From positions 2,335,630-2,399,629 of the forward strand of contig AP023240.1 of NCBI GenBank assembly GCA_016592635.1: a DNA stretch of 64,000 bases, written 5' to 3'. This DNA is from Methyloprofundus sp. (GTDB lineage: Bacteria; Pseudomonadota; Gammaproteobacteria; Methylococcales; Methylomonadaceae). Position numbers and translations under genes: made by a program. Positions 1 to 64,000 of this stretch are shown piece after piece (the first letter of the stretch is position 1; every line of letters begins with the position of its first letter). The notes below the pieces were generated by a model. The model was not told where the DNA came from. It ran no database searches and worked only from the letters and a program-made list of their open reading frames with translations.

Positions 1-189
1 TCGATCATAAATTTGCTGTTTTGATAGATTTCTACTTTGAGCTAAGCGATACAAATCCATAAAAGCATCATTTGTATAGCACCCATAAATAAAATCTGTA
101 TATTGAGAATTAGCCCTGACAAGCTGTAGCTGACTGCCTTCTAAGGGCTGGATACCAATAGCTGAGCAATTAATTGAATTTCGAGCCAT
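1..189 (-). CDS. Partial GNAT-like acetyltransferase, N-terminal 63 codons
   Basis: An open frame without stop runs from an ATG at 189 off the left edge (63 codons). The stretch IQPLEGSQLQLVRA followed by FIYGCYTNDAFMDLYRL looks like the first strand and helix of a GNAT N-acetyltransferase (an R/P-rich strand, then a residue pattern like 'defmrlyrl'), but the acetyl-CoA loop lies outside the window, so the family is a guess. Its start overlaps the last 20 bases of the upstream secreted-protein gene in another frame, which suggests translational coupling and co-transcription. It could also be another alpha/beta enzyme. Confidence 0.5.
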   Translation of the reverse strand, partial: MARNSINCSAIGIQPLEGSQLQLVRANSQYTDFIYGCYTNDAFMDLYRLAQSRNLSKQQIYDR

Positions 190-1060
190 TGGTAGTCCCT
201 GTTCCTTTGCCGCCATTATCAGATGGGGCACTCTCACCACCAGTAGGTGTTCCATCTTTTGATTTACCACCATTATCGGAGCCAGTATCAGTCGAAGTGT
301 TATCTTTTGATTTACCGCCAGAATTTGTACTTGCCGATTTAGATCCACTATTTGTTTGCCCAGGAGTGACTCTTGAAATAACATAATGATCTAAGTCTGA
401 AATTTGTGCATCAGTAAAAACAAATTCACCATCAACTAGAGGTAAGGCAATTACTTGAAAATAAATATTATTATCAGAAAATTCAGGGTCGCTTAAATCA
501 GATAAATTTAATGAAATAATGATAGAATTTTCATCTTCATTAACTGTGCCTAGAGGAGTTGAACTTTCATTAATCGCCCTAAAAGGATTTTCTACCCCCC
601 CTCCTTCTACTTGAGTAGCCGAAATAATCGTTATTGACTCTCTATCGAGAAAAATATTACCTAACTGTAAGTCTTCCCATTGCGATGGGTCACCTTTTAT
701 GGTGCTATATGCAAGAAAAACCACCACAGGGTTTGTTTGTTTTTGAACATTACTAATAACAAAGTCGATACGTGCTTTATTTTCAGAGCTAGCCGTTTTT
801 CCATTTGCAGCAGTATAGATAGTTCCTGTCTCTGCTTGCGCAGAAGTTTTACTTCCGCTACCAGTAATAGATACATCCTGAATATTATAAGGGGGAGTAA
901 GAATTTCTATAGGATAGCCTATTTCATCTAACGATATAGTTGAGTCATTACTGACCTGATTCTTACCAAGGCCACTTCCCCCCGCCATCACAGTAGCAGA
1001 AGATCCTGCAATTTTTCCTGCAATGAGAGCTGATGCAATTTTCTTCGTTTTTTTGTTCAT
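170..1060 (-). CDS. Secreted protein with Gly/Ser/Thr-rich tail, unknown function
   Basis: I do not recognise the family. The ATG at 1060 is preferred over an in-frame TTG at 1072; it gives 296 residues. The N-terminus (MNKKTKK then a hydrophobic Ala/Ile stretch ending near VMAGG) resembles a weak signal peptide. The middle (roughly residues 95-225) is beta-rich, with alternating hydrophobic strands such as FVISNVQ and VVVFLAY. The last 60 residues are low-complexity G/S/T/D/K with repeated units like NGGKSKD, typical of a flexible surface linker. There are no cysteines. The following gene, at the left edge, overlaps the 3' end. A periplasmic or surface location is inferred from composition only. 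Confidence 0.6.
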   Translation of the reverse strand: MNKKTKKIASALIAGKIAGSSATVMAGGSGLGKNQVSNDSTISLDEIGYPIEILTPPYNIQDVSITGSGSKTSAQAETGTIYTAANGKTASSENKARIDFVISNVQKQTNPVVVFLAYSTIKGDPSQWEDLQLGNIFLDRESITIISATQVEGGGVENPFRAINESSTPLGTVNEDENSIIISLNLSDLSDPEFSDNNIYFQVIALPLVDGEFVFTDAQISDLDHYVISRVTPGQTNSGSKSASTNSGGKSKDNTSTDTGSDNGGKSKDGTPTGGESAPSDNGGKGTGTTNGSKFN

Positions 1061-1164
1061 GGCTAAATCCAAATTGTATAAATTACTTGATTTTGCAGCT
1101 TATCATAAAACCAATTAGAGTTTAAGAAAAAACATACCAAATTTAACATTTTCCCAACTAGTTC

Positions 1165-1707
1165 TCACATTAAGCCTTTGATATTATATTGCCCCGTAGT
1201 CTTTAATGTCACTTTAACAGCTTTGGAACTATCATTTTTCCAATACCAACCATGGGTACCAGTAAATGGAACTTGCAACCTACCCTTTGCAAAACTATTC
1301 GTTGTTTCTTGGTAACTTTTAAAATACCCCGTCGTATTACCTGCAGGCTCGCCATGAAAATCAAAGTACAGTGGTGCACCATCAGTATCCCATTGATATT
1401 CTATAGCCGCAGCTTGCTCCAAATAAAACTTATATTCTAATCCAGAGGCCGCTGGTACTGTAATTACCACAATATTATCCCAGTCCGCTTTTTTACCAAC
1501 AGGGCAGGAAGTGACGGCTTTTATTTCCTGTTGCTCTGGTTTAGCTAAAACCGTTAAGCCCATGCTTTTACCAAAACCGGTAGGGTCAATATCATACTCG
1601 GCTGGCCCAACAATCGTCACCAAAATAACAAGCGCCAAGATCACCGCACTAACCATGCTAATGACTAGTGTTTTCAATGACTGCACAGGAATATTTGTAT
1701 TATTCAT
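1165..1707 (-). CDS. Membrane-anchored periplasmic protein ('transmembrane anchor protein' type)
   Basis: 180 residues with one N-terminal membrane helix at about residues 12-34 (LVISMVSAVILALVILVTIV) and a soluble domain predicted to face the periplasm. The domain carries aromatic and Gly-rich segments (QWDTDGAPLYFDFHG, GTHGWYWKN) that I associate with a conserved proteobacterial family annotated as transmembrane anchor protein. It starts 2 bases after the stop of the HupE/UreJ-like gene, so the two are almost surely co-transcribed and may form a complex. No enzymatic motif is visible; the name is by recollection of the family, and the function is unknown. Confidence 0.65.
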   Translation of the reverse strand: MNNTNIPVQSLKTLVISMVSAVILALVILVTIVGPAEYDIDPTGFGKSMGLTVLAKPEQQEIKAVTSCPVGKKADWDNIVVITVPAASGLEYKFYLEQAAAIEYQWDTDGAPLYFDFHGEPAGNTTGYFKSYQETTNSFAKGRLQVPFTGTHGWYWKNDSSKAVKVTLKTTGQYNIKGLM

Positions 1708-1709
1708 CG

Positions 1710-2438
1710 TTATGACCCACCTAACAAAAAACCGGCCATTTGATAGCCAAATAAAATCAAACCGCCTGCCATTAACAAAGTATTGCTGAGCACGGCAAAG
1801 TGATAATAACTATTAAAACGCCGCCAGCTATTTAATAGCAACAAGATAATAAATAAAGCTAAAAACTGCCCTATTTCCACACCAACATTAAATGCTAATA
1901 GATTTTTCCACAAATCTTGTTGTGGTAGTGCAAAATCCTGTAATTTGGTCGCCAAGCCCAAGCCATGAAATAAGCCAAAGATTAATACTGCTGCTTGCGT
2001 ATTCGGTTGTACGCCCAATAAGCGTTGAAAACCACCTAAATTATCGAAGCCTTTATAAACCACCGACAAGCCAATAATGGCATCAATGATATAAGCATTA
2101 ACTTCAACACCCGCTAATACCCCAAAAAACAGCGTTAAACTATGACCTAAGGTAAAAAGGCTGACATAACGAATAATATCGCGGGTGCCAAATAAAAAGA
2201 AAATCACCCCAAATAGAAATAACAAATGATCATAGCCAGTGACCATATGCTTGGCACCAATATATAAAAATGGCCCAATGGCTACGCCCTGATTAGCCTG
2301 CAAAAATTGCTTGGTATTGGCATCAACACCATGGGCAATTGCCGCTGACATAAACAACAGCGATAGCACAATACCGATTAATATTGGCAAGGTTTTGATG
2401 TGACTGCGTTGCTCTACAACTGCAAAAGTTTTCAACAT
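1710..2438 (-). CDS. HupE/UreJ-family integral membrane protein
   Basis: About 242 residues from the ATG at 2438 (a TTG 12 codons upstream is possible but less likely). Several hydrophobic helices and the signature GAKHMVTGYDHLLFLFG, a variant of the His-rich GxDHLLF motif of HupE/UreJ proteins, which are linked to nickel or cobalt uptake. The first 25 residues after FAVVEQRSHIK form a signal-anchor, and an AHGVD segment follows. It is followed at once by a membrane-anchored partner protein. No urease or hydrogenase genes are in the window, so the transported substrate is open; many HupE/UreJ_2 proteins sit in loci unrelated to nickel enzymes. Confidence 0.75.
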   Translation of the reverse strand: MLKTFAVVEQRSHIKTLPILIGIVLSLLFMSAAIAHGVDANTKQFLQANQGVAIGPFLYIGAKHMVTGYDHLLFLFGVIFFLFGTRDIIRYVSLFTLGHSLTLFFGVLAGVEVNAYIIDAIIGLSVVYKGFDNLGGFQRLLGVQPNTQAAVLIFGLFHGLGLATKLQDFALPQQDLWKNLLAFNVGVEIGQFLALFIILLLLNSWRRFNSYYHFAVLSNTLLMAGGLILFGYQMAGFLLGGS

Positions 2439-2484
2439 GATATTTTCTAAGCAAGATATAACTTCATACACCAAATAACGACAA

Positions 2485-2540
2485 AGGGGCTTTTAACTAC
2501 GATTGAAATTATTTCAGTCGCGGCTAAAAGCCCCTCCTAC
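2485..2540. repeat. Palindromic repeat, family A
   Basis: Imperfect inverted repeat whose right arm (cggctaaaagcccctcctac) matches the arms of the clearer copy at 42249-42304. It lies in the short gap upstream of the HupE-like gene and could fold as a hairpin on either strand. Other members: 42249-42304, 62645-62701, and half elements at 28634-28658 and 44043-44066. Confidence 0.75.
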
Positions 2541-2571
2541 AAAAAATACAGCTTATTTTGCTAAATATAGC

Positions 2572-3504
2572 TTAGAACATTTCCCCAAAACTTTCCTCAT
2601 AACGTTCTCTAAATTGCTCCATCGTAAACTGATGATTTTGGGTGCCATGATGTTCAATTTTCATTGCGCCCAATAATGAAGCAATACGACCCGTCGCAGC
2701 CCAGTCATATTCATTCATAATACCAAACAATAAGCCAGCACGGTATGCATCACCACAGCCTGTTGGATCATTTAATTGCTTAGCTTTAGCCGAAGGAATA
2801 TCAATACACTCTCCATCAGTATAAATTTTGGATCCCTGCCCGCCCAAGGTAATAATGAGCGCATCTACTTTTTCAGCAATCTGTTCTAATGACAAGCCAG
2901 TACGCTCTTGCATCAATTCAGACTCATAGTCATTAAAGGTTGCCCACGTTGCTAATTCCAACAATTCCAATAGTTCCTCACCACTGAACATCGGCATACC
3001 TTGACCAGGGTCAAAAATAAACGGTATCTCTGCATCAGCAAATTCCTGCGCATGTTGCTGCATGCCTTGTTTACCATCAGGTGACACGATGCCTATTTCA
3101 ATTTCCTCTTTTAAAGGTAAGGTGTTTAAATGTGAATCATTCATTGCACCTGGATGAAATGCGGTAATTTGATTATCATCTTCATCCGTTGTGATATAAG
3201 CCTGCCCAGTATATTGACCTGATAGTCTCCTGATATATTTATCAGAAATCTGGCATTGACTTAACCATTGTGCATACGGTTCAAAATCATGTCCTACCGT
3301 TGCCATAATTTTAGGCTGTTCACCTAACAATTTTAAATTATAGGCAATATTTCCAGCGCACCCTCCAAATTCCCGACGAATGATAGGCACTAAAAAAGAG
3401 ACATTCAACATATGTACTTTTTCGGGAAGAATATGGTTTTTAAATTTATCATGAAAAACCATAATGGTATCGTAGGCCATAGACCCACAAATTAATGCAC
3501 TCAT
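2572..3504 (-). CDS. PfkB-family sugar/nucleoside kinase (adenosine kinase-like)
   Basis: 310 residues from the ATG at 3504; an upstream in-frame start at 3543 would overlap dgkA and adds an atypical leader. PfkB features are clear: the N-terminal GSMAYD strand, the substrate-side GGCAGN motif near residue 50, and the C-terminal signature DPTGCGDAYRAG with the catalytic Asp and anion hole. The family phosphorylates sugars or nucleosides with ATP; this subgroup is often annotated as adenosine kinase, but the substrate cannot be fixed from sequence alone. It lies just downstream of dgkA on the same strand and is probably transcribed with it. Confidence 0.85.
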   Translation of the reverse strand: MSALICGSMAYDTIMVFHDKFKNHILPEKVHMLNVSFLVPIIRREFGGCAGNIAYNLKLLGEQPKIMATVGHDFEPYAQWLSQCQISDKYIRRLSGQYTGQAYITTDEDDNQITAFHPGAMNDSHLNTLPLKEEIEIGIVSPDGKQGMQQHAQEFADAEIPFIFDPGQGMPMFSGEELLELLELATWATFNDYESELMQERTGLSLEQIAEKVDALIITLGGQGSKIYTDGECIDIPSAKAKQLNDPTGCGDAYRAGLLFGIMNEYDWAATGRIASLLGAMKIEHHGTQNHQFTMEQFRERYEESFGEMF

Positions 3505-3521
3505 ATTTCTCTTATTCCTGT

Positions 3522-3890
3522 TTATACTAAAATTAATGCCCATGTCATAGCAGCTAAGGCTAAAGATAAGCTAACTGCCGCCGAGCCAATATCCTTAGCC
3601 CTACCTGACAGCTCATGACGATCTAAGCCTATTCTATCAATTGCCGTTTCGACGGCTGAATTTAATAACTCTACCACCAAAACAGCAACAATACTGCCGA
3701 TTAATAATACTCTTTCGATTTTATTATCTGTTAACCACAAGGCTAGTGGTGTGGTCACTATCAATAATAATACCTCTTGCCTAAAAGCTTCTTCATGTTT
3801 CCAGACAGCTTTAAAACCGGCGATAGAAAAAAAGCAGGCATTGAAAATACGCTTAATTCCTTTTGCATTTTGATTTGCCATTTTCCACAA
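3522..3890 (-). CDS. dgkA: Diacylglycerol kinase DgkA
   Basis: Small integral membrane kinase (122 residues, usual length 120-130) that recycles diacylglycerol to phosphatidic acid. The conserved segments are present: ELLNSAVETAIDRIG in the second helix region and HELSGRAKDIGSAAVSLS before the last helix, the ATP and Mg2+ binding and catalytic regions of the E. coli enzyme. A start at the fourth codon (MANQ) is equally plausible. Three hydrophobic helices are visible. The downstream kinase gene begins 18 bases after its stop. Confidence 0.93.
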   Translation of the reverse strand: MWKMANQNAKGIKRIFNACFFSIAGFKAVWKHEEAFRQEVLLLIVTTPLALWLTDNKIERVLLIGSIVAVLVVELLNSAVETAIDRIGLDRHELSGRAKDIGSAAVSLSLALAAMTWALILV

Positions 3891-4038
3891 AACCCTGTCA
3901 AGTTAAAATTATAAAAAATTTACTCCGCAACACACCTTCAAAATCAATCTAAGTCATTGATTTAAAAAGGATGTGCAATAATAACTCAATTTAACAAAAG
4001 AGTAATTATTACAGCCATTTAGCATCACTATTTGCAAA

Positions 4039-4073
4039 CTATCCACAAAGTTATCCACAGCTTCTGTGGGTAA
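4039..4073. promoter_or_regulatory. DnaA-box-like cluster forming a hairpin
   Basis: Three 9-mers match or nearly match the DnaA box: ctatccaca (4039-4047), ttatccaca (4051-4059, the consensus) and the inverted tgtgggtaa (4065-4073). The last two are also the arms of an 11-bp inverted repeat (gttatccacag / ctgtgggtaac) with a 3-base loop. Read on the minus strand it lies about 85 bases after gcvH and could instead be its terminator, though only a short T run follows. No replication genes are nearby, so this is not proposed as the origin. Confidence 0.4.
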
Positions 4074-4156
4074 CTTTTAGTTCTATTAACCCCTTGTATT
4101 ATAAGGTGCAAGAATTTAATACTGACCAGTACTACAAACTACCCGCCATTCTCAGC

Positions 4157-4537
4157 TTAGCCAATAATACTCTGATAGTCATCAGCATCCAACAACCTAT
4201 CTAAAGCATCAGCACTTTTAATTTTCATACTAAATAGCCAAGTACCAAACGCATCCTCATTCACTTGCTCAGGCTCATCAGCCAAACTGTCATTGACGGC
4301 GATGACTTCACCAGCAACCGGACTAAATAAATCAGAAGCAGTTTTTACTGACTCGACCACAGCACATTGATCCTCAGCCTCTAATTGCTTGCCAACTTCA
4401 GGTAACTCTATATAAACCAAGTCACCTAACTCTTCTTGTGCAAAATCAGTAATACCGACTTTAATAACATTATCCGCTTCTAACTTTACCCACTCATGAG
4501 TTACTGCATATTTTAATTCTTCTGGGAATTCACTCAT
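4157..4537 (-). CDS. gcvH: Glycine cleavage system H protein
   Basis: 126 residues, the normal size for the lipoylated shuttle of the glycine cleavage complex, carrying the aminomethyl group between the P and T proteins. The lipoyl attachment lysine is Lys65 in the context VVESVKTASDLFSPVAGEV; the flanking ITDFAQEELGDLVYIELP is the family hallmark. It stands alone: no gcvT, gcvP or lipoylation gene is in the window, as is common when gcvH is a free-standing gene. Downstream, on its strand, is a hairpin made of DnaA-box-like repeats. Confidence 0.95.
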   Translation of the reverse strand: MSEFPEELKYAVTHEWVKLEADNVIKVGITDFAQEELGDLVYIELPEVGKQLEAEDQCAVVESVKTASDLFSPVAGEVIAVNDSLADEPEQVNEDAFGTWLFSMKIKSADALDRLLDADDYQSIIG

Positions 4538-4632
4538 TTTTTTTATACCTATTTTACTGTTATTGCTTTTATTTTCTGCGCATATTTTATCCTATATTCA
4601 CTTATTGACCTCTATAATTAATGCGAATACTT

Positions 4633-4638
4633 TATAAT
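4633..4638 (+). promoter_or_regulatory. Candidate -10 box upstream of the RND operon
   Basis: A perfect TATAAT at 4633-4638, 110 bases before the adaptor ATG. A TTGACC at 4605-4610 resembles a -35 box but the 22-base spacing is too long, so only the -10 is suggested. Confidence 0.3.
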
Positions 4639-4747
4639 ATCGGTTTAATGTTTGTGTTTAGTCATTAAGAAATTTACTGCTCACAAGTTATACTTGCTTC
4701 GTTTGGTGGCTTGCTGCCTAAATTTGTCACTTCAGCTGTTTGTCTTT

Positions 4748-5764
4748 ATGCCTAAATTATTCTACCTGATCATACTCTCTCTGCTGCTTACCCCTTTAGT
4801 TTACGCAAATGATGACGATGACATGCCTACTCACACTGCTGCTGAAGATGCTTTTACAGTTCATCTAGAGGAGGACACCCAATTAATAACTGCCATAAAA
4901 ACACAAACATTAGTCAACTCCCAATATAAACCTGAGTTAATAAGTTTTGCCACTCGTGTCGACCTTGCTCCCTTAATCAACATCCGTCAGCAATACTTCA
5001 GCGTACTAGCACAACAATCGATTGCTGAAATCACCCTTAATCAGGAACAAGAAAGAGAGCGACGAGCTGTTAATTTGCAACGTAACAATGCTGTATCTAC
5101 CCGCAAATTACATGAACAACAAAATCAATTAAAGATTGCAGCGGCAAACTTAAATGCCCTTAGGCAACAAGCAAATCATATCCGCCTACATACCAACACC
5201 ACGTGGGGGCGAATATTAAGTCATTGGTTTTTGACTGAAAAATACCCCCCCTTGCAGATGCTCAGTACTTTTAACAAGCCACTCTATTTGGTGTATTTCC
5301 CCCCAAGCATAAGCACACCTAGTGCAAACATTGTCACCCAAGCTTTTGGCCTGCGCGAGCAGGCACAAACAGCCAGTTTTGTAGGCCCTGCATTTAATTA
5401 TGTCAATGGCCGCAGCCAACAAACTGGCAGTCCTTTTTTCTACTTGAGTGATCAAGAACAAGCAGCTGCTCACCAGCGTGTTACCGTTTGGCTACCTATG
5501 CAAAAACAAACCTTAACTGGTGTGAAAATTCCTAGTTCAGCACTAATTTGGCACTTAGGCCAAGCTTTTGTCTATCTACAAGTTAATGATGAAACTTTCC
5601 AGCGCATTAAAATTACCCATAAAAAATTGATCAACTCGGATACTTACTTTATTCAAGAAGCATTACAACAAAATGACATACTGGTAACAACAGGTGCACA
5701 AATGCTGTTATCCGAAGAGTTCCGCGGTCAAATTCCTGCTGAAGACGACGATGACGATGATTAA
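4748..5764 (+). CDS. Periplasmic adaptor-like subunit of an RND efflux system
   Basis: 338 residues from the ATG at 4748; a longer frame from a TTG at 4652 lacks the signal-peptide context. MPKLFYLIILSLLLTPLVYA is a Sec signal peptide. The mature protein has a coiled-coil hairpin (about residues 75-140, rich in Gln, Arg and Glu) and beta segments ending in IPSSALIWHLGQAFVYLQVND, which match the membrane-fusion (CusB/CzcB-like) fold. It is shorter than CusB and degenerate in the lipoyl region. Odd feature: Asp runs at both ends of the mature chain (NDDDDMPTH and a six-Asp C-terminus), plausible metal ligands. It is followed 60 bases later by the RND pump gene. The family call is by fold and context. 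Confidence 0.75.
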   Translation: MPKLFYLIILSLLLTPLVYANDDDDMPTHTAAEDAFTVHLEEDTQLITAIKTQTLVNSQYKPELISFATRVDLAPLINIRQQYFSVLAQQSIAEITLNQEQERERRAVNLQRNNAVSTRKLHEQQNQLKIAAANLNALRQQANHIRLHTNTTWGRILSHWFLTEKYPPLQMLSTFNKPLYLVYFPPSISTPSANIVTQAFGLREQAQTASFVGPAFNYVNGRSQQTGSPFFYLSDQEQAAAHQRVTVWLPMQKQTLTGVKIPSSALIWHLGQAFVYLQVNDETFQRIKITHKKLINSDTYFIQEALQQNDILVTTGAQMLLSEEFRGQIPAEDDDDDD

Positions 5765-5824
5765 ACAGAGCAATTGAACACTCTATCTACTTATAATCCA
5801 ACGCCATAAAAACCTAACAACCCT

Positions 5825-8800
5825 ATGCTTGCCTATCTAGTCCGCTTTTCCATACGTTTCTACGGCATTGTCATTGCTCTTGCACTGTTGATACTTTTTT
5901 ATGGTAGCTATCGTTTTACCAATGCAGGTCTGGATATTTTTCCCGAGTTTGCCCCCAAACAGATTATTATTCAAACAGAATCTCCTGGCTATTCAGCGGA
6001 ACAAGTCGAAATCTTAGTCACTCAGCGTATCGAAACTGCCATCAGCGGCTTAATGGGCTTACAGTTCACGCGCTCCGAATCAATACAAGGGCTGTCAATC
6101 GTCACCGCCATTTTTGCTGAAAACAGTGATATTTATCGTAACCGGCAACTCGTCACGGAACGGCTCTCCAGCTTAGCCAAACAACTTCCTCCTGGTGTCC
6201 AACAACCCATTCCGGTACCGCTAAGCTCTTCATCAGCCACCGTGCTGACAATCGGCCTCAATTCAGACACTCAAGACTTGATGCAATTGCGTGACCTAGT
6301 CGATTCGATGTTGGTACCTCGCTTATTGGCCGTTACAGGCGTTGCTGACGTTAATATCTTTGGCGGTGACATCAGACAAGTACAAATCCAACTAGACCCT
6401 ACTAAGCTACAACATTTCAACTTATCCATTGCCGAAGTCATCAATGCTGCCGAACAAGCAGGTGCAATCCAAGGTGGTGGTTTTATCGAAAATGCCAACC
6501 AGCGTTTTACCCTACAAGTCACAGGGCAAGCTACAACACCAGAGCAGTTACGCCAAAGCATTATCCAGTACAGCGACCAACATACCTTACTATTAGGTGA
6601 TGTTGCCAATATTCAATATGCCCCCGAACCCGCTATTGGTGCGGCACAAATCATGGGTAAATCGGGCATCGTGATGATGATTATTGGCCAATATGATGCC
6701 AATACCTTAACGGTGTCCAATGCTGTTGAACACGCCTTAAGCGAATTCACTCCCTTATTCACTGAGCAAGATATTCATTTTCATCCGCACTTATTCAGGC
6801 CAGCCGATTATATTCAAACCTCGGTCAACAACTTATCTAGCCACTTATTATTAGGCGGCCTGTTTGTCATTATTATTTTATATTTGTTTTTATATAACCT
6901 ACGTACCGCTTTTATTTCTGCCGTCGCCATTCCGGTATCCTTAATCAGTGCCGCCTTAGTTTTGCTAGAACTCGGCATCAATCTAAATATTATGGTGCTG
7001 GGTGGCTTGGCCATTGCCCTAGGTGAAGTGGTTGATGATGCCATTATTGATACCGAAAATATCTTCCGCAGATTACGCGAAAACCGCGACCTACCTGAAC
7101 CACTGCCTACTCATAAAGTAGTCTATAGTGCTTCAATGGAAGTACGTAGCTCAGTTGTTTATGCCAGTTTTATAGTGGCCTTGGTATTTGTACCGCTGTT
7201 AACCTTAGATGGTGTTGCTGGACGGTTATTTGCACCACTAGGTTACTCCTATATTCTAGCCATTCTCATGTCACTTATTGTCGCATTAACTCTGACTCCC
7301 GCCATGTGTTATGCACTACTAAGTCATAACATCAAGTTCAATACCACCCCGCCTGTTATTCGCTACTTAAATCCTTTATACACCCGGCTGCTCAACTTTA
7401 TCAGTAAGTATTTCAAATTAATCACGCTAATTTGTCTGATGATTTCTGCATTAGCAGTACAACAATTTTTCACCCTTGGGCATAAATTTTTACCTGAACT
7501 GCGTGAAGGACATTACATTATCCATACCACCAGCATACCTGGCACTTCATTGGCTGAATCCATTCGACAAGGCAAACAAATTACTGCCCAGTTCCAACAA
7601 ATTGCTGCCGTTGAATCCGTTTCACAATGGGCGGGACGTGCTGAACGCGGTGCCGATACTTATGGCAGCCATTACAGTGAATACGAAGTCCGACTTAAGC
7701 CGCTCTCAGGCACAGGGCAACAAGCGGTACTAGAACAATTACGTGCAGTTCTTGCCAATTTTCCAGGAATTTTATATGAAGCCAACACCTTTTTAATAGA
7801 ACGTGTTGACGAAACCATTTCAGGCTACACCTCTCCCATAGTCGTTAACATTTATGGTAATGACTTAAATATGCTGGATAGCAAAGCCCAAGAAGTCGCC
7901 AACCTGATGCAAACTATTCCGGGAGCCACCGATATTCAACTACGCTCGCCTCCTGGTACACCATTAATTCAAATCCAACTCAATCCTGAAAAACTCAAAT
8001 TTTGGGGAATCCCCGCCAAACAAGTGATGCAAGCCGTACAAACTGCCTATAACGGCCAAGTAGTCGGTACCCATCTGCAAGGCAATCGTAGTATTGCGAT
8101 TAGTGTTGCTTTAAGCCCTGCATGGCGTACACAGCCTGATAAAATTCAGGAACTACCGCTACGCACGCTAAGTGGCAAGCTGATTAAACTAGGGCTGGTT
8201 GCAGAAATCAAACACAGTGCCAGTCGTTACAATATCCTGCACCAAAATGCGCAAAGGCGACAAAGCATTACCTGCAATGTAACAGGCCGTGATATCGCCT
8301 CCTTTATGCAAGAGCTAAAACAACAAGTGAGCAACAATATCCGCTTTGCAGCCAATAGCTACCCTGAATATACAGGTGCAGCTATTGAACAAGCGCAAGC
8401 CAAACAAAAACTACTATTACACTCAGCACTCGCCAGTATCGGCGTGCTAATATTTATTTATATCGCCATCAATAATTTACGCCATGTCGGTATTGCCTTA
8501 ATCAATATCCCTTTCTCATTAATTGGCGGCATTATCTCAGTCATTATCATGGATGGCACCTTATCAGTAGGTTCAATCATAGGGTTTATTACCTTATTTG
8601 GCATCACCGTCCGTAACAGCATTATGCTACTCTCCCATTATCAATACCTCGTTGAAACAGAAGGCTTACCTTGGAATCTAAACACCGCCTTAAAAGGTGC
8701 ACAAGAACGCTTGCCCTCTATTCTAATGACCGCCTTAGTGACTGCATTAGCCATGTCACCTATTGCCTTTAATAGCGATAATCCAGGCTTGGAAATAATG

Positions 8801-8917
8801 GGGCCGATGGCAGCTATTATTATTGGCGGGTTGGCCTCATCGACCTTGCTTAATCTATTGTTATTACCTTTGATGTTATTACGGTTTGGTAAGTTTGGTG
8901 CTAAACAAACTGTATAG
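5825..8917 (+). CDS. HME-type RND efflux pump (CzcA/CusA family)
   Basis: 1030 residues, full length for an inner-membrane RND proton antiporter. One N-terminal helix is followed by the DIFPEFAPKQ start of the porter domain, typical of the heavy-metal efflux branch. Transmembrane helix 4 carries GEVVDDAIIDTENIFRRL (about residues 400-417), with the acidic residues of the proton relay. The two-fold repeat is visible, with a second helix block near residues 540-560 and 860-1020. It forms a unit with the adaptor upstream, but no TolC-type outer-membrane factor lies in the window. The substrate (Cu, Co/Zn/Cd or organic) is not determined; the Met clamp known from CusA is not obvious. Confidence 0.9.
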   Translation: MLAYLVRFSIRFYGIVIALALLILFYGSYRFTNAGLDIFPEFAPKQIIIQTESPGYSAEQVEILVTQRIETAISGLMGLQFTRSESIQGLSIVTAIFAENSDIYRNRQLVTERLSSLAKQLPPGVQQPIPVPLSSSSATVLTIGLNSDTQDLMQLRDLVDSMLVPRLLAVTGVADVNIFGGDIRQVQIQLDPTKLQHFNLSIAEVINAAEQAGAIQGGGFIENANQRFTLQVTGQATTPEQLRQSIIQYSDQHTLLLGDVANIQYAPEPAIGAAQIMGKSGIVMMIIGQYDANTLTVSNAVEHALSEFTPLFTEQDIHFHPHLFRPADYIQTSVNNLSSHLLLGGLFVIIILYLFLYNLRTAFISAVAIPVSLISAALVLLELGINLNIMVLGGLAIALGEVVDDAIIDTENIFRRLRENRDLPEPLPTHKVVYSASMEVRSSVVYASFIVALVFVPLLTLDGVAGRLFAPLGYSYILAILMSLIVALTLTPAMCYALLSHNIKFNTTPPVIRYLNPLYTRLLNFISKYFKLITLICLMISALAVQQFFTLGHKFLPELREGHYIIHTTSIPGTSLAESIRQGKQITAQFQQIAAVESVSQWAGRAERGADTYGSHYSEYEVRLKPLSGTGQQAVLEQLRAVLANFPGILYEANTFLIERVDETISGYTSPIVVNIYGNDLNMLDSKAQEVANLMQTIPGATDIQLRSPPGTPLIQIQLNPEKLKFWGIPAKQVMQAVQTAYNGQVVGTHLQGNRSIAISVALSPAWRTQPDKIQELPLRTLSGKLIKLGLVAEIKHSASRYNILHQNAQRRQSITCNVTGRDIASFMQELKQQVSNNIRFAANSYPEYTGAAIEQAQAKQKLLLHSALASIGVLIFIYIAINNLRHVGIALINIPFSLIGGIISVIIMDGTLSVGSIIGFITLFGITVRNSIMLLSHYQYLVETEGLPWNLNTALKGAQERLPSILMTALVTALAMSPIAFNSDNPGLEIMGPMAAIIIGGLASSTLLNLLLLPLMLLRFGKFGAKQTV

Positions 8918-9032
8918 GCCTGAATTCAGGAGAATAGGATTTGTGACATTAACTTTAACTAAACGACATCACTGGCTTTCTGAATTCTTGAATTCAGGCT
9001 TTATTGAAATCCATGCTCACAAGCATGGATTT
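8917..9032. repeat. Palindrome cluster downstream of the RND operon
   Basis: Two EcoRI-containing palindromes (cctgaattcagg near 8919-8930 and ctgaattcttgaattcag at 8980-8997) form a larger inverted pair, then a separate hairpin at 9007-9032 has 11-bp perfect arms (aaatccatgct / agcatggattt) around a CACA loop. The last one could end transcription of the pump operon, but no long T run follows. The remaining bases up to 9422 are AT-rich and I see no gene there apart from a possible 12-codon leader. Confidence 0.6.
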
Positions 9033-9364
9033 AGAGTAATATCCTAACTGAAAAAATAATCTGCTATGGTGTAATGTTTTTCGGGTAACATTATCAATAG
9101 GTGGAAAAACAGCCTATCAAATAAAATAGGATGCCTAATTTAAAAACATCAATATCAAAAATAAATATTAAATAACAATTAATTATGATAATAATTTCCT
9201 AAAAATATAGGGAAATATTTTCCATGTTTTGTAAGCTAGAAATATTTGCTTTCCATACCGAACATAGTTAAGATGCTAGACATGTAAAAACAAAGCAAAT
9301 TTTTCCACACTATATAGCTTAATATCACAATAGGTGGAATTTTTGCATTGTATAAGGACAATAC

Positions 9365-9403
9365 ATGGAAGATTTTCCTGTATCAACAGTGTTAGATTCC
9401 TAG
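9365..9403 (+). other. Possible 12-residue leader peptide before the DUF4062 gene
   Basis: ATG at 9365 with an AAGGA-type ribosome site 6 bases upstream, reading MEDFPVSTVLDS and stopping 20 bases before the DUF4062 start. It may be chance. No attenuator hairpin was found between it and the gene. Confidence 0.2.
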
Positions 9404-10478
9404 TAGGAGAAGAGTCACCATTATGGAAGAAAAGAAGTACCAAATATTTATTAGTTCAACATATACAGACTTGATTGCTGAGCGAAATAAAATAATAGAG
9501 ACTCTGTTGGGAATTTATCACCTACCTGTAGGTATGGAGATGTTTAGTGCAGGTAATGATGAGCAGTGGGAAATAATTAAAGATACGATAGCGACTAGTG
9601 ATTATTATATACTTATCATTGGGCACAGATATGGTTCAGTGACCACAGATGGAATTAGTTATACTGAAAAAGAGTATAACTATGCACTTGAGTTAGGGAA
9701 ACCTATCTTGTCATTTGTTAAAAATAGAGAGACAGCAACAAAGCCAGAAGAAAGAGAAACAGATAGCAAGAAAATAAAAAAATTAAATCAATTTGTTACA
9801 AAAGCAACATCTAATAAAATGTGTGACTTTTGGGAAAATAAAGATGAACTTGCAATGAAGGTAGCAATTACTTTACCTAAATCATTTAGCCGTAATCCAC
9901 AAATTGGTTGGGTTCGTGGTGACCAAGCTTTATCACCTAAAATATCTGAAGAGTTAGCTGAACTTAGTAAAAAAAACAGAGAACTTACTGAAGAGTTGAT
10001 CTTATTAAGAGAAAAAGTATCTAATCGGTTTCCAAAATTTAATATTACAATAAATGGTGAAAATGATTGCTATGAATACTTGATTGACCAATCATCAAAT
10101 AACTATATAAAAATTAATGATAAATTAACTTATGATGAGATACCTAGTGATTTATCTGAGTATATTACTAAAGATGAGGTTGATTCATACATAAAATCGT
10201 TACCTAATAAAAATACAATACAAGAATTTGAAGAACGCATATACTTTTATAACTGAAGTTTCCCAGTTTTTAGGGGGGTATATAGGCGGATAGGGGCATT
10301 TATTAATGGGTTTGCCACATTGCACGCAAGATCCAATTAAAATCATACAGTCCATATATCGCTGAGCTTGGTTTCCCAGTTTTTTGTCAGCCAAATATTA
10401 GGAAAGTCTAATTTTCGAAAAATATTAGCAATTACTAATATTTAAGTACAAATTACTTTAAAAACAACAGGTTGATAG

Positions 10479-10552
10479 TGAATAAGGCTGTATTTTGTAG
10501 TATAATAAACAGCGCTAACAAATTGATTATACAAACAAAAAAGCCTTATTCA
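10479..10552 (+). promoter_or_regulatory. Inverted repeat masking the transposase start (IS copy 1)
   Basis: TGAATAAGGCT (10479-10489) pairs perfectly with AGCCTTATTCA (10542-10552); the final A is the first base of the transposase ATG. A TATAAT at 10501-10506 lies in the loop. A transcript entering from outside would fold and bury the start, while one started from the inner -10 would lack the left arm. The same arrangement occurs at 39802-39875 in copy 2. Confidence 0.6.
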
Positions 10553-11889
10553 TGTTCATTTTACGCGATCTTCTTTCTCCTCTTCAATCACATTTTTCAG
10601 AAACCACGCTCGGCAAAGAAAGAGCCTCGTTATTTGCCTATACGCTACTGTCGATCATTGTCCCGTTTACTTCCTCCATTAGTTCCAATTTATGGCGTAG
10701 CCTTGAAACGCTGTTCGGTATCAATATCAAGCGGAAACGATTTTACACATTCATGGCATCAACCAAATTACCGTGGCAAGGTTTATGGAAAACAGCCTGG
10801 GACCTGATCGACAACCCTGAAACGGACGACCGATTATTAATTGCCCTGGATGATTTCATCAACCCTAAAGTGGGCAAAAAAATCTTTGGTTGCGAAACCA
10901 TTTATGATCATGCGGCCAAAGCCAATCAAAGCGACTACCCATGGGCACAAAACGTGGTAGCCATCGGTTTGCTCAAGCAAATAAAAAATCGTTGGGCCTG
11001 TTTGTTTTTAGATTTTCGCCACTACCTTCCACAGAAAGCGATTGATGCACAATCCGATCGAGCGAAGATCAAAGGTCGATTGCAGTCGTTTGAAACCAAG
11101 ATCGGCCAAGCTGCACAGATGATCATCGGGGTTGCAAATCATTTTTCCGGCAAGCAAATACTCGCGGTGACCGATAGTTGGTTTGGCAATGCAGGTTTGT
11201 TAAAGCCCGTACGCAAAGAGGTAGGCAGTCTGTTTGATATTCTGTCGCGCCTGCGCTGTAATAGTGTTTTATATGATCTTCCCGAGACAAGACAATCTGG
11301 GCAGCGAGGGAGACCTCGAAAATATGGCCAGCGCTTGGGTTCGGCAACAGAAATGGCAAAATGCATTCGTCACGAAGCCGCCGAATATCAGGTGACTCTT
11401 TATGGCAAACAGCGTACGGTACTTGCCCATGAACGCATTGTCATGCTGAAAAGTTTAAAATGCAAAGTACGCGTCGTGTGGGTTTTTCGTAAAACGCAAT
11501 GGATCGCACTGTTTAGCACGGACTTGTCATTATCGGTCACGCAAATGATCGAGTTTTATGGTGCGAGATGGAAAATCGAATCAGGATTCAAGGAGTTGAA
11601 ACAAGACATCGGCAGTCAAAAAAGTCAGTGTCGTAATGCGCATTCCGTGACCAATCATTTGAATTTTTGTATGATGGCAAGTACGCTGACCTGGATTTAT
11701 GCCGACCGTTTAAAGGCGGATCCGGAGCGTCGGCACAAAGTAAAAGGGCGCGCCAGTTTTGCCTTTTCAGACGTGCGGCGCATCATTACCGAGGCAGCAT
11801 TGAACCCGGATTTTAATCATGTTTGCCCCAAACCAAGCAACTCCCCGATAAATCCACTGATTGCCGTACTGTTACGCATGGTGGCTTGA
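10552..11889 (+). CDS. IS4-type DDE transposase, copy 1
   Basis: 445 residues. The catalytic acidic residues fit a DDE enzyme: Asp100 or Asp101 in LLIALDDFINPK, Asp208 in AVTDSWFGN, and Glu343 in the Y-(2)-R-(3)-E-(6)-K signature YGARWKIESGFKELK. This YREK pattern defines the IS4 superfamily. The C-terminal RGRASFAFSDVRRII segment is basic. No obvious ribosome-binding site precedes the ATG, which fits low translation. The product cuts and joins the ends of its own element. The subgroup within IS4 (or IS701-like) cannot be set without a database. Confidence 0.93.
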   Translation: MFILRDLLSPLQSHFSETTLGKERASLFAYTLLSIIVPFTSSISSNLWRSLETLFGINIKRKRFYTFMASTKLPWQGLWKTAWDLIDNPETDDRLLIALDDFINPKVGKKIFGCETIYDHAAKANQSDYPWAQNVVAIGLLKQIKNRWACLFLDFRHYLPQKAIDAQSDRAKIKGRLQSFETKIGQAAQMIIGVANHFSGKQILAVTDSWFGNAGLLKPVRKEVGSLFDILSRLRCNSVLYDLPETRQSGQRGRPRKYGQRLGSATEMAKCIRHEAAEYQVTLYGKQRTVLAHERIVMLKSLKCKVRVVWVFRKTQWIALFSTDLSLSVTQMIEFYGARWKIESGFKELKQDIGSQKSQCRNAHSVTNHLNFCMMASTLTWIYADRLKADPERRHKVKGRASFAFSDVRRIITEAALNPDFNHVCPKPSNSPINPLIAVLLRMVA

Positions 11890-12563
11890 TGATTTTTTTG
11901 GAAACTTCAGTTTTATAATTCACTGCTCAAAAAATCTTCCATAAGCCAATTATCATTTGACGTATGTAACATAGGATCAATAGTCTCTAAAGAAGTTCAT
12001 GTAACAATATCTTTTCCTGAAGAAATTATTGTTGTTGAAAATAAGAAAATAAAAGATATAGAAGCTCCAATTATAAATATCCCTAAACACCCAATTAACA
12101 TTGCAAGAGAAAGAAAGAAAACGGAAGTGGAAAGGCTAAAAGAGTTAGAAAGACTAAAATCACCTTTACTATCTTCCTTGCATCCGAGTAGAATAAATGT
12201 TGCACATGACATAAATCATCTTAGTATGCCAATAATCCCCGAGATACCAACAGATTTTTGGTCATCATTAAAAAATAACTGCATAACCCTGAGAATACCC
12301 AAACTACTACATACAAGGTGTAGTATTTTTGAAGATACATACTCTGTATTAGCAACGAAAAAAGGTGAATACGAAATTCAATTTTCTATTATTTCTGAAG
12401 AATTAGAAAACCCTATTGAGTTCATAGTTCCAGCACGAATTCACAGAATCTAACGTATCAAGGGGTCAGCCAGCTTGAAAAAGAATTTTAATGCTTAAAG
12501 AACAAAAAAATACCAACTCAATTACATATAAGTCCTGTCATATTTTTCAGCAAGTTTGGCTCT

Positions 12564-13427
12564 CTACAATGAGACTTTCACACTCACCCCTAACTGACGA
12601 ACACACTCTGCAAACGCCTCCAATTGTTGCATATTTGCACTCATAATATCTTTTGCTTCAGGCTGTAAAGATGGCCTAGCCAGACTATATAACATTACCC
12701 CCTGCAAAGAAACTCCTGTGATAATAGTACGCAAAAACTCCAAATAGGCAGCTTGCTCTTGTTCTTCAAGCAAGCCATAAACTTCACCATCACCTACATA
12801 TTTCAATACACAAGTCTGTAGCCAAGTACTGCAAAGTTTAGCTGACATCAGTAGGTTCTCTCTCTGTTTTTGCGTACTGATAGCTGTGTGGTTAACATTA
12901 ACCCGCCCCTGCTCGGTAACACTGTCCACTTTAAACCACACTTGCCCTTTATATTGATTAAATAATCGCAAACCTGCTTGTACATCTGCTTTATGCAGCA
13001 AGCTACCATTGGTTATCAACACGTATTGAAAGGGATCTGGGATGCCTGCCCGCTCAATTTGCTCTGTAATCGCGGCAATTGCTTGAGCAAAACCTTTAAC
13101 ACTAGTGGGTTCGCCATTGCCTGAAATGGCAATATCTTTAATCACTCGCATTTTTGGCTCTAACTGAAAGCGCTCATAAAAAGTGCCATGCAATACATCC
13201 TGTAAAAACTCAGCCAACTCTTGAGCTAATAATTCAAAATTTAATTCAGGCGCTGTGCCAATACTTAAATCAGGGACTTGGCAGTAAACACAACCCCAAT
13301 TACAGGCATTATTGGTATTAAAATTAATACCAATCGACAAGCCACCAGAACGCCTGGAGATAACGGGATAGACATACTGATAGCCAGCAACATCACGATC
13401 ATGATTTTTTACACTAAGTTTGAACAT
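12564..13427 (-). CDS. Radical SAM protein next to fae
   Basis: 287 residues with the canonical CX3CX2C [4Fe-4S]/SAM motif at Cys42, Cys46 and Cys49 (CNWGCVYC), preceded by GGLSIGINFNTNNA. A GNGEPTS stretch is the SAM-contacting region seen in this superfamily. It is divergent from the fae paralog, with only 77 bases between the two starts, and both sit next to the H4MPT cluster. A link to pterin or C1 metabolism is an inference from position; the reaction is unknown. It lacks the extra C-terminal cysteine cluster of SPASM proteins. Confidence 0.8.
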   Translation of the reverse strand: MFKLSVKNHDRDVAGYQYVYPVISRRSGGLSIGINFNTNNACNWGCVYCQVPDLSIGTAPELNFELLAQELAEFLQDVLHGTFYERFQLEPKMRVIKDIAISGNGEPTSVKGFAQAIAAITEQIERAGIPDPFQYVLITNGSLLHKADVQAGLRLFNQYKGQVWFKVDSVTEQGRVNVNHTAISTQKQRENLLMSAKLCSTWLQTCVLKYVGDGEVYGLLEEQEQAAYLEFLRTIITGVSLQGVMLYSLARPSLQPEAKDIMSANMQQLEAFAECVRQLGVSVKVSL

Positions 13428-13504
13428 GAAACTAAAAATATTCTTAAAAAAATGTTATTCTACTGGGTTATCCCATTATTCATTTAACTTTTTTGGAGAA
13501 AATT

Positions 13505-14053
13505 ATGAGCGATAGAATCGTCATGCGTACAGGTGAAGCATTGGTTGCAGGTGGTCCAGCTGGAACAGCAGCAGAGCCTGAGATTGTAATTGGTGAGCTA
13601 GATGGCCCTGTTGGAACAGCATTAGCTACTTTAACTGGCGACCAAGCTAAAGGTCACTCTAAAGTGTTTGCTATTCTAAACACTGACATTCAAGTACGTC
13701 CTGTTACTCTAATGGTGAGCAAAGTAACCGTTACTAACAGTCGTTACACAAACATCCTTATGGGGACTGTACAGGCTGCGATTGCTAATGGCGTATTAGA
13801 TGCTGTTCGTGCAGGCGATATTCCTAAAGAAAAAGCAAATGACTTAGGTATTATTTGTTCAGTTTGGTTAAACCCAAGTGTTGCTACAGATGATAACTTA
13901 GATCATCAAATTCTTTTTGATATTCACCGTAAAGCGACTGCTCTAGCAATCCATAAAGCGATGACTAATACACCTGATATTGATTGGTTGTTAGAAAATC
14001 AAGATAAAATCACCCATAAATACTTCCAAATGGGTTTAGACGGTAAAATCTAA
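13505..14053 (+). CDS. Formaldehyde-activating enzyme paralog lacking the catalytic His
   Basis: 182 residues from the ATG at 13505, with GGAGA 6 bases upstream; the in-frame TTG at 13493 lies in the ribosome site itself. It aligns over its length with Fae: TGEALVAGG at the start, RPVTLMVSKVTV in place of [12 protein letters not shown], and the conserved core continues to residue 150. In true Fae the segment NEVAHIDL supplies the acid-base His; here the region reads AAEPEIVIGEL with no His. It is therefore probably not a standard formaldehyde:H4MPT condensing enzyme. It could bind a pterin or formaldehyde for sensing, or act on another carbonyl. The downstream strong terminator gives it its own transcript. 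Confidence 0.85.
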   Translation: MSDRIVMRTGEALVAGGPAGTAAEPEIVIGELDGPVGTALATLTGDQAKGHSKVFAILNTDIQVRPVTLMVSKVTVTNSRYTNILMGTVQAAIANGVLDAVRAGDIPKEKANDLGIICSVWLNPSVATDDNLDHQILFDIHRKATALAIHKAMTNTPDIDWLLENQDKITHKYFQMGLDGKI

Positions 14054-14109
14054 TACCCTATTGCACATGCAATCTAAAATGATTGCCATGCGCTAAGTAT
14101 TGCCAAAAT

Positions 14110-14149
14110 AAAAAAGCCTCCATACAAATATTTGCATGGAGGCTTTTTT
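14110..14149. terminator. Bidirectional intrinsic terminator
   Basis: Long GC-centred hairpin (arms GCCTCCATACAAA / TTTGCATGGAGGC) flanked by A6 on the left and T6 on the right. It serves the fae paralog (+) and the GNAT gene (-), which converge here. Confidence 0.9.
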
Positions 14150-14168
14150 ATGTCGGTTACTTGAACAA

Positions 14169-14666
14169 TCATACATCAGCCTTACTTTCAAAAAACTTGG
14201 AAAAGACAATCCAATCAAAATTTCCATAATGATTCTTTAATACAGCTTCACCTGAATAACCTAAGCCAGAATAAAACTTAATCAGCTCTGCAGCAAGCAA
14301 CCCGGTCTCCAAATATATTTTATGTGCCTGCAAAACAGCCAGCCCTTCAACCTTACGCACTAATTGCTGCCCTATACCTTGTTGCTGATACATGGGGTCA
14401 ACAGATAATCTTTCAAATACACAAACGCCTAAATTAATTTGATACCTAACTGAGCCGACAATTTTGCCACCTCGACTGGCAACAAGAATTGATTTACGCT
14501 TAAAATCTATTTGCACTTCGGCAAGGGATTCATTTAGTGGTGGAATTTGCTCCGCTGCTATCAAATTAGTGTACACCTCGAATGCATTCATTTGAATTTC
14601 AAGAATTGCTTGCAGATCAGAGCTATCGGCCGCCCTTATAATTAATTCTTTATCACCAGTACTCAT
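14169..14666 (-). CDS. GNAT-family N-acetyltransferase
   Basis: 165 residues with a complete GNAT fold: the N-terminal IIRAADSSDLQAIL strand-helix, IVGSVRYQ strand 4, and motif A VDPMYQQQGIGQQLV, the pyrophosphate loop (Q/R-x-x-G-x-G/A) for acetyl-CoA, at about residues 98-112. The C-terminal FYSGLGYSG is also typical. Transfers acetyl groups to an amine; the substrate is unknown. It is isolated between two terminators, downstream of fae in the same direction. Confidence 0.85.
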   Translation of the reverse strand: MSTGDKELIIRAADSSDLQAILEIQMNAFEVYTNLIAAEQIPPLNESLAEVQIDFKRKSILVASRGGKIVGSVRYQINLGVCVFERLSVDPMYQQQGIGQQLVRKVEGLAVLQAHKIYLETGLLAAELIKFYSGLGYSGEAVLKNHYGNFDWIVFSKFFESKADV

Positions 14667-14696
14667 AAATTGTAATTAATATTATCTATTTCAGAC

Positions 14697-14727
14697 AAAA
14701 AAAAGCCCCAGATAAACCGAGGCTTTC
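14697..14727 (-). terminator. Terminator of fae
   Basis: On the minus strand an 8-bp stem (AGCCTCGG / CTGGGGCT, with two G-T pairs) and a five-base loop are followed by eight T. It begins about 25 bases after the fae stop. Confidence 0.85.
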
Positions 14728-14752
14728 TTCAAACGTTATTTAATCGTTAAGA

Positions 14753-15268
14753 TTAAACTTTGTTTGCAGCAAATGGATGCTCAGAAGTTGACTTTTGAGC
14801 AACAACTTCAGCTGCAGTAGGTGTACCAGCTACAGCGTTTTTGATAGATGCTTTAACAGCATCGTAGTTGTTTTTCTCAATAGCAGCATCATCTTCAGCT
14901 AACCAGTGAATGAAAACACCTACAGAGATGAATATATCATCAGCTTCATCAGCTGGGATAGTTCCATCTTCAACACAATCAGCAACAGCCATTGCAACAC
15001 CACGTTGTGCAGGACCGAACATTTGAACTGCTTGCTTAGAACCTTTGATAGTTACTTTGTTGAACATAACAGTTGCAGGCTTAACCATAAGGTTAGGAGC
15101 AACAACAGCTAATAAGCTTGAGAAACCGTCTTTGTTGTTTGTTAAGCAGTTTGCGAAAGCAGACTCAGCAGCAGAACCACGAGGCCCCATCATTAAGTCA
15201 ATGTGTGCAACTTCGTTTCCGTCGCCGTTTAAAGATTCACCAACGCGTAAGTTGTTAATTTTAGCCAT
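14753..15268 (-). CDS. fae: Formaldehyde-activating enzyme
   Basis: 171 residues from the ATG at 15268, the size of known Fae. It condenses formaldehyde with tetrahydromethanopterin in the cytoplasm, the first step of the H4MPT oxidation pathway. The catalytic His is present (His22 in [12 protein letters not shown]), followed by [12 protein letters not shown], and [21 protein letters not shown] and VGVFIHW are near-invariant in the family. It follows the orf7- and orf5-like genes, the M. extorquens order. An in-frame ATG at 15319 with a good AGAGGA ribosome site would add 17 residues ([17 protein letters not shown]); the shorter start fits the family better, but both may be used. Confidence 0.96.
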
Positions 15269-15312
15269 GCTACTATTACCCTCTGAAAAAAAAGAAAAAA
15301 CTTTATCTAGAA

Positions 15313-15326
15313 TTGACATTTGTCAA
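15313..15326. promoter_or_regulatory. Small palindrome at the upstream fae start
   Basis: TTGACATTTGTCAA, 6-bp arms around TT, overlaps the alternative ATG at 15319. It could be an operator or an RNA element; the evidence is only its symmetry and place. Confidence 0.25.
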
Positions 15327-15379
15327 TATCCTCTAATACAAAATTGTTATGGAAAACAATAATTCATAATCCAAACAGC

Positions 15380-16234
15380 TTATCCATGTGCAAGTAATTG
15401 TTCTAACTGTACTGCTAAAACCGTTACCACCGTAAAATCAGCTGCTGTCCCTGGATTAATCCCAGCAGACTTGAACTCGCTATCTATTTTGCGTAAATAG
15501 CTTTCCATCTGTTCAGGTCTATCTGTTTGAGATAACTTATCGTCAACCAAAGCCATCTTATCCATCACCGTCTTGGTGTGAAGATTGCCATATTTTCGTT
15601 CGATATGACTGTCAGGATATGTTGCCAACATAGCTGCATAAACAGCAACTGCTGACCACTCCGCATCACCCCACCGATTGAAGGCAACATTATACCTTAA
15701 AACCAAAAAATCAAAAATATCTTTGTAATTTGTTGTGAACTGCAACGCAATTCTATCGCGATCAGCTGCCAATTGCATTGCTTGAGTCAGTGTCACATCT
15801 GGCTTTTCAGCAACATCTTGTTCTTCTGCCTTACCTAAGCCACCAGGCGCAGCTAATGCGATTGCACGAAAAACCCAATCAGAATCGGTGATAGTTGTAT
15901 TAGCTAAAACAATGGCCAACTCCGCTTGCAAATCATTTTTAGAAGCCGCCTTTTCAGCTGCCATTAACAACGGTGCACACAACAAAATAATGCCTAAATT
16001 AGTATTACAACCAACAGCTACACGCGTTGCTTTTACAGCATAATAAATGCGCTCGCCTAAACCATATTCTCTATTCGTTATCGGTTTTACACTTTGTTCA
16101 GCACTAACACGAAAATCCTGTACCGTCATATCATGACCATCAGCATAAATACTGACATTACCAGGCTTAAAGGCACGCAATTCTATTTCACATGCGTACT
16201 CATAAGTCTCCATTAATTGCTGTTGCGTTAACAT
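15380..16234 (-). CDS. CitG/MdcB-like protein of the H4MPT cluster (orf7 type)
   Basis: 284 residues related to triphosphoribosyl-dephospho-CoA synthases: ELRAFKPGNVSIYADGHDM is the N-terminal PGN motif and CNTNLGIILLCAPL the central glycine-rich helix. In methylotrophs this subfamily (orf7 in M. extorquens) lies between orf5 and fae and mutants are impaired in H4MPT formation; the exact reaction is not established. Its start overlaps the end of the ATP-grasp gene by 7 bases, a sign of translational coupling. Because citrate lyase and malonate decarboxylase genes are absent, a role in H4MPT synthesis is the better reading than CoA prosthetic group synthesis. Confidence 0.85.
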   Translation of the reverse strand: MLTQQQLMETYEYACEIELRAFKPGNVSIYADGHDMTVQDFRVSAEQSVKPITNREYGLGERIYYAVKATRVAVGCNTNLGIILLCAPLLMAAEKAASKNDLQAELAIVLANTTITDSDWVFRAIALAAPGGLGKAEEQDVAEKPDVTLTQAMQLAADRDRIALQFTTNYKDIFDFLVLRYNVAFNRWGDAEWSAVAVYAAMLATYPDSHIERKYGNLHTKTVMDKMALVDDKLSQTDRPEQMESYLRKIDSEFKSAGINPGTAADFTVVTVLAVQLEQLLAHG

Positions 16235-17139
16235 ACTTTCTCTATTTGTTTAGGCTGTACACAAAGTGCCAGCAAATCATCCACTAAAATACTTGCTACC
16301 TGTACATTACAGACACTTTCCAAACCTTTCCATGCCGGAATGCTATTGACTTCAATAATTTGATAGCCACCTTCAGGCGTACAAATAATATCCACACCAG
16401 CATAGTTCATTTGCAAAGCAGCTGTTGCTTTAATGGCCATTTCTGCCATAGCATCCGTTATCGGCAAGGCTTCACATTTTGCGCCTCTGGCAACATTATT
16501 TAACCAGTGCACACCGCGGCGACGCATGGAGGCTATCGCTTTACCATTCACCACAAAAACCCGCCAATCTGAATAGCCTTCACCCTCACAATCAACAAAG
16601 CGTTGTAAATAATAAATACCCTGACTATGCGCCAACCAAAATAAATCGCTTAACTTTTCAATTCGGCGAATGCCTTCCCCTTGCGAACCAAAAATAGGTT
16701 TACTGATTAATTGGTGCCCTAAACGCAGCTGTTGCTCGGCTATTTCTAATGCTTTAGTACGATCCCTTAACACCCACGTAGCAGGAGTCGGCAAATTGTG
16801 CTGCTGTAATAGAAAACTGGTCATGCTTTTATCAACACTACGCTCAATGGCATGCCCGTCATTATAAACAGGGATACCCATTATTTTCAGCGCATGTAAT
16901 ATATCTAAATAGTGCACTACCTCTGTTAGAGAACCACCTGGCACCCCTCGTACAAATACCGCATCGGGTAGAGTTTGCTCAAAACCAGGGATGCTTATCG
17001 GCAACATACCCTCCTGAATTGCCATCCGGCATTCTGTTAATGATACATATTCAGCTAAATATCCCCGTGCAGCAAAAGCAAGGCGTAATTGCTTACCATG
17101 CCAACCAGGATCATCAGTAAAAATCGCTATTCGTCCCAC
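16228..17139 (-). CDS. ATP-grasp (RimK-like) ligase of the H4MPT cluster (orf5 type)
   Basis: 303 residues starting at GTG. ATP-grasp features include ISKPIFGSQGEGI (the ATP-binding Lys and glycine-rich loop, about residues 145-157), the RFVDCEG strand, and the C-terminal metal site EVNSIPAWKG with NYAGVDII before it. RimK-like enzymes ligate glutamate or another amino acid to an acceptor carboxylate. The orf5 homolog in M. extorquens is needed for H4MPT synthesis and may add a glutamate-like side chain, which is inference. First gene of a unit with the CitG-like gene and probably fae. It diverges from ubiG across a 189-base gap. Confidence 0.85.
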   Translation of the reverse strand: MGRIAIFTDDPGWHGKQLRLAFAARGYLAEYVSLTECRMAIQEGMLPISIPGFEQTLPDAVFVRGVPGGSLTEVVHYLDILHALKIMGIPVYNDGHAIERSVDKSMTSFLLQQHNLPTPATWVLRDRTKALEIAEQQLRLGHQLISKPIFGSQGEGIRRIEKLSDLFWLAHSQGIYYLQRFVDCEGEGYSDWRVFVVNGKAIASMRRRGVHWLNNVARGAKCEALPITDAMAEMAIKATAALQMNYAGVDIICTPEGGYQIIEVNSIPAWKGLESVCNVQVASILVDDLLALCVQPKQIEKVC

Positions 17140-17328
17140 TAAAAATATTACTCGCTATAAATAAGAAAACAATAATTATAACGTTACCCTGCTCTATATT
17201 AGTATAATAGTTTCGATAATGATGCATGGCTTATAGCAAGCATTTGTATTATAAGGATTTAACTAAAATCCTCCTAATAACCTAGTATTCTAGTATACTA
17301 TTGCGATAATCAATACGACCCAACAATC

Positions 17329-18036
17329 ATGACTGCAACAGAAAACGTACATCTACACGAAATTAACAAATTTGGCTCACAAGCAGAACGCTGGTGGGAT
17401 AAAAATGGTGAATTTAAAACTTTACATGATGTTAACCCATTACGCATTAGCTTTATTCAGCAATTTATTAGCACGCAAGACCAAAAAATTGTTGATGTTG
17501 GTTGCGGTGGCGGCATCTTAACAGAAGGTTTAGCTAAAAAAGGTGCTGCAATGTTAGGTATCGATTTAAGCGAAGATCTTATTGATATTGCTGATTTGCA
17601 TGGCCTAGAATCAGGTGTAAATGCCCATTATAAAAAAATAAGTGCTGAAGCATTAGCCGAAGCCGAGCCAGCCAGCTTTGACCATGTTGTCTGCATGGAA
17701 ATGTTAGAGCACGTCCCCGATCCAGGCTCCATTATTGCAGCTTGTGCAAAAATGGTTAAGCCAGGTGGTCATGTATTCTTCTCCACCTTGAACCGTAAAC
17801 CTAAAGCATATTTATTGGCTATTGTGGCTGCCGAGCATATTCTAAAAATGCTACCTGCTGGTACCCATGACTATAAAACATTTATTAAGCCTTCAGAACT
17901 AAGTCAGTCAGCGCGTGATGCCGGCTTAGAACTGCAAGGCATGATTGGCATTCAATACAACCCACTTACTAAAGGTTTTAGCTTAAGTGATGATATTGAT
18001 ATTAACTACATAGCCGCTTTTCAACGCCCTGCATAA
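17329..18036 (+). CDS. ubiG: Ubiquinone biosynthesis O-methyltransferase UbiG
   Basis: 235 residues. Catalyses both O-methylations in ubiquinone synthesis using SAM. Motif I is VDVGCGGGILTEGLA (about residues 56-70), with GIDLSE at the adenosine-binding acidic residue and VVCMEMLEHVPDP as motif II. The N-terminal FGSQAERWWDKNGEFKTLHD is a UbiG signature. First of four genes packed head to tail: its stop shares a base with the gph start (TAATG). Confidence 0.95.
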   Translation: MTATENVHLHEINKFGSQAERWWDKNGEFKTLHDVNPLRISFIQQFISTQDQKIVDVGCGGGILTEGLAKKGAAMLGIDLSEDLIDIADLHGLESGVNAHYKKISAEALAEAEPASFDHVVCMEMLEHVPDPGSIIAACAKMVKPGGHVFFSTLNRKPKAYLLAIVAAEHILKMLPAGTHDYKTFIKPSELSQSARDAGLELQGMIGIQYNPLTKGFSLSDDIDINYIAAFQRPA

Positions 18037-18713
18037 TGAAACCAACGTTTCAATTATCTTGCGTTCTATTTGATTTAGATGGCACTTTACTCAATACCGC
18101 ACCTGATTTAACAGGTGCACTGAATAAAACCTTGGCTCATTTTGGTTATGCCACTGTCTCAGTTAAGAGCATTACGCCTTATATATCTTATGGTGCTGCC
18201 GTCATGATTGATCAGGCATTAACACAAGTGGTTAGTAAGGCTGAAAAAGCGGCAATGCTGGAATGGTTGCTTGATTACTATGAAAGTCACATCGCTGATG
18301 CCACGCATTTATTTGCTGGTATGCCTGAGTTACTGAATAGCTTGGAAACACAAGGCATTCCATGGGGCGTGGTCACCAATAAACGCGAGCGTATGACTCG
18401 TCCTTTAATGAATACATTAGGTTTGACTGAGCGAGCAGCAAGCATTATCTGTGGCGATACCACAGCACATAGCAAGCCACACCCTGAACCGATGCTAACA
18501 GCCTGCAGGGAAATTCAAGTCAACCCTGAAGAGTGCCTTTATATAGGTGATGCCCTGCATGATATTACGGCGGGCAAAGCAGCCAATATGAAAACCTTGG
18601 CTGCAACTTATGGCTATATAAAGCCTGATGATCAACCACAAGACTGGGGAGCTGATGCCTTAATTAGCCACCCATCTGAAATTTTGGACTGGATAACACA
18701 TGCCATTAACTAA
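18036..18713 (+). CDS. gph: Phosphoglycolate phosphatase Gph
   Basis: 225 residues of the HAD superfamily. The nucleophile and acid are Asp13 and Asp15 in VLFDLDGTLLNTAPDL; VVTNKR holds motif II and YIGDALHDI motif IV. Hydrolyses 2-phosphoglycolate to glycolate, relevant where a Calvin-type or DNA-repair source makes it; close HAD relatives with other sugar phosphates as substrate cannot be excluded. ubiG-gph adjacency is common in gammaproteobacteria. Overlaps the next gene by 14 bases. Confidence 0.9.
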   Translation: MKPTFQLSCVLFDLDGTLLNTAPDLTGALNKTLAHFGYATVSVKSITPYISYGAAVMIDQALTQVVSKAEKAAMLEWLLDYYESHIADATHLFAGMPELLNSLETQGIPWGVVTNKRERMTRPLMNTLGLTERAASIICGDTTAHSKPHPEPMLTACREIQVNPEECLYIGDALHDITAGKAANMKTLAATYGYIKPDDQPQDWGADALISHPSEILDWITHAIN

Positions 18714-19428
18714 TCATACTATCCTTATCACAGGGGCTGGCGGCGGCCTTGGTGGCACTGCTGCGTTAACACTAGCCAAACAAGGTGCAACTATCATTTT
18801 GCTTGATAAAAGCATCCCTAAACTTGAAAAAACTTACGATACTATTGTTGCTGCTAATGCACCAACTCCGATTATGTATCCGTTTGACTTAGCTGGCGCA
18901 TCAGAAGTCCAATACCATGAGCTAGCAGACACTATTGCAGAAAAATATGGGCATATAGAGGGGCTATTGTACTCGGCAGTCGAATTCGATGCTTTTACTC
19001 CCATGTCTATCCATAGCTCAATGGCTTGGGGCCACACCCTGAACGTCAATTTAAACGCACCGTTCATTCTGACCAAAGTACTCTTACCCTTATTAAGTAA
19101 AGCAGAGCACGCCTCCATCGTATTCACTATTGATTCATATGTACGTGATGCAAAAGCTTATTCAGGTGCTTATGGAGTCTCACTAATAGCTTTAGAAAGT
19201 TATGCAAAAATTCTGGCCGAGGAGCTCAGTAGTGCCGAAAAAATCAGGGTCAATACTTTTGTTCCAGGCCCGGTTGATTCACCTTTACGCAAAAAAGCAT
19301 TTCCTGCTGAAGATAAGAGCAAATTATTACCCATGACAGAGCTAGCACCTGCATACCTCTATTTATTTAGTGATAAAAGCATTGGCACCACAGGCCAAAC
19401 AGTTGATGCCCGCACATTTAAACTATAA
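18700..19428 (+). CDS. Short-chain dehydrogenase/reductase, YciK-like, catalytic Lys replaced
   Basis: 242 residues with a Rossmann fold: GAGGGLG at residues 12-18 binds the cofactor, and NVNLNAPF gives the structural Asn. The catalytic tetrad is altered: Ser146 and Tyr158 are at the expected spacing, but the YxxxK lysine is Leu162 (GAYGVSLIALES). YciK-type SDRs usually have YAxSK. Without the Lys, hydride-transfer activity is doubtful and a binding or degenerate role is possible. The SDR lies downstream of ubiG and gph in many gammaproteobacteria, so the locus position is conserved. Confidence 0.85.
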   Translation: MPLTNHTILITGAGGGLGGTAALTLAKQGATIILLDKSIPKLEKTYDTIVAANAPTPIMYPFDLAGASEVQYHELADTIAEKYGHIEGLLYSAVEFDAFTPMSIHSSMAWGHTLNVNLNAPFILTKVLLPLLSKAEHASIVFTIDSYVRDAKAYSGAYGVSLIALESYAKILAEELSSAEKIRVNTFVPGPVDSPLRKKAFPAEDKSKLLPMTELAPAYLYLFSDKSIGTTGQTVDARTFKL

Positions 19429-19441
19429 TTGAAGAAGAACA

Positions 19442-19990
19442 ATGTCTGAAAGAGAAACTATTACCTTAACGCGCGATGTCAATGTTGTCCTTATTCCGGA
19501 CGGTAATCATGGCACCTTAAGCAAAGGCAAAGAAGTGACTATCCACCAAGCACTAGGTAATAACTACACGGTTATTACTGACCATGGGCACATGGTAAGA
19601 ATTTCCAGTGTTGATGCTGATGCCTTAGGCAAAGAACCTCACGAGCTACATACTTTAGTCTCTGAAACAGATGCCATTGCTGTTGAAAAAAACTGCTGGG
19701 AAGTCATGAAAACCGTTTATGACCCTGAAATCCCGGTCAATATTGTTGATTTAGGCTTGGTTTATAACTGCAACGTTGAAAATACTGCTGCCGAACAAAA
19801 TAGTGTACATATTATGATGACCCTTACTGCCCCAGGCTGTGGCATGGGCCCCGTTATTCAAGGCGATGTAGAGAAAGCCGTACGAGCTCTACCTGGCGTA
19901 GCATCAGTACAGGTTGAAATTGTGCTTGACCCACCTTGGTCACGTGACATGATGTCGGAAGTTGCCCAAGTTCAGCTAGGATTGTTTTAA
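19442..19990 (+). CDS. sufT: Fe-S cluster assembly protein SufT
   Basis: 182 residues. The N-terminal half carries the SufT-specific beta region (TRDVNVVLIPDGNHGTLSKG). The C-terminal half is a DUF59/MIP18 domain with VYDPEIPVNIVDLGLVY and the conserved TAPGCGMG cysteine loop, and ends in LDPPWSRDMMSE. SufT supports maturation of Fe-S proteins, in particular lipoyl synthase and aconitase in other bacteria. Here it is separated from suf genes and ends the ubiG operon, 13 bases after the SDR stop; AGAAGAAC upstream is a reasonable ribosome site. Confidence 0.92.
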   Translation: MSERETITLTRDVNVVLIPDGNHGTLSKGKEVTIHQALGNNYTVITDHGHMVRISSVDADALGKEPHELHTLVSETDAIAVEKNCWEVMKTVYDPEIPVNIVDLGLVYNCNVENTAAEQNSVHIMMTLTAPGCGMGPVIQGDVEKAVRALPGVASVQVEIVLDPPWSRDMMSEVAQVQLGLF

Positions 19991-20121
19991 ACACAAACAT
20001 TTTCAAAATTTGTGAGCATTACCACAAACTTCTACCAAAAATGCGAGAGTGCCTCCACATAAATAATACTAAGAATTGATAAAGTAATACATAACTTAAC
20101 GCCATAAATTGCCACTAATTT

Positions 20122-21816
20122 ATGGCAATAATACCCGTACGGGAATTCCGAGATATGCATTACGAATTTAAAGCGCCAGAGGCATCGACAGCCCATGTAC
20201 CTTTCAATAATATTAATGGTTTGCACGATTGGCTGGATAATTTAACAACGCTTGATAGCATATACTATTACCAAGAAATACTATGTGTTTTACAAGCACT
20301 TAAAACTTTTAAATTATCCAGTAAAGAGCATATTAATGCCCTAAAAAAAATCAACATGCACCTAACAAACTCTGTTAAGCATTTCGATAATAATTATTGG
20401 GATACTAAATTTCCATTAGCTTATGAGCAATTCTCTAAAGTTGAAATAATTACTTGGGCTTATGCCGAGCTGGCCAATAATTATTACCAACTAGCAATAT
20501 ATACCAGCAAGCAAAAATCTTTTTTTTCTAGTAAGAAAAATACAGCTTTCTTGTTATATCAAGCTCTACAAGCAACCAGTCAAGTTTACTTAAAAATTTC
20601 TAGCTGTTATGCCCTACCCTATTCAGGCTTTTGGACATCGCTGTATCAACTATATTTCTTTGCTGAACAGCAGTCATTACTAACAACTCCCATATCCATC
20701 AACAAACATGAAAAGAAAACGACTGAACAAGCATTTATAAATATTCTATTGCTCAGCCTATGTGATATGCATCAATTTCGCCCTAGAGATATGCAACAAA
20801 TTTATGACTTTCTTAGCTACTTTTCTAGTTATAGCCATATCCACACAACGCTTAGCAGTACTGATTTAAATAGAGTTCGCTCTTTTCATCAACACCAAGA
20901 TGCTCCACTCTTGCCTGAAACCAGCACAACCAAGCGCGGGTTCGTTGACTATAGATATTTAATGTTTACTGAATCCTTAAATGAGATTTTTGGCGAATTA
21001 TCTTTCAGCAAACCCACTTCCAGCACCTTAAATAAGTTCAACCAAGCTATTTTTTTACGGGCATATAAATCATTAACTTCCATACAAAAAAGGCAGCACA
21101 CCCGTATTAGTAATCGATGTGTAGGCAATGGAGTCATTGGACTAGAAGATATCATTAAATTTCACAAGAAAAACACCCAACTTACCGAAGGCATTGCAGA
21201 TACATTTTTAGAAACAAGAACTATTACAAATAAGCCCGCCAACGAACCTCTCCCTCTTTCTTTAGTTGATGAAGATCACTATATTGATATTGCCATAAAA
21301 GAAAAATCAAACATTACATCGCATAACAATATTTTTAATGAGTCAAATTCACTTCCTGAAGCTCAAAATGGCTCCATGCGTATAGAAGAATTTGAAATCA
21401 TTAATAGCACCTTTAAAGGTCATCAAATTCTATGGAATAACTCTTCAGAGAAGTTGCAGATTGGCAATGTATTTGGCATGGTCTCAGCTCCCAGCCACAG
21501 CATTGAGATTGGCTTAGTACGACGCATGAGTACCACTGAAAGTAGCTTAATCATTGGTATTGAATTATTAAGTATAGAGTCACTAGTTATATGCATCAGT
21601 AGCCCAAGCACTCCAGAACAAAAAATTAGCTGCATTTTATTAAACCAAGATAGTTTGCTTTTTTCTGCTAATCATTTTCAGTCTGGCGAGGAAATTTATT
21701 TATTTATTAATCACAATAAAATTCTATGCCATTTAGGCCAATCACTACATTCAACTACCTCAGTTAACCATTTCGAATTATTATTTCCTCATGAGCAACG
21801 TTTAGGAATTACCTAG
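20122..21816 (+). CDS. Large protein with C-terminal PilZ-like domain, unknown function
   Basis: 564 residues (or 553 from an internal ATG at 20155). The first 400 residues look helical, with Tyr-, Gln- and Leu-rich segments and no membrane helix or signal peptide. The C-terminal 110 residues (HQILWNNSSEKLQIGNVFGM, then EIGLVRRM and IIGIELLSIES) resemble the beta-barrel of beta/gammaproteobacterial proteins tied to cyclic-di-GMP, but the RxxxR binding motif of PilZ is not obvious. Function unknown. It converges on the Hsp70 operon, and the stop overlaps that of the zinc ribbon gene by 4 bases. Confidence 0.7.
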   Translation: MAIIPVREFRDMHYEFKAPEASTAHVPFNNINGLHDWLDNLTTLDSIYYYQEILCVLQALKTFKLSSKEHINALKKINMHLTNSVKHFDNNYWDTKFPLAYEQFSKVEIITWAYAELANNYYQLAIYTSKQKSFFSSKKNTAFLLYQALQATSQVYLKISSCYALPYSGFWTSLYQLYFFAEQQSLLTTPISINKHEKKTTEQAFINILLLSLCDMHQFRPRDMQQIYDFLSYFSSYSHIHTTLSSTDLNRVRSFHQHQDAPLLPETSTTKRGFVDYRYLMFTESLNEIFGELSFSKPTSSTLNKFNQAIFLRAYKSLTSIQKRQHTRISNRCVGNGVIGLEDIIKFHKKNTQLTEGIADTFLETRTITNKPANEPLPLSLVDEDHYIDIAIKEKSNITSHNNIFNESNSLPEAQNGSMRIEEFEIINSTFKGHQILWNNSSEKLQIGNVFGMVSAPSHSIEIGLVRRMSTTESSLIIGIELLSIESLVICISSPSTPEQKISCILLNQDSLLFSANHFQSGEEIYLFINHNKILCHLGQSLHSTTSVNHFELLFPHEQRLGIT

Positions 21817-22202
21817 GGCTGAGGGTTTAATAATAAGTAATCATTAAACGTATTAAGTTTTTGTAGTCCCGCACTATAAGCAAACAAACCACGCATAGCA
21901 TATAAAATCTGCTTGGCCGCCAATACTTGTTTTTCTGCCAATAAATTCAAAATCTTCTGTGTTTGCTGCTCAATCATAAAATCGCGAAAAACAAATGCTA
22001 GTTGAGTCTTGTTTAAAGCAAGTGAAAACTCCAATGCAGTAATACTTTGCTCAAGTTCACCAGTTGCTAAGTAGTCCATTGCTATAGACAACCAAGCTTC
22101 AGCAGCCTGTGCTGAATGAATCAGCACACTCAAATCAGCTTGGCAACGCGCGCAAACGATACGCTCGCGTAAACGCGCATTACAACAAGGGCAACGCTCC
22201 AT
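21813..22202 (-). CDS. Small zinc-ribbon/TPR-like protein of the Hsp70 operon
   Basis: 129 residues. Two CxxC knuckles at the N-terminus (CPCCN at residues 4-8 and CARC near 17-20) form a likely zinc ribbon, followed by about 100 residues of alpha-helical, TPR-like sequence (AWLSIAMDYLATGELEQSITALEFSLAL). Its ATG shares a base with the Hsp70 stop (TAATG), so it belongs to the operon. It may recruit or regulate substrates for the Hsp70; this is inference. Last gene of the operon. Confidence 0.75.
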   Translation of the reverse strand: MERCPCCNARLRERIVCARCQADLSVLIHSAQAAEAWLSIAMDYLATGELEQSITALEFSLALNKTQLAFVFRDFMIEQQTQKILNLLAEKQVLAAKQILYAMRGLFAYSAGLQKLNTFNDYLLLNPQP

Positions 22203-23959
22203 TAAGATTCCAGATAATAAATAATATCGGTTAATTCTGCAGTAGGTGCAACTAAGCCATCTATATCTTTATCTCGAACACAGTTACTTAAAGTTTCAAT
22301 GATATCGATCATATCTTCCTTGTCTTCGTTGGAGACTTTATCAAAGAAGCTCTCTGCCTTGGCAATCAATTCATTGGCTGCAGTAATTTCTGGAGCAATG
22401 CTCTCCACCTCAGCAATAGGTTCATGCTCAATAACGCTTGCATCCATATGCCCAAATAAGGAGTTGATACGTTGTTTAGCGGAGTCTAAAGAACTCTCTT
22501 CAAATTGAGATAAAGCGTTCTTGATGGTAATTGACTTTTCTAAGCCAGTCTCCTTTTCTTGGGCCGAAACTTGCAGAATACCATTTAAATCCAAACCCAA
22601 AGTTAAGGTAATAATGTTACCTGCAGCAACATCACGCAAACCTTCAACACGGAATTCGCCAATTTTCACATTATTCAACGCATCAGGGTCTTCCCCTTGA
22701 TAAACTGTAATTTCTACCGCTTCTTGACCATCATGATGTGTTGCAAAAGCTTCCGTTTTACGATTTGGTAATACCGTATTTTTATGAATAATGGGCACAA
22801 ACATAAATGGGTATTCTTGGCCATCTAAAAAGCCGACAGCACTTGTACCATAAGTATACGGAGTCACATCAACTAAAACCGTATCAACGTCTTGTCCGGC
22901 AATCATCGCACCTTGAATTGCTGCGCCCATGGCCACACATAAATCTGCATTCACTTCGCTATGTGGCTCTAAACCAAATTCATTCAATAAGCGCTCACGA
23001 ATACAAGGTGTACGTGTCGAACCACCCACCAAAATAATTTCATCTATATCAGAGCTGGTAAATTTGGCACCTTGTAAAGCAGTGTGCACGGCATCTAAAG
23101 TCGAGTTGATATAATCCTCAATCATTTCTTCATAGGCCATCCGTGATAATTCCAATGACAGATGTACTGGAGTACCTTCATACTCTAAAAGGTACTCTTC
23201 TTCAATCTGCACATAAGGCTGTTCGGAAAGTACAAATTTTGCGTTTTCTGCTGCACGGGTAATACGCGCCATTGCTTTACTATCACCACGCGCATCGACA
23301 TCATAAGTGTTTTGTAAGTAGTCCAACAAATAGTTGATAATTTGTTGATCGAAATCATCACCACCTAATTGATTATCACCATGACTGGATAAAACCTCAA
23401 CCACACCCGATTCAATATTAACCACCGAGACATCAAAGGTGCCTCCCCCCAAATCATAAACTAACACTCGCTTAGCTTCTGCTTCTTGCGCATCATAGGT
23501 TAATGCGGCCGCAGTAGGCTCATTAATCATACGCACCACTTCTAGGCCTGCTATTTCCCCTGCCTCTCGAGTTGCTTGCCGTTGCGCATCAGAAAAATAA
23601 GCGGGTACGGTAATCACAGCTTTGCTGACTGCCTGCCCTAAATAATTTTCTGCAATAGCCTTCAGGCGCTTCAAAATAATGGCAGAAATTTCTTGTGGCG
23701 AATACGGTAAATCAGCTAACTTAACTTGCTCATCTTGCCCCATTAATCGCTTAATAGATTTAATGGTGCGTTCTGGATAAACAATATATTGATTGCGTGC
23801 AATTTCACCCACAATAATACTACCGTTGTCATCCAAACCGACAAAGGAAGGCAACATTTTTTTATCGCCATCGCTAATCACTGTTACTTTGCCATTTTCA
23901 ACAATAGCAACTTCCGAGTTAGTGGTACCTAAATCAATACCAATAATTATGTCATTCAT
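22202..23959 (-). CDS. Hsp70-family chaperone (DnaK paralog)
   Basis: 585 residues from the ATG at 23959, just after the GrpE-like stop; an in-frame TTG at 23971 is not preferred. The ATPase domain is intact: GIDLGTTNSEVAI (phosphate 1), VYDLGGGTFDVS (phosphate 2), ILVGGSTRTP (adenosine), and RMINEPTAAALTYD. The substrate domain (DVTPYTYG..., about residues 380-500) is present. The lid is short (about 70 residues) and lacks an EEVD-like tail. It differs from housekeeping DnaK in size and in sitting apart from dnaJ/grpE. It probably works with the J-like and GrpE-like proteins encoded upstream. Confidence 0.92.
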   Translation of the reverse strand: MNDIIIGIDLGTTNSEVAIVENGKVTVISDGDKKMLPSFVGLDDNGSIIVGEIARNQYIVYPERTIKSIKRLMGQDEQVKLADLPYSPQEISAIILKRLKAIAENYLGQAVSKAVITVPAYFSDAQRQATREAGEIAGLEVVRMINEPTAAALTYDAQEAEAKRVLVYDLGGGTFDVSVVNIESGVVEVLSSHGDNQLGGDDFDQQIINYLLDYLQNTYDVDARGDSKAMARITRAAENAKFVLSEQPYVQIEEEYLLEYEGTPVHLSLELSRMAYEEMIEDYINSTLDAVHTALQGAKFTSSDIDEIILVGGSTRTPCIRERLLNEFGLEPHSEVNADLCVAMGAAIQGAMIAGQDVDTVLVDVTPYTYGTSAVGFLDGQEYPFMFVPIIHKNTVLPNRKTEAFATHHDGQEAVEITVYQGEDPDALNNVKIGEFRVEGLRDVAAGNIITLTLGLDLNGILQVSAQEKETGLEKSITIKNALSQFEESSLDSAKQRINSLFGHMDASVIEHEPIAEVESIAPEITAANELIAKAESFFDKVSNEDKEDMIDIIETLSNCVRDKDIDGLVAPTAELTDIIYYLES

Positions 23960-23963
23960 GTCT

Positions 23964-24623
23964 TTATCCAACCTTGGTTTTATTTACTTTCACTTCTGCC
24001 AAGCGCAGAATTTGATCTTGATATAAAAAGCCTTTACGTAGCTCTTGCAGCACAATACCATTGCCTTGTTGCGTGTCATTACCCGTTTCAACAGCACTCA
24101 TACTAACAGGGTCGAGTAATTTACCAACACACTCTATCGGCCGCACCTGATAGCTCTGTAATAATTGTTCAAAGCGACGTAGAGTCATTATTTGTCCCTC
24201 TTTAAAACGCTCAATGAAACGCATATCTTTCTTTTGCGAATGCTTAAAGAGGGCATTAACAGGCTGGTAATTTTGCAAAATATTAGCGCCCGTACTTAAA
24301 CGATCATAAAGATCCACCATTTCCAGTAACATGGTACGTTGCATATCAGCTTGTTGTTGTACTAGTCTTGCAGTACTAGCAGCCAATTCAGCTGCTAAGG
24401 TTTTATTATCTTCCTGAACGGTTTCTAGTGCTGAACTAAGGGTATCTAGGGTATTTTTATACTGCCGCGACTCTGCTTTTACTTCTGTTTTTAAAGCCGT
24501 TAACTCACTGAGTAACGTATGTAGATCTGGTTGTTCTCGGGCACTAAAAGCACTAATTTGGCTTTTATCCAGATAGCTTTGAAATTCGGTAAGTAATTCA
24601 GTTTTTTGGGTGTCTGTGCTCAT
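23964..24623 (-). CDS. GrpE-like nucleotide exchange factor of the Hsp70 operon
   Basis: 219 residues. A long predicted coiled coil (about residues 40-100) is followed by the GrpE beta domain: GKLLDPVSMSAVETG and GIVLQELRKGFLYQDQILR, near residues 165-210, which contact Hsp70. It differs from the main GrpE in its extended N-terminal helices and low Glu content. It should release ADP from the Hsp70 encoded next to it. It starts 3 bases after the J-like gene. Confidence 0.88.
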   Translation of the reverse strand: MSTDTQKTELLTEFQSYLDKSQISAFSAREQPDLHTLLSELTALKTEVKAESRQYKNTLDTLSSALETVQEDNKTLAAELAASTARLVQQQADMQRTMLLEMVDLYDRLSTGANILQNYQPVNALFKHSQKKDMRFIERFKEGQIMTLRRFEQLLQSYQVRPIECVGKLLDPVSMSAVETGNDTQQGNGIVLQELRKGFLYQDQILRLAEVKVNKTKVG

Positions 24624-24626
24624 TAT

Positions 24627-24959
24627 TTAATCGGCGTTAGCAATCTTATGTAATAGACTGGCATCTTCAACAGCGATGCTTAATACTTTTTTCAAAGCGA
24701 CTGCATCAAGATTAATCTTCTGTTCAGTATGCATTATTTGCGCCAGCAAGCTATCAAAACCAACTTGCGGTAGGGTAAATAGCTCATGCTTGACACGACT
24801 TTGATGGTCTTTTATTGCAGTATAAGCATCATGTATTTTCTGAAATTTTTCCGCATCACGATCAGGCGGGTTTATTTTTACTTGTTGTAAATAAGCTTGC
24901 TTAATAGCAGCATCGCCAGCATCAACAGTAACGCCGAGTATTTGGTAGGGTGTTTGCAT
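24627..24959 (-). CDS. J-like protein without the HPD motif
   Basis: 110 residues. The first 60 residues match a J-domain in layout: YQILGVTVDAGDAAIKQAYLQ in helix I/II and EKFQKIHDAYTAI in helix III. The loop that should read HPD reads NPPDRD, so the His needed to stimulate Hsp70 ATPase in classical J-proteins is missing. The C-terminal 45 residues are helical. It may act as an adaptor or regulator, or use another contact to trigger its Hsp70. It follows the TPR gene by 13 bases. Confidence 0.85.
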   Translation of the reverse strand: MQTPYQILGVTVDAGDAAIKQAYLQQVKINPPDRDAEKFQKIHDAYTAIKDHQSRVKHELFTLPQVGFDSLLAQIMHTEQKINLDAVALKKVLSIAVEDASLLHKIANAD

Positions 24960-24972
24960 AGTCTGTACTTAT

Positions 24973-27486
24973 TTAGAAAGGAAAAGGAAAGCGACTGTTG
25001 TTTTCTTTAATACCGAAAGCTTCAATAACATCATCAACACCTACGCCAATATCAATTTTTAATTTTTCAGCCGCTTTAAGTAAAAGAAAAGCCGAGAAAA
25101 TATCAGGGTTTTGCATCATTGCCATAAACACCATTTCACTATTATCAACTTGCTGCATCAGTCCTTGAATTAACTGCTCAGGCGTTTGCTTTTGCGCTAT
25201 AGCTTCCATTTCATAATTCATTGCAGCAAGCGTATCCTCTGGAAGGCTACCAAAGAGTTGTTCCATTATCTCTACACTGGTATCTTCATCTTCGTCATCA
25301 CCACCATCGAGACCAAATAATGAGTCCAGAAAACCTAAGCTGCGCTGTGGATGTGCTGCATAATAACTTTCAAGAAAATGATCAATCAAAAAACAAGTTT
25401 GATATTCTTTGCTCTCTTTTGCTTGCTCATGTGCATTTTGTAAACGATACTCGTCATAACCTGAACAGTCAGCTGCATCGCCATTACAAGTAGCATAGAC
25501 ACGATAGTACATCCAAATTGGACTTTGCCATTGGTCTTGCGCAAATTTTGCAATATGGCGTAATAATTCAAAGTGCTTAATTGCATCCAATTTTTCGCAA
25601 AACTGCAGCAACAGGGATTCAACATAATCTTGTGTAAGCAATGACTTTTTAAGTGGTGCTTTAATTTTTTCCAGTGCCTTGTGCAATAAGGTATGCTCAA
25701 TACCAGCATCTATATGCTGCTGCAATTGCTGCATCATGCTGTTCAATTCTGCTGCCGTTAACAAATGTTCTTTACTTGACGGTAATTCACGCAAAAGTGT
25801 GGTGACTGGCAGTCCATTCAACAAAGCAGCCATAGCAACATTAAATTGTATATTCACTGGGTCAGCATAGCTGCTCTTGACTGCCGCTGTTATATTCTGC
25901 AAGCCTTGCTGCTTATCCTCACTGGAAAAACCAAGTAAAGCCTGCATTAACTGAATTTTCTGTTGATACCTTTTGCCTAAATTAAGCTTTTCCAATTGTT
26001 CAATTTCTTTAGCAACCAATTCATATTTTTTCTCACGCATTAAACGTTGCGCATGTGCTACATGACTACTAAATAATGTTTGTTTCGCAAAGGTATTGAG
26101 TGGGTCAATGCTTAATATTTTGCGCGCATATTGACTGGCCTTTTTATAGGTTTTATTGCGCGTGGCCGCCTTCACAGCTTGAGTCAATACTACAATATCT
26201 TGTGGAAATTGCGCCAAAGTTTTACTCAGCCACAGCTTATATTCTTGCGCATCACCTTCTTCTGCACCATACTCCTTGAGAATTTGTAAATAACTATTAC
26301 GATCGCTAGCATCATGATCTATGCTCTGCGCAAACAAATCAGCACACTCAAGGCCATCTGGTTCTCTCACTGCTAAACGGCGTAAAATTAATGCTACCTG
26401 TAGGCCGTTATCACCGTCAATGTTGAGCAAACTATTAATGCAACTATGCCAATGGAATTCAGCACCTTCTAAATCATTACTTTGCTCACAAAGTAATGCC
26501 TGAATCCGGTTTTCTTCAAAGTCACTACTGGAAGAAAAGCGTTTGTTATAATCTTTTTTACCTGCGGGGTAACTGACCAACATCAGCTGACAGAATTGCT
26601 CGGCCAGTTCCGTGCCAATCAATGCTTGGTATTGGATCGCCATATTAAATTGCACTTTATCAGTCAATTTATCCTGCTTGCGACTAAAATGCTCAATAAA
26701 GTCTAGTTGTTGTGCTGATAGTCCTTTTAATTCACTAATAACACGGCGTTGTGCATAGTCTGCCCCCACCAATTTCTGCGCTAGTTCTGCACCTGACAAC
26801 AGGCTATCTATTAAAATATGCGCAGCTGGATAATACACTGAATGATTAGCAATTTTGGCTAATATTATTGCTGCTTGCTCTGGTGAATCCGCCATCAACG
26901 CAACAGCATTCAGAAGTGTGCGCAAATCTCTAAAGACAGAACGGTATGGCAATTGTTTTAAAGCAGCGTTTAATTGCTCAGGCTGGTTATCCTGTAATGC
27001 TTGTAAAGCCGTTTGTACTAATTGTAAGTGCGTTATAAAAGTAGAATCTTGGGGCAAGTGCTGTTGTAAATCAGGGTATTGGCTCAATATCAATAACCCT
27101 AATACAGCTGCTAATTTTGGATACTGTTTATCCAACTGCTCAGCGGATAATTGCGCCAACTCTGCTTGTACTTTAACGAGTTGATTAGTTTGTATTAACC
27201 AAACCAAATATTGCTCGTAAGCAGCATAAGGTGCTTGCACATGCTCTTGATGGTTTTCCCACAAAGCCGCAGCTTCCGCATACATTTCTCTATTGGCAAA
27301 AGAAATCGCCCTTTGCACATAGCTAAAAGCTAACTGCTGATGCCACTCATTATTATCCGCTTCCTGTAATAGTTTCTTATAGAGTCGGATGGCATCTTTA
27401 TAGCGCTTGGCTTTAATATGCGCTAAAGCTTGGTCTTCCATACTGTTTTCCGATTTTTTGGCAACAGCTTTGTGTTGTTTCTGCAT
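24973..27486 (-). CDS. Large TPR-like scaffold protein, first gene of the Hsp70 operon
   Basis: 837 residues, no signal peptide or membrane helix. Starting with ALAHIKAKRYKDAIRLYKKLLQEA (shown here as a TPR pair, residues 20-44), it is alpha-helical throughout with several TPR-like repeats, e.g. around NEWHQQLAFSYVQRA and KTYKKASQYARKILSIDP. Near residue 735 there is an acidic stretch (GGDDEDEDTS). The last 100 residues (EQLFGSLPEDTLAAM to FPFPF) look like a separate module. It is not a known chaperone but heads a five-gene chaperone operon and is probably the substrate-binding or scaffold part. Confidence 0.8.
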   Translation of the reverse strand: MQKQHKAVAKKSENSMEDQALAHIKAKRYKDAIRLYKKLLQEADNNEWHQQLAFSYVQRAISFANREMYAEAAALWENHQEHVQAPYAAYEQYLVWLIQTNQLVKVQAELAQLSAEQLDKQYPKLAAVLGLLILSQYPDLQQHLPQDSTFITHLQLVQTALQALQDNQPEQLNAALKQLPYRSVFRDLRTLLNAVALMADSPEQAAIILAKIANHSVYYPAAHILIDSLLSGAELAQKLVGADYAQRRVISELKGLSAQQLDFIEHFSRKQDKLTDKVQFNMAIQYQALIGTELAEQFCQLMLVSYPAGKKDYNKRFSSSSDFEENRIQALLCEQSNDLEGAEFHWHSCINSLLNIDGDNGLQVALILRRLAVREPDGLECADLFAQSIDHDASDRNSYLQILKEYGAEEGDAQEYKLWLSKTLAQFPQDIVVLTQAVKAATRNKTYKKASQYARKILSIDPLNTFAKQTLFSSHVAHAQRLMREKKYELVAKEIEQLEKLNLGKRYQQKIQLMQALLGFSSEDKQQGLQNITAAVKSSYADPVNIQFNVAMAALLNGLPVTTLLRELPSSKEHLLTAAELNSMMQQLQQHIDAGIEHTLLHKALEKIKAPLKKSLLTQDYVESLLLQFCEKLDAIKHFELLRHIAKFAQDQWQSPIWMYYRVYATCNGDAADCSGYDEYRLQNAHEQAKESKEYQTCFLIDHFLESYYAAHPQRSLGFLDSLFGLDGGDDEDEDTSVEIMEQLFGSLPEDTLAAMNYEMEAIAQKQTPEQLIQGLMQQVDNSEMVFMAMMQNPDIFSAFLLLKAAEKLKIDIGVGVDDVIEAFGIKENNSRFPFPF

Positions 27487-27662
27487 TTAGGGAGGTTGTT
27501 CCAGCAAGATTGAAAAAATGATAGCTGGTTATTATATATTTTCTTGCACACAGATGAAACGGGTTCTTTGCTATTCCATTACAAACCAGGAAATTATGTA
27601 CGTAAAGCTATTGCGTGCTGTATATTAAGCGCAAATAATGCAACAGTAGCAGGAGTTTATAG

Positions 27663-28637
27663 ATGATTTTAGCGGGTGATATTGGAGGTACCAAAACGGT
27701 ATTAGCACTGTATAAGAAAAATAGTCAAGGCGAATTACATTGTGAACTGGAGCAAAGTTTTCCGAGTGCCGATTATGCCCAATTCGATGAAATCCTCGCA
27801 GCATTTCTGCAAACAGACATGCAAATTGAAGCTGCCTGCTTTGGCATTGCTGGCCCCATTATCGAACAATGCTGTCAAACCACCAACTTGCCCTGGAGTA
27901 TTAATGCTCAAGAGCTCATGCAGACACTAGGTACTGACAAAGTTAAATTACTCAATGATTTAGCAGCGATGTCCCTTGGCATGTTGCATAGCGCAGAAGA
28001 TGATTTGCTAGAACTTAACCCAAATGCTGTGACCCAAAATGGCAATATTGCCGTGCTAGCTGCTGGTACAGGCTTAGGGCAAGCCATTCTTTATTGGGAT
28101 GGTCAACAGCACCACCCCATTGCAACTGAAGGTGGGCATTGTGATTTTGCCGCTCAAACACAGCAACAAGACCAATTTTTAAATTACCTACGTCAACTTT
28201 TCCCTGAACATGTCAGTTGGGAACGGGTGCTCTCGGGTGATGGCTTTGGCTATATTTACGACTTTCTGGTTGCAAGTGGTTTTGCAGCACCCTGCTCTGT
28301 AGTCCCTGCTGTTAATGAAGCTGGTGTTGACCGTAATGCCATTATTTCCAACTTAGGCATTGATAATAAAGACCCTCTGTGTGTTGAAGTAGTGCGTTTA
28401 TTTGTAGAACTCTATGCAGCAGAAACGGGTAACCTTGCCTTAAAATGCTTGGCCTCTGGCGGCATATTTATTGGCGGCGGCATTGCCCCAAAAATCTGCT
28501 CTGCGATGGAAAACGGTGATTTCTTAAAACATTTTCTCAGCAAAGGCCGCTTTAACCCGCTACTGAGTAAAATATCAATCAAAATCTCATTGAATCCAAA
28601 TACCCCATTGATTGGTGCCGCCAACTACTTTGCGTAG
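27663..28637 (+). CDS. glk: Glucokinase
   Basis: 324 residues. Phosphorylates glucose to glucose 6-phosphate with ATP in the cytoplasm. ATP phosphate-binding loop ILAGDIGGTKTVLALY at the start; LNDLAAMSLG holds the catalytic Asp; GTGLGQAIL and EGGHCDFAAQ are typical of Glk (rather than ROK) family members; GGIFIGGGIAPK is the adenosine loop. AGGAG lies about 8 bases before the ATG. It is divergent from the Hsp70 operon. Methanotrophs use glk mainly for stored glycogen or sucrose turnover. Confidence 0.93.
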   Translation: MILAGDIGGTKTVLALYKKNSQGELHCELEQSFPSADYAQFDEILAAFLQTDMQIEAACFGIAGPIIEQCCQTTNLPWSINAQELMQTLGTDKVKLLNDLAAMSLGMLHSAEDDLLELNPNAVTQNGNIAVLAAGTGLGQAILYWDGQQHHPIATEGGHCDFAAQTQQQDQFLNYLRQLFPEHVSWERVLSGDGFGYIYDFLVASGFAAPCSVVPAVNEAGVDRNAIISNLGIDNKDPLCVEVVRLFVELYAAETGNLALKCLASGGIFIGGGIAPKICSAMENGDFLKHFLSKGRFNPLLSKISIKISLNPNTPLIGAANYFA

Positions 28638-28658
28638 GAGGAGCCTATGGCTGTGACC
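28634..28658. repeat. Half copy of repeat family A
   Basis: Reads gtaggaggagcctatggctg, a divergent left arm of family A. It begins within the last codon of glk: the TAG stop of glk is provided by the element, so the repeat may have altered or set the C-terminus. Confidence 0.5.
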
Positions 28659-28688
28659 TTCCCTTCAATAACTTGAAGCAGTATAAAT

Positions 28689-28715
28689 TAAGGGGTACAT
28701 TCATTGTGCCCCTTA
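28689..28715. terminator. Hairpin between glk and arfB
   Basis: TAAGGGGTACA / TGTGCCCCTTA form an 11-bp stem with one wobble pair and a 5-base loop. No clear T run on either strand, so a weak terminator for the converging glk and arfB transcripts. Confidence 0.5.
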
Positions 28716-28722
28716 AAAGCAT

Positions 28723-29136
28723 TCATTCCGAAACCCTTCCCCGCAATGCCTTAAGCTGACTACGCTTAGCTTTATTATTCAGCCGCCTCTTTTGAGCACC
28801 TCTACTGGGTTTAGTCGCTCGCCTTACTTTCTGCACTACAATAGCTGCTTTAATCATTTCCTGTAAGCGCGCCAGTGCATCTTCACGATTTTTCTCTTGG
28901 GTACGAAATTGCTGCGCCTTAATGATAATGACACCTTCTTTTGTAATACGTTTATCACGTAACATCAGCAGGCGTTGCTTATAAAATTCAGGTAATGAAG
29001 AAGCATTGATATCAAAGCGCAGGTGAATGGCTGTAGACACTTTATTCACATTTTGCCCACCTGCACCTTGGGCTCGAATCGCAATAAGCTCTATTTCATT
29101 ATCAGGAATAGTCACCGTATGGGAAATTTCTAACAT
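28723..29136 (-). CDS. arfB: Ribosome rescue factor ArfB (YaeJ)
   Basis: 137 residues, the usual size. It frees stalled ribosomes by peptidyl-tRNA hydrolysis. GGQ motif at residues 26-28 ([15 protein letters not shown]) is the release-factor catalytic loop. The basic C-terminal tail ([21 protein letters not shown]) enters the empty mRNA channel. Begins 2 bases after the truncated DMT gene stop, so the two share a transcript. Confidence 0.95.
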
Positions 29137-29138
29137 GC

Positions 29139-29525
29139 CTATTCTTCCTTACTATGTTTTCGCTGAATAAAATAGTATCTCCCTAGCACCACTATCAGTA
29201 TGCCTCCCAAAATCATGGTCGCTGAGATGACCAGTCGCATTGTAATAAACTCATGCGCAAATATTAGTCCGCCAATTGCCGCTAGCACCGGCACAAATAA
29301 TTGTACTACTGCAGCTTGGATAACTGAAAGCTGCCCTAATGCAATGTACCAGACTGCATAGCCAACCCCGGAAGCAATACTACCCGATAGCAGGCGAATA
29401 ATAGTAAAGCTGGCTGCATCAATAGTATTGGTAGCTAATGCTAACCTACACAAAATTGAGTTGCCCGCAAAAGCTAACAGCGCAAGACTAGTACAAGCAA
29501 TTGTTTTTATGGTTGATACGCTCAC
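29139..29525 (-). pseudogene. DMT/EamA transporter with internal deletion
   Basis: 128 residues from a GTG start, less than half the usual 290. Residues 1-48 match the N-terminus of an EamA transporter (LALLAFAGNSILCRLAL, then FTIIRLLSGSI). Residues 49-128 match the end of the second EamA repeat (SGVGYAVWYIALGQLS, QLFVPVLAAIGGLIF, ATMILGGILIVVLG). The middle seven or so helices are missing and the two ends are joined in frame. A short four-helix membrane protein might still be made, but a ten-helix transporter is not. The frame is clean, so the deletion may be recent. Confidence 0.75.
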
Positions 29526-29702
29526 GTATACAAATTCCTGAACAAGCTAATATCAATAATATACATAGCCTATTTGACTCCTGCAAAATACGATCAATTA
29601 ATAATGCCAAGGTTAAACGCTTTAATTTAACACCGTATAAATATGACTGTACCAAGTAATATTATATCCAAAAAAGAAACAATCTATACGCCTGGCATGA
29701 TA

Positions 29703-29731
29703 TTGTTAATGATATGAAAATTTACTATAAT
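29703..29731 (+). promoter_or_regulatory. Promoter of the 53-residue membrane protein gene
   Basis: TTGTTA (29703-29708), 17 bases, TATAAT (29726-29731): a good sigma-70 match. The predicted start of transcription is about 29738, leaving a leader of roughly 45 bases to the ATG at 29782. Confidence 0.7.
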
Positions 29732-29781
29732 TATTTTGCGGTTCAGATAACCGCTTTTATAACTTATTAGAGGAGTTAACA

Positions 29782-29943
29782 ATGAACAATTTAATGAAAG
29801 ATATATTGACAGGATTAGTATTTTTAATGGGCTTGCTGGGCTTTGTTTCAGGTCAATTTATTATCTCTTCAGCTTTATTCGCCGTAGCTGCAATTGCTAG
29901 TAATGTAAACACAAATCATAAAAATCCACAAACCGCTCAATGA
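29782..29943 (+). CDS. 53-residue membrane protein
   Basis: Short gene supported by every local signal: sigma-70 promoter upstream, AGAGGAG ribosome-binding site 6 bases before the ATG, and a strong terminator 45 bases after the stop. The product has one or two hydrophobic stretches (ILTGLVFLMGLLGFVSGQF and IISSALFAVAAIAS) and a polar tail of about 14 residues rich in Asn, Thr and Gln. It lies alone between the DMT remnant and SulP. Function unknown; small membrane proteins often regulate a transporter. Confidence 0.75.
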   Translation: MNNLMKDILTGLVFLMGLLGFVSGQFIISSALFAVAAIASNVNTNHKNPQTAQ

Positions 29944-29988
29944 GTATGCGAATAAACACCCCCCGTTTTGATGCGGCTTATCCAAAAC

Positions 29989-30026
29989 AAAAAAGGCTTC
30001 CAGATATAATTCTGGAAGCCTTTTTT
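29989..30026. terminator. Bidirectional terminator between the small membrane gene and sulP
   Basis: GGCTTCCAGA / TCTGGAAGCC stem with an 8-base loop, A6 on the left and T6 on the right. It can stop both converging transcripts. Confidence 0.9.
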
Positions 30027-30052
30027 GTTTGCTGCTCTTTCGCTTTAAATAA

Positions 30053-31756
30053 CTACCGCGTTACAAAAGTCCACGAATAGTTCTTTTTATTGACCACATC
30101 CTTAAAAGCATCACCTGATTCCAACGCAGCCACACAACTGATAAAGTCTTTAAATAAATGCTGGTCAGCCACCATGTCAGGGATCAAACCTATCCGTCTT
30201 AGCATATCTTCAGGTTGACTCTGAATGCCTTCAAATAACACCAATACCTGCTTCTCTTGTAATGCCATCACCGCATCTTCAATCGCATACATACCAGACT
30301 GATCGATATAAGGTACTTTTTCCATACGCATGATCACCACATCAACCTCAGGGAGAGCACGGGTCATTTCCATAAATTTTGAGGCAAAGCCAAAGAAAAT
30401 AGGTCCATCAAAATGCTTGATATATACTTTGTCACAAATATCATCACTTAACGCCGATTCATCCATCCAAGCCACTTCACGCGCAAAATCTTCTACCGAA
30501 CCAATGGAGGATTTATCTTCGGCAACATCGCTCATTTTCTTCATAAACAGCATAGAAGCCAACAGCATACCCACAGCAACTGCTTGTAATAAATCTACAA
30601 ATACGGTCATGGTTAACACAATCAACATCACAGCTGAATCTGTTTTTGGCACACTAGTAATATGTTTCAAGCCTTTATAATCAATAATCCCGATCCCGAC
30701 GGTAATTAAAATTCCCGCTAACACAGGCAAAGGAATTAATCTGGCATAAGCACCTGCACCTAATAATACAAATAACAAAGCCAGGCCGTGAATGACACCC
30801 GATAATTTAGTTTTACCACCTGAATTAATATTTACCACTGTCCGCATGGTTGCGCCAGCGCCTGGAATTCCACCAATAGTAGCGGCAACCATATTACCCA
30901 AACCTTGGCCGATTAACTCTTTATTACTATTATGTTGTGTCTTAGTCATATTATCCGCCACGATTGATGTTAATAGCGAGTCAATAGTTCCTAAAGCAGC
31001 CAAGGTAAGTGCCGGGATAATAATCAACATGGGCTGCGTTAAATCCACATGCACCAAGTCATCTAACTGCAATGCAGGCAAACCTTCAGGAATATCACCA
31101 ATAATAGCAACATCTAAATTCATAAAGGTTGCGGCAGCAGTTAAGACAACCAGTGCCACTAATGCACTAGGAATAAGTCTGGTAATACGTGGAAATACAT
31201 AAATGGTAATAATGGTCGCTAAAGCCAAAACGACAGCTTCAATATTAGCTAACGGTAATGCATTAGGTAGCTCAGCAAAAATATCCAGAATTTTTTTAGG
31301 TGAACTCTGTCCTAAAAAGGGAAATATCTGCAAAACGATAATAATAACGCCAATCCCACTCATAAAGCCAGACACCACAGGATATGGCATATAACGAATA
31401 TACTGACCGATTTTTAATACACCCAAGATGATCTGTAGCAAACCTGCTAACAGAAAGATTGCAATAATGGTACCCATAGCGGCATCTAAACTGCCATGCA
31501 GTTCAATTTCAGTAGCAATCACCACAGCTGAAACTACCGTCATTGGCCCTGTTGGCCCACTAATTTGAGTATTCGTCCCCCCAAACCAGGCAGCAAAAAT
31601 ACCGATCGCAATGGCACCGTATATCCCCGCAATAGCCCCCATACCCGATTGCACACCAAAAGCCAAGGCTAAGGGTAAGGCAACCACGCCTGCAGTTAAT
31701 CCACCAAAAAAATCACCCCGCAAATTGGAAGTATCGATTAATTTATTTTCGCTCAT
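30053..31756 (-). CDS. SulP-family anion transporter with STAS domain
   Basis: 567 residues. The membrane domain (about residues 15-400) opens with the conserved LTAGVVALPLALAFGVQSG and has a further SGPTGPMTVV motif, as in sulfate/bicarbonate permeases. A C-terminal STAS domain (about residues 440-550) contains VDVVIMRMEKVPYIDQSGMYAI. Family members move sulfate, bicarbonate or other anions; the sequence looks closest to the bicarbonate group but the substrate is not fixed. It is preceded by a terminator hairpin that overlaps the probable promoter. Confidence 0.9.
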   Translation of the reverse strand: MSENKLIDTSNLRGDFFGGLTAGVVALPLALAFGVQSGMGAIAGIYGAIAIGIFAAWFGGTNTQISGPTGPMTVVSAVVIATEIELHGSLDAAMGTIIAIFLLAGLLQIILGVLKIGQYIRYMPYPVVSGFMSGIGVIIIVLQIFPFLGQSSPKKILDIFAELPNALPLANIEAVVLALATIITIYVFPRITRLIPSALVALVVLTAAATFMNLDVAIIGDIPEGLPALQLDDLVHVDLTQPMLIIIPALTLAALGTIDSLLTSIVADNMTKTQHNSNKELIGQGLGNMVAATIGGIPGAGATMRTVVNINSGGKTKLSGVIHGLALLFVLLGAGAYARLIPLPVLAGILITVGIGIIDYKGLKHITSVPKTDSAVMLIVLTMTVFVDLLQAVAVGMLLASMLFMKKMSDVAEDKSSIGSVEDFAREVAWMDESALSDDICDKVYIKHFDGPIFFGFASKFMEMTRALPEVDVVIMRMEKVPYIDQSGMYAIEDAVMALQEKQVLVLFEGIQSQPEDMLRRIGLIPDMVADQHLFKDFISCVAALESGDAFKDVVNKKNYSWTFVTR

Positions 31757-31781
31757 CAGCTACTCTCTATCTAATACCAAT

Positions 31782-31810
31782 AAAAAAAGGAGAAGCAATG
31801 CTTCTCCTTT
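31782..31810 (-). terminator. Terminator 26 bases upstream of sulP
   Basis: On the minus strand, GGAGAAGC-att-GCTTCTCC followed by seven T. It stops transcripts arriving from the DUF5610 side. A TATAAT -10 box sits immediately upstream (31811-31816). Confidence 0.8.
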
Positions 31811-31816
31811 ATTATA
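31811..31816 (-). promoter_or_regulatory. Candidate -10 box of sulP
   Basis: TATAAT on the minus strand abutting the terminator. Initiation about 7 bases on would fall inside the first arm of the hairpin. No convincing -35 box was found. Confidence 0.45.
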
Positions 31817-31820
31817 ACGA

Positions 31821-32111
31821 CGTAGGGTGGAATAGTCTTAGCGTTTTCCACCACAGGATTAAGAAATCCACACAAAAATTGAGCATTACACTGTCGGAAA
31901 ACGGGCATCCTTCATTGCTCGGTTTACACTTTAAATTTCATTAACCACGTCATTCCCGAAGTCTTTTATCGGGAATCTATGCTGTATCATGGATTCCTGC
32001 TAAAAGCACGCAGGATGACGAGGAAAAAGTGTAAACTACTTTCATGTTTATATGAAAAGGAGGTCGGAAAACGTTATCTGCGCTGCGCTTGATAAGCTAT
32101 TCCAACCTACG
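31821..32111. repeat. Nested repeats between sulP and DUF5610
   Basis: Outer arms belong to family C (cgtagggtggaatag at the left, ctattccaacctacg at the right). Inside lies an inverted pair gtttacactt / aagtgtaaac (31922-31931 and 32028-32037) flanking a family B element (31948-32020: cgtcattcccga to ggatgacg). One repeat appears to have gone into another. The stop codon of the DUF5610 gene lies in the right outer arm. No gene is seen in the interval. Confidence 0.75.
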
Positions 32112-32712
32112 TGCCAGCATTTTCATCAGTAACATTACCATAATTTTCTACGAATGATTTTAACCCATCTTGCACCAGTGCATAAGTTTTATCTATATTA
32201 CTTGCAATATCACCTTCTAAAACCCCTAAACCATCCAATATTTCTCTTGCTTCAGCAAAACCTTTATCAACCCCGCCACTGATAATTTCAGTAAAAGAAG
32301 TCAATGCCTCCTCCTGACTCATGTCAGGATGAATTTCTTGGTATTTGCCAAAAAATGCAGTACTTAAAGATACGATACGCCCAGCGGTCGCTTCAGGGCT
32401 AACATCTAAACCAGAGTCATAGGTTTTTTGAATGGCATTATCACCCATGGTTTCTTTTAGCGCCTCATTAATGCCTTCTAAAGCTGTTTTTAACACCAAT
32501 GCCATTGGTTCATCCGCAACACTTAAACTGGCTGCTGCAGATTGCAAGATAGCGGCATTCATTTCGCGCTTAACAGTCACTGATGCCGCTTCTTTAACTG
32601 CATTTTTCTCATGTGCCATTTCTGAAACTTGTTGCCCCATAGGTCCATTAGTCTTTTTATCATCTGCTTTAGCTAATGCCTGTACATTTTGGTTAAATGC
32701 TTTAATTTCCAT
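32107..32712 (-). CDS. DUF5610 protein
   Basis: 201 residues. The C-terminal half is the DUF5610 module, with SPEATAGRIVSLSTAFFGKY and GGVDKGFAEAREILDGLGVL as recognisable blocks (about residues 100-165). The N-terminus is helical and rich in Ala and Lys. No signal peptide or membrane helix. GGGGA lies 5 bases before the ATG. Function is unknown; in other genomes the family is often near motility genes, but here it stands alone upstream of sulP. Confidence 0.85.
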   Translation of the reverse strand: MEIKAFNQNVQALAKADDKKTNGPMGQQVSEMAHEKNAVKEAASVTVKREMNAAILQSAAASLSVADEPMALVLKTALEGINEALKETMGDNAIQKTYDSGLDVSPEATAGRIVSLSTAFFGKYQEIHPDMSQEEALTSFTEIISGGVDKGFAEAREILDGLGVLEGDIASNIDKTYALVQDGLKSFVENYGNVTDENAGT

Positions 32713-32838
32713 ATATTTCCCCTTAAATTATGAAAACTCTTGGTATAGGTAATATCGGCTGAGATCGCGCATACTTTAATTAACTTTGATTTATATGGTT
32801 TACAATAGCACTAAAATCAACTCAGCTCCCCCAGCAGC

Positions 32839-33648
32839 ATGCAAATTCAAAATAATACCCTTTACTATATATACGATCCTATGTGTAGCTGGTGCTATGC
32901 CTACGAACAATCCTTAACAGAATTACAACAGCAATTACCTGCCTTGCTCAACTTTGAGTTCATCTTGGGTGGATTGGCAGCAGATACAAGCGAGCCCATG
33001 CCGGCCGCAACACAAAAAATGGTGCAACAAGCATGGCAGCAAATAGAATTTACCGTACCCCATATAAAATTTAATTTTGATTTTTGGAGTAACAATACCC
33101 CGCTACGTTCTACTTACCCCGCTTGTCGTGCATTAATAGCCGCTGCACAACAAGCACCTGAATTTGTACAACTATTACGCCAGCAAATCCAACAAGCTTA
33201 TTATCAAGCCGCACAAAACCCGTCATTAAATACCACGCTGATTACTTGTGCTGAACAAACAGCCCTAGACATTAAGCAATTCAAAGCAGATTTAAGTACC
33301 CCAAACACACAAATACAACTTAGCGAACATATCCAATTTGCACGTTCTTTAGGTGTCAGTTCCTACCCGTCATTACGCCTTGTGTTAGATGGTGAAATAT
33401 ATACCATCGCTATTAATTACACACAAAGTAACCCAACACTGACGCAAATCAACACCCTACTAGAACAACATAAAAACCGAGGTATAGAGTCACCTTGTGT
33501 ACGTAATTGCTGTTTAAATAATGACGATATTTGTTTAGGCTGCTTTCGTTCGCTAGATGAAATAACTGGGTGGTCACAAGCAAGTGAGCTTGAAAAACAG
33601 GCTATTTTAGATAAGGCAACTGTACGTAAAATGGCTCAGCTTGTTTGA
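32839..33648 (+). CDS. DsbA/FrnE-like thioredoxin-fold protein fused to DUF1289
   Basis: 269 residues. Residues 1-205 form a DsbA-like thioredoxin fold with a CSWC active site at Cys16-Cys19 (YDPMCSWCY) and the cis-Pro region SYPSLRLVL. Residues 215-269 are a DUF1289 domain: SPCVRNCCLNNDDICLGCFR with four to five cysteines and the EITGW motif. Lacks a signal peptide, so it is cytoplasmic (FrnE type). Each part is common; their fusion would link a dithiol-disulfide activity to a small Cys-rich domain that may bind a metal. Function inferred only. Confidence 0.85.
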   Translation: MQIQNNTLYYIYDPMCSWCYAYEQSLTELQQQLPALLNFEFILGGLAADTSEPMPAATQKMVQQAWQQIEFTVPHIKFNFDFWSNNTPLRSTYPACRALIAAAQQAPEFVQLLRQQIQQAYYQAAQNPSLNTTLITCAEQTALDIKQFKADLSTPNTQIQLSEHIQFARSLGVSSYPSLRLVLDGEIYTIAINYTQSNPTLTQINTLLEQHKNRGIESPCVRNCCLNNDDICLGCFRSLDEITGWSQASELEKQAILDKATVRKMAQLV

Positions 33649-33806
33649 TTGAATTGTGCCTTTTATCGACTAACATGCTCCATTCGCCACACTCTCAACA
33701 CAAACTCGCCCCCTTTTGGTTGCACCCACTAGTAAAACTATCTACCTCATCACAGAATCCTAACATTAACAGCCACTGACTATACTTGCCATAGTCGTTT
33801 TGCTAG

Positions 33807-33992
33807 GATAGAAATCTCCCGTATTATTTACGGGTTATCAACTACCAACACCTCAATATTGATAAACTTGGGTTACAGCATATTATGGATTTAGCCATAG
33901 AAGGCCGAATCTTACAGCAAGCCATTAATATCGATGCATTTGCCGATGAACGCTTTAATGTACTTGTGGATGAGAAAATTATCCAAGACTAA
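33807..33992 (+). pseudogene. 61-codon coding remnant before the hybrid kinase
   Basis: An open frame with no start in the first 26 codons, reading ...NIDKLGLQHIMDLAIEGRIL and ending ADERFNVLVDEKIIQD then stop. The composition is that of a real protein and it resembles the end of NMT1/THI5-type substrate-binding domains that are often fused or linked to signalling proteins in this group. It is probably the tail of a lost gene in front of the kinase. A short peptide from the ATG at 33885 is possible. Confidence 0.4.
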
Positions 33993-34029
33993 GACTGTTA
34001 TAAAAAAATACCATCAAAAAGCTCAATAA

Positions 34030-37000
34030 ATGAATAATAAAAACCAACAGGAATCTATCGATAAAGTCGTTTTTAGCCATTCCATCAATCGAACCTTATT
34101 GTTCTGGTTTCTACTGCTCGCTTTAGCCCCCATGAGTTTAGTCTCCTGGGTTAGCTATCATCAAGCTGCCACTGGTTTACATAAAGCTGCTGCCCAGAAT
34201 CTAGAGCATATGGCAATTGCTGATAGTAAATTCATTCAGAACTGGTTTAATTACCGCTTTACAGACATCAACTCCGAAGCAGAAGACCCGCATACAGCAG
34301 AATTACTGCAAAAATTACAAGCAGGTTGGCAGTCCCAGCATCAGCCTTTGGCAGAATATATCAAAAGCTACCATTGGGCAAAAATTGTCGAAGAATACCA
34401 ACAAGACCTAGTCACCATGATGCGTTACTATGACTATATCTATGACCTCCTCTTAATCGATCTACAAGGTAATATTATTTATAGTGTTGCCCATGAATCC
34501 GATTTAGGAACCAACCTCTTTTCTGGTCAATTTGCAGCTACTAATTTTGCTAAAACTGCACAGACCAGCCTAACGACAGGCAAAACACTGTTCAGTGATA
34601 TAGAGCGCTACCAGCCAAGTAATAATATCCTTGCCGGTTTTATTACTACCCCTGTATACGATGTATCAGGGGGGAAAATCGGCCTGCTTGCCATGCAGCT
34701 GCAATATGATCAAATCTTTGCTTCACTCCTGAACAACAATCAACAATCTAAATCACAACAACGCTATGTAATTGGTCATGATAGCATCTTACGCACTGAG
34801 CTCGACCAAGGTGCCAAAGACGTACTCACCAGAAGCATAAATACTGAACAGTTTAAACTTTCGCAGTACGAACATGACAAACCCAAACACATGGCTGACA
34901 ATATGCAAGAGTCTGCCTTTGAATATATCGGCCCAAATGGCCAAAAGGTTATTGGCATACATCATGTAATTCGTCTAGCGGGTGTCAATTGGGTACTTAT
35001 TTCAGAAGTAGATACTGAAGAAGCGTTAGCTGCTGTCAATAATTTAAAGCTGCTAATGTTAGCCATGGTCACCCTAACAGGATTATTGGCCGCCAGTTTT
35101 GCTTCTCTACAAGCGCGCAGAATCACCAAACCTATTATCCAGCTTGTTAATGCAACACGCGCGGTTGCATCAGGTGATATGAGCCAACAAGTTCATATTC
35201 GTGCCGATAATGAAATTGGTATCTTGGCCAAATCATTTAATGAAATGCTCAATACACGCCAACGCAACCAAGAATCTTTAGAGGAAAGCAACCAAATAGC
35301 ACAAGAAGTTTTAGCCGAATTAACCGAGCAAAAATTTGCGCTAGACCAACATGCCATTGTGAGTATTACCGATATTAAAGGTAATATCACCCTGATTAAT
35401 GAAAAATTTTGTCAACTTAGTGGCTATAGCCGGGATGAATTACTAGGGCAGAATCATCGCCTGCTAAAGTCCGGAATTCATGATACGGCTTTTTTTCAGG
35501 AAATGTATCACACCATTGCCAATGGCAATGTTTGGCATGGTGAAATATGTAATAAAGCCAAAGACGGCCATTTATTCTGGGTAGAAAGCACGATCGTGCC
35601 GCTTAAAGACGAACAAGGCAAACCGACCAACTATACAGCTATTCGTACTGATATTACCGCACGCAAACAATCTGAATTTGCTATTAAAGAAAATAAAGAA
35701 CGATTAGAACTGATCATGAGCAGTACAGGTGTTGGCATCTGGGATTGGCATATGTTAACAGGAAACATTGATTTTAATGAACGTTGGGCTGCTATTACCG
35801 GCTATACTTTAGAAGAGCTGCAGCCACTAAATATGAATACTTGGACCAGCAAAGTACACCCCGAAGATCTTACCCATTCCAGCCAATTAATGGAACAACA
35901 CTTTGATGGCATCACTGAAAGTTATGAGTGCGAACTACGTTTAAAACATAAATTAGGCCATTGGGTTTGGGTACTGGATACAGGTCGCCTAGTAGAACGT
36001 AACGAGCACGGCTTTCCTAAACGCATGATTGGAACCTTACTGGACATCAGTGAACGTAAACAAGTTCAATTAGAAATTAATGAGGCATTGGCACTGACTG
36101 AAGCAACCTTAGAAGCGACCGATAACGGCATTCTGGTGACCAGTAAATACGGCACCGTCCTACGTAGCAATCAACGCTTTGCTCAAATGTGGCAAATCCC
36201 GGCAGAGTTGGCTAGTAGCCGGGACGAAAAAGCAATGTTCGATCATGTTATGCCGCAACTGCTAAACCCTGAGCAATTTCTACAAGGTGTACAAGAACTG
36301 CATGCCAATGCAACAATTGAAGTGTCAGACATACTTCAATCTAAAGATGGACGTATCTTTGAATGTAGCTCTAGGCCTATGCAAATGGAAGGTGCTGCTA
36401 CTGGTCGAGTATGGAGTTTTCGCGACATTACCGAGCGTAAGCTTGCAGAACTTGCCCTACATGAGGCTAAAGAGTCAGCCGAAATAGCCAATCAAACCAA
36501 AAGTGAATTTTTGGCCAATATGAGTCATGAAATCCGCACTCCTATGAATGGTGTCATTGGCATGACTGAATTGTTACTAGATAATAGGCTAGATACCGAA
36601 CAAGAAGGTCGCGCCCTTACCATTAAACGTAGTGCTGAAGCCTTACTCACCATCATTAATGATATTCTGGATTTCTCCAAAATTGAAGCCGGCAAACTAG
36701 ATCTGGAAATTTTAGATTTTGATTTAGGTAATTTACTGGAAGATATTGCCGATACCACTGGCTTACGTGCCATCGAAAAAGGTTTAGAATTTATTTGTAC
36801 GGTTAATCCAACCATTCCGCAATGGTATAAAGGTGACCCTGGTCGCATCCGACAAGTATTAACTAATTTAATTAGCAATGCCGTTAAGTTCACTGCAACA
36901 GGTGAAGTCTCAGTGCGCTATCAACTGATCACTGATGCTCAGGGGCGTTCCCTCTTACACTTTGCTGTTAAAGATACCGGCATTGGTCTCAGTCAGGCAC

Positions 37001-38460
37001 AACAACAAAAATTATTTCAGAAATTTAGCCAAGCAGATGGCTCAACAACCCGTAAATTTGGGGGAACAGGTTTAGGACTTGCCATTAGCAAACAACTCGT
37101 CGAACTCATGGGAGGAACTATAGGTATCGACAGTGAACTAGATAAAGGCTCTACTTTTTGGTTTACCTTGGCTTTAGAAGCTATCCCTACTAAAAAATCA
37201 CTAGAACAAGTACATGATTTACATCATCAACGCATTTTAGTGGTTGATGACAATGCAACCAACCGTGAAGTTCTGCATGAATTTCTTAACGCATGGCAAA
37301 CTCCACATAGCTTGGCAGCAAGTAGCCCTGAAGCCCTAGAACTACTCTATACGGGGATTGCTGAAGAGTCCCCTTATACGATAGCGTTACTTGATATGCA
37401 TATGCCTGGTATGAATGGCCTTAGACTTGCTGACGCTATGCAAAGAGATAAGCAGTTAGCGACTACCCGCCTAGCCATGTTAAGCTCACAAGGACAGCGA
37501 GGAGATGCCAAGAAAACTCTAGACCATGGATTCTCAGCTTATCTTAGTAAACCCATTCACCAATCAGAACTGTATAATGTTCTACTACAACTAGCAGGTA
37601 TATCAACAGCACAATTGCCTGAAATAATAATTACACGCTATACGGCTAGACAGGAACAGCATAATTTTAATGCCCATGCATTAGTTGTCGATGATAATAG
37701 TATTAACCAAGCCGTTGCCTGTGGCATGCTGGCTAAATTTGGCATTAACACCGAGGTGGCAGGCAATGGTCAAGAAGCACTGGATAGCCTGGCTCAACAA
37801 AATTTTGACCTAGTTTTTATGGACTGCCAAATGCCGATAATGGATGGTTATACTGCTACCCAGCATATTCGTGATGCAAGCTCATCAGTACAAAATCATC
37901 AAACACCTGTTATTGCCATGACCGCCAATGCCATGCAAGGTGATCGTGAAAAATGTTTAGCGGCAGGCATGGATGACTTCATTGCCAAACCTGTTGATAT
38001 TGGCAAACTACGTAAATTATTAGAGAAATGGTTAAGCACAGTACAAAATAAAGAAACTGCCAACACCATAATGACAGAATCAGTTGCTAGTGCCGCTAAA
38101 GAAACCATAACAGAAGAAGAGGAACTCCCTATCTTTGATTATGCTGCAATGAGCGAGCGCTTAATGGATGACAAAGATTTAATCCAAGTCATCGCTGATG
38201 CTTTTTTAAGTGATATGCCCGTACAAATTAAACAGCTGCATGATTTTGTGCAAGCAAACGACCTTGCTCAAGCAACCGCACAAGCCCATAAAATAAAAGG
38301 TGCATCTGCCAATGTAGGTGGTATGGTATTAAGTAACTTAGCGTTAGCAATGGAACAAGCAGGTAAAGCAGGTGACATGCCAAGCTTGCAACAACATTTA
38401 ACAACTTTAGAACAAAGTTTTACCCAATTAAAATCGACTATGGAGGAAACACTTTCATGA
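34030..38460 (+). CDS. Hybrid histidine kinase (Cache-HAMP-3xPAS-HisKA-HATPase-2xREC-Hpt)
   Basis: 1476 residues. Transmembrane helices near residues 24-44 and 335-355 enclose a Cache-type extracytoplasmic sensor, followed by HAMP (about 360-415). Three PAS domains (about 435-800) carry PAC endings such as NYTAIRTDITARKQ. Kinase core: phospho-acceptor His833 in SHEIRTPMNG and N-box NLISNAVKF near 945, then G boxes GTGLGLAISKQLV. Receiver 1 Asp1122 (LLDMHMPGMNG), receiver 2 Asp1265 (FMDCQMPIMDG) and Hpt His1420 (AHKIKGASANVGG) make a phosphorelay. Its stop overlaps the next gene by ATGA, so the REC-PP2C protein is the likely partner. Confidence 0.93.
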   Translation: MNNKNQQESIDKVVFSHSINRTLLFWFLLLALAPMSLVSWVSYHQAATGLHKAAAQNLEHMAIADSKFIQNWFNYRFTDINSEAEDPHTAELLQKLQAGWQSQHQPLAEYIKSYHWAKIVEEYQQDLVTMMRYYDYIYDLLLIDLQGNIIYSVAHESDLGTNLFSGQFAATNFAKTAQTSLTTGKTLFSDIERYQPSNNILAGFITTPVYDVSGGKIGLLAMQLQYDQIFASLLNNNQQSKSQQRYVIGHDSILRTELDQGAKDVLTRSINTEQFKLSQYEHDKPKHMADNMQESAFEYIGPNGQKVIGIHHVIRLAGVNWVLISEVDTEEALAAVNNLKLLMLAMVTLTGLLAASFASLQARRITKPIIQLVNATRAVASGDMSQQVHIRADNEIGILAKSFNEMLNTRQRNQESLEESNQIAQEVLAELTEQKFALDQHAIVSITDIKGNITLINEKFCQLSGYSRDELLGQNHRLLKSGIHDTAFFQEMYHTIANGNVWHGEICNKAKDGHLFWVESTIVPLKDEQGKPTNYTAIRTDITARKQSEFAIKENKERLELIMSSTGVGIWDWHMLTGNIDFNERWAAITGYTLEELQPLNMNTWTSKVHPEDLTHSSQLMEQHFDGITESYECELRLKHKLGHWVWVLDTGRLVERNEHGFPKRMIGTLLDISERKQVQLEINEALALTEATLEATDNGILVTSKYGTVLRSNQRFAQMWQIPAELASSRDEKAMFDHVMPQLLNPEQFLQGVQELHANATIEVSDILQSKDGRIFECSSRPMQMEGAATGRVWSFRDITERKLAELALHEAKESAEIANQTKSEFLANMSHEIRTPMNGVIGMTELLLDNRLDTEQEGRALTIKRSAEALLTIINDILDFSKIEAGKLDLEILDFDLGNLLEDIADTTGLRAIEKGLEFICTVNPTIPQWYKGDPGRIRQVLTNLISNAVKFTATGEVSVRYQLITDAQGRSLLHFAVKDTGIGLSQAQQQKLFQKFSQADGSTTRKFGGTGLGLAISKQLVELMGGTIGIDSELDKGSTFWFTLALEAIPTKKSLEQVHDLHHQRILVVDDNATNREVLHEFLNAWQTPHSLAASSPEALELLYTGIAEESPYTIALLDMHMPGMNGLRLADAMQRDKQLATTRLAMLSSQGQRGDAKKTLDHGFSAYLSKPIHQSELYNVLLQLAGISTAQLPEIIITRYTARQEQHNFNAHALVVDDNSINQAVACGMLAKFGINTEVAGNGQEALDSLAQQNFDLVFMDCQMPIMDGYTATQHIRDASSSVQNHQTPVIAMTANAMQGDREKCLAAGMDDFIAKPVDIGKLRKLLEKWLSTVQNKETANTIMTESVASAAKETITEEEELPIFDYAAMSERLMDDKDLIQVIADAFLSDMPVQIKQLHDFVQANDLAQATAQAHKIKGASANVGGMVLSNLALAMEQAGKAGDMPSLQQHLTTLEQSFTQLKSTMEETLS

Positions 38461-39566
38461 AGTTACTGATCGCTGATGATGATCTTACTTCTCGCGCCAT
38501 GTTAGGTGCAGTGACTAGCAAATGGGGTTATCAAACCGTCGTTGCTGAAGATGGTGAAGCGGCTTGGGAATTACTGCAAGAACCTGATGCCCCTTTATTA
38601 ATGTTAATCGACTGGGAAATGCCACGCTTAGATGGTTTAGGTTTGTGCCAACGTATCCGAGCTCAAAATCAAAATAACCCACCTTTTATCATCTTATTAA
38701 CCGCCCGTAGTGAAACCGATGATGTGGTGGCTGGTTTAGAAGCAGGTGCGAATGACTACATTACCAAACCGTTTGCCAATACCGAATTAAAAGCACGCCT
38801 ACAAGTTGGGCAACGCATGTTGAACTTACAGGCCGAACTCAATAAAACCAAAGAAGTGCTTACCTTTGAACGCGAAACCATAGAAAACATTATTCTAAAA
38901 ATGCGCGCCTCAAAGAATTTTGAATCCAGCCAACTACAACTATTGGAAACACCAGTAGAAAAAACCTCTGGTGATGTGTTACTTTCTGCTTTCTGCCCTG
39001 ATAAAACCCGGCATATTATGCTCGGTGATTTTACAGGGCATGGTTTAATGGCAGCAGTCGGCGGCCCTATTGTTTATGATGTTTTTTATAGTATGACCGC
39101 CAAAGGTTTGCCTATCTCAGAAATAATGGCCGAAATTAATCGACAATTATTAGAAAAAATGCCGATTGGTTTATTCTTAGGCGCGATCTTTCTTGAGCTC
39201 AGTGCCGATGGCCAGCAATTACATATCTGGAATTGTGGTATGCCGGAAGTATTAATCTATCGCAACAACAAACTATGGCAAAAAGTCCTGTCTTCTACCG
39301 TTGCCATGGGCATTATCAAACAAGAATTTGTGCTAACCAATAGCATTGCAGTTACCGCTGGGGATCGTATCTATCTTTATTCTGATGGCATCACTGAAGC
39401 GATTAATAGTGCTGGTGAAGAATATGGTCAAGAGACTTTAGAGCAAACTATCACCGATATGTTACTTGCAGAGGCTGACATTAATTTCCTAGGTGAATCG
39501 GTCAAACAGTTTATGGGAGAAGCAGCACAATTTGATGATATTACTTTGATGGAATTAAGTTGTTAA
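38457..39566 (+). CDS. Response regulator with PP2C/SpoIIE-type phosphatase (RsbU-like)
   Basis: 369 residues: receiver domain 1-125 with the phospho-Asp52 (LIDWEMPRLDG) and a short coiled coil, then a PP2C-like SpoIIE domain (170-369) with SGDVLLSAF and MLGDFTGHGLMAAVGGPI for metal binding, and YSDGITEAIN. RsbU-type proteins dephosphorylate an anti-sigma antagonist in partner-switching circuits. Overlaps the hybrid kinase by 4 bases. An IS begins 9 bases after its stop and separates it from the REC-GGDEF gene. Confidence 0.92.
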   Translation: MKLLIADDDLTSRAMLGAVTSKWGYQTVVAEDGEAAWELLQEPDAPLLMLIDWEMPRLDGLGLCQRIRAQNQNNPPFIILLTARSETDDVVAGLEAGANDYITKPFANTELKARLQVGQRMLNLQAELNKTKEVLTFERETIENIILKMRASKNFESSQLQLLETPVEKTSGDVLLSAFCPDKTRHIMLGDFTGHGLMAAVGGPIVYDVFYSMTAKGLPISEIMAEINRQLLEKMPIGLFLGAIFLELSADGQQLHIWNCGMPEVLIYRNNKLWQKVLSSTVAMGIIKQEFVLTNSIAVTAGDRIYLYSDGITEAINSAGEEYGQETLEQTITDMLLAEADINFLGESVKQFMGEAAQFDDITLMELSC

Positions 39567-39801
39567 AACTTATAACTGAAGTTTCCCAGTTTTTAGGGGG
39601 GTATATAGGCGGATAGGGGCATTTATTAATGGGTTTGCCACATTGCACGCAAGATCCAATTAAAATCATACAGTCCATATATCGCTGAGCTTGGTTTCCC
39701 AGTTTTTTGTCAGCCAAATATTAGGAAAGTCTAATTTTCGAAAAATATTAGCAATTACTAATATTTAAGTACAAATTACTTTAAAAACAACAGGTTGATA
39801 G

Positions 39802-39875
39802 TGAATAAGGCTGTATTTTGTAGTATAATAAACAGTGCTAACAAATTGATTATACAAACAAAAAAGCCTTATTCA
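39802..39875 (+). promoter_or_regulatory. Inverted repeat masking the transposase start (IS copy 2)
   Basis: Arms at 39802-39812 and 39865-39875, identical to those of copy 1. Transcription of the upstream signalling genes would read through this copy, so the protection would matter here. Confidence 0.6.
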
Positions 39876-41212
39876 TGTTCATTTTACGCGATCTTCTTTC
39901 TCCTCTTCAATCACATTTTTCAGAAACCACGCTCGGCAAAGAAAGAGCCTCGTTATTTGCCTATACGCTACTGTCGATCATTGTCCCGTTTACTTCCTCC
40001 ATTAGTTCCAATTTATGGCGTAGCCTTGAAACGCTGTTCGGTATCAATATCAAGCGGAAACGATTTTACACATTCATGGCATCAACCAAATTACCGTGGC
40101 AAGGTTTATGGAAAACAGCCTGGGACCTGATCGACAACCCTGAAACGGACGACCGATTATTAATTGCCCTGGATGATTTCATCAACCCTAAAGTGGGCAA
40201 AAAAATCTTTGGTTGCGAAACCATTTATGATCATGCGGCCAAAGCCAATCAAAGCGACTACCCATGGGCACAAAACGTGGTAGCCATCGGTTTGCTCAAG
40301 CAAATAAAAAATCGTTGGGCCTGTTTGTTTTTAGATTTTCGCCACTACCTTCCACAGAAAGCGATTGATGCACAATCCGATCGAGCGAAGATCAAAGGTC
40401 GATTGCAGTCGTTTGAAACCAAGATCGGCCAAGCTGCACAGATGATCATCGGGGTTGCAAATCATTTTTCTGGCAAGCAAATACTCGCGGTGACCGATAG
40501 TTGGTTTGGCAATGCAGGTTTGTTAAAGCCCGTACGCAAAGAGGTAGGCAGTCTGTTTGATATTCTGTCGCGCCTGCGCTGTAATAGTGTTTTATATGAT
40601 CTTCCCGAGACAAGACAATCTGGGCAGCGAGGGAGACCTCGAAAATATGGCCAGCGCTTGGGTTCGGCAACAGAAATGGCAAAATGCATTCGTCACGAAG
40701 CCGCCGAATATCAGGTGACTCTTTATGGCAAACAGCGTACGGTACTTGCCCATGAACGCATTGTCATGCTGAAAAGTTTAAAATGCAAAGTACGCGTCGT
40801 GTGGGTTTTTCGTAAAACGCAATGGATCGCACTGTTTAGCACGGACTTGTCATTATCGGTCACGCAAATGATCGAGTTTTATGGTGCGAGATGGAAAATC
40901 GAATCAGGATTCAAGGAGTTGAAACAAGACATCGGCAGTCAAAAAAGTCAGTGTCGTAATGCGCATTCCGTGACCAATCATTTGAATTTTTGTATGATGG
41001 CAAGTACGCTGACCTGGATTTATGCCGACCGTTTAAAGGCGGATCCGGAGCGTCGGCACAAAGTAAAAGGGCGCGCCAGTTTTGCCTTTTCAGACGTGCG
41101 GCGCATCATTACCGAGGCAGCATTGAACCCGGATTTTAATCATGTTTGCCCCAAACCAAGCAACTCCCCGATAAATCCACTGATTGCCGTACTGTTACGC
41201 ATGGTGGCTTGA
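39875..41212 (+). CDS. IS4-type DDE transposase, copy 2
   Basis: Identical in protein sequence to copy 1 (445 residues); the only coding difference noticed, T40471, is silent. All three catalytic acidic residues are kept, so the element is probably active. It is transcribed in the same direction as the kinase operon. Confidence 0.93.
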   Translation: MFILRDLLSPLQSHFSETTLGKERASLFAYTLLSIIVPFTSSISSNLWRSLETLFGINIKRKRFYTFMASTKLPWQGLWKTAWDLIDNPETDDRLLIALDDFINPKVGKKIFGCETIYDHAAKANQSDYPWAQNVVAIGLLKQIKNRWACLFLDFRHYLPQKAIDAQSDRAKIKGRLQSFETKIGQAAQMIIGVANHFSGKQILAVTDSWFGNAGLLKPVRKEVGSLFDILSRLRCNSVLYDLPETRQSGQRGRPRKYGQRLGSATEMAKCIRHEAAEYQVTLYGKQRTVLAHERIVMLKSLKCKVRVVWVFRKTQWIALFSTDLSLSVTQMIEFYGARWKIESGFKELKQDIGSQKSQCRNAHSVTNHLNFCMMASTLTWIYADRLKADPERRHKVKGRASFAFSDVRRIITEAALNPDFNHVCPKPSNSPINPLIAVLLRMVA

Positions 41213-41263
41213 TGATTTTTTTGGAAACTTCAGCTTATAACTCACTTTTCATAAATATTCACC

Positions 41264-42172
41264 ATGAAAATATTAATAGCTGAAGATGATGTTACCTCGC
41301 GAGTGCTATTAGAAGCATTAACACGTAAATGGGGCTATACACCTGTTACTGCAGAAGATGGCGAGGCCGCTTGGCAAATCTTGCAAGCAGAAAACCCACC
41401 TCGGCTTTTATTGGTTGATTGGGAAATGCCACACCTAAGTGGCCTAAGTTTATGTCAACGCATCCGCCGCCAAGTCGATACTGATCCCGTTTTTATTATC
41501 CTATTAACCGCTCGTAACGAAACCCTTGATATTGTCTCAGGCTTAGAAGCAGGTGCTAATGAATACATCACCAAACCTTTTAACCAAATTGAATTAAAAG
41601 CACGCGTACAAGTCGGGCATCGTATGTTGCAATTACAATCCGAATTAAATCAAGCCAAAGAAGCACTGCTATTTCAAGCAAGCCACGATGTATTAACAGG
41701 CTTACTTAATCGCAGAGCCATTTTAACAGCACTAGATACAGAAATGGCTCGCGCCCAACGTCAGCAGCAAGCTTTGTGTGTCGCCATGTGTGATATTGAT
41801 TTCTTTAAACAGGTTAATGACAACTATGGCCACTTAGCAGGTGATTATGTATTACATGAAATTGCCCAACATATCAGCTCCGAATTACGCCCATTTGATT
41901 TAGTAGGCCGCTATGGAGGCGAAGAGTTTTTACTGATCCTCAACGCCCCTGTCAATGAAGCCGATAAAATATTTGAGCGGATTCGTTCAAGTATTGAAAC
42001 AGCTCGTTTCACCCACAACCAACAAGTACTAAAGGTCACTATCAGCTGTGGTATAAGTATTTTCACCCCTCCCACTGATCATCGCAATGCACTGGACTTA
42101 ATCGATAGCGCAGATAAAGCATTATATAGCGCTAAAGAAAGCGGCCGTAATGTTGTAGTTTTTGCTGATTAA
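41264..42172 (+). CDS. Response regulator with GGDEF domain (diguanylate cyclase)
   Basis: 302 residues. The receiver (1-125, phospho-Asp52 in LLVDWEMPHLSG) is a clear paralog of the REC of the RsbU-like protein, which argues for duplication inside the operon. The GGDEF domain follows, with DVLTGLLNRRAIL at its start and the catalytic GGEEF (RYGGEEFLLIL). No obvious RxxD inhibitory site upstream. Makes cyclic di-GMP when phosphorylated. Before IS copy 2 inserted, it was probably the third gene of the kinase operon, 97 bases after the PP2C gene. Confidence 0.92.
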   Translation: MKILIAEDDVTSRVLLEALTRKWGYTPVTAEDGEAAWQILQAENPPRLLLVDWEMPHLSGLSLCQRIRRQVDTDPVFIILLTARNETLDIVSGLEAGANEYITKPFNQIELKARVQVGHRMLQLQSELNQAKEALLFQASHDVLTGLLNRRAILTALDTEMARAQRQQQALCVAMCDIDFFKQVNDNYGHLAGDYVLHEIAQHISSELRPFDLVGRYGGEEFLLILNAPVNEADKIFERIRSSIETARFTHNQQVLKVTISCGISIFTPPTDHRNALDLIDSADKALYSAKESGRNVVVFAD

Positions 42173-42248
42173 CGCTTTCCAAGTACCAGAATATTGTATC
42201 AATACCCGCAATTTTTTATTGCCAACATCAAAGCTAAAAATGTAATAT

Positions 42249-42304
42249 GTAGGAGGGGCCTTTGGCCGCGACCTGTTAAATTCGCGGCCAAAGGCCCCTC
42301 CTAC
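42249..42304. repeat. Palindromic repeat, family A, best copy
   Basis: Perfect 23-bp arms beginning GTAGGAGGGGCC, separated by 10 bases. Reference copy for the family. It lies in the gap after the GGDEF gene. Confidence 0.85.
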
Positions 42305-42322
42305 AAAATAATCATACTGACT

Positions 42323-42435
42323 GTAGGTTGGATGAGATTTTTTAGTGCGTAGCATTAAAAAACGAAATCCGACATGTCAGCATAGACCAAAATGTCGGAT
42401 TTTGTTATCTGTGCAAGGCTTGATAATCTTACTCA
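42323..42435. repeat. Repeat family C copy
   Basis: Begins gtaggttggatgag; contains the inner pair aatccgacat / atgtcggatt. Related to the copy at 50721-50818 and to arms at 31821/32111, and more distantly to 55205-55253 and 61386-61437. Confidence 0.7.
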
Positions 42436-42444
42436 AGCAACACT

Positions 42445-43650
42445 CTACTGCTTGATGACTCGAATACTATAAGTACCTGCTGAATTCTGCTCATGAGGGC
42501 TAACTTTGATGAAATAATCGCCATCAATCCCTGCCGTAAAATTTATCATAGTATGAACATCCCCTTCACCATTTGGCTGGCACTGCCTAGTAATTTCATT
42601 ACCAGCAGGATCTAAGACTCTCGGAAAAAGCCCGCTATAAGTAGTGTAACTACCTCCACAATCATAGGTCACTCCTGTCAAGGATAGGTTATTGGCTACA
42701 TCAAAAAATTCTACACTAAAGCTTTCACCTGCTTGAGCAACAATACGATACGAATCTACATCCGCGTAAACATTTGAAAATTGGCTATTACGTCCTTCAA
42801 TTTGACTATTTAAAGCATTACTCATGCCTACTTGTAGCGGGTAAGCATTATTAATGGCATTATTTGGTTCAAAACTTGTGCTACTCCAAGCCGCAGCAGG
42901 CTCATCAAATTTTGGCAGTATTCGTAAACTATAGGTACCTAATACAGAATCTGCATGTGCTGCAACTCTGAGCTTATAAGTACTAGTCAAACCTGCGGTA
43001 AATGTAAAGCTACTATGCACATTACCAGTACCATTAGGTGAGCATCTCCTTTGTATTTCATTTTCAGCAGTATCATAAAGTATTGGCAAAAGTCCATTAT
43101 AAGGGCGGTAGCTGCCTCCACAAGAATATGACACTTCCCTTAATGATAGGTTATTAGCCACATCAAATAGCTCAAGTGTATAAGTACGCCCAGCCACCAC
43201 ATCAAAAGCATAAAAATCCACATCACCTGATGTACCAATAGTCGCCTCAACTGGACTATTCGCTCCAAGACTTGACAGTATTTGCGCTGAATCAAACGAA
43301 TCATTACCTTCTATTTCATCAATAGCTAAAGCGGCTGAGGTATCATCAGGCACTTCTGGAGTACCATCACCACTAGGCACACAAGCCTGCGGCGCATCAG
43401 CCACAGGCGCACTAGCCTCCGCCGCACCCAATAAAGTAAACTGCCCCGTCCCCAAATTAAGCTCTATCTGCACATCAGAATACCAAGCTTGTTTATTAAT
43501 GCTCAGCATTGGCAGGTTCAATACGCTAGTGGCACCATCAAAATCAGGGTATTCTGTTGCCGCTTGTGCAGCAAACGGTACACTGAGTAGACCGATACTC
43601 ATAGCAACACCTAAAGTATTGCGTTTAAATTTACGACTAAATTGCATCAT
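42445..43650 (-). CDS. Secreted protein with two PPC-like repeats
   Basis: 401 residues. A Sec signal peptide (MSIGLLSVPFAAQAA, cleavage near residue 31) leads to a linker with Pro, Asp and Ser, then two tandem beta domains of about 125 residues: the first from EIEGNDSFDSAQIL, the second from SFEPNNAINNAYPL. Each has DVDFYAFDV or DVDSYRIVA, FDVANNLSL, a CGGSY loop and ends in YSLRILP or YSIRVIK. This fits the bacterial pre-peptidase C-terminal (PPC) fold, usually in secreted or surface proteins. No protease domain is attached. Function unknown; possibly surface binding. Confidence 0.85.
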   Translation of the reverse strand: MMQFSRKFKRNTLGVAMSIGLLSVPFAAQAATEYPDFDGATSVLNLPMLSINKQAWYSDVQIELNLGTGQFTLLGAAEASAPVADAPQACVPSGDGTPEVPDDTSAALAIDEIEGNDSFDSAQILSSLGANSPVEATIGTSGDVDFYAFDVVAGRTYTLELFDVANNLSLREVSYSCGGSYRPYNGLLPILYDTAENEIQRRCSPNGTGNVHSSFTFTAGLTSTYKLRVAAHADSVLGTYSLRILPKFDEPAAAWSSTSFEPNNAINNAYPLQVGMSNALNSQIEGRNSQFSNVYADVDSYRIVAQAGESFSVEFFDVANNLSLTGVTYDCGGSYTTYSGLFPRVLDPAGNEITRQCQPNGEGDVHTMINFTAGIDGDYFIKVSPHEQNSAGTYSIRVIKQ

Positions 43651-43764
43651 TTTTCCTTATTATAATTAATTCTTACTCTAACAAATCTACTAGAGGGTAT
43701 TCCAAATTAGACCCAAACCAACGCCCTAGCTTAGGCTCCACCTTCAGCCATATTCAAGAGCGCT

Positions 43765-43839
43765 CGTCATCCTATGCTTTTAGCAGGAATCTATAGGCCT
43801 AAGCAATAGATTCCCGATAAAAAGACTTCGGGAATGACG
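43765..43839. repeat. Repeat family B copy
   Basis: Reads cgtcatcctatgcttttagc ... ttcgggaatgacg. Widespread dispersed repeat with inverted ends; other copies at 31948-32020, 48188-48261 and 52753-52852. The rest of this interval (43651-44101) shows only this, a half family A element (44043-44066) and a small palindrome. Confidence 0.8.
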
Positions 43840-44011
43840 AGGTTGGTTTTTTATAAGATTTTGATATTAATATTTTTTTTCAAAATGGCTGAGCCTTGTA
43901 CGTAATCAGGAAAACATATACGACCAAACCACCTTATCGCCTCATATTTTCAAAGACTGAGTATAGTTTACTGCAAACTCAGTGATAACACATGGCATTA
44001 TTGGCTAATAA

Positions 44012-44033
44012 AAAAGGGACATATGTCCCTTTT
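44012..44033. terminator. Palindromic hairpin downstream of brnA
   Basis: Perfect palindrome: AAAAGGGACAT joined to its inverse. A small stem with flanking A and T runs, able to end minus-strand transcripts from the antitoxin remnant. Confidence 0.55.
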
Positions 44034-44297
44034 CATTATTATGTAGGAAAGGTTTTTAGCCGCGATCTTCTAGAAAGCCAGCTAGATGCACTTACTAGCA
44101 TTTAACTCCACGTTGTTTCCAACTGCCTGTGCTCAATAGCACAATCTCGAAGATACAGGTTGATTAGGCTCTGATAAGGAATTCCTTTTGTATCCGCCAT
44201 ATTTTTAAAATAAGAAATAGTGTCTTCATCAATGCGAATAGTAATTTGTTTTTTAAGTCGCTTCGCATAGGGGTTTTTAACAGACTTTGAAAAATCA

Positions 44298-45505
44298 TTC
44301 ACTACCGTACACTTTTTAAAGCAGGTATTGCGAAGAGTAGAAAAAATGGTAATGTGGACGATTTACATTGAAAATACCCTACATTGTCAGATTCTTACAA
44401 GATTTATCGCACCATTCATAGCGGCCTTCAAAAATTCTGGGATTTTGATCCCAGCAAACGTCAAAATAACGGCTTAAATATCCTGACAGGGTTTATCTGC
44501 GGTATTATACAAAGTAAATCTGTTAAGTTAGCTAATGTGGCAGGAGAGATTCCAGGATCAGGTAAAGAAGAAAGCCAAATCATGCAATTGCGCCGTTGGC
44601 TGAAAAATGAAAAAGTGGGTGTCGATTTATTTTATTTACCCTTTATAGAGGTTCTTCTTCGGTGTTTAGCCAAACAAACGCTAGTACTTGCTATTGATGG
44701 CAGCACGACAGCGCAAGGCTGTATTACCTTGATGGTCAGTATGATTTATAAAGGTAGAGCTCTGCCATTGCTGTGGGTAACCCGTAAAGGTAAAAAGGGG
44801 CATTTTCCTCAAGATATGCATATCGAATTGATTAAATCCGTTCAGGCGATAATCCCGGAAGGTACGTCGGTCATTTGTTTGGGTGACGGGGAATTTGATG
44901 GAGCAGACTGGCTGGAAACCATTAGTAGTTATGGCTGGAAGTATGCCTGCCGAACGGCAAATAATGCGATATTGTATGAGAATGGAGATGAATTTACATT
45001 TAAAGATATTTGTCCCGAACAAGGAAGCATGACTGAAATATCGGCGGTTGAATTCACTCGTAAACGTAGCATTGTAGTAAGGGCGGTTGTTTATTGGGGG
45101 AGAAAATATAATGACCCTATTTATCTAGTGACTAATTTCCCCACAGGGGGTGAAGCATTTAACTGGTATCGCAAACGTTTCCGTATAGAAACGCTGTTTT
45201 CAGACCTTAAAGGTCGAGGGTTTAACTTGCAGAAAAGTGGATTAAGGGCTCCTGAGCGAGTTTCTCGACTTATTATGGCAGCGGCTTTAGCTTATATATG
45301 GATGGTTTATTTAGGAGAGCTTGCTCTGACTAAGAGCTGGGATAAAATTATTCATCGCAAAGATCGTTGTGATTTGAGTTTGTTTACTCTTGGAGTGCGG
45401 TTATTAAAGCGCCTGCTGAGAGAAGGAAAAATACTCCCTCAATTCTGCCTCACATTATCGGGCAAGGCATTGCTGTGAGGAGGTGAAAAAGTGTACGGTA
45501 GTGAA
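44298..45505 (+). mobile_element. IS4-family insertion sequence in brnA (1208 bp)
   Basis: Terminal inverted repeats of 20 bp (ttcactaccgtacacttttt at 44298-44317, inverse at 45486-45505), flanked by the 8-bp duplication AAAAATCA (44290-44297 and 45506-45513). Unrelated in sequence to the 1658-bp IS. Confidence 0.93.
44384..45478 (+). CDS. IS4-family transposase
   Basis: 364 residues from a TTG; a stop at 44369 bars a longer frame. DDE residues Asp105 (LAIDGST), Asp168 (GDGEFDG) and Glu269 in the Y-(2)-R-(3)-E-(6)-K motif YRKRFRIETLFSDLK. The C-terminus is basic. Fills the IS almost completely. Its frame is intact, so the element could still move. Confidence 0.93.
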   Translation: MSDSYKIYRTIHSGLQKFWDFDPSKRQNNGLNILTGFICGIIQSKSVKLANVAGEIPGSGKEESQIMQLRRWLKNEKVGVDLFYLPFIEVLLRCLAKQTLVLAIDGSTTAQGCITLMVSMIYKGRALPLLWVTRKGKKGHFPQDMHIELIKSVQAIIPEGTSVICLGDGEFDGADWLETISSYGWKYACRTANNAILYENGDEFTFKDICPEQGSMTEISAVEFTRKRSIVVRAVVYWGRKYNDPIYLVTNFPTGGEAFNWYRKRFRIETLFSDLKGRGFNLQKSGLRAPERVSRLIMAAALAYIWMVYLGELALTKSWDKIIHRKDRCDLSLFTLGVRLLKRLLREGKILPQFCLTLSGKALL

Positions 45506-45519
45506 AAAAATCATAAGAT

Positions 45520-45644
45520 TCACGCATGGTGATAGCCCTCATACTGTTTTCGTTCAAGCTTATCAGCTTTTCTAGCTGAAATTACGTTTATTCTGATTAG
45601 ATAAATTTTTATTATCATCCCACTCGAATTTTCAAACTATTCAT
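45520..45644 (-). pseudogene. BrnT-type toxin gene, degraded
   Basis: The reading begins MNSLK at the ATG at 45644, then with one base shift continues FEWDDNKNLSNQNKRNF, the N-terminus of BrnT. It then jumps to ISARKADKLERKQYEGYHH, the BrnT C-terminus, and stops at 45520. About 50 codons in the middle are missing and one extra A in an A run shifts the frame. The normal protein has about 90 residues. The end overlaps the antitoxin start region as in intact brnTA loci. Toxin activity is lost. Confidence 0.75.
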
Positions 45645-45779
45645 AGGGCGAGTGTAGTTATATTGTAGTTACATGTCAATATAGGACTTTTAAAGTCCAT
45701 GAACTCAACAGCTATATACAAATACAAGCCGCTAATATGCTATGCTATTGCCTCTTTTATAGGCTAGGGTTTATTCACA

Positions 45780-46592
45780 ATGAAGGTTCAGGATCCAAAT
45801 TACTCTGGGGGCTACAGCGGCCACACATTAAGCCAATTTAGTACCCGTACCATTGCGCGTGAAGGTGCCTTTTTCTTGCCCTATTTACGCGACGATATGC
45901 ATATTTTAGATTGCGGTTGTGGCCCTGGTTCGCTCACCCTCGATTTAGCAACCCGCCTACAAGCAAACGGCAAAATCATCGGCATGGATATTCAAGCTGG
46001 GCAATTAGCGGCTGCGCAGGAACAAGCCGAGCAACGTGGTTTAGAGAATGTGCAGTTTTTACAAGGTTCGGTGTTTTCACTGCCGTTCCCCGACCAGTAT
46101 TTTGACTGCGTGTTTGCCCATGCCGTGCTGTACCATATTCCCAACCCGGATAAAGCCTTGCAAGAAATTTCTCGGGTGTTAAAGCCTAAAGGTATTGTCG
46201 CTTTACGTGATGCAGATATGTATGCAGATATTATTTACCCGCGCAATAGCGCATTAGATGCCGCTTGGGATTTGATCTATCAAGTATTTGCTTTGAATGG
46301 TGCTAATGTTGCTTTTGGTCGTGAACAAAAAGGCCAGTTGTTGGCACAAGACTTTACCCCGCTCTCTTTAGGTGCTAGTTTTGATATGTTTACCAGTAGC
46401 CAAGAAGTGGCTGATTACGCACGTTTTTGGATTGATTTTATCGGTAGTTTGCATAAAACACTTATTCTGGAACATAAGCTCGCCACCGAAAACGAGTTAA
46501 GTACCTTTACACAGGCGTTTACTGATTGGGCAGCACGTCCGGAAGCGTATTGCGCCCGCGCACGTTGTGAAGCTGTGGCGGTAAAATCTTAA
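45780..46592 (+). CDS. Class I SAM-dependent methyltransferase
   Basis: 270 residues. Motif I is LDCGCGPGSLTLDLA (about residues 43-57), followed by GMDIQ for the ribose and HAVLYHIPNPDKAL for motif IV/V. Methyltransf_11/25 type; substrate unknown. The C-terminal 90 residues hold no further signature. Immediately followed (1 base) by a CpdA-like phosphodiesterase gene, so the two probably form an operon. The region between it and the BrnT remnant has only AT-rich sequence and a small GGACTTTTAAAGTCC palindrome. Confidence 0.85.
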   Translation: MKVQDPNYSGGYSGHTLSQFSTRTIAREGAFFLPYLRDDMHILDCGCGPGSLTLDLATRLQANGKIIGMDIQAGQLAAAQEQAEQRGLENVQFLQGSVFSLPFPDQYFDCVFAHAVLYHIPNPDKALQEISRVLKPKGIVALRDADMYADIIYPRNSALDAAWDLIYQVFALNGANVAFGREQKGQLLAQDFTPLSLGASFDMFTSSQEVADYARFWIDFIGSLHKTLILEHKLATENELSTFTQAFTDWAARPEAYCARARCEAVAVKS

Positions 46593-46593
46593 A

Positions 46594-47355
46594 ATGCCTA
46601 ACACCTCGCCTGCTTTACGCTTAATTCAATTAACCGACTTGCATTTATTTGCTGATGTTAAGCAACAATTTAAAGGCTGTGCAACCCACGCAGCACTGGA
46701 ATGTTGCTTGGATTTTATTGTAAATGAAGATTTACGCCCTGATGCTTTTTTATTGACGGGTGATTTAGCGCATGATCATCAAGCAGCAACGTATCAACGC
46801 TTGGCTGATATGCTGGAACGCTTTCAAGTACCCAGTTTTGCTTTAGCTGGCAATCATGATGATTGGTCGGTTATGCAGTCTGTCTATCCTAACAAAGGCA
46901 TCAGTATTGATCCTTGGCAAAATATAGGGGGATGGCGCATATTATTACTGCACACAGCCATACCAGAACAAGCCGATGGTCGTATAGATCCTAAATTATG
47001 GGCGCAACTTACAGCAGAAATGCAACAGCAACCTGATAAACCTTATTTGCTGGCCATGCACCATAATTTGCCTGCACATCCATTACGAGATATTCGTTCT
47101 TCTGTTGCCAATGCAGCTCAATATAGTCAGGCTCTGGCTAATTGGCCAGCTATTCGAGCTGTGCTTTCTGGACATGTACATCAACCTTTTACGATCTATG
47201 CAGGTCATTGTTTATTCTTGTCAGCACCTTCTACAGGTGTGATTCCCTATCCTGAACGAGTACAAGACAGCATGAGCAGACCAGGTTTTCGCTTAATAGA
47301 TTGTTTTGCAGATGGGCGGATTATCAGTGATATTATTCACCCTGTTAAGCGTTAA
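46594..47355 (+). CDS. cpdA: CpdA-like cyclic nucleotide phosphodiesterase
   Basis: 253 residues of the calcineurin-like class III phosphodiesterases. Metal ligands in order: LTDLHLF (D-x-H), LLTGDLAHD, LAGNHDD, LAMHHN and SGHVHQP. This is the layout of CpdA (Icc), which hydrolyses 3',5'-cyclic AMP. Cognate activity on other phosphodiesters is possible. The lid region differs from E. coli. Second gene of a pair with the methyltransferase. Confidence 0.88.
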   Translation: MPNTSPALRLIQLTDLHLFADVKQQFKGCATHAALECCLDFIVNEDLRPDAFLLTGDLAHDHQAATYQRLADMLERFQVPSFALAGNHDDWSVMQSVYPNKGISIDPWQNIGGWRILLLHTAIPEQADGRIDPKLWAQLTAEMQQQPDKPYLLAMHHNLPAHPLRDIRSSVANAAQYSQALANWPAIRAVLSGHVHQPFTIYAGHCLFLSAPSTGVIPYPERVQDSMSRPGFRLIDCFADGRIISDIIHPVKR

Positions 47356-47380
47356 AAGCGTTATTATATTTTTCGAGAAT

Positions 47381-47782
47381 TTACTCGCTTACCCAATTTT
47401 CTACAATAAGGCTAGGGACTCTATCAAATTCTCGAACATTATGAGTCACCATGACTGAATCCAAACTTCTAGCATGGGCTGCAATCAAAAGGTCATTATT
47501 AGCAATCGGAGTTCCCTGTTTTTTTAGAAATGCTCTAATAGAGCCATAATGTTTAGCTGCATTTTCATCCCAAGGCTCAATAAGTAATCGTTGCGTAAAT
47601 AGATTAAGCTCTTTCCACCGAGCCTCTCTCATGGAGTTGTCTCCATTTTCAATACCAAAGCAAAGTTCACCGTAAGTTACTGATGAAATACTAAGGTTTT
47701 TTGTCGCCTTGAATTTATAGCGCAGTTTATCGGAGCGTTTTTTTAAAACATAAATACAAATATTTGTATCTAGCATATACAT
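47381..47782 (-). CDS. vapC: PIN-domain toxin VapC
   Basis: 133 residues from the ATG at 47782, which shares a base with the vapB stop (TGATG). PIN-domain acidic residues: Asp in YMLDTN, Glu in YGELCFG, then NNDLLIAAHA and THNVREFDRV. VapC toxins cut tRNA or rRNA sites. It is paired with its antitoxin, both intact, unlike the BrnTA locus 2 kb away. Confidence 0.93.
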   Translation of the reverse strand: MYMLDTNICIYVLKKRSDKLRYKFKATKNLSISSVTYGELCFGIENGDNSMREARWKELNLFTQRLLIEPWDENAAKHYGSIRAFLKKQGTPIANNDLLIAAHARSLDSVMVTHNVREFDRVPSLIVENWVSE

Positions 47783-48015
47783 CAATCAAAATCTCGTTCT
47801 TGAGGCAAGCTATCAAACCTTTCTTTTAAAAAATCATCATCAAAGGCAGACTTAGAATCAAAGAACTCATCCCATGTTGGTTTTTTAGCAGAAATAATAA
47901 CATTTTGCCCTTGTTTGGAAATGTAAACTTCATCGGTATCAAAACGGTATTCTTTAGGTAAACGTACTGCTTGGCTTCGGCCATTCATAAAAACTTTAGC
48001 TATCTGAGAGGACAT
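47782..48015 (-). CDS. vapB: Antitoxin VapB
   Basis: 77 residues from the ATG at 48015, with AGGAG 8 bases upstream. The N-terminal AKVFMNGRSQAVRLPKEYRF is an AbrB-type DNA-binding domain found in VapB proteins; the acidic C-terminus (FDDDFLKERFDSL) is the toxin-binding part. Binds its own promoter and neutralises VapC. A longer frame from further upstream is not supported by a ribosome site. Confidence 0.93.
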   Translation of the reverse strand: MSSQIAKVFMNGRSQAVRLPKEYRFDTDEVYISKQGQNVIISAKKPTWDEFFDSKSAFDDDFLKERFDSLPQERDFD

Positions 48016-48146
48016 GGAATATTCTCCTATATTAATATATACCAAAAAGAATATACCATTAACTAAAAAAAGCAAGAACTATGCAAGTTCGGGATTAGTG
48101 CAAAAAATATCACTTGCGTGTTACTGCTGGGTATTGGCAGTAGGTA

Positions 48147-48293
48147 ATACCAATCCCAATATATTGATACCCTAACTTCAAAAATACCGTCATTCCTGCA
48201 TGCTTCTAGCAGGAATCTACTACGCGAATGGATTCCCGATAAAAAGACCTCGGGAATGACGGTATTAGGGGAATTATTTACTGGGATTGGTAT
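48147..48293. repeat. 147-bp inverted-repeat unit containing a family B element
   Basis: Outer inverted arms ATACCAATCCCA (48147-48158) and TGGGATTGGTAT (48282-48293) flank inner arms (aataccgtcattcc / ggaatgacggtatt) that belong to a family B repeat (48188-48261). It looks like one palindrome nested in another, or a MITE with internal B sequence. Confidence 0.65.
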
Positions 48294-48310
48294 AACTTGA
48301 AAATTATTCT

Positions 48311-49234
48311 TTATAAAAAGTTAAATAAAGACAAGCCTTGTACTTTAACATAAGCTTGTTGTGATGCTTGCAATACCGTATTTTCTAGCTCAAAGCGACT
48401 AATCGCTTCTGCATAATCTAAGTCTTTCACCTCTGATAAAGTACTTCGCATAGCGAGTAAGTAGCTTTCATTCTGGTCTTCCTGATTATCTAAAGCTCTT
48501 AGCCTTGCTCCTACTCTTGCCTCAGCCTCACCCACCTTTTCTAAAACGGCATCAATATCAGCTAACGCTGCATTAACTGTTCCATGATAGGGCAAAACAG
48601 CCCCTGTTAAACCATCTGAAAACGCTTCTAAGGTATCAAAGATATTTCTGGTAGCGGGTGGCGGTGCGGAGGCAGTGGGGATATTTTCAAAGATGGCAAA
48701 TCCTAAATCACCATCGGCAATGCGTCGAGCTGGGCCAATTTGCAATTCTCTCTGCATGCCACTTCCTTGATAGACATAAGGAGCCGTCGATGAAAAAGTA
48801 GCTGTTTTTGAATGTGTACCTGAAAAAATATACTCGCCATTAGCATCTTGAGTATTAGCTAAAGCGAGTACACCTTCCTGAATCTGACGTATTTCTGCTT
48901 CTATTGCCAACTTATCTTCAGGTTTTAATACAGCCTCATTCAAAGCTTGCACAGCAAGGTCACGTGCTCTAAGCAAGCTTTCCCGGCTATTCATTAGTAC
49001 TGAGCCTTCTAGCCCGTTTCTTGCTTTAGCCATATCCGCATTTTCTTGATATTGAATAGTTTTATCAATACGCTCTTGAAAATCCATTATATTTTTGGCA
49101 GCAATAGGATCATCCGCAGGTGTTAAATTTTTTAACCCTGTTGATAATTGCATTTGTGTTTTGGTAACAGTTGCCTGTTGATTAAGCATTGCGGTAACGC
49201 TTAATTGTTGTGTCCAAGAAGTCGAGACTCTCAT
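48311..49234 (-). CDS. flgL: Flagellar hook-associated protein FlgL
   Basis: 307 residues. The N-terminus (MRVSTSWTQQL, then GLKNLTPADDPIAAKNIM) and C-terminus (DLDYAEAISRFELENTVLQASQQAYVK, two D0 helices) are those of FlgL/HAP3, joining the hook to the filament. No flgK or other flagellar gene is nearby, which is unusual; the gene may have been moved. Ends 35 residues after the last helix at FNFL. Confidence 0.92.
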   Translation of the reverse strand: MRVSTSWTQQLSVTAMLNQQATVTKTQMQLSTGLKNLTPADDPIAAKNIMDFQERIDKTIQYQENADMAKARNGLEGSVLMNSRESLLRARDLAVQALNEAVLKPEDKLAIEAEIRQIQEGVLALANTQDANGEYIFSGTHSKTATFSSTAPYVYQGSGMQRELQIGPARRIADGDLGFAIFENIPTASAPPPATRNIFDTLEAFSDGLTGAVLPYHGTVNAALADIDAVLEKVGEAEARVGARLRALDNQEDQNESYLLAMRSTLSEVKDLDYAEAISRFELENTVLQASQQAYVKVQGLSLFNFL

Positions 49235-49372
49235 ACTGATCCCCTTATATTTCTGGATACTAGGATTGCTGCCGCGACTAGCCTAATACCCAAGAGTATT
49301 TATATAAGGATTAAAGCATTTTTTATTCCATAAACAGTTTTTACTTATATATCAAAATATTACAACAATATC

Positions 49373-50461
49373 TTATAAAGAGAGCATATTATCCAACGCA
49401 ATTTTGGCGAATTTTGCATCAGTATCGGCAACTTGTATCCGATTGACTACCTGCCCTGCCACTAAATTCTCCAATATCCATGCCACATGCTGTGGATCGG
49501 TACGGAACATAGTGGAACACATGCTGAGTGCAGGTGACATAAAGTGTACGTTCTTGCCTTGAGCTTGGCATTCTTCATGCAGACGATTAACCAAATTCAA
49601 CTCGGTAGCCACTAACCAACGGGTATTAGGTTCGGCTTCGCGCACAATTTTTAAAATCATTTCAGTGGAGCCAATATAGTCAGCCTTTTGACACACTTCA
49701 AAACAAGCTTCTGGATGTGCTACCACTTTTGTCTCAGGGTAACGCTCTAGAAAGTCATCAATATGTTCAGGTTGAAAAAATTGATGCACTGAGCAATAAC
49801 CGCCCCATAAGATCATTTTGGCTTTTTGAATCTGCTCGACAGTCAAGCCACCGAGTGGTTTACTAAAATCCCAAACTACCATTTCATCTAATGGAATACC
49901 CATTTGAAAAGCAGTATTACGCCCTAAATGTTGATCGGGGAAAAATAGGATTTTTTCGCGCTTGGCAAAACTCCAATCCAGAATTTTTTGCGCATTGGAA
50001 GAGGTACAAACAATGCCTTCATGCTGACCACAAAATGCTTTTAAATCTGCCGCTGAATTAATGTAAGTCACTGGGGTAACGGTATTTTCAACATCAATCA
50101 CCTTCGCCAATTCATCCCAACAACGCTGTACAGCTGTTTTATTAGCCATATCTGCCATCGAACAACCAGCAGCCAAATCAGGTAAAATAGCAATTTGCTC
50201 AGGGCGCGATAAAATATCCGCCACTTCTGCCATAAAATGCACCCCACAAAACACGATGTATTCTGCATCTGATTCCGCTGCTTCTTTAGATAGCTTTAGT
50301 GAATCACCTGAAATATCAGCATGTTTAAAGACTTCATCACGTTGGTAATGATGCCCTAAAACAATACAGCGATCGCCTAATGTGGCTTTTGCTTGCTGAA
50401 TTTTTAAATCACATTCTTCATCAGAAAGTAATGCGTAATCTTGAATGGGTAGTGCTGACAT
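49373..50461 (-). CDS. nadA: Quinolinate synthase NadA
   Basis: 362 residues. Joins iminoaspartate and dihydroxyacetone phosphate to form quinolinate for NAD. A [4Fe-4S] enzyme; conserved segments include VLGHHYQRDEVFKHAD, FCGVHFMAEVA, LPDLAAGCSMADM and the C-terminal MCSTMFRTDP. The three cluster Cys lie in FCGV, EACFEVC and CSTMF regions. No nadB or nadC in the window. Standing alone. Confidence 0.95.
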   Translation of the reverse strand: MSALPIQDYALLSDEECDLKIQQAKATLGDRCIVLGHHYQRDEVFKHADISGDSLKLSKEAAESDAEYIVFCGVHFMAEVADILSRPEQIAILPDLAAGCSMADMANKTAVQRCWDELAKVIDVENTVTPVTYINSAADLKAFCGQHEGIVCTSSNAQKILDWSFAKREKILFFPDQHLGRNTAFQMGIPLDEMVVWDFSKPLGGLTVEQIQKAKMILWGGYCSVHQFFQPEHIDDFLERYPETKVVAHPEACFEVCQKADYIGSTEMILKIVREAEPNTRWLVATELNLVNRLHEECQAQGKNVHFMSPALSMCSTMFRTDPQHVAWILENLVAGQVVNRIQVADTDAKFAKIALDNMLSL

Positions 50462-50502
50462 AATTATTTTACTTCAATATTTATAGTTCCCATGCTCCAG
50501 CG

Positions 50503-50628
50503 CCACTGCCGTTAAGTTAATGGCGATAAACATAGGGTGTGCTGAGGCACGAAGCGCATCTTTCGGAGCTTGATGCGCTTCCTATCGTCAGCACATCCTA
50601 TACAAAATGCTTAACTTAACGGCAGTGA
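50503..50628. mobile_element. 126-bp MITE with 18-bp terminal inverted repeats
   Basis: Left end ccactgccgttaagttaa (50503-50520) and right end inverse of tcactgccgttaagttaa (50611-50628), 17 of 18 matching. Flanked by a 9-bp duplication GCTCCAGCG (50494-50502 and 50629-50637). It carries no gene. The host site was itself a small palindrome (tcccatgctccagcg / agctccagcgtggga), which it splits. A transposase with these ends would be needed for movement and is not in the window. Confidence 0.85.
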
Positions 50629-50720
50629 GCTCCAGCGTGGGAATTCATCTTTGAACGCTCCAGCGTTCCGTGACGCAGTCGTGACCGCATACAGTATAAG
50701 TAGCTTGAATGGTTTTTTAT

Positions 50721-50818
50721 TTCGCCGCATTAAAAAACGGAACCCGACATTTTGAGTTATCCCAACATGTCGGATTCCGTTATCTGCGCTACGCTTGATA
50801 AGCTGCATCCAACCTACG
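50721..50818. repeat. Repeat family C copy
   Basis: Contains gacattttgag and acatgtcggattccg inner parts and ends gcatccaacctacg, like the 42323 copy. It follows aspS on its strand and may stop its transcript, but no T run is present. The remaining bases of 50462-50852 hold the MITE and this repeat only. Confidence 0.65.
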
Positions 50819-50852
50819 CAGCAATATAAGCGTGTGAAATAATAAAAGCTAA

Positions 50853-52637
50853 TTAAGCTTCTTCTTTCGACACAACCTTGCGTAACTTAATACTTAACTC
50901 TCTTAACTGCTCTTCACTCACTGCCGCAGGTGCATCCACTAATGGACAAGCTGCTGATTGCGTTTTCGGGAAAGCAATGACTTCACGGATTGAAGCAGAT
51001 TTAGTCATTAACATAACCAAACGATCTAAACCATAAGCCATGCCGCCATGTGGAGGACAACCATATTTTAGCGCTTCCAGTAAGAAACCAAATTTATCTT
51101 GTGCTTCTTGCTCGCCAATACCTAAAATTTCTAGTACTGTTTGTTGCATACCCGTTTTATTGATACGAATCGAACCACCACCCACTTCAGTACCATTCAG
51201 CACTAAATCATAAGCGCGTGATAACGCCGCGCCTGGATCAGCTTTCAATTCCTCCTCAGAACAACTAGGCGCAGTAAACGGATGATGAATAGCATTCCAA
51301 CGTTGGTTTTTATCATCCCAGTCAAACATAGGAAAATCAACAACCCAAACCGGTTTCCAGTCACCTTCCAATAAATCTAAGTCTAGGCCGACTTTAACGC
51401 GTAACGCACCAATCGCTTCATTAACGATTTTCGCTTTATCAGCACCAAAGAAAATCAAATCACCCGTTTGTGCGCCTGCTTTGCTCATGACCGCTTCCCA
51501 CACTTCTGCAGGGGCAAATTTAACAATCGGTGATTGCAAGCCTTCTAAGCCAGCATCACGATCATTTACTTTGATGTATGCCAAACCTTTTGCGCCATAA
51601 ATACTGACGTACTTAGTGTAAAGGTCAATATCTTTACGACTTAGTTTAGCGCCACCTGGAATACGTAAAGCAACCACACGACCCTGTGGGTCATTAGCAG
51701 GGCCAGAGAATACCTTAAACTCTACATCCTTCATTTCATCAGCAATATCCACTAATTCTAGTGGGATACGCAAATCAGGACGATCACAACCATAACGCGA
51801 CATTGATTCTTGATAAGTGATTTTTGGAAACTGGTCATCCAAGCGCACATCAATCACGTCTTTATATAGCTGGCGAATCATTTCTTCCATCACCGCCATA
51901 ATCTCGTCTTCATTCATAAAAGACGTTTCAATATCTAACTGAGTAAATTCAGGCTGTCTATCGGCACGTAAATCTTCATCACGGAAGCAACGTACTACTT
52001 GGTAATATTTATCCATACCCGCCATCATCAACAACTGTTTATACAGCTGTGGTGATTGTGGCAGCGCGAAAAAAGAGTTTGGGTGGGTACGACTTGGAAC
52101 AATATAATCCCTTGCTCCTTCAGGCGTTGCCTTAGTTAAAATAGGCGTTTCCATTTCGAAGAAGTCTTCACTATCAAGGAAATTACGCAAATGACGTGTG
52201 ACATCACGACGCACTTTCATTTTTTCCAACATTGCCGTTTTACGCAAATCAATATAGCGATAACGCAAACGCATTTCTTCGTTCACTTCAATATCACTTT
52301 CAATCGGGAAAGGCGGCGTTTCAGATTCATTCAGAACTTCGATATGACTCACCAAAATTTCGATTTCACCCGTCGCCATATTGGAATTAACTGTGCCTTC
52401 CAAACGATCTCTGACGATACCTTCTACGCGCAATACATATTCACTACGTACGCTTTCAGCAATAGCAAAGGTATCTTCTGCTTCAGGATTAAAAACCACC
52501 TGTACCAAGCCAGCACGATCTCTTAAATCGATAAAAATAACGCCACCGTGGTCACGTCTTCTATGTACCCAGCCACACAGCTCGACTGCTTCACCTAAAT
52601 TGTCTTTGTTTAACTCTCCGCACTTGTGGGTACGCAT
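50853..52637 (-). CDS. aspS: Aspartyl-tRNA synthetase
   Basis: 594 residues, standard for the bacterial class II enzyme. N-terminal OB fold ([20 protein letters not shown]) recognises the anticodon; motif 2 is [18 protein letters not shown]; motif 3 is [10 protein letters not shown]. The GAD domain (about residues 290-420) is present. Whether it is discriminating or also charges tRNA-Asn cannot be told here. Close to an FmdB-like gene, a frequent neighbour of aspS. Confidence 0.96.
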
Positions 52638-52752
52638 ATATTTTCTCTGTTTATAATAAATTAATAATTAAATACTTAACCGTATGCTTGCGTTTAAGCA
52701 TACGCATAATTCTTTTCCTGATTACCCATAACCCTCAGCCATATTCACCCCC

Positions 52753-52852
52753 CGTCATTCCTGCATGCTTTTAGCAGGAATCTATAGGCCTAAGCAATAG
52801 ATTCCCGATAAAGCTTGTGCCCAGCTTGACTGGGTAAACTTTGGGAATGACG
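52753..52852. repeat. Repeat family B copy with extra hairpin
   Basis: Begins cgtcattcctgcatgctttt and ends gggaatgacg. Differs from other B copies by an insertion of about 20 bases (aagcttgtgcccagcttgac, then tgggtaaac). Its left part overlaps the 3' end of the DUF2442-like gene. Confidence 0.7.
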
Positions 52853-53038
52853 AGGCTGTTTTTTTATAATACATATACCAGTGTCATGGCAAATAAACTG
52901 ATAATTCAATAACTGTAGTAAAGAGGCTTCTTGTAACTCAGCATACCAATGCATAGGCGTTAATATTACCCGGCCATCTTTAAGTTCAACACGCAAATAC
53001 TTATCATCAAAATGGACAGATTCACCTTTTAAAGCCAT
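52790..53038 (-). CDS. DUF2442-like protein with C-terminus replaced by a repeat
   Basis: 82 residues. The first 50 are DUF2442-like: VHFDDKYLRVELKDGRVILTP, then HWYAELQEASLLQLL. DUF2442 proteins normally end in a GxGIHWP region. Here the frame after CHDTGICIIKK runs into a family B repeat (from 52852) and ends in a novel tail RHSQSLPSQAGHKLYRESIA. The original stop is lost. DUF2442 proteins often pair with RelE-like toxin-antitoxin genes, but none is seen here. Confidence 0.6.
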   Translation of the reverse strand: MALKGESVHFDDKYLRVELKDGRVILTPMHWYAELQEASLLQLLNYQFICHDTGICIIKKQPRHSQSLPSQAGHKLYRESIA

Positions 53039-53059
53039 GATAATTTAAAAGGGTAGGCA

Positions 53060-53323
53060 TTAATGACTACTACAAGAACCACCACCGCAACACTTCGCAG
53101 CTGGTGCCGATTTCTCACCTGCTACATTTTTCTTGTTACTACCGCCCTTAAAATCAGTTTCATACCAGCCACTGCCTTTTAATCTAAATCCTGCTGCCGA
53201 AATCTTCTTTTTTAATTCGGGCTTATTACAGGCAGGACAGGTCACAAGTGGCTCAGCACTCATTTTTTGCAAGGCTTCGTGTTCATCGCCACAGGCCTGA
53301 CACTGATATTCATAAATTGGCAT
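53060..53323 (-). CDS. FmdB-like zinc ribbon protein
   Basis: 87 residues. MPIYEYQCQACGDEHEALQKM is the FmdB signature; two CxxC pairs (CQAC and CPAC) form a zinc ribbon. Gly/Ser-rich middle, and a second Cys cluster near the end (CCGGGSC). Originally described from a formamidase-linked regulator; the role in most bacteria is unknown. Upstream of aspS in many genomes, as here, with a DUF2442-like gene in between. Confidence 0.9.
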   Translation of the reverse strand: MPIYEYQCQACGDEHEALQKMSAEPLVTCPACNKPELKKKISAAGFRLKGSGWYETDFKGGSNKKNVAGEKSAPAAKCCGGGSCSSH

Positions 53324-53483
53324 TTGCTACTCCGAAAGCGGAAAATAACTAAAAATATGGAGACTGATTTGCTTTTTTTCAATAAGCAAATCAAAATTAA
53401 CCCGCTATTTTAATAATAAGCTGTTAGACAAGCAAGCAACAGCGATTATTAGCCCTAAAAACTATTTATAAAGGTTAGCTAAA

Positions 53484-54521
53484 ATGCACCAAATTACCCT
53501 CACCCGCCCCGATGATTGGCACTTACATGTACGCACGGGGGATATGCTTAAAACTGTTATTAACCATACTGCTCGGCAATTTGCGCGCGCCATCATCATG
53601 CCTAATCTACAACCTCCTGTAATCAATGTAGCGCAAGCACTCAGTTATCAACAAGAAATTCAACAAGCGACTGACAGCGCCTACAATTTCACGCCATTAA
53701 TGGTACTGTACTTAACCAACAGTACTAGCATGGGTGATGTCAAACAAGCGGCCGAATCCCCGTTTGTGCAGGCTTTTAAACTTTATCCGGCAGGTGCGAC
53801 CACTAATTCAGACCAAGGTGTAACCGATTTAGAAGCTATGTCCTCTATATTTGCAGCCATACAAAAATATGATATGCCACTACTTATACACGGCGAAGTA
53901 ACTGATGCACATATTGATATTTTTGACCGTGAACGGATCTTTATTGAACAAAAACTCAGCCACATTCAACAAAATTTCCCAAGCTTACGTATTGTATTGG
54001 AGCATGTGACAACCAGAGAGGCAGTACAGTTTGTACAGGAAACACCTGATACCATTGCAGCAACCATTACCCCACAGCATCTTATGTATAACCGTAATGC
54101 TATTTTAGTGGGTGGTATCAAACCACATTACTATTGCTTACCCATCCTAAAACGTGAACGGCATAGACAATCTCTAATACAAGCAGCGACTAGTGGTAAC
54201 CCAAAATTCTTTTTAGGCACCGACAGTGCACCGCATTTAACGCATCTCAAGGAAAATGACTGTGGTTGTGCCGGCTGTTATTCCGCTTATGCTGCTATAG
54301 AGCTGTATACGGAAGTATTTGATAATGAAAATGCATTGGATAAATTAGAAGGTTTTGCTAGCTTTTATGGTGCTGATTTTTATAAGCTACCGCGCAACAC
54401 CGAGCAAATTACCCTAGAAAAAACTGACTGGCAAGTACCAGAACATTACACTGTATCAGCAGCAAACCAACTTACTCCCTTAAAAGCTGGGGAAACATTA
54501 CATTGGCAACTTAAAGGTTAA
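53484..54521 (+). CDS. pyrC: Dihydroorotase PyrC
   Basis: 345 residues, typical of class II (proteobacterial) dihydroorotase for pyrimidine synthesis. Zinc ligands in DDWHLHVRTGDM, the carboxylated Lys in QAFKLYPAGATTNSDQGV, then the histidines ILEHVTTREA and GTDSAPH. Separate from other pyr genes. An AGGTTAG ribosome site lies before the ATG. It precedes the DedA gene by 5 bases, so the two are likely co-transcribed. Confidence 0.95.
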   Translation: MHQITLTRPDDWHLHVRTGDMLKTVINHTARQFARAIIMPNLQPPVINVAQALSYQQEIQQATDSAYNFTPLMVLYLTNSTSMGDVKQAAESPFVQAFKLYPAGATTNSDQGVTDLEAMSSIFAAIQKYDMPLLIHGEVTDAHIDIFDRERIFIEQKLSHIQQNFPSLRIVLEHVTTREAVQFVQETPDTIAATITPQHLMYNRNAILVGGIKPHYYCLPILKRERHRQSLIQAATSGNPKFFLGTDSAPHLTHLKENDCGCAGCYSAYAAIELYTEVFDNENALDKLEGFASFYGADFYKLPRNTEQITLEKTDWQVPEHYTVSAANQLTPLKAGETLHWQLKG

Positions 54522-54526
54522 TAACG

Positions 54527-55114
54527 ATGGAAGATCTTATATTATATATTCAGGCGAACATCCAATACGCGCATTATATTATTTTTGGTGCCTTACTATT
54601 AGCAGGGTTCAACATACCCGTTTCTGAAGATGCCATGTTGTTTATTTCAGCCATTTTAGCCAGTCAAAACCCGGATTATTTAGTGCATTTATTTGTAGCT
54701 GTTTACTTGGGCGCTTATTTTTCTGATTTAATCTGCTACGGTTTAGGCAGAGTTGTTGGCCCCAAATTATTTGAAATACGCTTTTTTGCCAATATGGTGT
54801 CCCGAGAAAGAATCGATAAGATTTCTGCCTATTATGAAGAGTATGGCGTGGTGACTTTAATATTAGGCAGGTTCATCCCGTTTGGGGTTAGAAATGCACT
54901 ATTTTTAACCGCTGGCTTAGGTAAAATGCAGTTTATAAAATTTGCCTTATCCGATTGGCTTGCCTGTACTATCTCAACGGTTTGTTTTTTTACTTTGTAC
55001 TACAACTATGGTGAAGATGTTATTGACTATATCAAGCAGGGTAATATGGTGTTTTTTGGAATCGCCGCGGTTTTACTTAGCGTGTTCTGGTACCGCAAAA
55101 AACAAGTTGCATAA
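54527..55114 (+). CDS. DedA-family membrane protein
   Basis: 195 residues with five to six hydrophobic helices. DedA features: the N-terminal NIPVSEDAML loop and GRFIPFGVRNALFLTAGLGKM with the conserved Arg and Gly, near residues 110-130. DedA proteins recycle lipid carriers (undecaprenyl phosphate and phospholipids) at the inner membrane. Tightly follows pyrC. Confidence 0.88.
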   Translation: MEDLILYIQANIQYAHYIIFGALLLAGFNIPVSEDAMLFISAILASQNPDYLVHLFVAVYLGAYFSDLICYGLGRVVGPKLFEIRFFANMVSRERIDKISAYYEEYGVVTLILGRFIPFGVRNALFLTAGLGKMQFIKFALSDWLACTISTVCFFTLYYNYGEDVIDYIKQGNMVFFGIAAVLLSVFWYRKKQVA

Positions 55115-55204
55115 TAAATACCCAATAGCTTTTACCATAGGCTGAGTTAGTTTTTTTGCGAAACAATAAAAATGTAATCTAGCAAAACTAGTATATGCAT
55201 AAAT

Positions 55205-55253
55205 GCTGGGTTACGTTAGTGGCGCTACGCTGACTAATCTAACCCAGCCTACA
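55205..55253. repeat. Short palindrome related to family C
   Basis: gctgggttacgttagtggcg and its inverse around a small loop, ending in taacccagcctac. It lies in the gap between DedA and mlaA (minus strand) and may terminate both transcripts. Confidence 0.6.
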
Positions 55254-55277
55254 GAGCTTAATGCTTCTGATCATCCC

Positions 55278-56060
55278 TTATTCCAAATCCTCATACAAAT
55301 CTTCATCAAAGTCTTCATCCAAATCAAATTCGTCCAAATCCAATTCCTGCGCAACGCCATCATTAATCAAATAATCTCTACGTTGCATATAAGCAGAACG
55401 GAAAAATATATATCGATCGACTGCCGCCTCTGAAGCAACCGCCTCTATGCCCAAGAAATCTGCTCGAACATCAATCACTTCTACAACTCGCGCCCCAAAT
55501 GCCCCCCAGCCAAAACCAGGATTAGCAAATAAAAAGGTATAGGTAAGTGGGTGCAAAGCAGTATCACCAATACGACCACCCACACCTCTAACGGAACTAG
55601 GCCCATATAAAGGCAGTACAAAATACGGCCCTCTGGGTACACCCCATACAGCTAATGTTTGCGCAAAATCTTCTTCATGCTTAGGCAATTCAATCATGGT
55701 GGCAACATCCACAAAACCGGCAATACCAACCGTAGAATTCACTAAAACACGGGCAACATCCATGCTGCCTTGTTTTGGTTTTGCTTGTAAAAATCCATTA
55801 ATGCTCACGCCTACATCTAATAAATTAGAAAAAAAGTTGGTAATACCAATATCAACAAATTCAGGTGTAATCCATTGATAACCTTTCGCCACTGGCTTCA
55901 GTACATACTTATCAGCCTGATCGTTAAAAGCAAAAATATCACGATTCATACCTTCCCATGGGTCTGTAGGGTCTGGGTGAGCTATCGTCGTACAACCTTG
56001 TAGTAAATACACCCCAACCAAACCACACACTAATCGATATTTTTTTAGCTTATCTAACAT
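55278..56060 (-). CDS. mlaA: MlaA (VacJ) outer-membrane lipoprotein
   Basis: 260 residues from the ATG at 56060 (a second in-frame ATG at 56096 adds 12 residues). The lipobox LLQGC (lipidation Cys within the signal peptide) is followed by DPTDPWEGMNRDIFAFNDQADKY, a VacJ signature, and LPLYGPSSVRGVGGRIGD. MlaA helps remove surface phospholipids from the outer membrane together with OmpC-type porins and MlaC. The C-terminus is unusually acidic (LDLDEFDLDEDFDEDLYED). No other mla genes nearby. Confidence 0.93.
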   Translation of the reverse strand: MLDKLKKYRLVCGLVGVYLLQGCTTIAHPDPTDPWEGMNRDIFAFNDQADKYVLKPVAKGYQWITPEFVDIGITNFFSNLLDVGVSINGFLQAKPKQGSMDVARVLVNSTVGIAGFVDVATMIELPKHEEDFAQTLAVWGVPRGPYFVLPLYGPSSVRGVGGRIGDTALHPLTYTFLFANPGFGWGAFGARVVEVIDVRADFLGIEAVASEAAVDRYIFFRSAYMQRRDYLINDGVAQELDLDEFDLDEDFDEDLYEDLE

Positions 56061-56151
56061 TATTTGCCTAAGTCTCAACTTAAAAAGTTTATCCATATAG
56101 AAAGTTCGCGTAACATAGCATACTTTTCCTTAGGATTTAATATTTAACATC

Positions 56152-56790
56152 ATGGAAACCGTTAAGCATCCATTAAATGAGCGTTTTCGCAGCTACCTGC
56201 CCGTCATTGTCGACATTGAAACAGCTGGCTTCGATGCCAAAAAGCATCCGTTATTAGAAATCGCAGCTGTCATTGTGGAATATGATGAGAACTCTGAACT
56301 GGTTATGACAGAAAGCCATGCTGCACATATTATTCCTTTTGAAAACTCCATTTTAGATCCCTCCGCTCTTAAGTTTACTGGCATAGATCCCTATCACCCC
56401 TTTCGTATGGCAGTCACCGAGAAAGAAGCACTGGCTAAATTATTCAAACCCATCAAAGATGCGGTAAAACGTAATAAATGTACCCGCGCCATTTTGGTGG
56501 GTCATAATCCAAATTTTGACATTAATTTTCTTAATGCCGCCATTACTCGCAGCAAGATCAAACGCAGCCCCTTTCACCCCTTTAGTACCTTTGATACCGC
56601 TACCTTAGGTGGCTTGATGTATCAACAAACTGTTTTAGCTAAGATTGGCAAAGCGGCAGGTATGGAATGGGATAATGAACAGGCGCACTCTGCACTTTAT
56701 GATGCCAAACAAACTGCCGAAATTTTTTGTAAAATTGTTAATCGCTGGCAGCAACTAGAGCAGCTAGAAATAAGTATGGCTGAAAAATAA
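56152..56790 (+). CDS. rnt: Ribonuclease T
   Basis: 212 residues. DEDD exonuclease: PVIVDIETAGFDAKKHPLLEIAAV (first two acidic residues), GHNPNFDINFL, and HSALYDAKQTAEIF (His and last Asp). Trims 3' ends of tRNA and other RNAs. Divergent from mlaA over 91 bases. The segment after it (56791-56979) has no gene; I see only unremarkable sequence there. Confidence 0.94.
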   Translation: METVKHPLNERFRSYLPVIVDIETAGFDAKKHPLLEIAAVIVEYDENSELVMTESHAAHIIPFENSILDPSALKFTGIDPYHPFRMAVTEKEALAKLFKPIKDAVKRNKCTRAILVGHNPNFDINFLNAAITRSKIKRSPFHPFSTFDTATLGGLMYQQTVLAKIGKAAGMEWDNEQAHSALYDAKQTAEIFCKIVNRWQQLEQLEISMAEK

Positions 56791-56979
56791 TCGCATTTCC
56801 AATGCCCAAATTGTAGCCTACATTTTGCTATTAACCATGTAGTCTTAAGCCTGCGCCCTTTAATGATTTACTCCATAGACAAAAATTGCTTCAAGCTTTC
56901 ATAGCTTGCCGTACTCCCTTATATATGGCATCATTGTACGATTTTTTCGATACTTTTAACCTTTATAAGAGGCATTTTC

Positions 56980-58146
56980 ATGGCTGGTCGTAACCACCTA
57001 TTTATCCCTGGACCTACTAACTCACCACACGAAGTTTTAAGTGCAATGCATGTTCCTATGGAAGATCATCGCGCACCTACTTTTCCATTATTATTAAAGC
57101 CTATTTTAGAAGATTTGAAAAAAATCTTTAAGACTGAGACGGGGCAGGCATTTGTATTTCCTGCAACAGGAACTGCAGGTTGGGAAATTGCGTTCACTAA
57201 TACTTTAAACCCAGGCGATAAAGTACTTATTTATCGTTTTGGTCAATTCAGCCATTTATGGATGAATATGGCACAACGTCTAGGCTTGGATGTTGAATTC
57301 CATGAAGTAGAGTGGGGTAAAGGCATTCCTTTAGATGCACTGGAAGCTCGCCTAAAAGAAGATTCAGCACATGAAATCAAAGCGGTTCTAGCAACTCATA
57401 ATGAAACGGCAACTGGTGTTACTAGTGATATTGCCGGCGTTCGTAAAGCAATGGATGCCTCTAGCCACCCTGCACTATTATTCGTAGATGGTGTCAGCTC
57501 AATTGCCAGCCTTGACTTCCGCATGGAAGATTGGGGGATTGATGGTGCAATCAGTGGCTCACAAAAAGGCTTTATGTTGCCAGCTGGTTTGGCAATCGTT
57601 GCTTTCAGTCAAAAAGCTTTAAAAATGACTGAAACAGCTACTTTCCCACGTTGTTTCTTCGACTTAAAAGACCAAATGGCGCAAAATGCCATGGGTTATA
57701 CGCCATACACACCTTCTACACCTATGCTACACGGCTTACGTGCATCATTGGACTTACTATTAGAAGAAGGTATGGAAAATGTATACGCACGCCATCATCG
57801 CTTAGGTGAAGGTACACGTAAAGCAATTGCAGCTTGGGGTTTAAAACTTTGTGCACAACCAGGTTTTGAATCTGATACCGTTTCTGCCATTGTCGTGCCT
57901 GAAGATAAAGATGCGCGTGATGTGATTGCAACTGCATTCAATAAATACGATATTTCTTTAGGTGCCGGCTTAACAGAACTGATGGGCAAAGTATTCCGTA
58001 TTGGCCACATCGGCGATATGAATGATGTCTCTATGCTAGGTGCAATTGCTGGTGTGGAAATGGCATTATTAGATAGTGGCTTTGACATTGTTCCAGGTAG
58101 TGGTGTCGCAGCAGCTATTGAATATTATCGTTCAACAGCGGCATAA
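56980..58146 (+). CDS. sga: Serine-glyoxylate aminotransferase
   Basis: 388 residues of the PLP aminotransferase class V family. N-terminal LFIPGPTNSPHEVL and MEDHRAPTFP are specific to the serine-glyoxylate enzyme; PATGTAGWEIAFTNTL binds PLP; GSQKGFMLPAGLA holds the PLP lysine. Converts serine and glyoxylate to hydroxypyruvate and glycine in the serine pathway. It precedes hprA, which reduces hydroxypyruvate, supporting the assignment. Both lie on the plus strand with a terminator between. Confidence 0.95.
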   Translation: MAGRNHLFIPGPTNSPHEVLSAMHVPMEDHRAPTFPLLLKPILEDLKKIFKTETGQAFVFPATGTAGWEIAFTNTLNPGDKVLIYRFGQFSHLWMNMAQRLGLDVEFHEVEWGKGIPLDALEARLKEDSAHEIKAVLATHNETATGVTSDIAGVRKAMDASSHPALLFVDGVSSIASLDFRMEDWGIDGAISGSQKGFMLPAGLAIVAFSQKALKMTETATFPRCFFDLKDQMAQNAMGYTPYTPSTPMLHGLRASLDLLLEEGMENVYARHHRLGEGTRKAIAAWGLKLCAQPGFESDTVSAIVVPEDKDARDVIATAFNKYDISLGAGLTELMGKVFRIGHIGDMNDVSMLGAIAGVEMALLDSGFDIVPGSGVAAAIEYYRSTAA

Positions 58147-58170
58147 GTAAGCAAAGAACTGTAAGGTTTA

Positions 58171-58204
58171 GGCACCACCAGCTTTGGCTGTGGTGCCTTT
58201 TTTA
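58171..58204 (+). terminator. Terminator of sga
   Basis: GGCACCAC / GTGGTGCC stem with a short central pairing and a T6 tail, about 25 bases after the stop codon. Confidence 0.9.
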
Positions 58205-58261
58205 TGCTACTTATGCAAAATCCCCTCGCTTTAATAAGTGAATTAAATTTCACCCTCCCTT

Positions 58262-59233
58262 ATGAATAAACCCAAAGTATTTATCACGCGTAAATGGCCT
58301 GCTTCTGTCGAAGCAAAGCTAATCGAACGCTACGATGTCACTTTAAATACCAATGATCGCCCCCTTAGTGCGGCCGATTTTCAATCTGCCCTACAAAACT
58401 ACGATGCAGTTTGCCCCACCGTCTGCGATACATTTCCCGCTGAAGTGCTTAATATTACCAATAAACGCTGTAAAATTCTGGCCAACTTTGGCGTGGGTTT
58501 TAACCATATTGATGTCAGTGCAGCGCAAACACAAAATTTAATTATCACCAATACTCCAGGTGTACTGACCCATAGCACTGCCGATATAGCCATGACCTTA
58601 TTATTGATGTCAGCACGTCGTGGTGCCGAAGGTGATCGCTTGGTACGCAACAAACAATGGCAAGGCTGGTGTCCAACGCATATGCTAAGCAGCAATGTCA
58701 CAGGCGCAACGCTTGGACTCATTGGTTTTGGTCGTATTGCCCAAGCAATGGCACGCAAAGCGCATCATGGATTTGATATGAACATTATTTATTACAAGCC
58801 CAGCCCCGCTGATGAATATGTAGTCGATGACCTACAAGCCACCCGTTGCAACTCTATCGAAGAATTGATGACACAAGCAGACTTTGTCTCACTGCATTGC
58901 CCTGGCAATGCAGACACTAAACATTTAATTAATGCCGAGTTGTTGCAGAAAATGCAACCTACAGCCCACCTTATTAATACCGCTCGCGGGGATGTTGTCG
59001 ATACCCACGCTCTTATTAATGCCTTAAAAAATAAACAAATTGCAGGTGCAGGCCTCGATGTTTATGAAGGCGAACCCAATATACCAGATGAATTATTAGC
59101 ACTCGATAATGTCTCACTGCTCCCGCATTTAGGTAGTGCCACTTTAGCAACAAGAACGGCTATGGGCGAAAAAGTGCTCGATAATTTAGCTGCATTTTTT
59201 GCAGGTAAACCCTTACCTGATCAAATCATATAG
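58262..59233 (+). CDS. hprA: Hydroxypyruvate reductase (D-2-hydroxyacid dehydrogenase)
   Basis: 323 residues. NAD-binding GLIGFGRIAQAMA near residue 160; catalytic Arg in LINTARGDVVD, Glu in LDVYEGEP and His in LLPHLGSAT. Reduces hydroxypyruvate to D-glycerate in the serine cycle. GyaR-like dehydrogenases for other 2-hydroxyacids are related. The neighbouring sga gene provides the substrate, which supports the name. The next gene starts 8 bases later. Confidence 0.93.
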   Translation: MNKPKVFITRKWPASVEAKLIERYDVTLNTNDRPLSAADFQSALQNYDAVCPTVCDTFPAEVLNITNKRCKILANFGVGFNHIDVSAAQTQNLIITNTPGVLTHSTADIAMTLLLMSARRGAEGDRLVRNKQWQGWCPTHMLSSNVTGATLGLIGFGRIAQAMARKAHHGFDMNIIYYKPSPADEYVVDDLQATRCNSIEELMTQADFVSLHCPGNADTKHLINAELLQKMQPTAHLINTARGDVVDTHALINALKNKQIAGAGLDVYEGEPNIPDELLALDNVSLLPHLGSATLATRTAMGEKVLDNLAAFFAGKPLPDQII

Positions 59234-59241
59234 GAAACACC

Positions 59242-60375
59242 ATGAGCTTAAATAGCTACCAAAACGTCGATAGAGAAGCCTTGGCGCAAGATCTCGATGT
59301 TATTTACAAAGAAGCCTTAGAACGTACAGGCGATACAGATTTTAAACATTTACAAAAAATGGAACGCTGGGGGAAATTTTGTTCCTTAATCGGCTATGGC
59401 ACCGCATGGATTTTCCCCAACCCTATTTCGGCACTGTTTATCAGCCAAGGTAGCTTTACTCGCTGGACGCAAATGACTCACCCTATCGTGCATAGAGGCT
59501 ACGATAAAATAGACAACATACCTGAACACTATACCAGTAAAAAATTCGCACAAGGCTGGCGACGTTTTTTAGATTGGCCTGATTGGATCACCCCGGCAGG
59601 CTGGCATCAAGAGCATGACGTTTTACACCACTATAATTTAGGGGAAAAACTAGACCCAGATCATCTGCAACATAATATGGAATGGCTACGTCAATCCAAA
59701 GCGCCCATGTGGTTACGTTTCGCTGTTGTTGGTATATTCACTGCAAGTTGGAAAATACTCTATTACACCCCTAGAACCCATAAAGAACTGCGCTTAAGTC
59801 AAGCACGCCAAAACAGAGAGGGAGATCCAGAACTAACCCGCACAGGTGCTTGGAGCTTATTTACCAAACAAGGTCGCGCATTATGGTTTGAAAGCTTATT
59901 ACCTTATATTGGCTTCCGTTTTGTTTTCATACCCGCCCTATTTTTGCCTCTAGGCACCTTTGCAGCAACTAGCGTATTACTCACCTCAATCTTGGCCGAA
60001 GCCTTTACCAATATGCATAGTTTTTTGGTGATCGTGCCTAATCATGCTGGCGATGATGTGATGATGTTTGAAGAAAAAGGCAAAGGTCGAGGTGAGTTCT
60101 TTTTACGCCAAATCCTTGGCTCGGTTAATTACCCGACTGGCTCTGATTTTAATGACTTTTTTTATGGCTGGTTAAATTACCAAGTAGAACATCATTTATG
60201 GCCAGACTTACCTTTAAGCCAGTACCAATATGTTCAACCTAAAGTAGTAGAAATTTGTAAAAAACATGGTATACCTTATCGTCAAGATTCGGTATTTAAA
60301 CGCTTATTGAAAGCGGTAGATATTATGGTGGGACGTACTTCGATGCTGAAGCCAGATCTGGCAACAACTGGATAA
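59242..60375 (+). CDS. Membrane fatty acid desaturase
   Basis: 377 residues. Several hydrophobic helices with His boxes: HQEHDVLHHYN, NMHSFL together with NHAGDD, and QVEHHLWPD (HxxHH-type box), forming the di-iron centre. Such desaturases insert double bonds in fatty acids, or hydroxylate other lipids. GGAAACACC is a good ribosome site. It follows hprA directly and may share its transcript; a direct tie to the serine cycle is not expected, so co-transcription may be passive. Confidence 0.88.
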   Translation: MSLNSYQNVDREALAQDLDVIYKEALERTGDTDFKHLQKMERWGKFCSLIGYGTAWIFPNPISALFISQGSFTRWTQMTHPIVHRGYDKIDNIPEHYTSKKFAQGWRRFLDWPDWITPAGWHQEHDVLHHYNLGEKLDPDHLQHNMEWLRQSKAPMWLRFAVVGIFTASWKILYYTPRTHKELRLSQARQNREGDPELTRTGAWSLFTKQGRALWFESLLPYIGFRFVFIPALFLPLGTFAATSVLLTSILAEAFTNMHSFLVIVPNHAGDDVMMFEEKGKGRGEFFLRQILGSVNYPTGSDFNDFFYGWLNYQVEHHLWPDLPLSQYQYVQPKVVEICKKHGIPYRQDSVFKRLLKAVDIMVGRTSMLKPDLATTG

Positions 60376-60391
60376 AATAAATTAAAAATAC

Positions 60392-60423
60392 AGCACTGTC
60401 AGCCCCAAAGGGCTAACAGTGCT
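60392..60423. terminator. Convergent terminator
   Basis: AGCACTGTCAGCCC paired with GGGCTAACAGTGCT around a short CAAA loop, with one unpaired base per arm. Flanked by AT-rich sequence; it can close both the desaturase (+) and the cysteine-rich protein (-) transcripts. Confidence 0.75.
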
Positions 60424-60454
60424 ATTGGTATTATTAAATTTTAATACCTAAGAA

Positions 60455-60811
60455 CTACCAACCACGCTTAACCATTTTGCATTCAACCGTTACATCCTGC
60501 ATAAAACAACGGTATTTTTCTTTACCTTCGTAATCACCTTCGCAAGCCTCACAAACCAGTGTTCCGTTATCTACAACTTTAGATTTTCCCCAACCATAGC
60601 CTTTAGCATTACAAAGTTCAGTTGTATATTTACCAAAGCGATAACCACCAGGTTTTGAACTTTTCTCAGCCTTCGCTTTATCTTTACAGCCTGCACTTGG
60701 CTTTAAATCTCCTGTCACATTCTCCGTTTCCCACTCATCAACACTGATAGCTGATGCTTGATTAGAAAAAGCAAACAACAGTGCCAATATAAAAAATAGA
60801 TTAAGTTTCAT
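60455..60811 (-). CDS. Small secreted cysteine-rich protein, unknown function
   Basis: 118 residues. Sec signal peptide (MKLNLFFILALLFAFSNQASA, cleavage before ISVDE; shown in parts). The mature part has six cysteines (GCK, LCN, CEAC, CFM, ECK), a number suiting three disulfides in the periplasm. Lys- and Gly-rich, with GGYRFGKYTTE. No family recognised. It diverges from another small secreted protein (60978), separated by 166 bases, so shared control is possible. Confidence 0.7.
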   Translation of the reverse strand: MKLNLFFILALLFAFSNQASAISVDEWETENVTGDLKPSAGCKDKAKAEKSSKPGGYRFGKYTTELCNAKGYGWGKSKVVDNGTLVCEACEGDYEGKEKYRCFMQDVTVECKMVKRGW

Positions 60812-60977
60812 AATTACCCCTTCTGATTATTATCATTATTCTTTATGAGCTTTATACTTTAACATTGTCACCACAAAAATGAAATATGCAAAACAACTAA
60901 TATTGCTTTTCACGTCCCTTAGCATGTTATAATTTTATTGTTTACCAACCCATCATCTCAAGACTGGAGAATGAAAT

Positions 60978-61364
60978 ATGAAAAAAATAATAACACTCTT
61001 AGCTCTAGCGACCATGCTATTTACATCAACTGCTAATGCAAAAAAATACATTGAGTTAGAAGATAATTCACAAATCTTAGGAAAGTGGAAACTTTATGCA
61101 GAAACAGCCGCATTACACAAAACTAAAAAGATGGTGCAAAATGAATGGATTTTCCGTGACAATGGCATTCTGACATCAGTTGCATTCGACCCTAGGTTAG
61201 ATGGCAAAAAGTCAATAAATGTCACCTATAAAGTTGAAGATGGCGTGATCAAAAAACAAGTTCAACCAGGTAGAGATAAAGTTGAAAACTGTAAGGTTGT
61301 CAAATTAGAAGGCGACGATATGATCTTGCATTGCAGATTTCTTTATTATTTGCTAAGAAGATAA
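60978..61364 (+). CDS. Small secreted protein, unknown function
   Basis: 128 residues, signal peptide MKKIITLLALATMLFTSTANA (20 or 21 residues; given here as two parts MKKIITLLAL and ATMLFTSTANA) with an Ala-x-Ala cleavage site, then a beta-rich domain: LGKWKLYAETAAL, NEWIFRDNGILTSVAFDP, INVTYKVEDGVIKKQV and VVKLEGDDMILHCRF. The pattern resembles the lipocalin-like proteins that detect or bind small molecules (WIFxDNG then repeated strands). Two cysteines. Good AGACTGGAG ribosome site. The function is unknown. Confidence 0.7.
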   Translation: MKKIITLLALATMLFTSTANAKKYIELEDNSQILGKWKLYAETAALHKTKKMVQNEWIFRDNGILTSVAFDPRLDGKKSINVTYKVEDGVIKKQVQPGRDKVENCKVVKLEGDDMILHCRFLYYLLRR

Positions 61365-61385
61365 AAACAAGCTTATTGAGCACAG

Positions 61386-61437
61386 GATGGGGTGAATATA
61401 GCTACTCGTGAGGGTCGCGCAGTGACCCCATCCAACT
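61386..61437. repeat. Family C-like palindrome
   Basis: aggatggggtgaatatagct and its rough inverse ending gaccccatccaac. Located between two small genes; may act as a transcription end. Confidence 0.5.
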
Positions 61438-61455
61438 CACTAAAGTAAAAGCAAA

Positions 61456-61659
61456 CTACGCGACCATAGCCTGCTCATATTCATCCAAATTCATACTACC
61501 CTTCGTTCCTGCTACAGTATTCCCGCTTACACCCCCCTGTAAAATAAAGCCAATATTATTAGCACTCAACTCAGTATCATCCCCAAGCACTTCATCAACC
61601 ACATTCCGAGTAGCTAGCTGTTTTTTCGGAAAGTAACTGCTTAAATTAATCACTTGCAT
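61456..61659 (-). CDS. 67-residue protein, unknown function
   Basis: Starts with an ATG preceded by AAGAGATT (ribosome site with good spacing). The first half is polar and helical (MQVINLSSYFPKKQLATRNV), the second Gly-, Asn- and Thr-rich (GFILQGGVSGNTVAGTKGSM) ending in NLDEYEQAMVA. No cysteines, no membrane helix. The composition is vaguely like small secreted or peptide-precursor proteins, but no modification gene is adjacent. Function unknown. Confidence 0.6.
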   Translation of the reverse strand: MQVINLSSYFPKKQLATRNVVDEVLGDDTELSANNIGFILQGGVSGNTVAGTKGSMNLDEYEQAMVA

Positions 61660-61736
61660 AATCTCTTCTCGTTTAATATTAAAAGTACAATAAAATTATG
61701 CACTACAAATATGAAAGCAATATGACAATGCTATTT

Positions 61737-62612
61737 TTAAATAATTTCTGCAATAGCTTGGGCTAGTAATTTATCTAAATAAATACAAGCGGTAGCATGG
61801 CTCACGCTATCGGTACTCCATATTTTCTGCACCCCAGCCTGCATAATATGTGCCTCCGCATCACCACAAAATAACGGGTGAGTAATGGCAGCATAAACCT
61901 GCGTAGCCCCTGCCGCTAATAGCAAGCCAGTCGCTTTAGCTAAAGTTCTCCCTGTACTGGCCATATCATCAATAATAACCACCGGCTTACCCTGAAAATC
62001 AAAATCAGGTAATGCCATCGTGACATGCTTATCACCTAAGCGTACCTTTTCTGCCACCGAAAACTCAAAGCCAATTTTCTCAGCGATGGCTTGCACCCAT
62101 TGCTCAGATTCTGCATCTGGCCCTAGTAAAACGGCATGTTTAAGCTGAGTTTGCAAAAAACGACCTATCTCATCAGTCGCACTCAAACTAATCGCATTGC
62201 TTATAGGAATAGCTTGATCTAATGTAGAAATCCGGTGTAAATGCGGGTCAACCGTCATCACATCATCAAATAAATCAGCCAACATTTGGCCAATAATTTG
62301 TTGGCTGACTGCTTCACCAGGTTGATTGGCAATATCTTGACGCATATAACATAAGTAAGGTGCTACCAAAGTAACACGCTTAGCACCTAATTCACGCGCT
62401 GTTTTTGCACAAAGCATCAGTTCAATCAGCTTATCATTCGGCTGGTTAAGGCTGCGACAGATAACAACATGCTCAGGTAATGCTGTAGGTAAGCGTAGCA
62501 AACTTTCACCATCAGGAAATTGGTGCTGACAAACCTCTTCTAATTGCACATTAAGTGCCGTAGCAAGCCGCTGGGCTTGGGCTAGGTATTCAGAAAACGC
62601 AAGGATCAACAT
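61737..62612 (-). CDS. Ribose-phosphate pyrophosphokinase-like (Prs paralog)
   Basis: 291 residues, slightly shorter than housekeeping Prs. N-terminal FPDGESLLRLP and PYLCYMRQD match the ATP-binding part; the PRPP loop VVIIDDMASTGRTL (about residues 211-224) is intact; the metal-binding DPHLHRISTLDQAI replaces the usual DLHxxQIQGFF. Makes PRPP from ribose 5-phosphate and ATP, or a related reaction with ribose bisphosphate. It follows the NMP-phosphorylase-like gene, about 94 bases apart, with a family A repeat between. A different role from the main Prs is likely. Confidence 0.85.
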   Translation of the reverse strand: MLILAFSEYLAQAQRLATALNVQLEEVCQHQFPDGESLLRLPTALPEHVVICRSLNQPNDKLIELMLCAKTARELGAKRVTLVAPYLCYMRQDIANQPGEAVSQQIIGQMLADLFDDVMTVDPHLHRISTLDQAIPISNAISLSATDEIGRFLQTQLKHAVLLGPDAESEQWVQAIAEKIGFEFSVAEKVRLGDKHVTMALPDFDFQGKPVVIIDDMASTGRTLAKATGLLLAAGATQVYAAITHPLFCGDAEAHIMQAGVQKIWSTDSVSHATACIYLDKLLAQAIAEII

Positions 62613-62644
62613 ATAACAAACTCTCCAGTGAATTAAGATTTATT

Positions 62645-62701
62645 GTAGGAGGGGTTCCTTTGGCCGCGAATATAACAGGTCGCGGCCAAAGACCCCTCCC
62701 A
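62645..62701. repeat. Palindromic repeat, family A copy
   Basis: gtaggaggggttcctttggc with its inverse ending aagacccctcccac, inside the gap of the phosphorylase-Prs pair. Might act as a hairpin modulating the second gene. Confidence 0.75.
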
Positions 62702-62706
62702 CCTGC

Positions 62707-64000
62707 CTAGAAGGCAATCAACGGCTTCAATATCTGCTCATCAGCACCGATAGTGTAACCACTATTTTGTATTGCCAAATTTTTAGAAAAATTAAAATCC
62801 GCAGGAAATTCGGCATGAATTTGAAATAAAGCTTCGCCCTTAGTCACCTTATCACCTAACTTTTTAAACAAATCAACGCCTGCTTTTTTCTCCATGGGTG
62901 CACCCGCTATCCGAGCAATCTTAGCCATTTGAAAATTATCTATATGCGTTACCGTACCATCACACTCAGCACAAACCTGATAACATAATTTCCCTGGCTG
63001 TAAATCAATATCTTTTGCTCCTTGCGCCTTAATAATACTATTCATCTTGGCACACGCTCTACCCGACTCTAGAATATCCCGAGCAATAGCATAGCCTTGC
63101 CCACCACGCACATCAGGGTCAAACTCTAAAATTCTGCCTGCTAATTGTAAGGATTTTTGACGTAAATCAGCAGGTGCATCAGAATCATTATTTAATACCT
63201 TCATAATGTCACGCGCTTCCAGCACAGGCCCAATCCCCATGCCGATTGGTTGCCGGCCATCGGTAATCATCACTTCCAAATGAATATTAAGTCGGTCTCC
63301 CACAAATTCAAATAATTTACGTAACGCCAATGCTTGCCGCATATGCCGCACTTTTGCAGTGGGACCTACTGGAATATCGATAATTAAATGCGTAGAACCA
63401 GCCGCCAGTTTTTTCGATAAAATTGAAGCGACCATTTGCCCTTGTGAGTCGATCCCTAAAGGCCGTTCCACTGAAATCAACATATCATCAACGGGGGCCA
63501 ATTTAGCCGTCCCACCCCAGACCAAACAACCGCGCTCTTCGCGAATAATCTCTAACAACTGCTCTGGCATCAAATCAACATTGGATAAAACTTCCATGGT
63601 ATCAGCGGTACCTGCTGGTGAGGTTATCGCTCGACTTGAAGTTTTAGGAATCAACATACCATGCGCAGCCACGATAGGTACTACCAACATAGAGGTACGA
63701 TTACCTGGAATACCGCCAATACAATGCTTATCTGCAACCAAAGGCTCATGCCAGTTTATACACTCACCTGACTTCAACATTGATCGTGTCAAATAGAGCA
63801 ACTCATCACGATCCAAGTTATTTTGCCCAGTCGCCACCAAAAAAGCAGCCATTTCCATCTTAGAATATCGCGTTTCCACAATATCATGACTGATCTCATC
63901 AAAATCAAGCTGACTAAGACGTTCGCCATTTATTTTGCGACGTACAGCATCCATCGATTTGGGTGGCTCAGCATGATTAACAGTGACCAAGGTACCTTCA
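62707..64000 (-). CDS. Thymidine/AMP phosphorylase-like enzyme, partial at the right edge
   Basis: At least 430 residues; open to the right edge ([13 protein letters not shown]), so 70-80 N-terminal residues are outside. The frame has the pyrimidine-nucleoside phosphorylase signature [18 protein letters not shown] and phosphate-binding [14 protein letters not shown]. Length and the N-terminal domain suit the archaeal-type AMP phosphorylase (DeoA-like) rather than classic thymidine phosphorylase. Would split AMP or another NMP with phosphate to base and ribose 1,5-bisphosphate. The Prs-like gene downstream could act on the product. Edge truncation is due to the window, not the gene. Confidence 0.88.

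Follow-up and report, generated by a model that had tools for sequence, protein, structure and literature searches.

The window analysed here (64,000 nucleotides of Methyloprofundus sp., contig AP023240.1) contains a gene, fae3, whose product, judged by its sequence, is almost certainly a homologue of the formaldehyde-activating enzyme (Fae) of the Fae3 type, i.e. a member of a histidine-less sister clade of Fae that has kept the fold and a part of the pterin site. The explanation we prefer overall, with a rough probability of 45%, is that this homologue acts as a C1-pterin-binding accessory protein. In methylotrophs and methanotrophs formaldehyde enters its main oxidation route through Fae. 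A sister protein that is devoid of the catalytic histidine, is more conserved than Fae itself and co-occurs with the H4MPT pathway suggests that this formaldehyde node includes a step or a control that has not been described.

The family is known and a homologue of the Fae3 type is not a novelty. Fae homologues have been divided into five groups with functions given only for groups 1 and 5 (PMC11748545), and those of unknown function (groups 2–4, Fae2/Fae3) were already described together with mutants and complementation (PMC11748545, PMC5023235). Methylotuvimicrobium fae3 did not rescue the Δfae1 mutant of strain AM1, the Δfae3 mutant grew normally and the fae3 transcript of strain 20Z amounted to about one quarter of that of fae1; the active-site histidine is not discussed there (PMC11748545). 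Fae3 of Methyloversatilis universalis FAM5, a distant Fae homologue bearing the same name, is dispensable for growth as well (Δfae3 grows normally), and its gene is up-regulated 11.7-fold on methylamine (PMC5023235). Fae3 of Methylotuvimicrobium alcaliphilum 20Z (MEALZ_RS07105) is probably the orthologue of the window gene. The two were equated by position via genome G092 with exactly three Fae genes at 0.93, 1.65 and 2.78 Mb, which corresponds to the order of RS04100, RS07105 and RS11875; the gene at 1.65 Mb belongs to group A as defined below, is 93% identical to the window Fae3 and, like the window gene, adjoins the radical SAM gene. This makes Fae3 the probable name of the window gene.

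Locus and transcription signals

The features of the locus are collected in the table. The ATG of fae3 at 13505 is preceded by GGAG, its stop codon occupies 14051–14053, and the Pfam Fae domain of the product scores 199.7 bits against a gathering score of 27. The layout agrees with what had been described from the letters alone: fae3 and the radical SAM gene are read in diverging directions from starts that lie 77 nt apart (13428–13504), and canonical fae is close by. The latter is convergent with fae3 (699 nt from stop to stop, about 1.2 kb apart). These two are the only Fae-family genes in the Methyloprofundus sp. genome. Next to canonical fae, at higher positions of the window, lie putative orf7 and orf5; in Methyloversatilis FAM5 Fae1, Orf7 and Orf5 carry consecutive locus tags.

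Features of the fae3 locus (positions within the window)
Feature	Position	Strand	Basis
Radical SAM gene (CxxxCxxC)	12564..13427	-	PF04055, 4.7e-6
TGTTATTCTA, extended -10-like putative promoter core, 52 nt before ATG	13453..13462	+	conserved in orthologues
fae3 (group A, His-less Fae homologue, 182 aa)	13505..14053	+	ORF; PF08714, E 3.8e-59; model; orthologues
Codons Glu24-Pro25-Glu26, replacing His-Ile-Asp of canonical Fae	13574..13582	+	alignment
Hairpin with T-tract 3' of fae3, intrinsic-terminator-like in both directions	14108..14151	+	-27.5 kcal/mol, z -7.1
GNAT acetyltransferase, between fae3 and fae	14169..14666	-	profile match
Canonical fae with NEVAHIDL	14753..15319	-	TIGR03126, 234.9 bits (cut-off 118)
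CitG-like gene (putative orf7, H4MPT-linked formaldehyde oxidation)	15380..16234	-	PF01874, 4.4e-65
MptN-like ATP-grasp ligase (putative orf5)	16228..17139	-	NF040720, 3.4e-63, below cut-off; RimK family above cut-off

Nearly all fae3 genes that adjoin the radical SAM gene, and several without this neighbour, are preceded by the element TGnTATTCT; upstream of canonical fae it was not found. In the window elements of this type were observed three times with 0.7 expected. The conserved TGnTATTCTA element on the 5' side together with the T-tract hairpin on the 3' side suggests that fae3 forms a single-gene transcription unit. Two IS701-family transposase genes of the window (10552–11889 and 39875–41212) are identical in all 445 amino acids, and the element near the fae3 locus is a recently active one.

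Active site and phylogeny of the Fae groups

Canonical Fae (5,6,7,8-tetrahydromethanopterin hydro-lyase from M. extorquens, 1Y5Y/1Y60) and Fae3 have the same fold, the PF08714 domain, Lys71 and Gln88 in common but share only 25–27% identity (26% with the canonical Fae of the same genome). An AlphaFold model of Fae3 (pLDDT 93) fits 1Y60 with TM values of 0.86–0.93 and an rmsd of 1.7. The stretch GTAAEPEIVIG of Fae3 aligns onto the canonical NEVAHIDL region, and there His22 is replaced by Glu24 (codon 13574–13576) and Asp24 by Glu26; further differences are Phe for Leu53, E-L-D-G for PRGS and VWLNP for VFIHW. Besides the histidine we take Asp24, Leu53, Lys71, Thr73 and Gln88 to be the residues of 1Y5Y in contact with the substrate. 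Lys71 and Gln88 (Lys73 and Gln90 in Fae3) are invariant across the four Fae groups, and at the position of Thr73 canonical Fae and group B have Thr, group A either Thr or Ser. Among the other histidines of Fae3, His171 is common to canonical Fae, His51 is also found in groups B and C and in the canonical Fae of planctomycetes, and His134 is confined to group A in the alignment.

The four groups differ in their motif at the active site. Canonical sequences show His/(Ile or Val)/Asp with the histidine in 21 of 21 cases (AH[IV]D), whereas Glu/Pro/Glu is found in 100% of the 111 group-A sequences (AEPE or SEPE). As the glutamate at the histidine position is fixed in all 111, this replacement in fae3 is not due to chance. 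Window Fae3 carries the marks of group A, namely the AEPE motif, glutamates at both the His and the Asp24 position, and Phe at Leu53. Group C has retained the histidine (AHIN or SHIN). Group B contains Fae2-type proteins such as fae2 (pMaq22A_1p) of Methylobacterium aquaticum 22A; it is a sister clade, also His-less and with the same Glu at Asp24 and Phe at Leu53, but it differs from Fae3 by the AMPE motif with Met at the His position (11 of 11) and shows 39–50% identity. The Δfae2 mutant of strain 22A grows more slowly on methanol (PMC7356819). In a quick tree, to be read with a long-branch warning, groups A and B are united in a single long-stemmed clade apart from canonical Fae (SH-aLRT 98) and each of them is monophyletic (SH-aLRT 97 for both). 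That the gene codes for a paralogue with the Fae fold but lacking the catalytic His had been correctly recognised from the letters.

The NCBIfam "equivalog" model of Fae (TIGR03126) accepts the window protein narrowly (123.1 versus the cut-off of 118) and rejects the methylobacterial orthologue (L053:8001–8546; 106.4). Annotation as Fae is therefore unsafe for the group-A clade, and this NCBI model labels Fae3 as formaldehyde-activating enzyme despite the lost acid residue and the failed complementation by its probable orthologue.

Distribution, selection and gene neighbourhood

Group A occurs in 126 of 301 genomes of Methylococcales and beyond this order in Methylobacterium, Methylocella, Ancylobacter, Aurantimonas, Fulvimarina, Ectothiorhodospiraceae and many Planctomycetota, where the copies are 76–97% identical to the Methylobacterium copy. 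Two group-A copies are present in two Methylococcales genomes (G123, G146) and in Methylobacterium brachythecii (L081, L088). A Fae-family match was obtained in all 28 group-A genomes tested, one MAG showing the group-A copy only, and Mch in 27 of them, the exception having no Mch in its assembly. Group A therefore belongs with the H4MPT pathway. In a phylum-wide draw of 398 genomes Mch was found in all nine carriers of canonical Fae that were examined, most of which have A or B in addition; the group-A- or group-B-bearing genomes checked there all have it, and none of the four genomes whose only Fae is of group C does. These group-C proteins (L156–L159 in G492, G648, G650 and G472) are His-bearing Fae apparently without an H4MPT pathway.

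Very strong purifying selection acts on group A: within one genus its dN/dS (ω) is about 0.015, that of the radical SAM gene 0.10. In matched genome pairs across different groups group A shows 82% identity and canonical Fae 67%; between Methylococcales and Planctomycetota the values are 87% and 58%. By these identities group A is more conserved between phyla than canonical Fae, which is a new observation, but horizontal transfer may have a share in this excess. The unusually strong conservation suggests that Fae3 contacts protein partners besides its ligand. A functional gene linked with C1 and pterin metabolism, as the original prediction had it, agrees well with the low ω and with the co-occurrence of Fae-family proteins and Mch.

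The radical SAM gene, noted in the same prediction as the neighbour, does not define fae3. It is present in 211 of 228 good Methylococcales genomes with or without fae3, is missing from 26 of 27 genomes tested outside this order, most of them fae3-bearing, and adjoins fae3 in 46 of the 79 genomes with both genes placed; as an obligate partner of fae3 it is ruled out by this distribution. The commonest recognisable context of the radical SAM gene is the fhc operon (fhcBADC): fhc genes lie beside it in 21 of 48 neighbourhoods, often with the gene directly 3' of fhcC, and in four of these (L212, L221, L044, L131) fae3 separates the radical SAM gene from fhcC, lying on the opposite strand. The association of fae3 with the radical SAM gene is therefore best understood as fae3 belonging to the formaldehyde-oxidation neighbourhood of fhc. 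The radical SAM gene has no PDB relative and no NCBIfam equivalog and is a candidate for cofactor chemistry of the methylofuran/H4MPT pathway. The position directly 3' of fhcC is seen, e.g., in L051, L052, L213 and L235–L240. Outside Methylococcales no neighbours of fae3 conserved across orders were found in a search that was repeated on all frames (the gene caller picks antisense ORFs in GC-rich genomes).

Possible functions of Fae3

In its more specific form the preferred reading, held somewhat more tentatively than the general one, places Fae3 in the H4MPT-linked formaldehyde pathway as an accessory protein whose Fae cleft would bind a tetrahydropterin, either free or loaded with C1. With glutamates replacing both the catalytic acid His and the adjacent Asp it would not perform the bulk condensation of formaldehyde with H4MPT but could hold, report or pass on a C1-pterin intermediate, and a cationic ligand (methylene-iminium or methenyl) would go well with the two acidic side chains. 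An accessory role in this pathway is argued for by the fold, the fixed Glu/Glu pair and the retained Lys71 and Gln88, the link to H4MPT by the co-occurrence with Fae-family proteins and Mch and by several genomes in which fae3 is placed between fhcC and the radical SAM gene. It is about an even chance that group A as a whole represents a separate functional class on the Fae fold, namely a hyper-conserved C1-tetrahydropterin binder (regulator, carrier or Glu-Glu C1-transfer catalyst) in H4MPT users of at least two phyla, which would be a candidate for a role in H4MPT-linked methylotrophy with a function not described before.

Since Glu can serve as general acid, an altered enzyme has to be considered too, with Glu24 as new general acid/base that would either join formaldehyde to another carrier such as H4F or act in reverse by formaldehyde release or C1 transfer between H4F and H4MPT. 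We regard this as possible though less likely than a binding function. Fae homologues were already proposed for the H4F pathway (PMC11748545, PMC6277846), and in FAM5, where fae3 responds to methylamine, methylamine oxidation is predicted to yield methylene-H4F (PMC5023235). Five Methylobacterium/Methylorubrum loci (L053, L059, L077, L088, L096) show the gene order mgsABC-gmaS-fae3, one of them on the conjugative plasmid pLVM1. However, GmaS was detected at E≤1e-90 in none of the 301 Methylococcales genomes, a set that contains no positive control, and methylamine (N-methylglutamate pathway) is thereby ruled out as the general reason for fae3. Moreover, the linkage of group A is tight to H4MPT genomes and not to the universal H4F, and the mutants show no phenotype.

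A condition-specific true isoenzyme catalysing the Fae reaction with Glu as acid is improbable. The retained Lys and Gln of the site and the narrow pass of the equivalog cut-off speak for it, but the methylobacterial orthologue does not reach that cut-off and a long, well-supported branch sets the clade apart. The missing rescue of Δfae1 by the probable orthologue and the normal growth of Δfae3 mutants (PMC11748545, PMC5023235) argue against a bulk Fae, so that the suspicion that the gene does not code for Fae appears plausible, even if the failed complementation by Methylotuvimicrobium fae3 could be due to poor expression. Still more improbable is a dedicated two-gene system with Fae3 as substrate and the radical SAM enzyme as its modifier: the divergent pair recurs in about 12 genera, but the occurrence of the radical SAM gene without fae3, frequently beside fhcC, and its absence outside Methylococcales, where fae3 is common, largely refute it. 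That fae3 is a decaying, non-functional copy is practically negligible; the loss of the catalytic His and the missing phenotype after deletion of the probable orthologue (PMC11748545) would fit, but the gene is no relic in view of ω and of the identity between groups, which exceeds that of canonical Fae, and it has its own promoter-like element and terminator as well as, in 20Z, a transcript at about one quarter of the fae1 level (PMC11748545).

On a plasmid of Azospirillum oryzae (L054, 4236–6522) a group-B fae is located 38 bp 3' of a gene for a methyl-accepting chemotaxis protein, a position that fits the old suggestion that Fae homologues take part in sensing.
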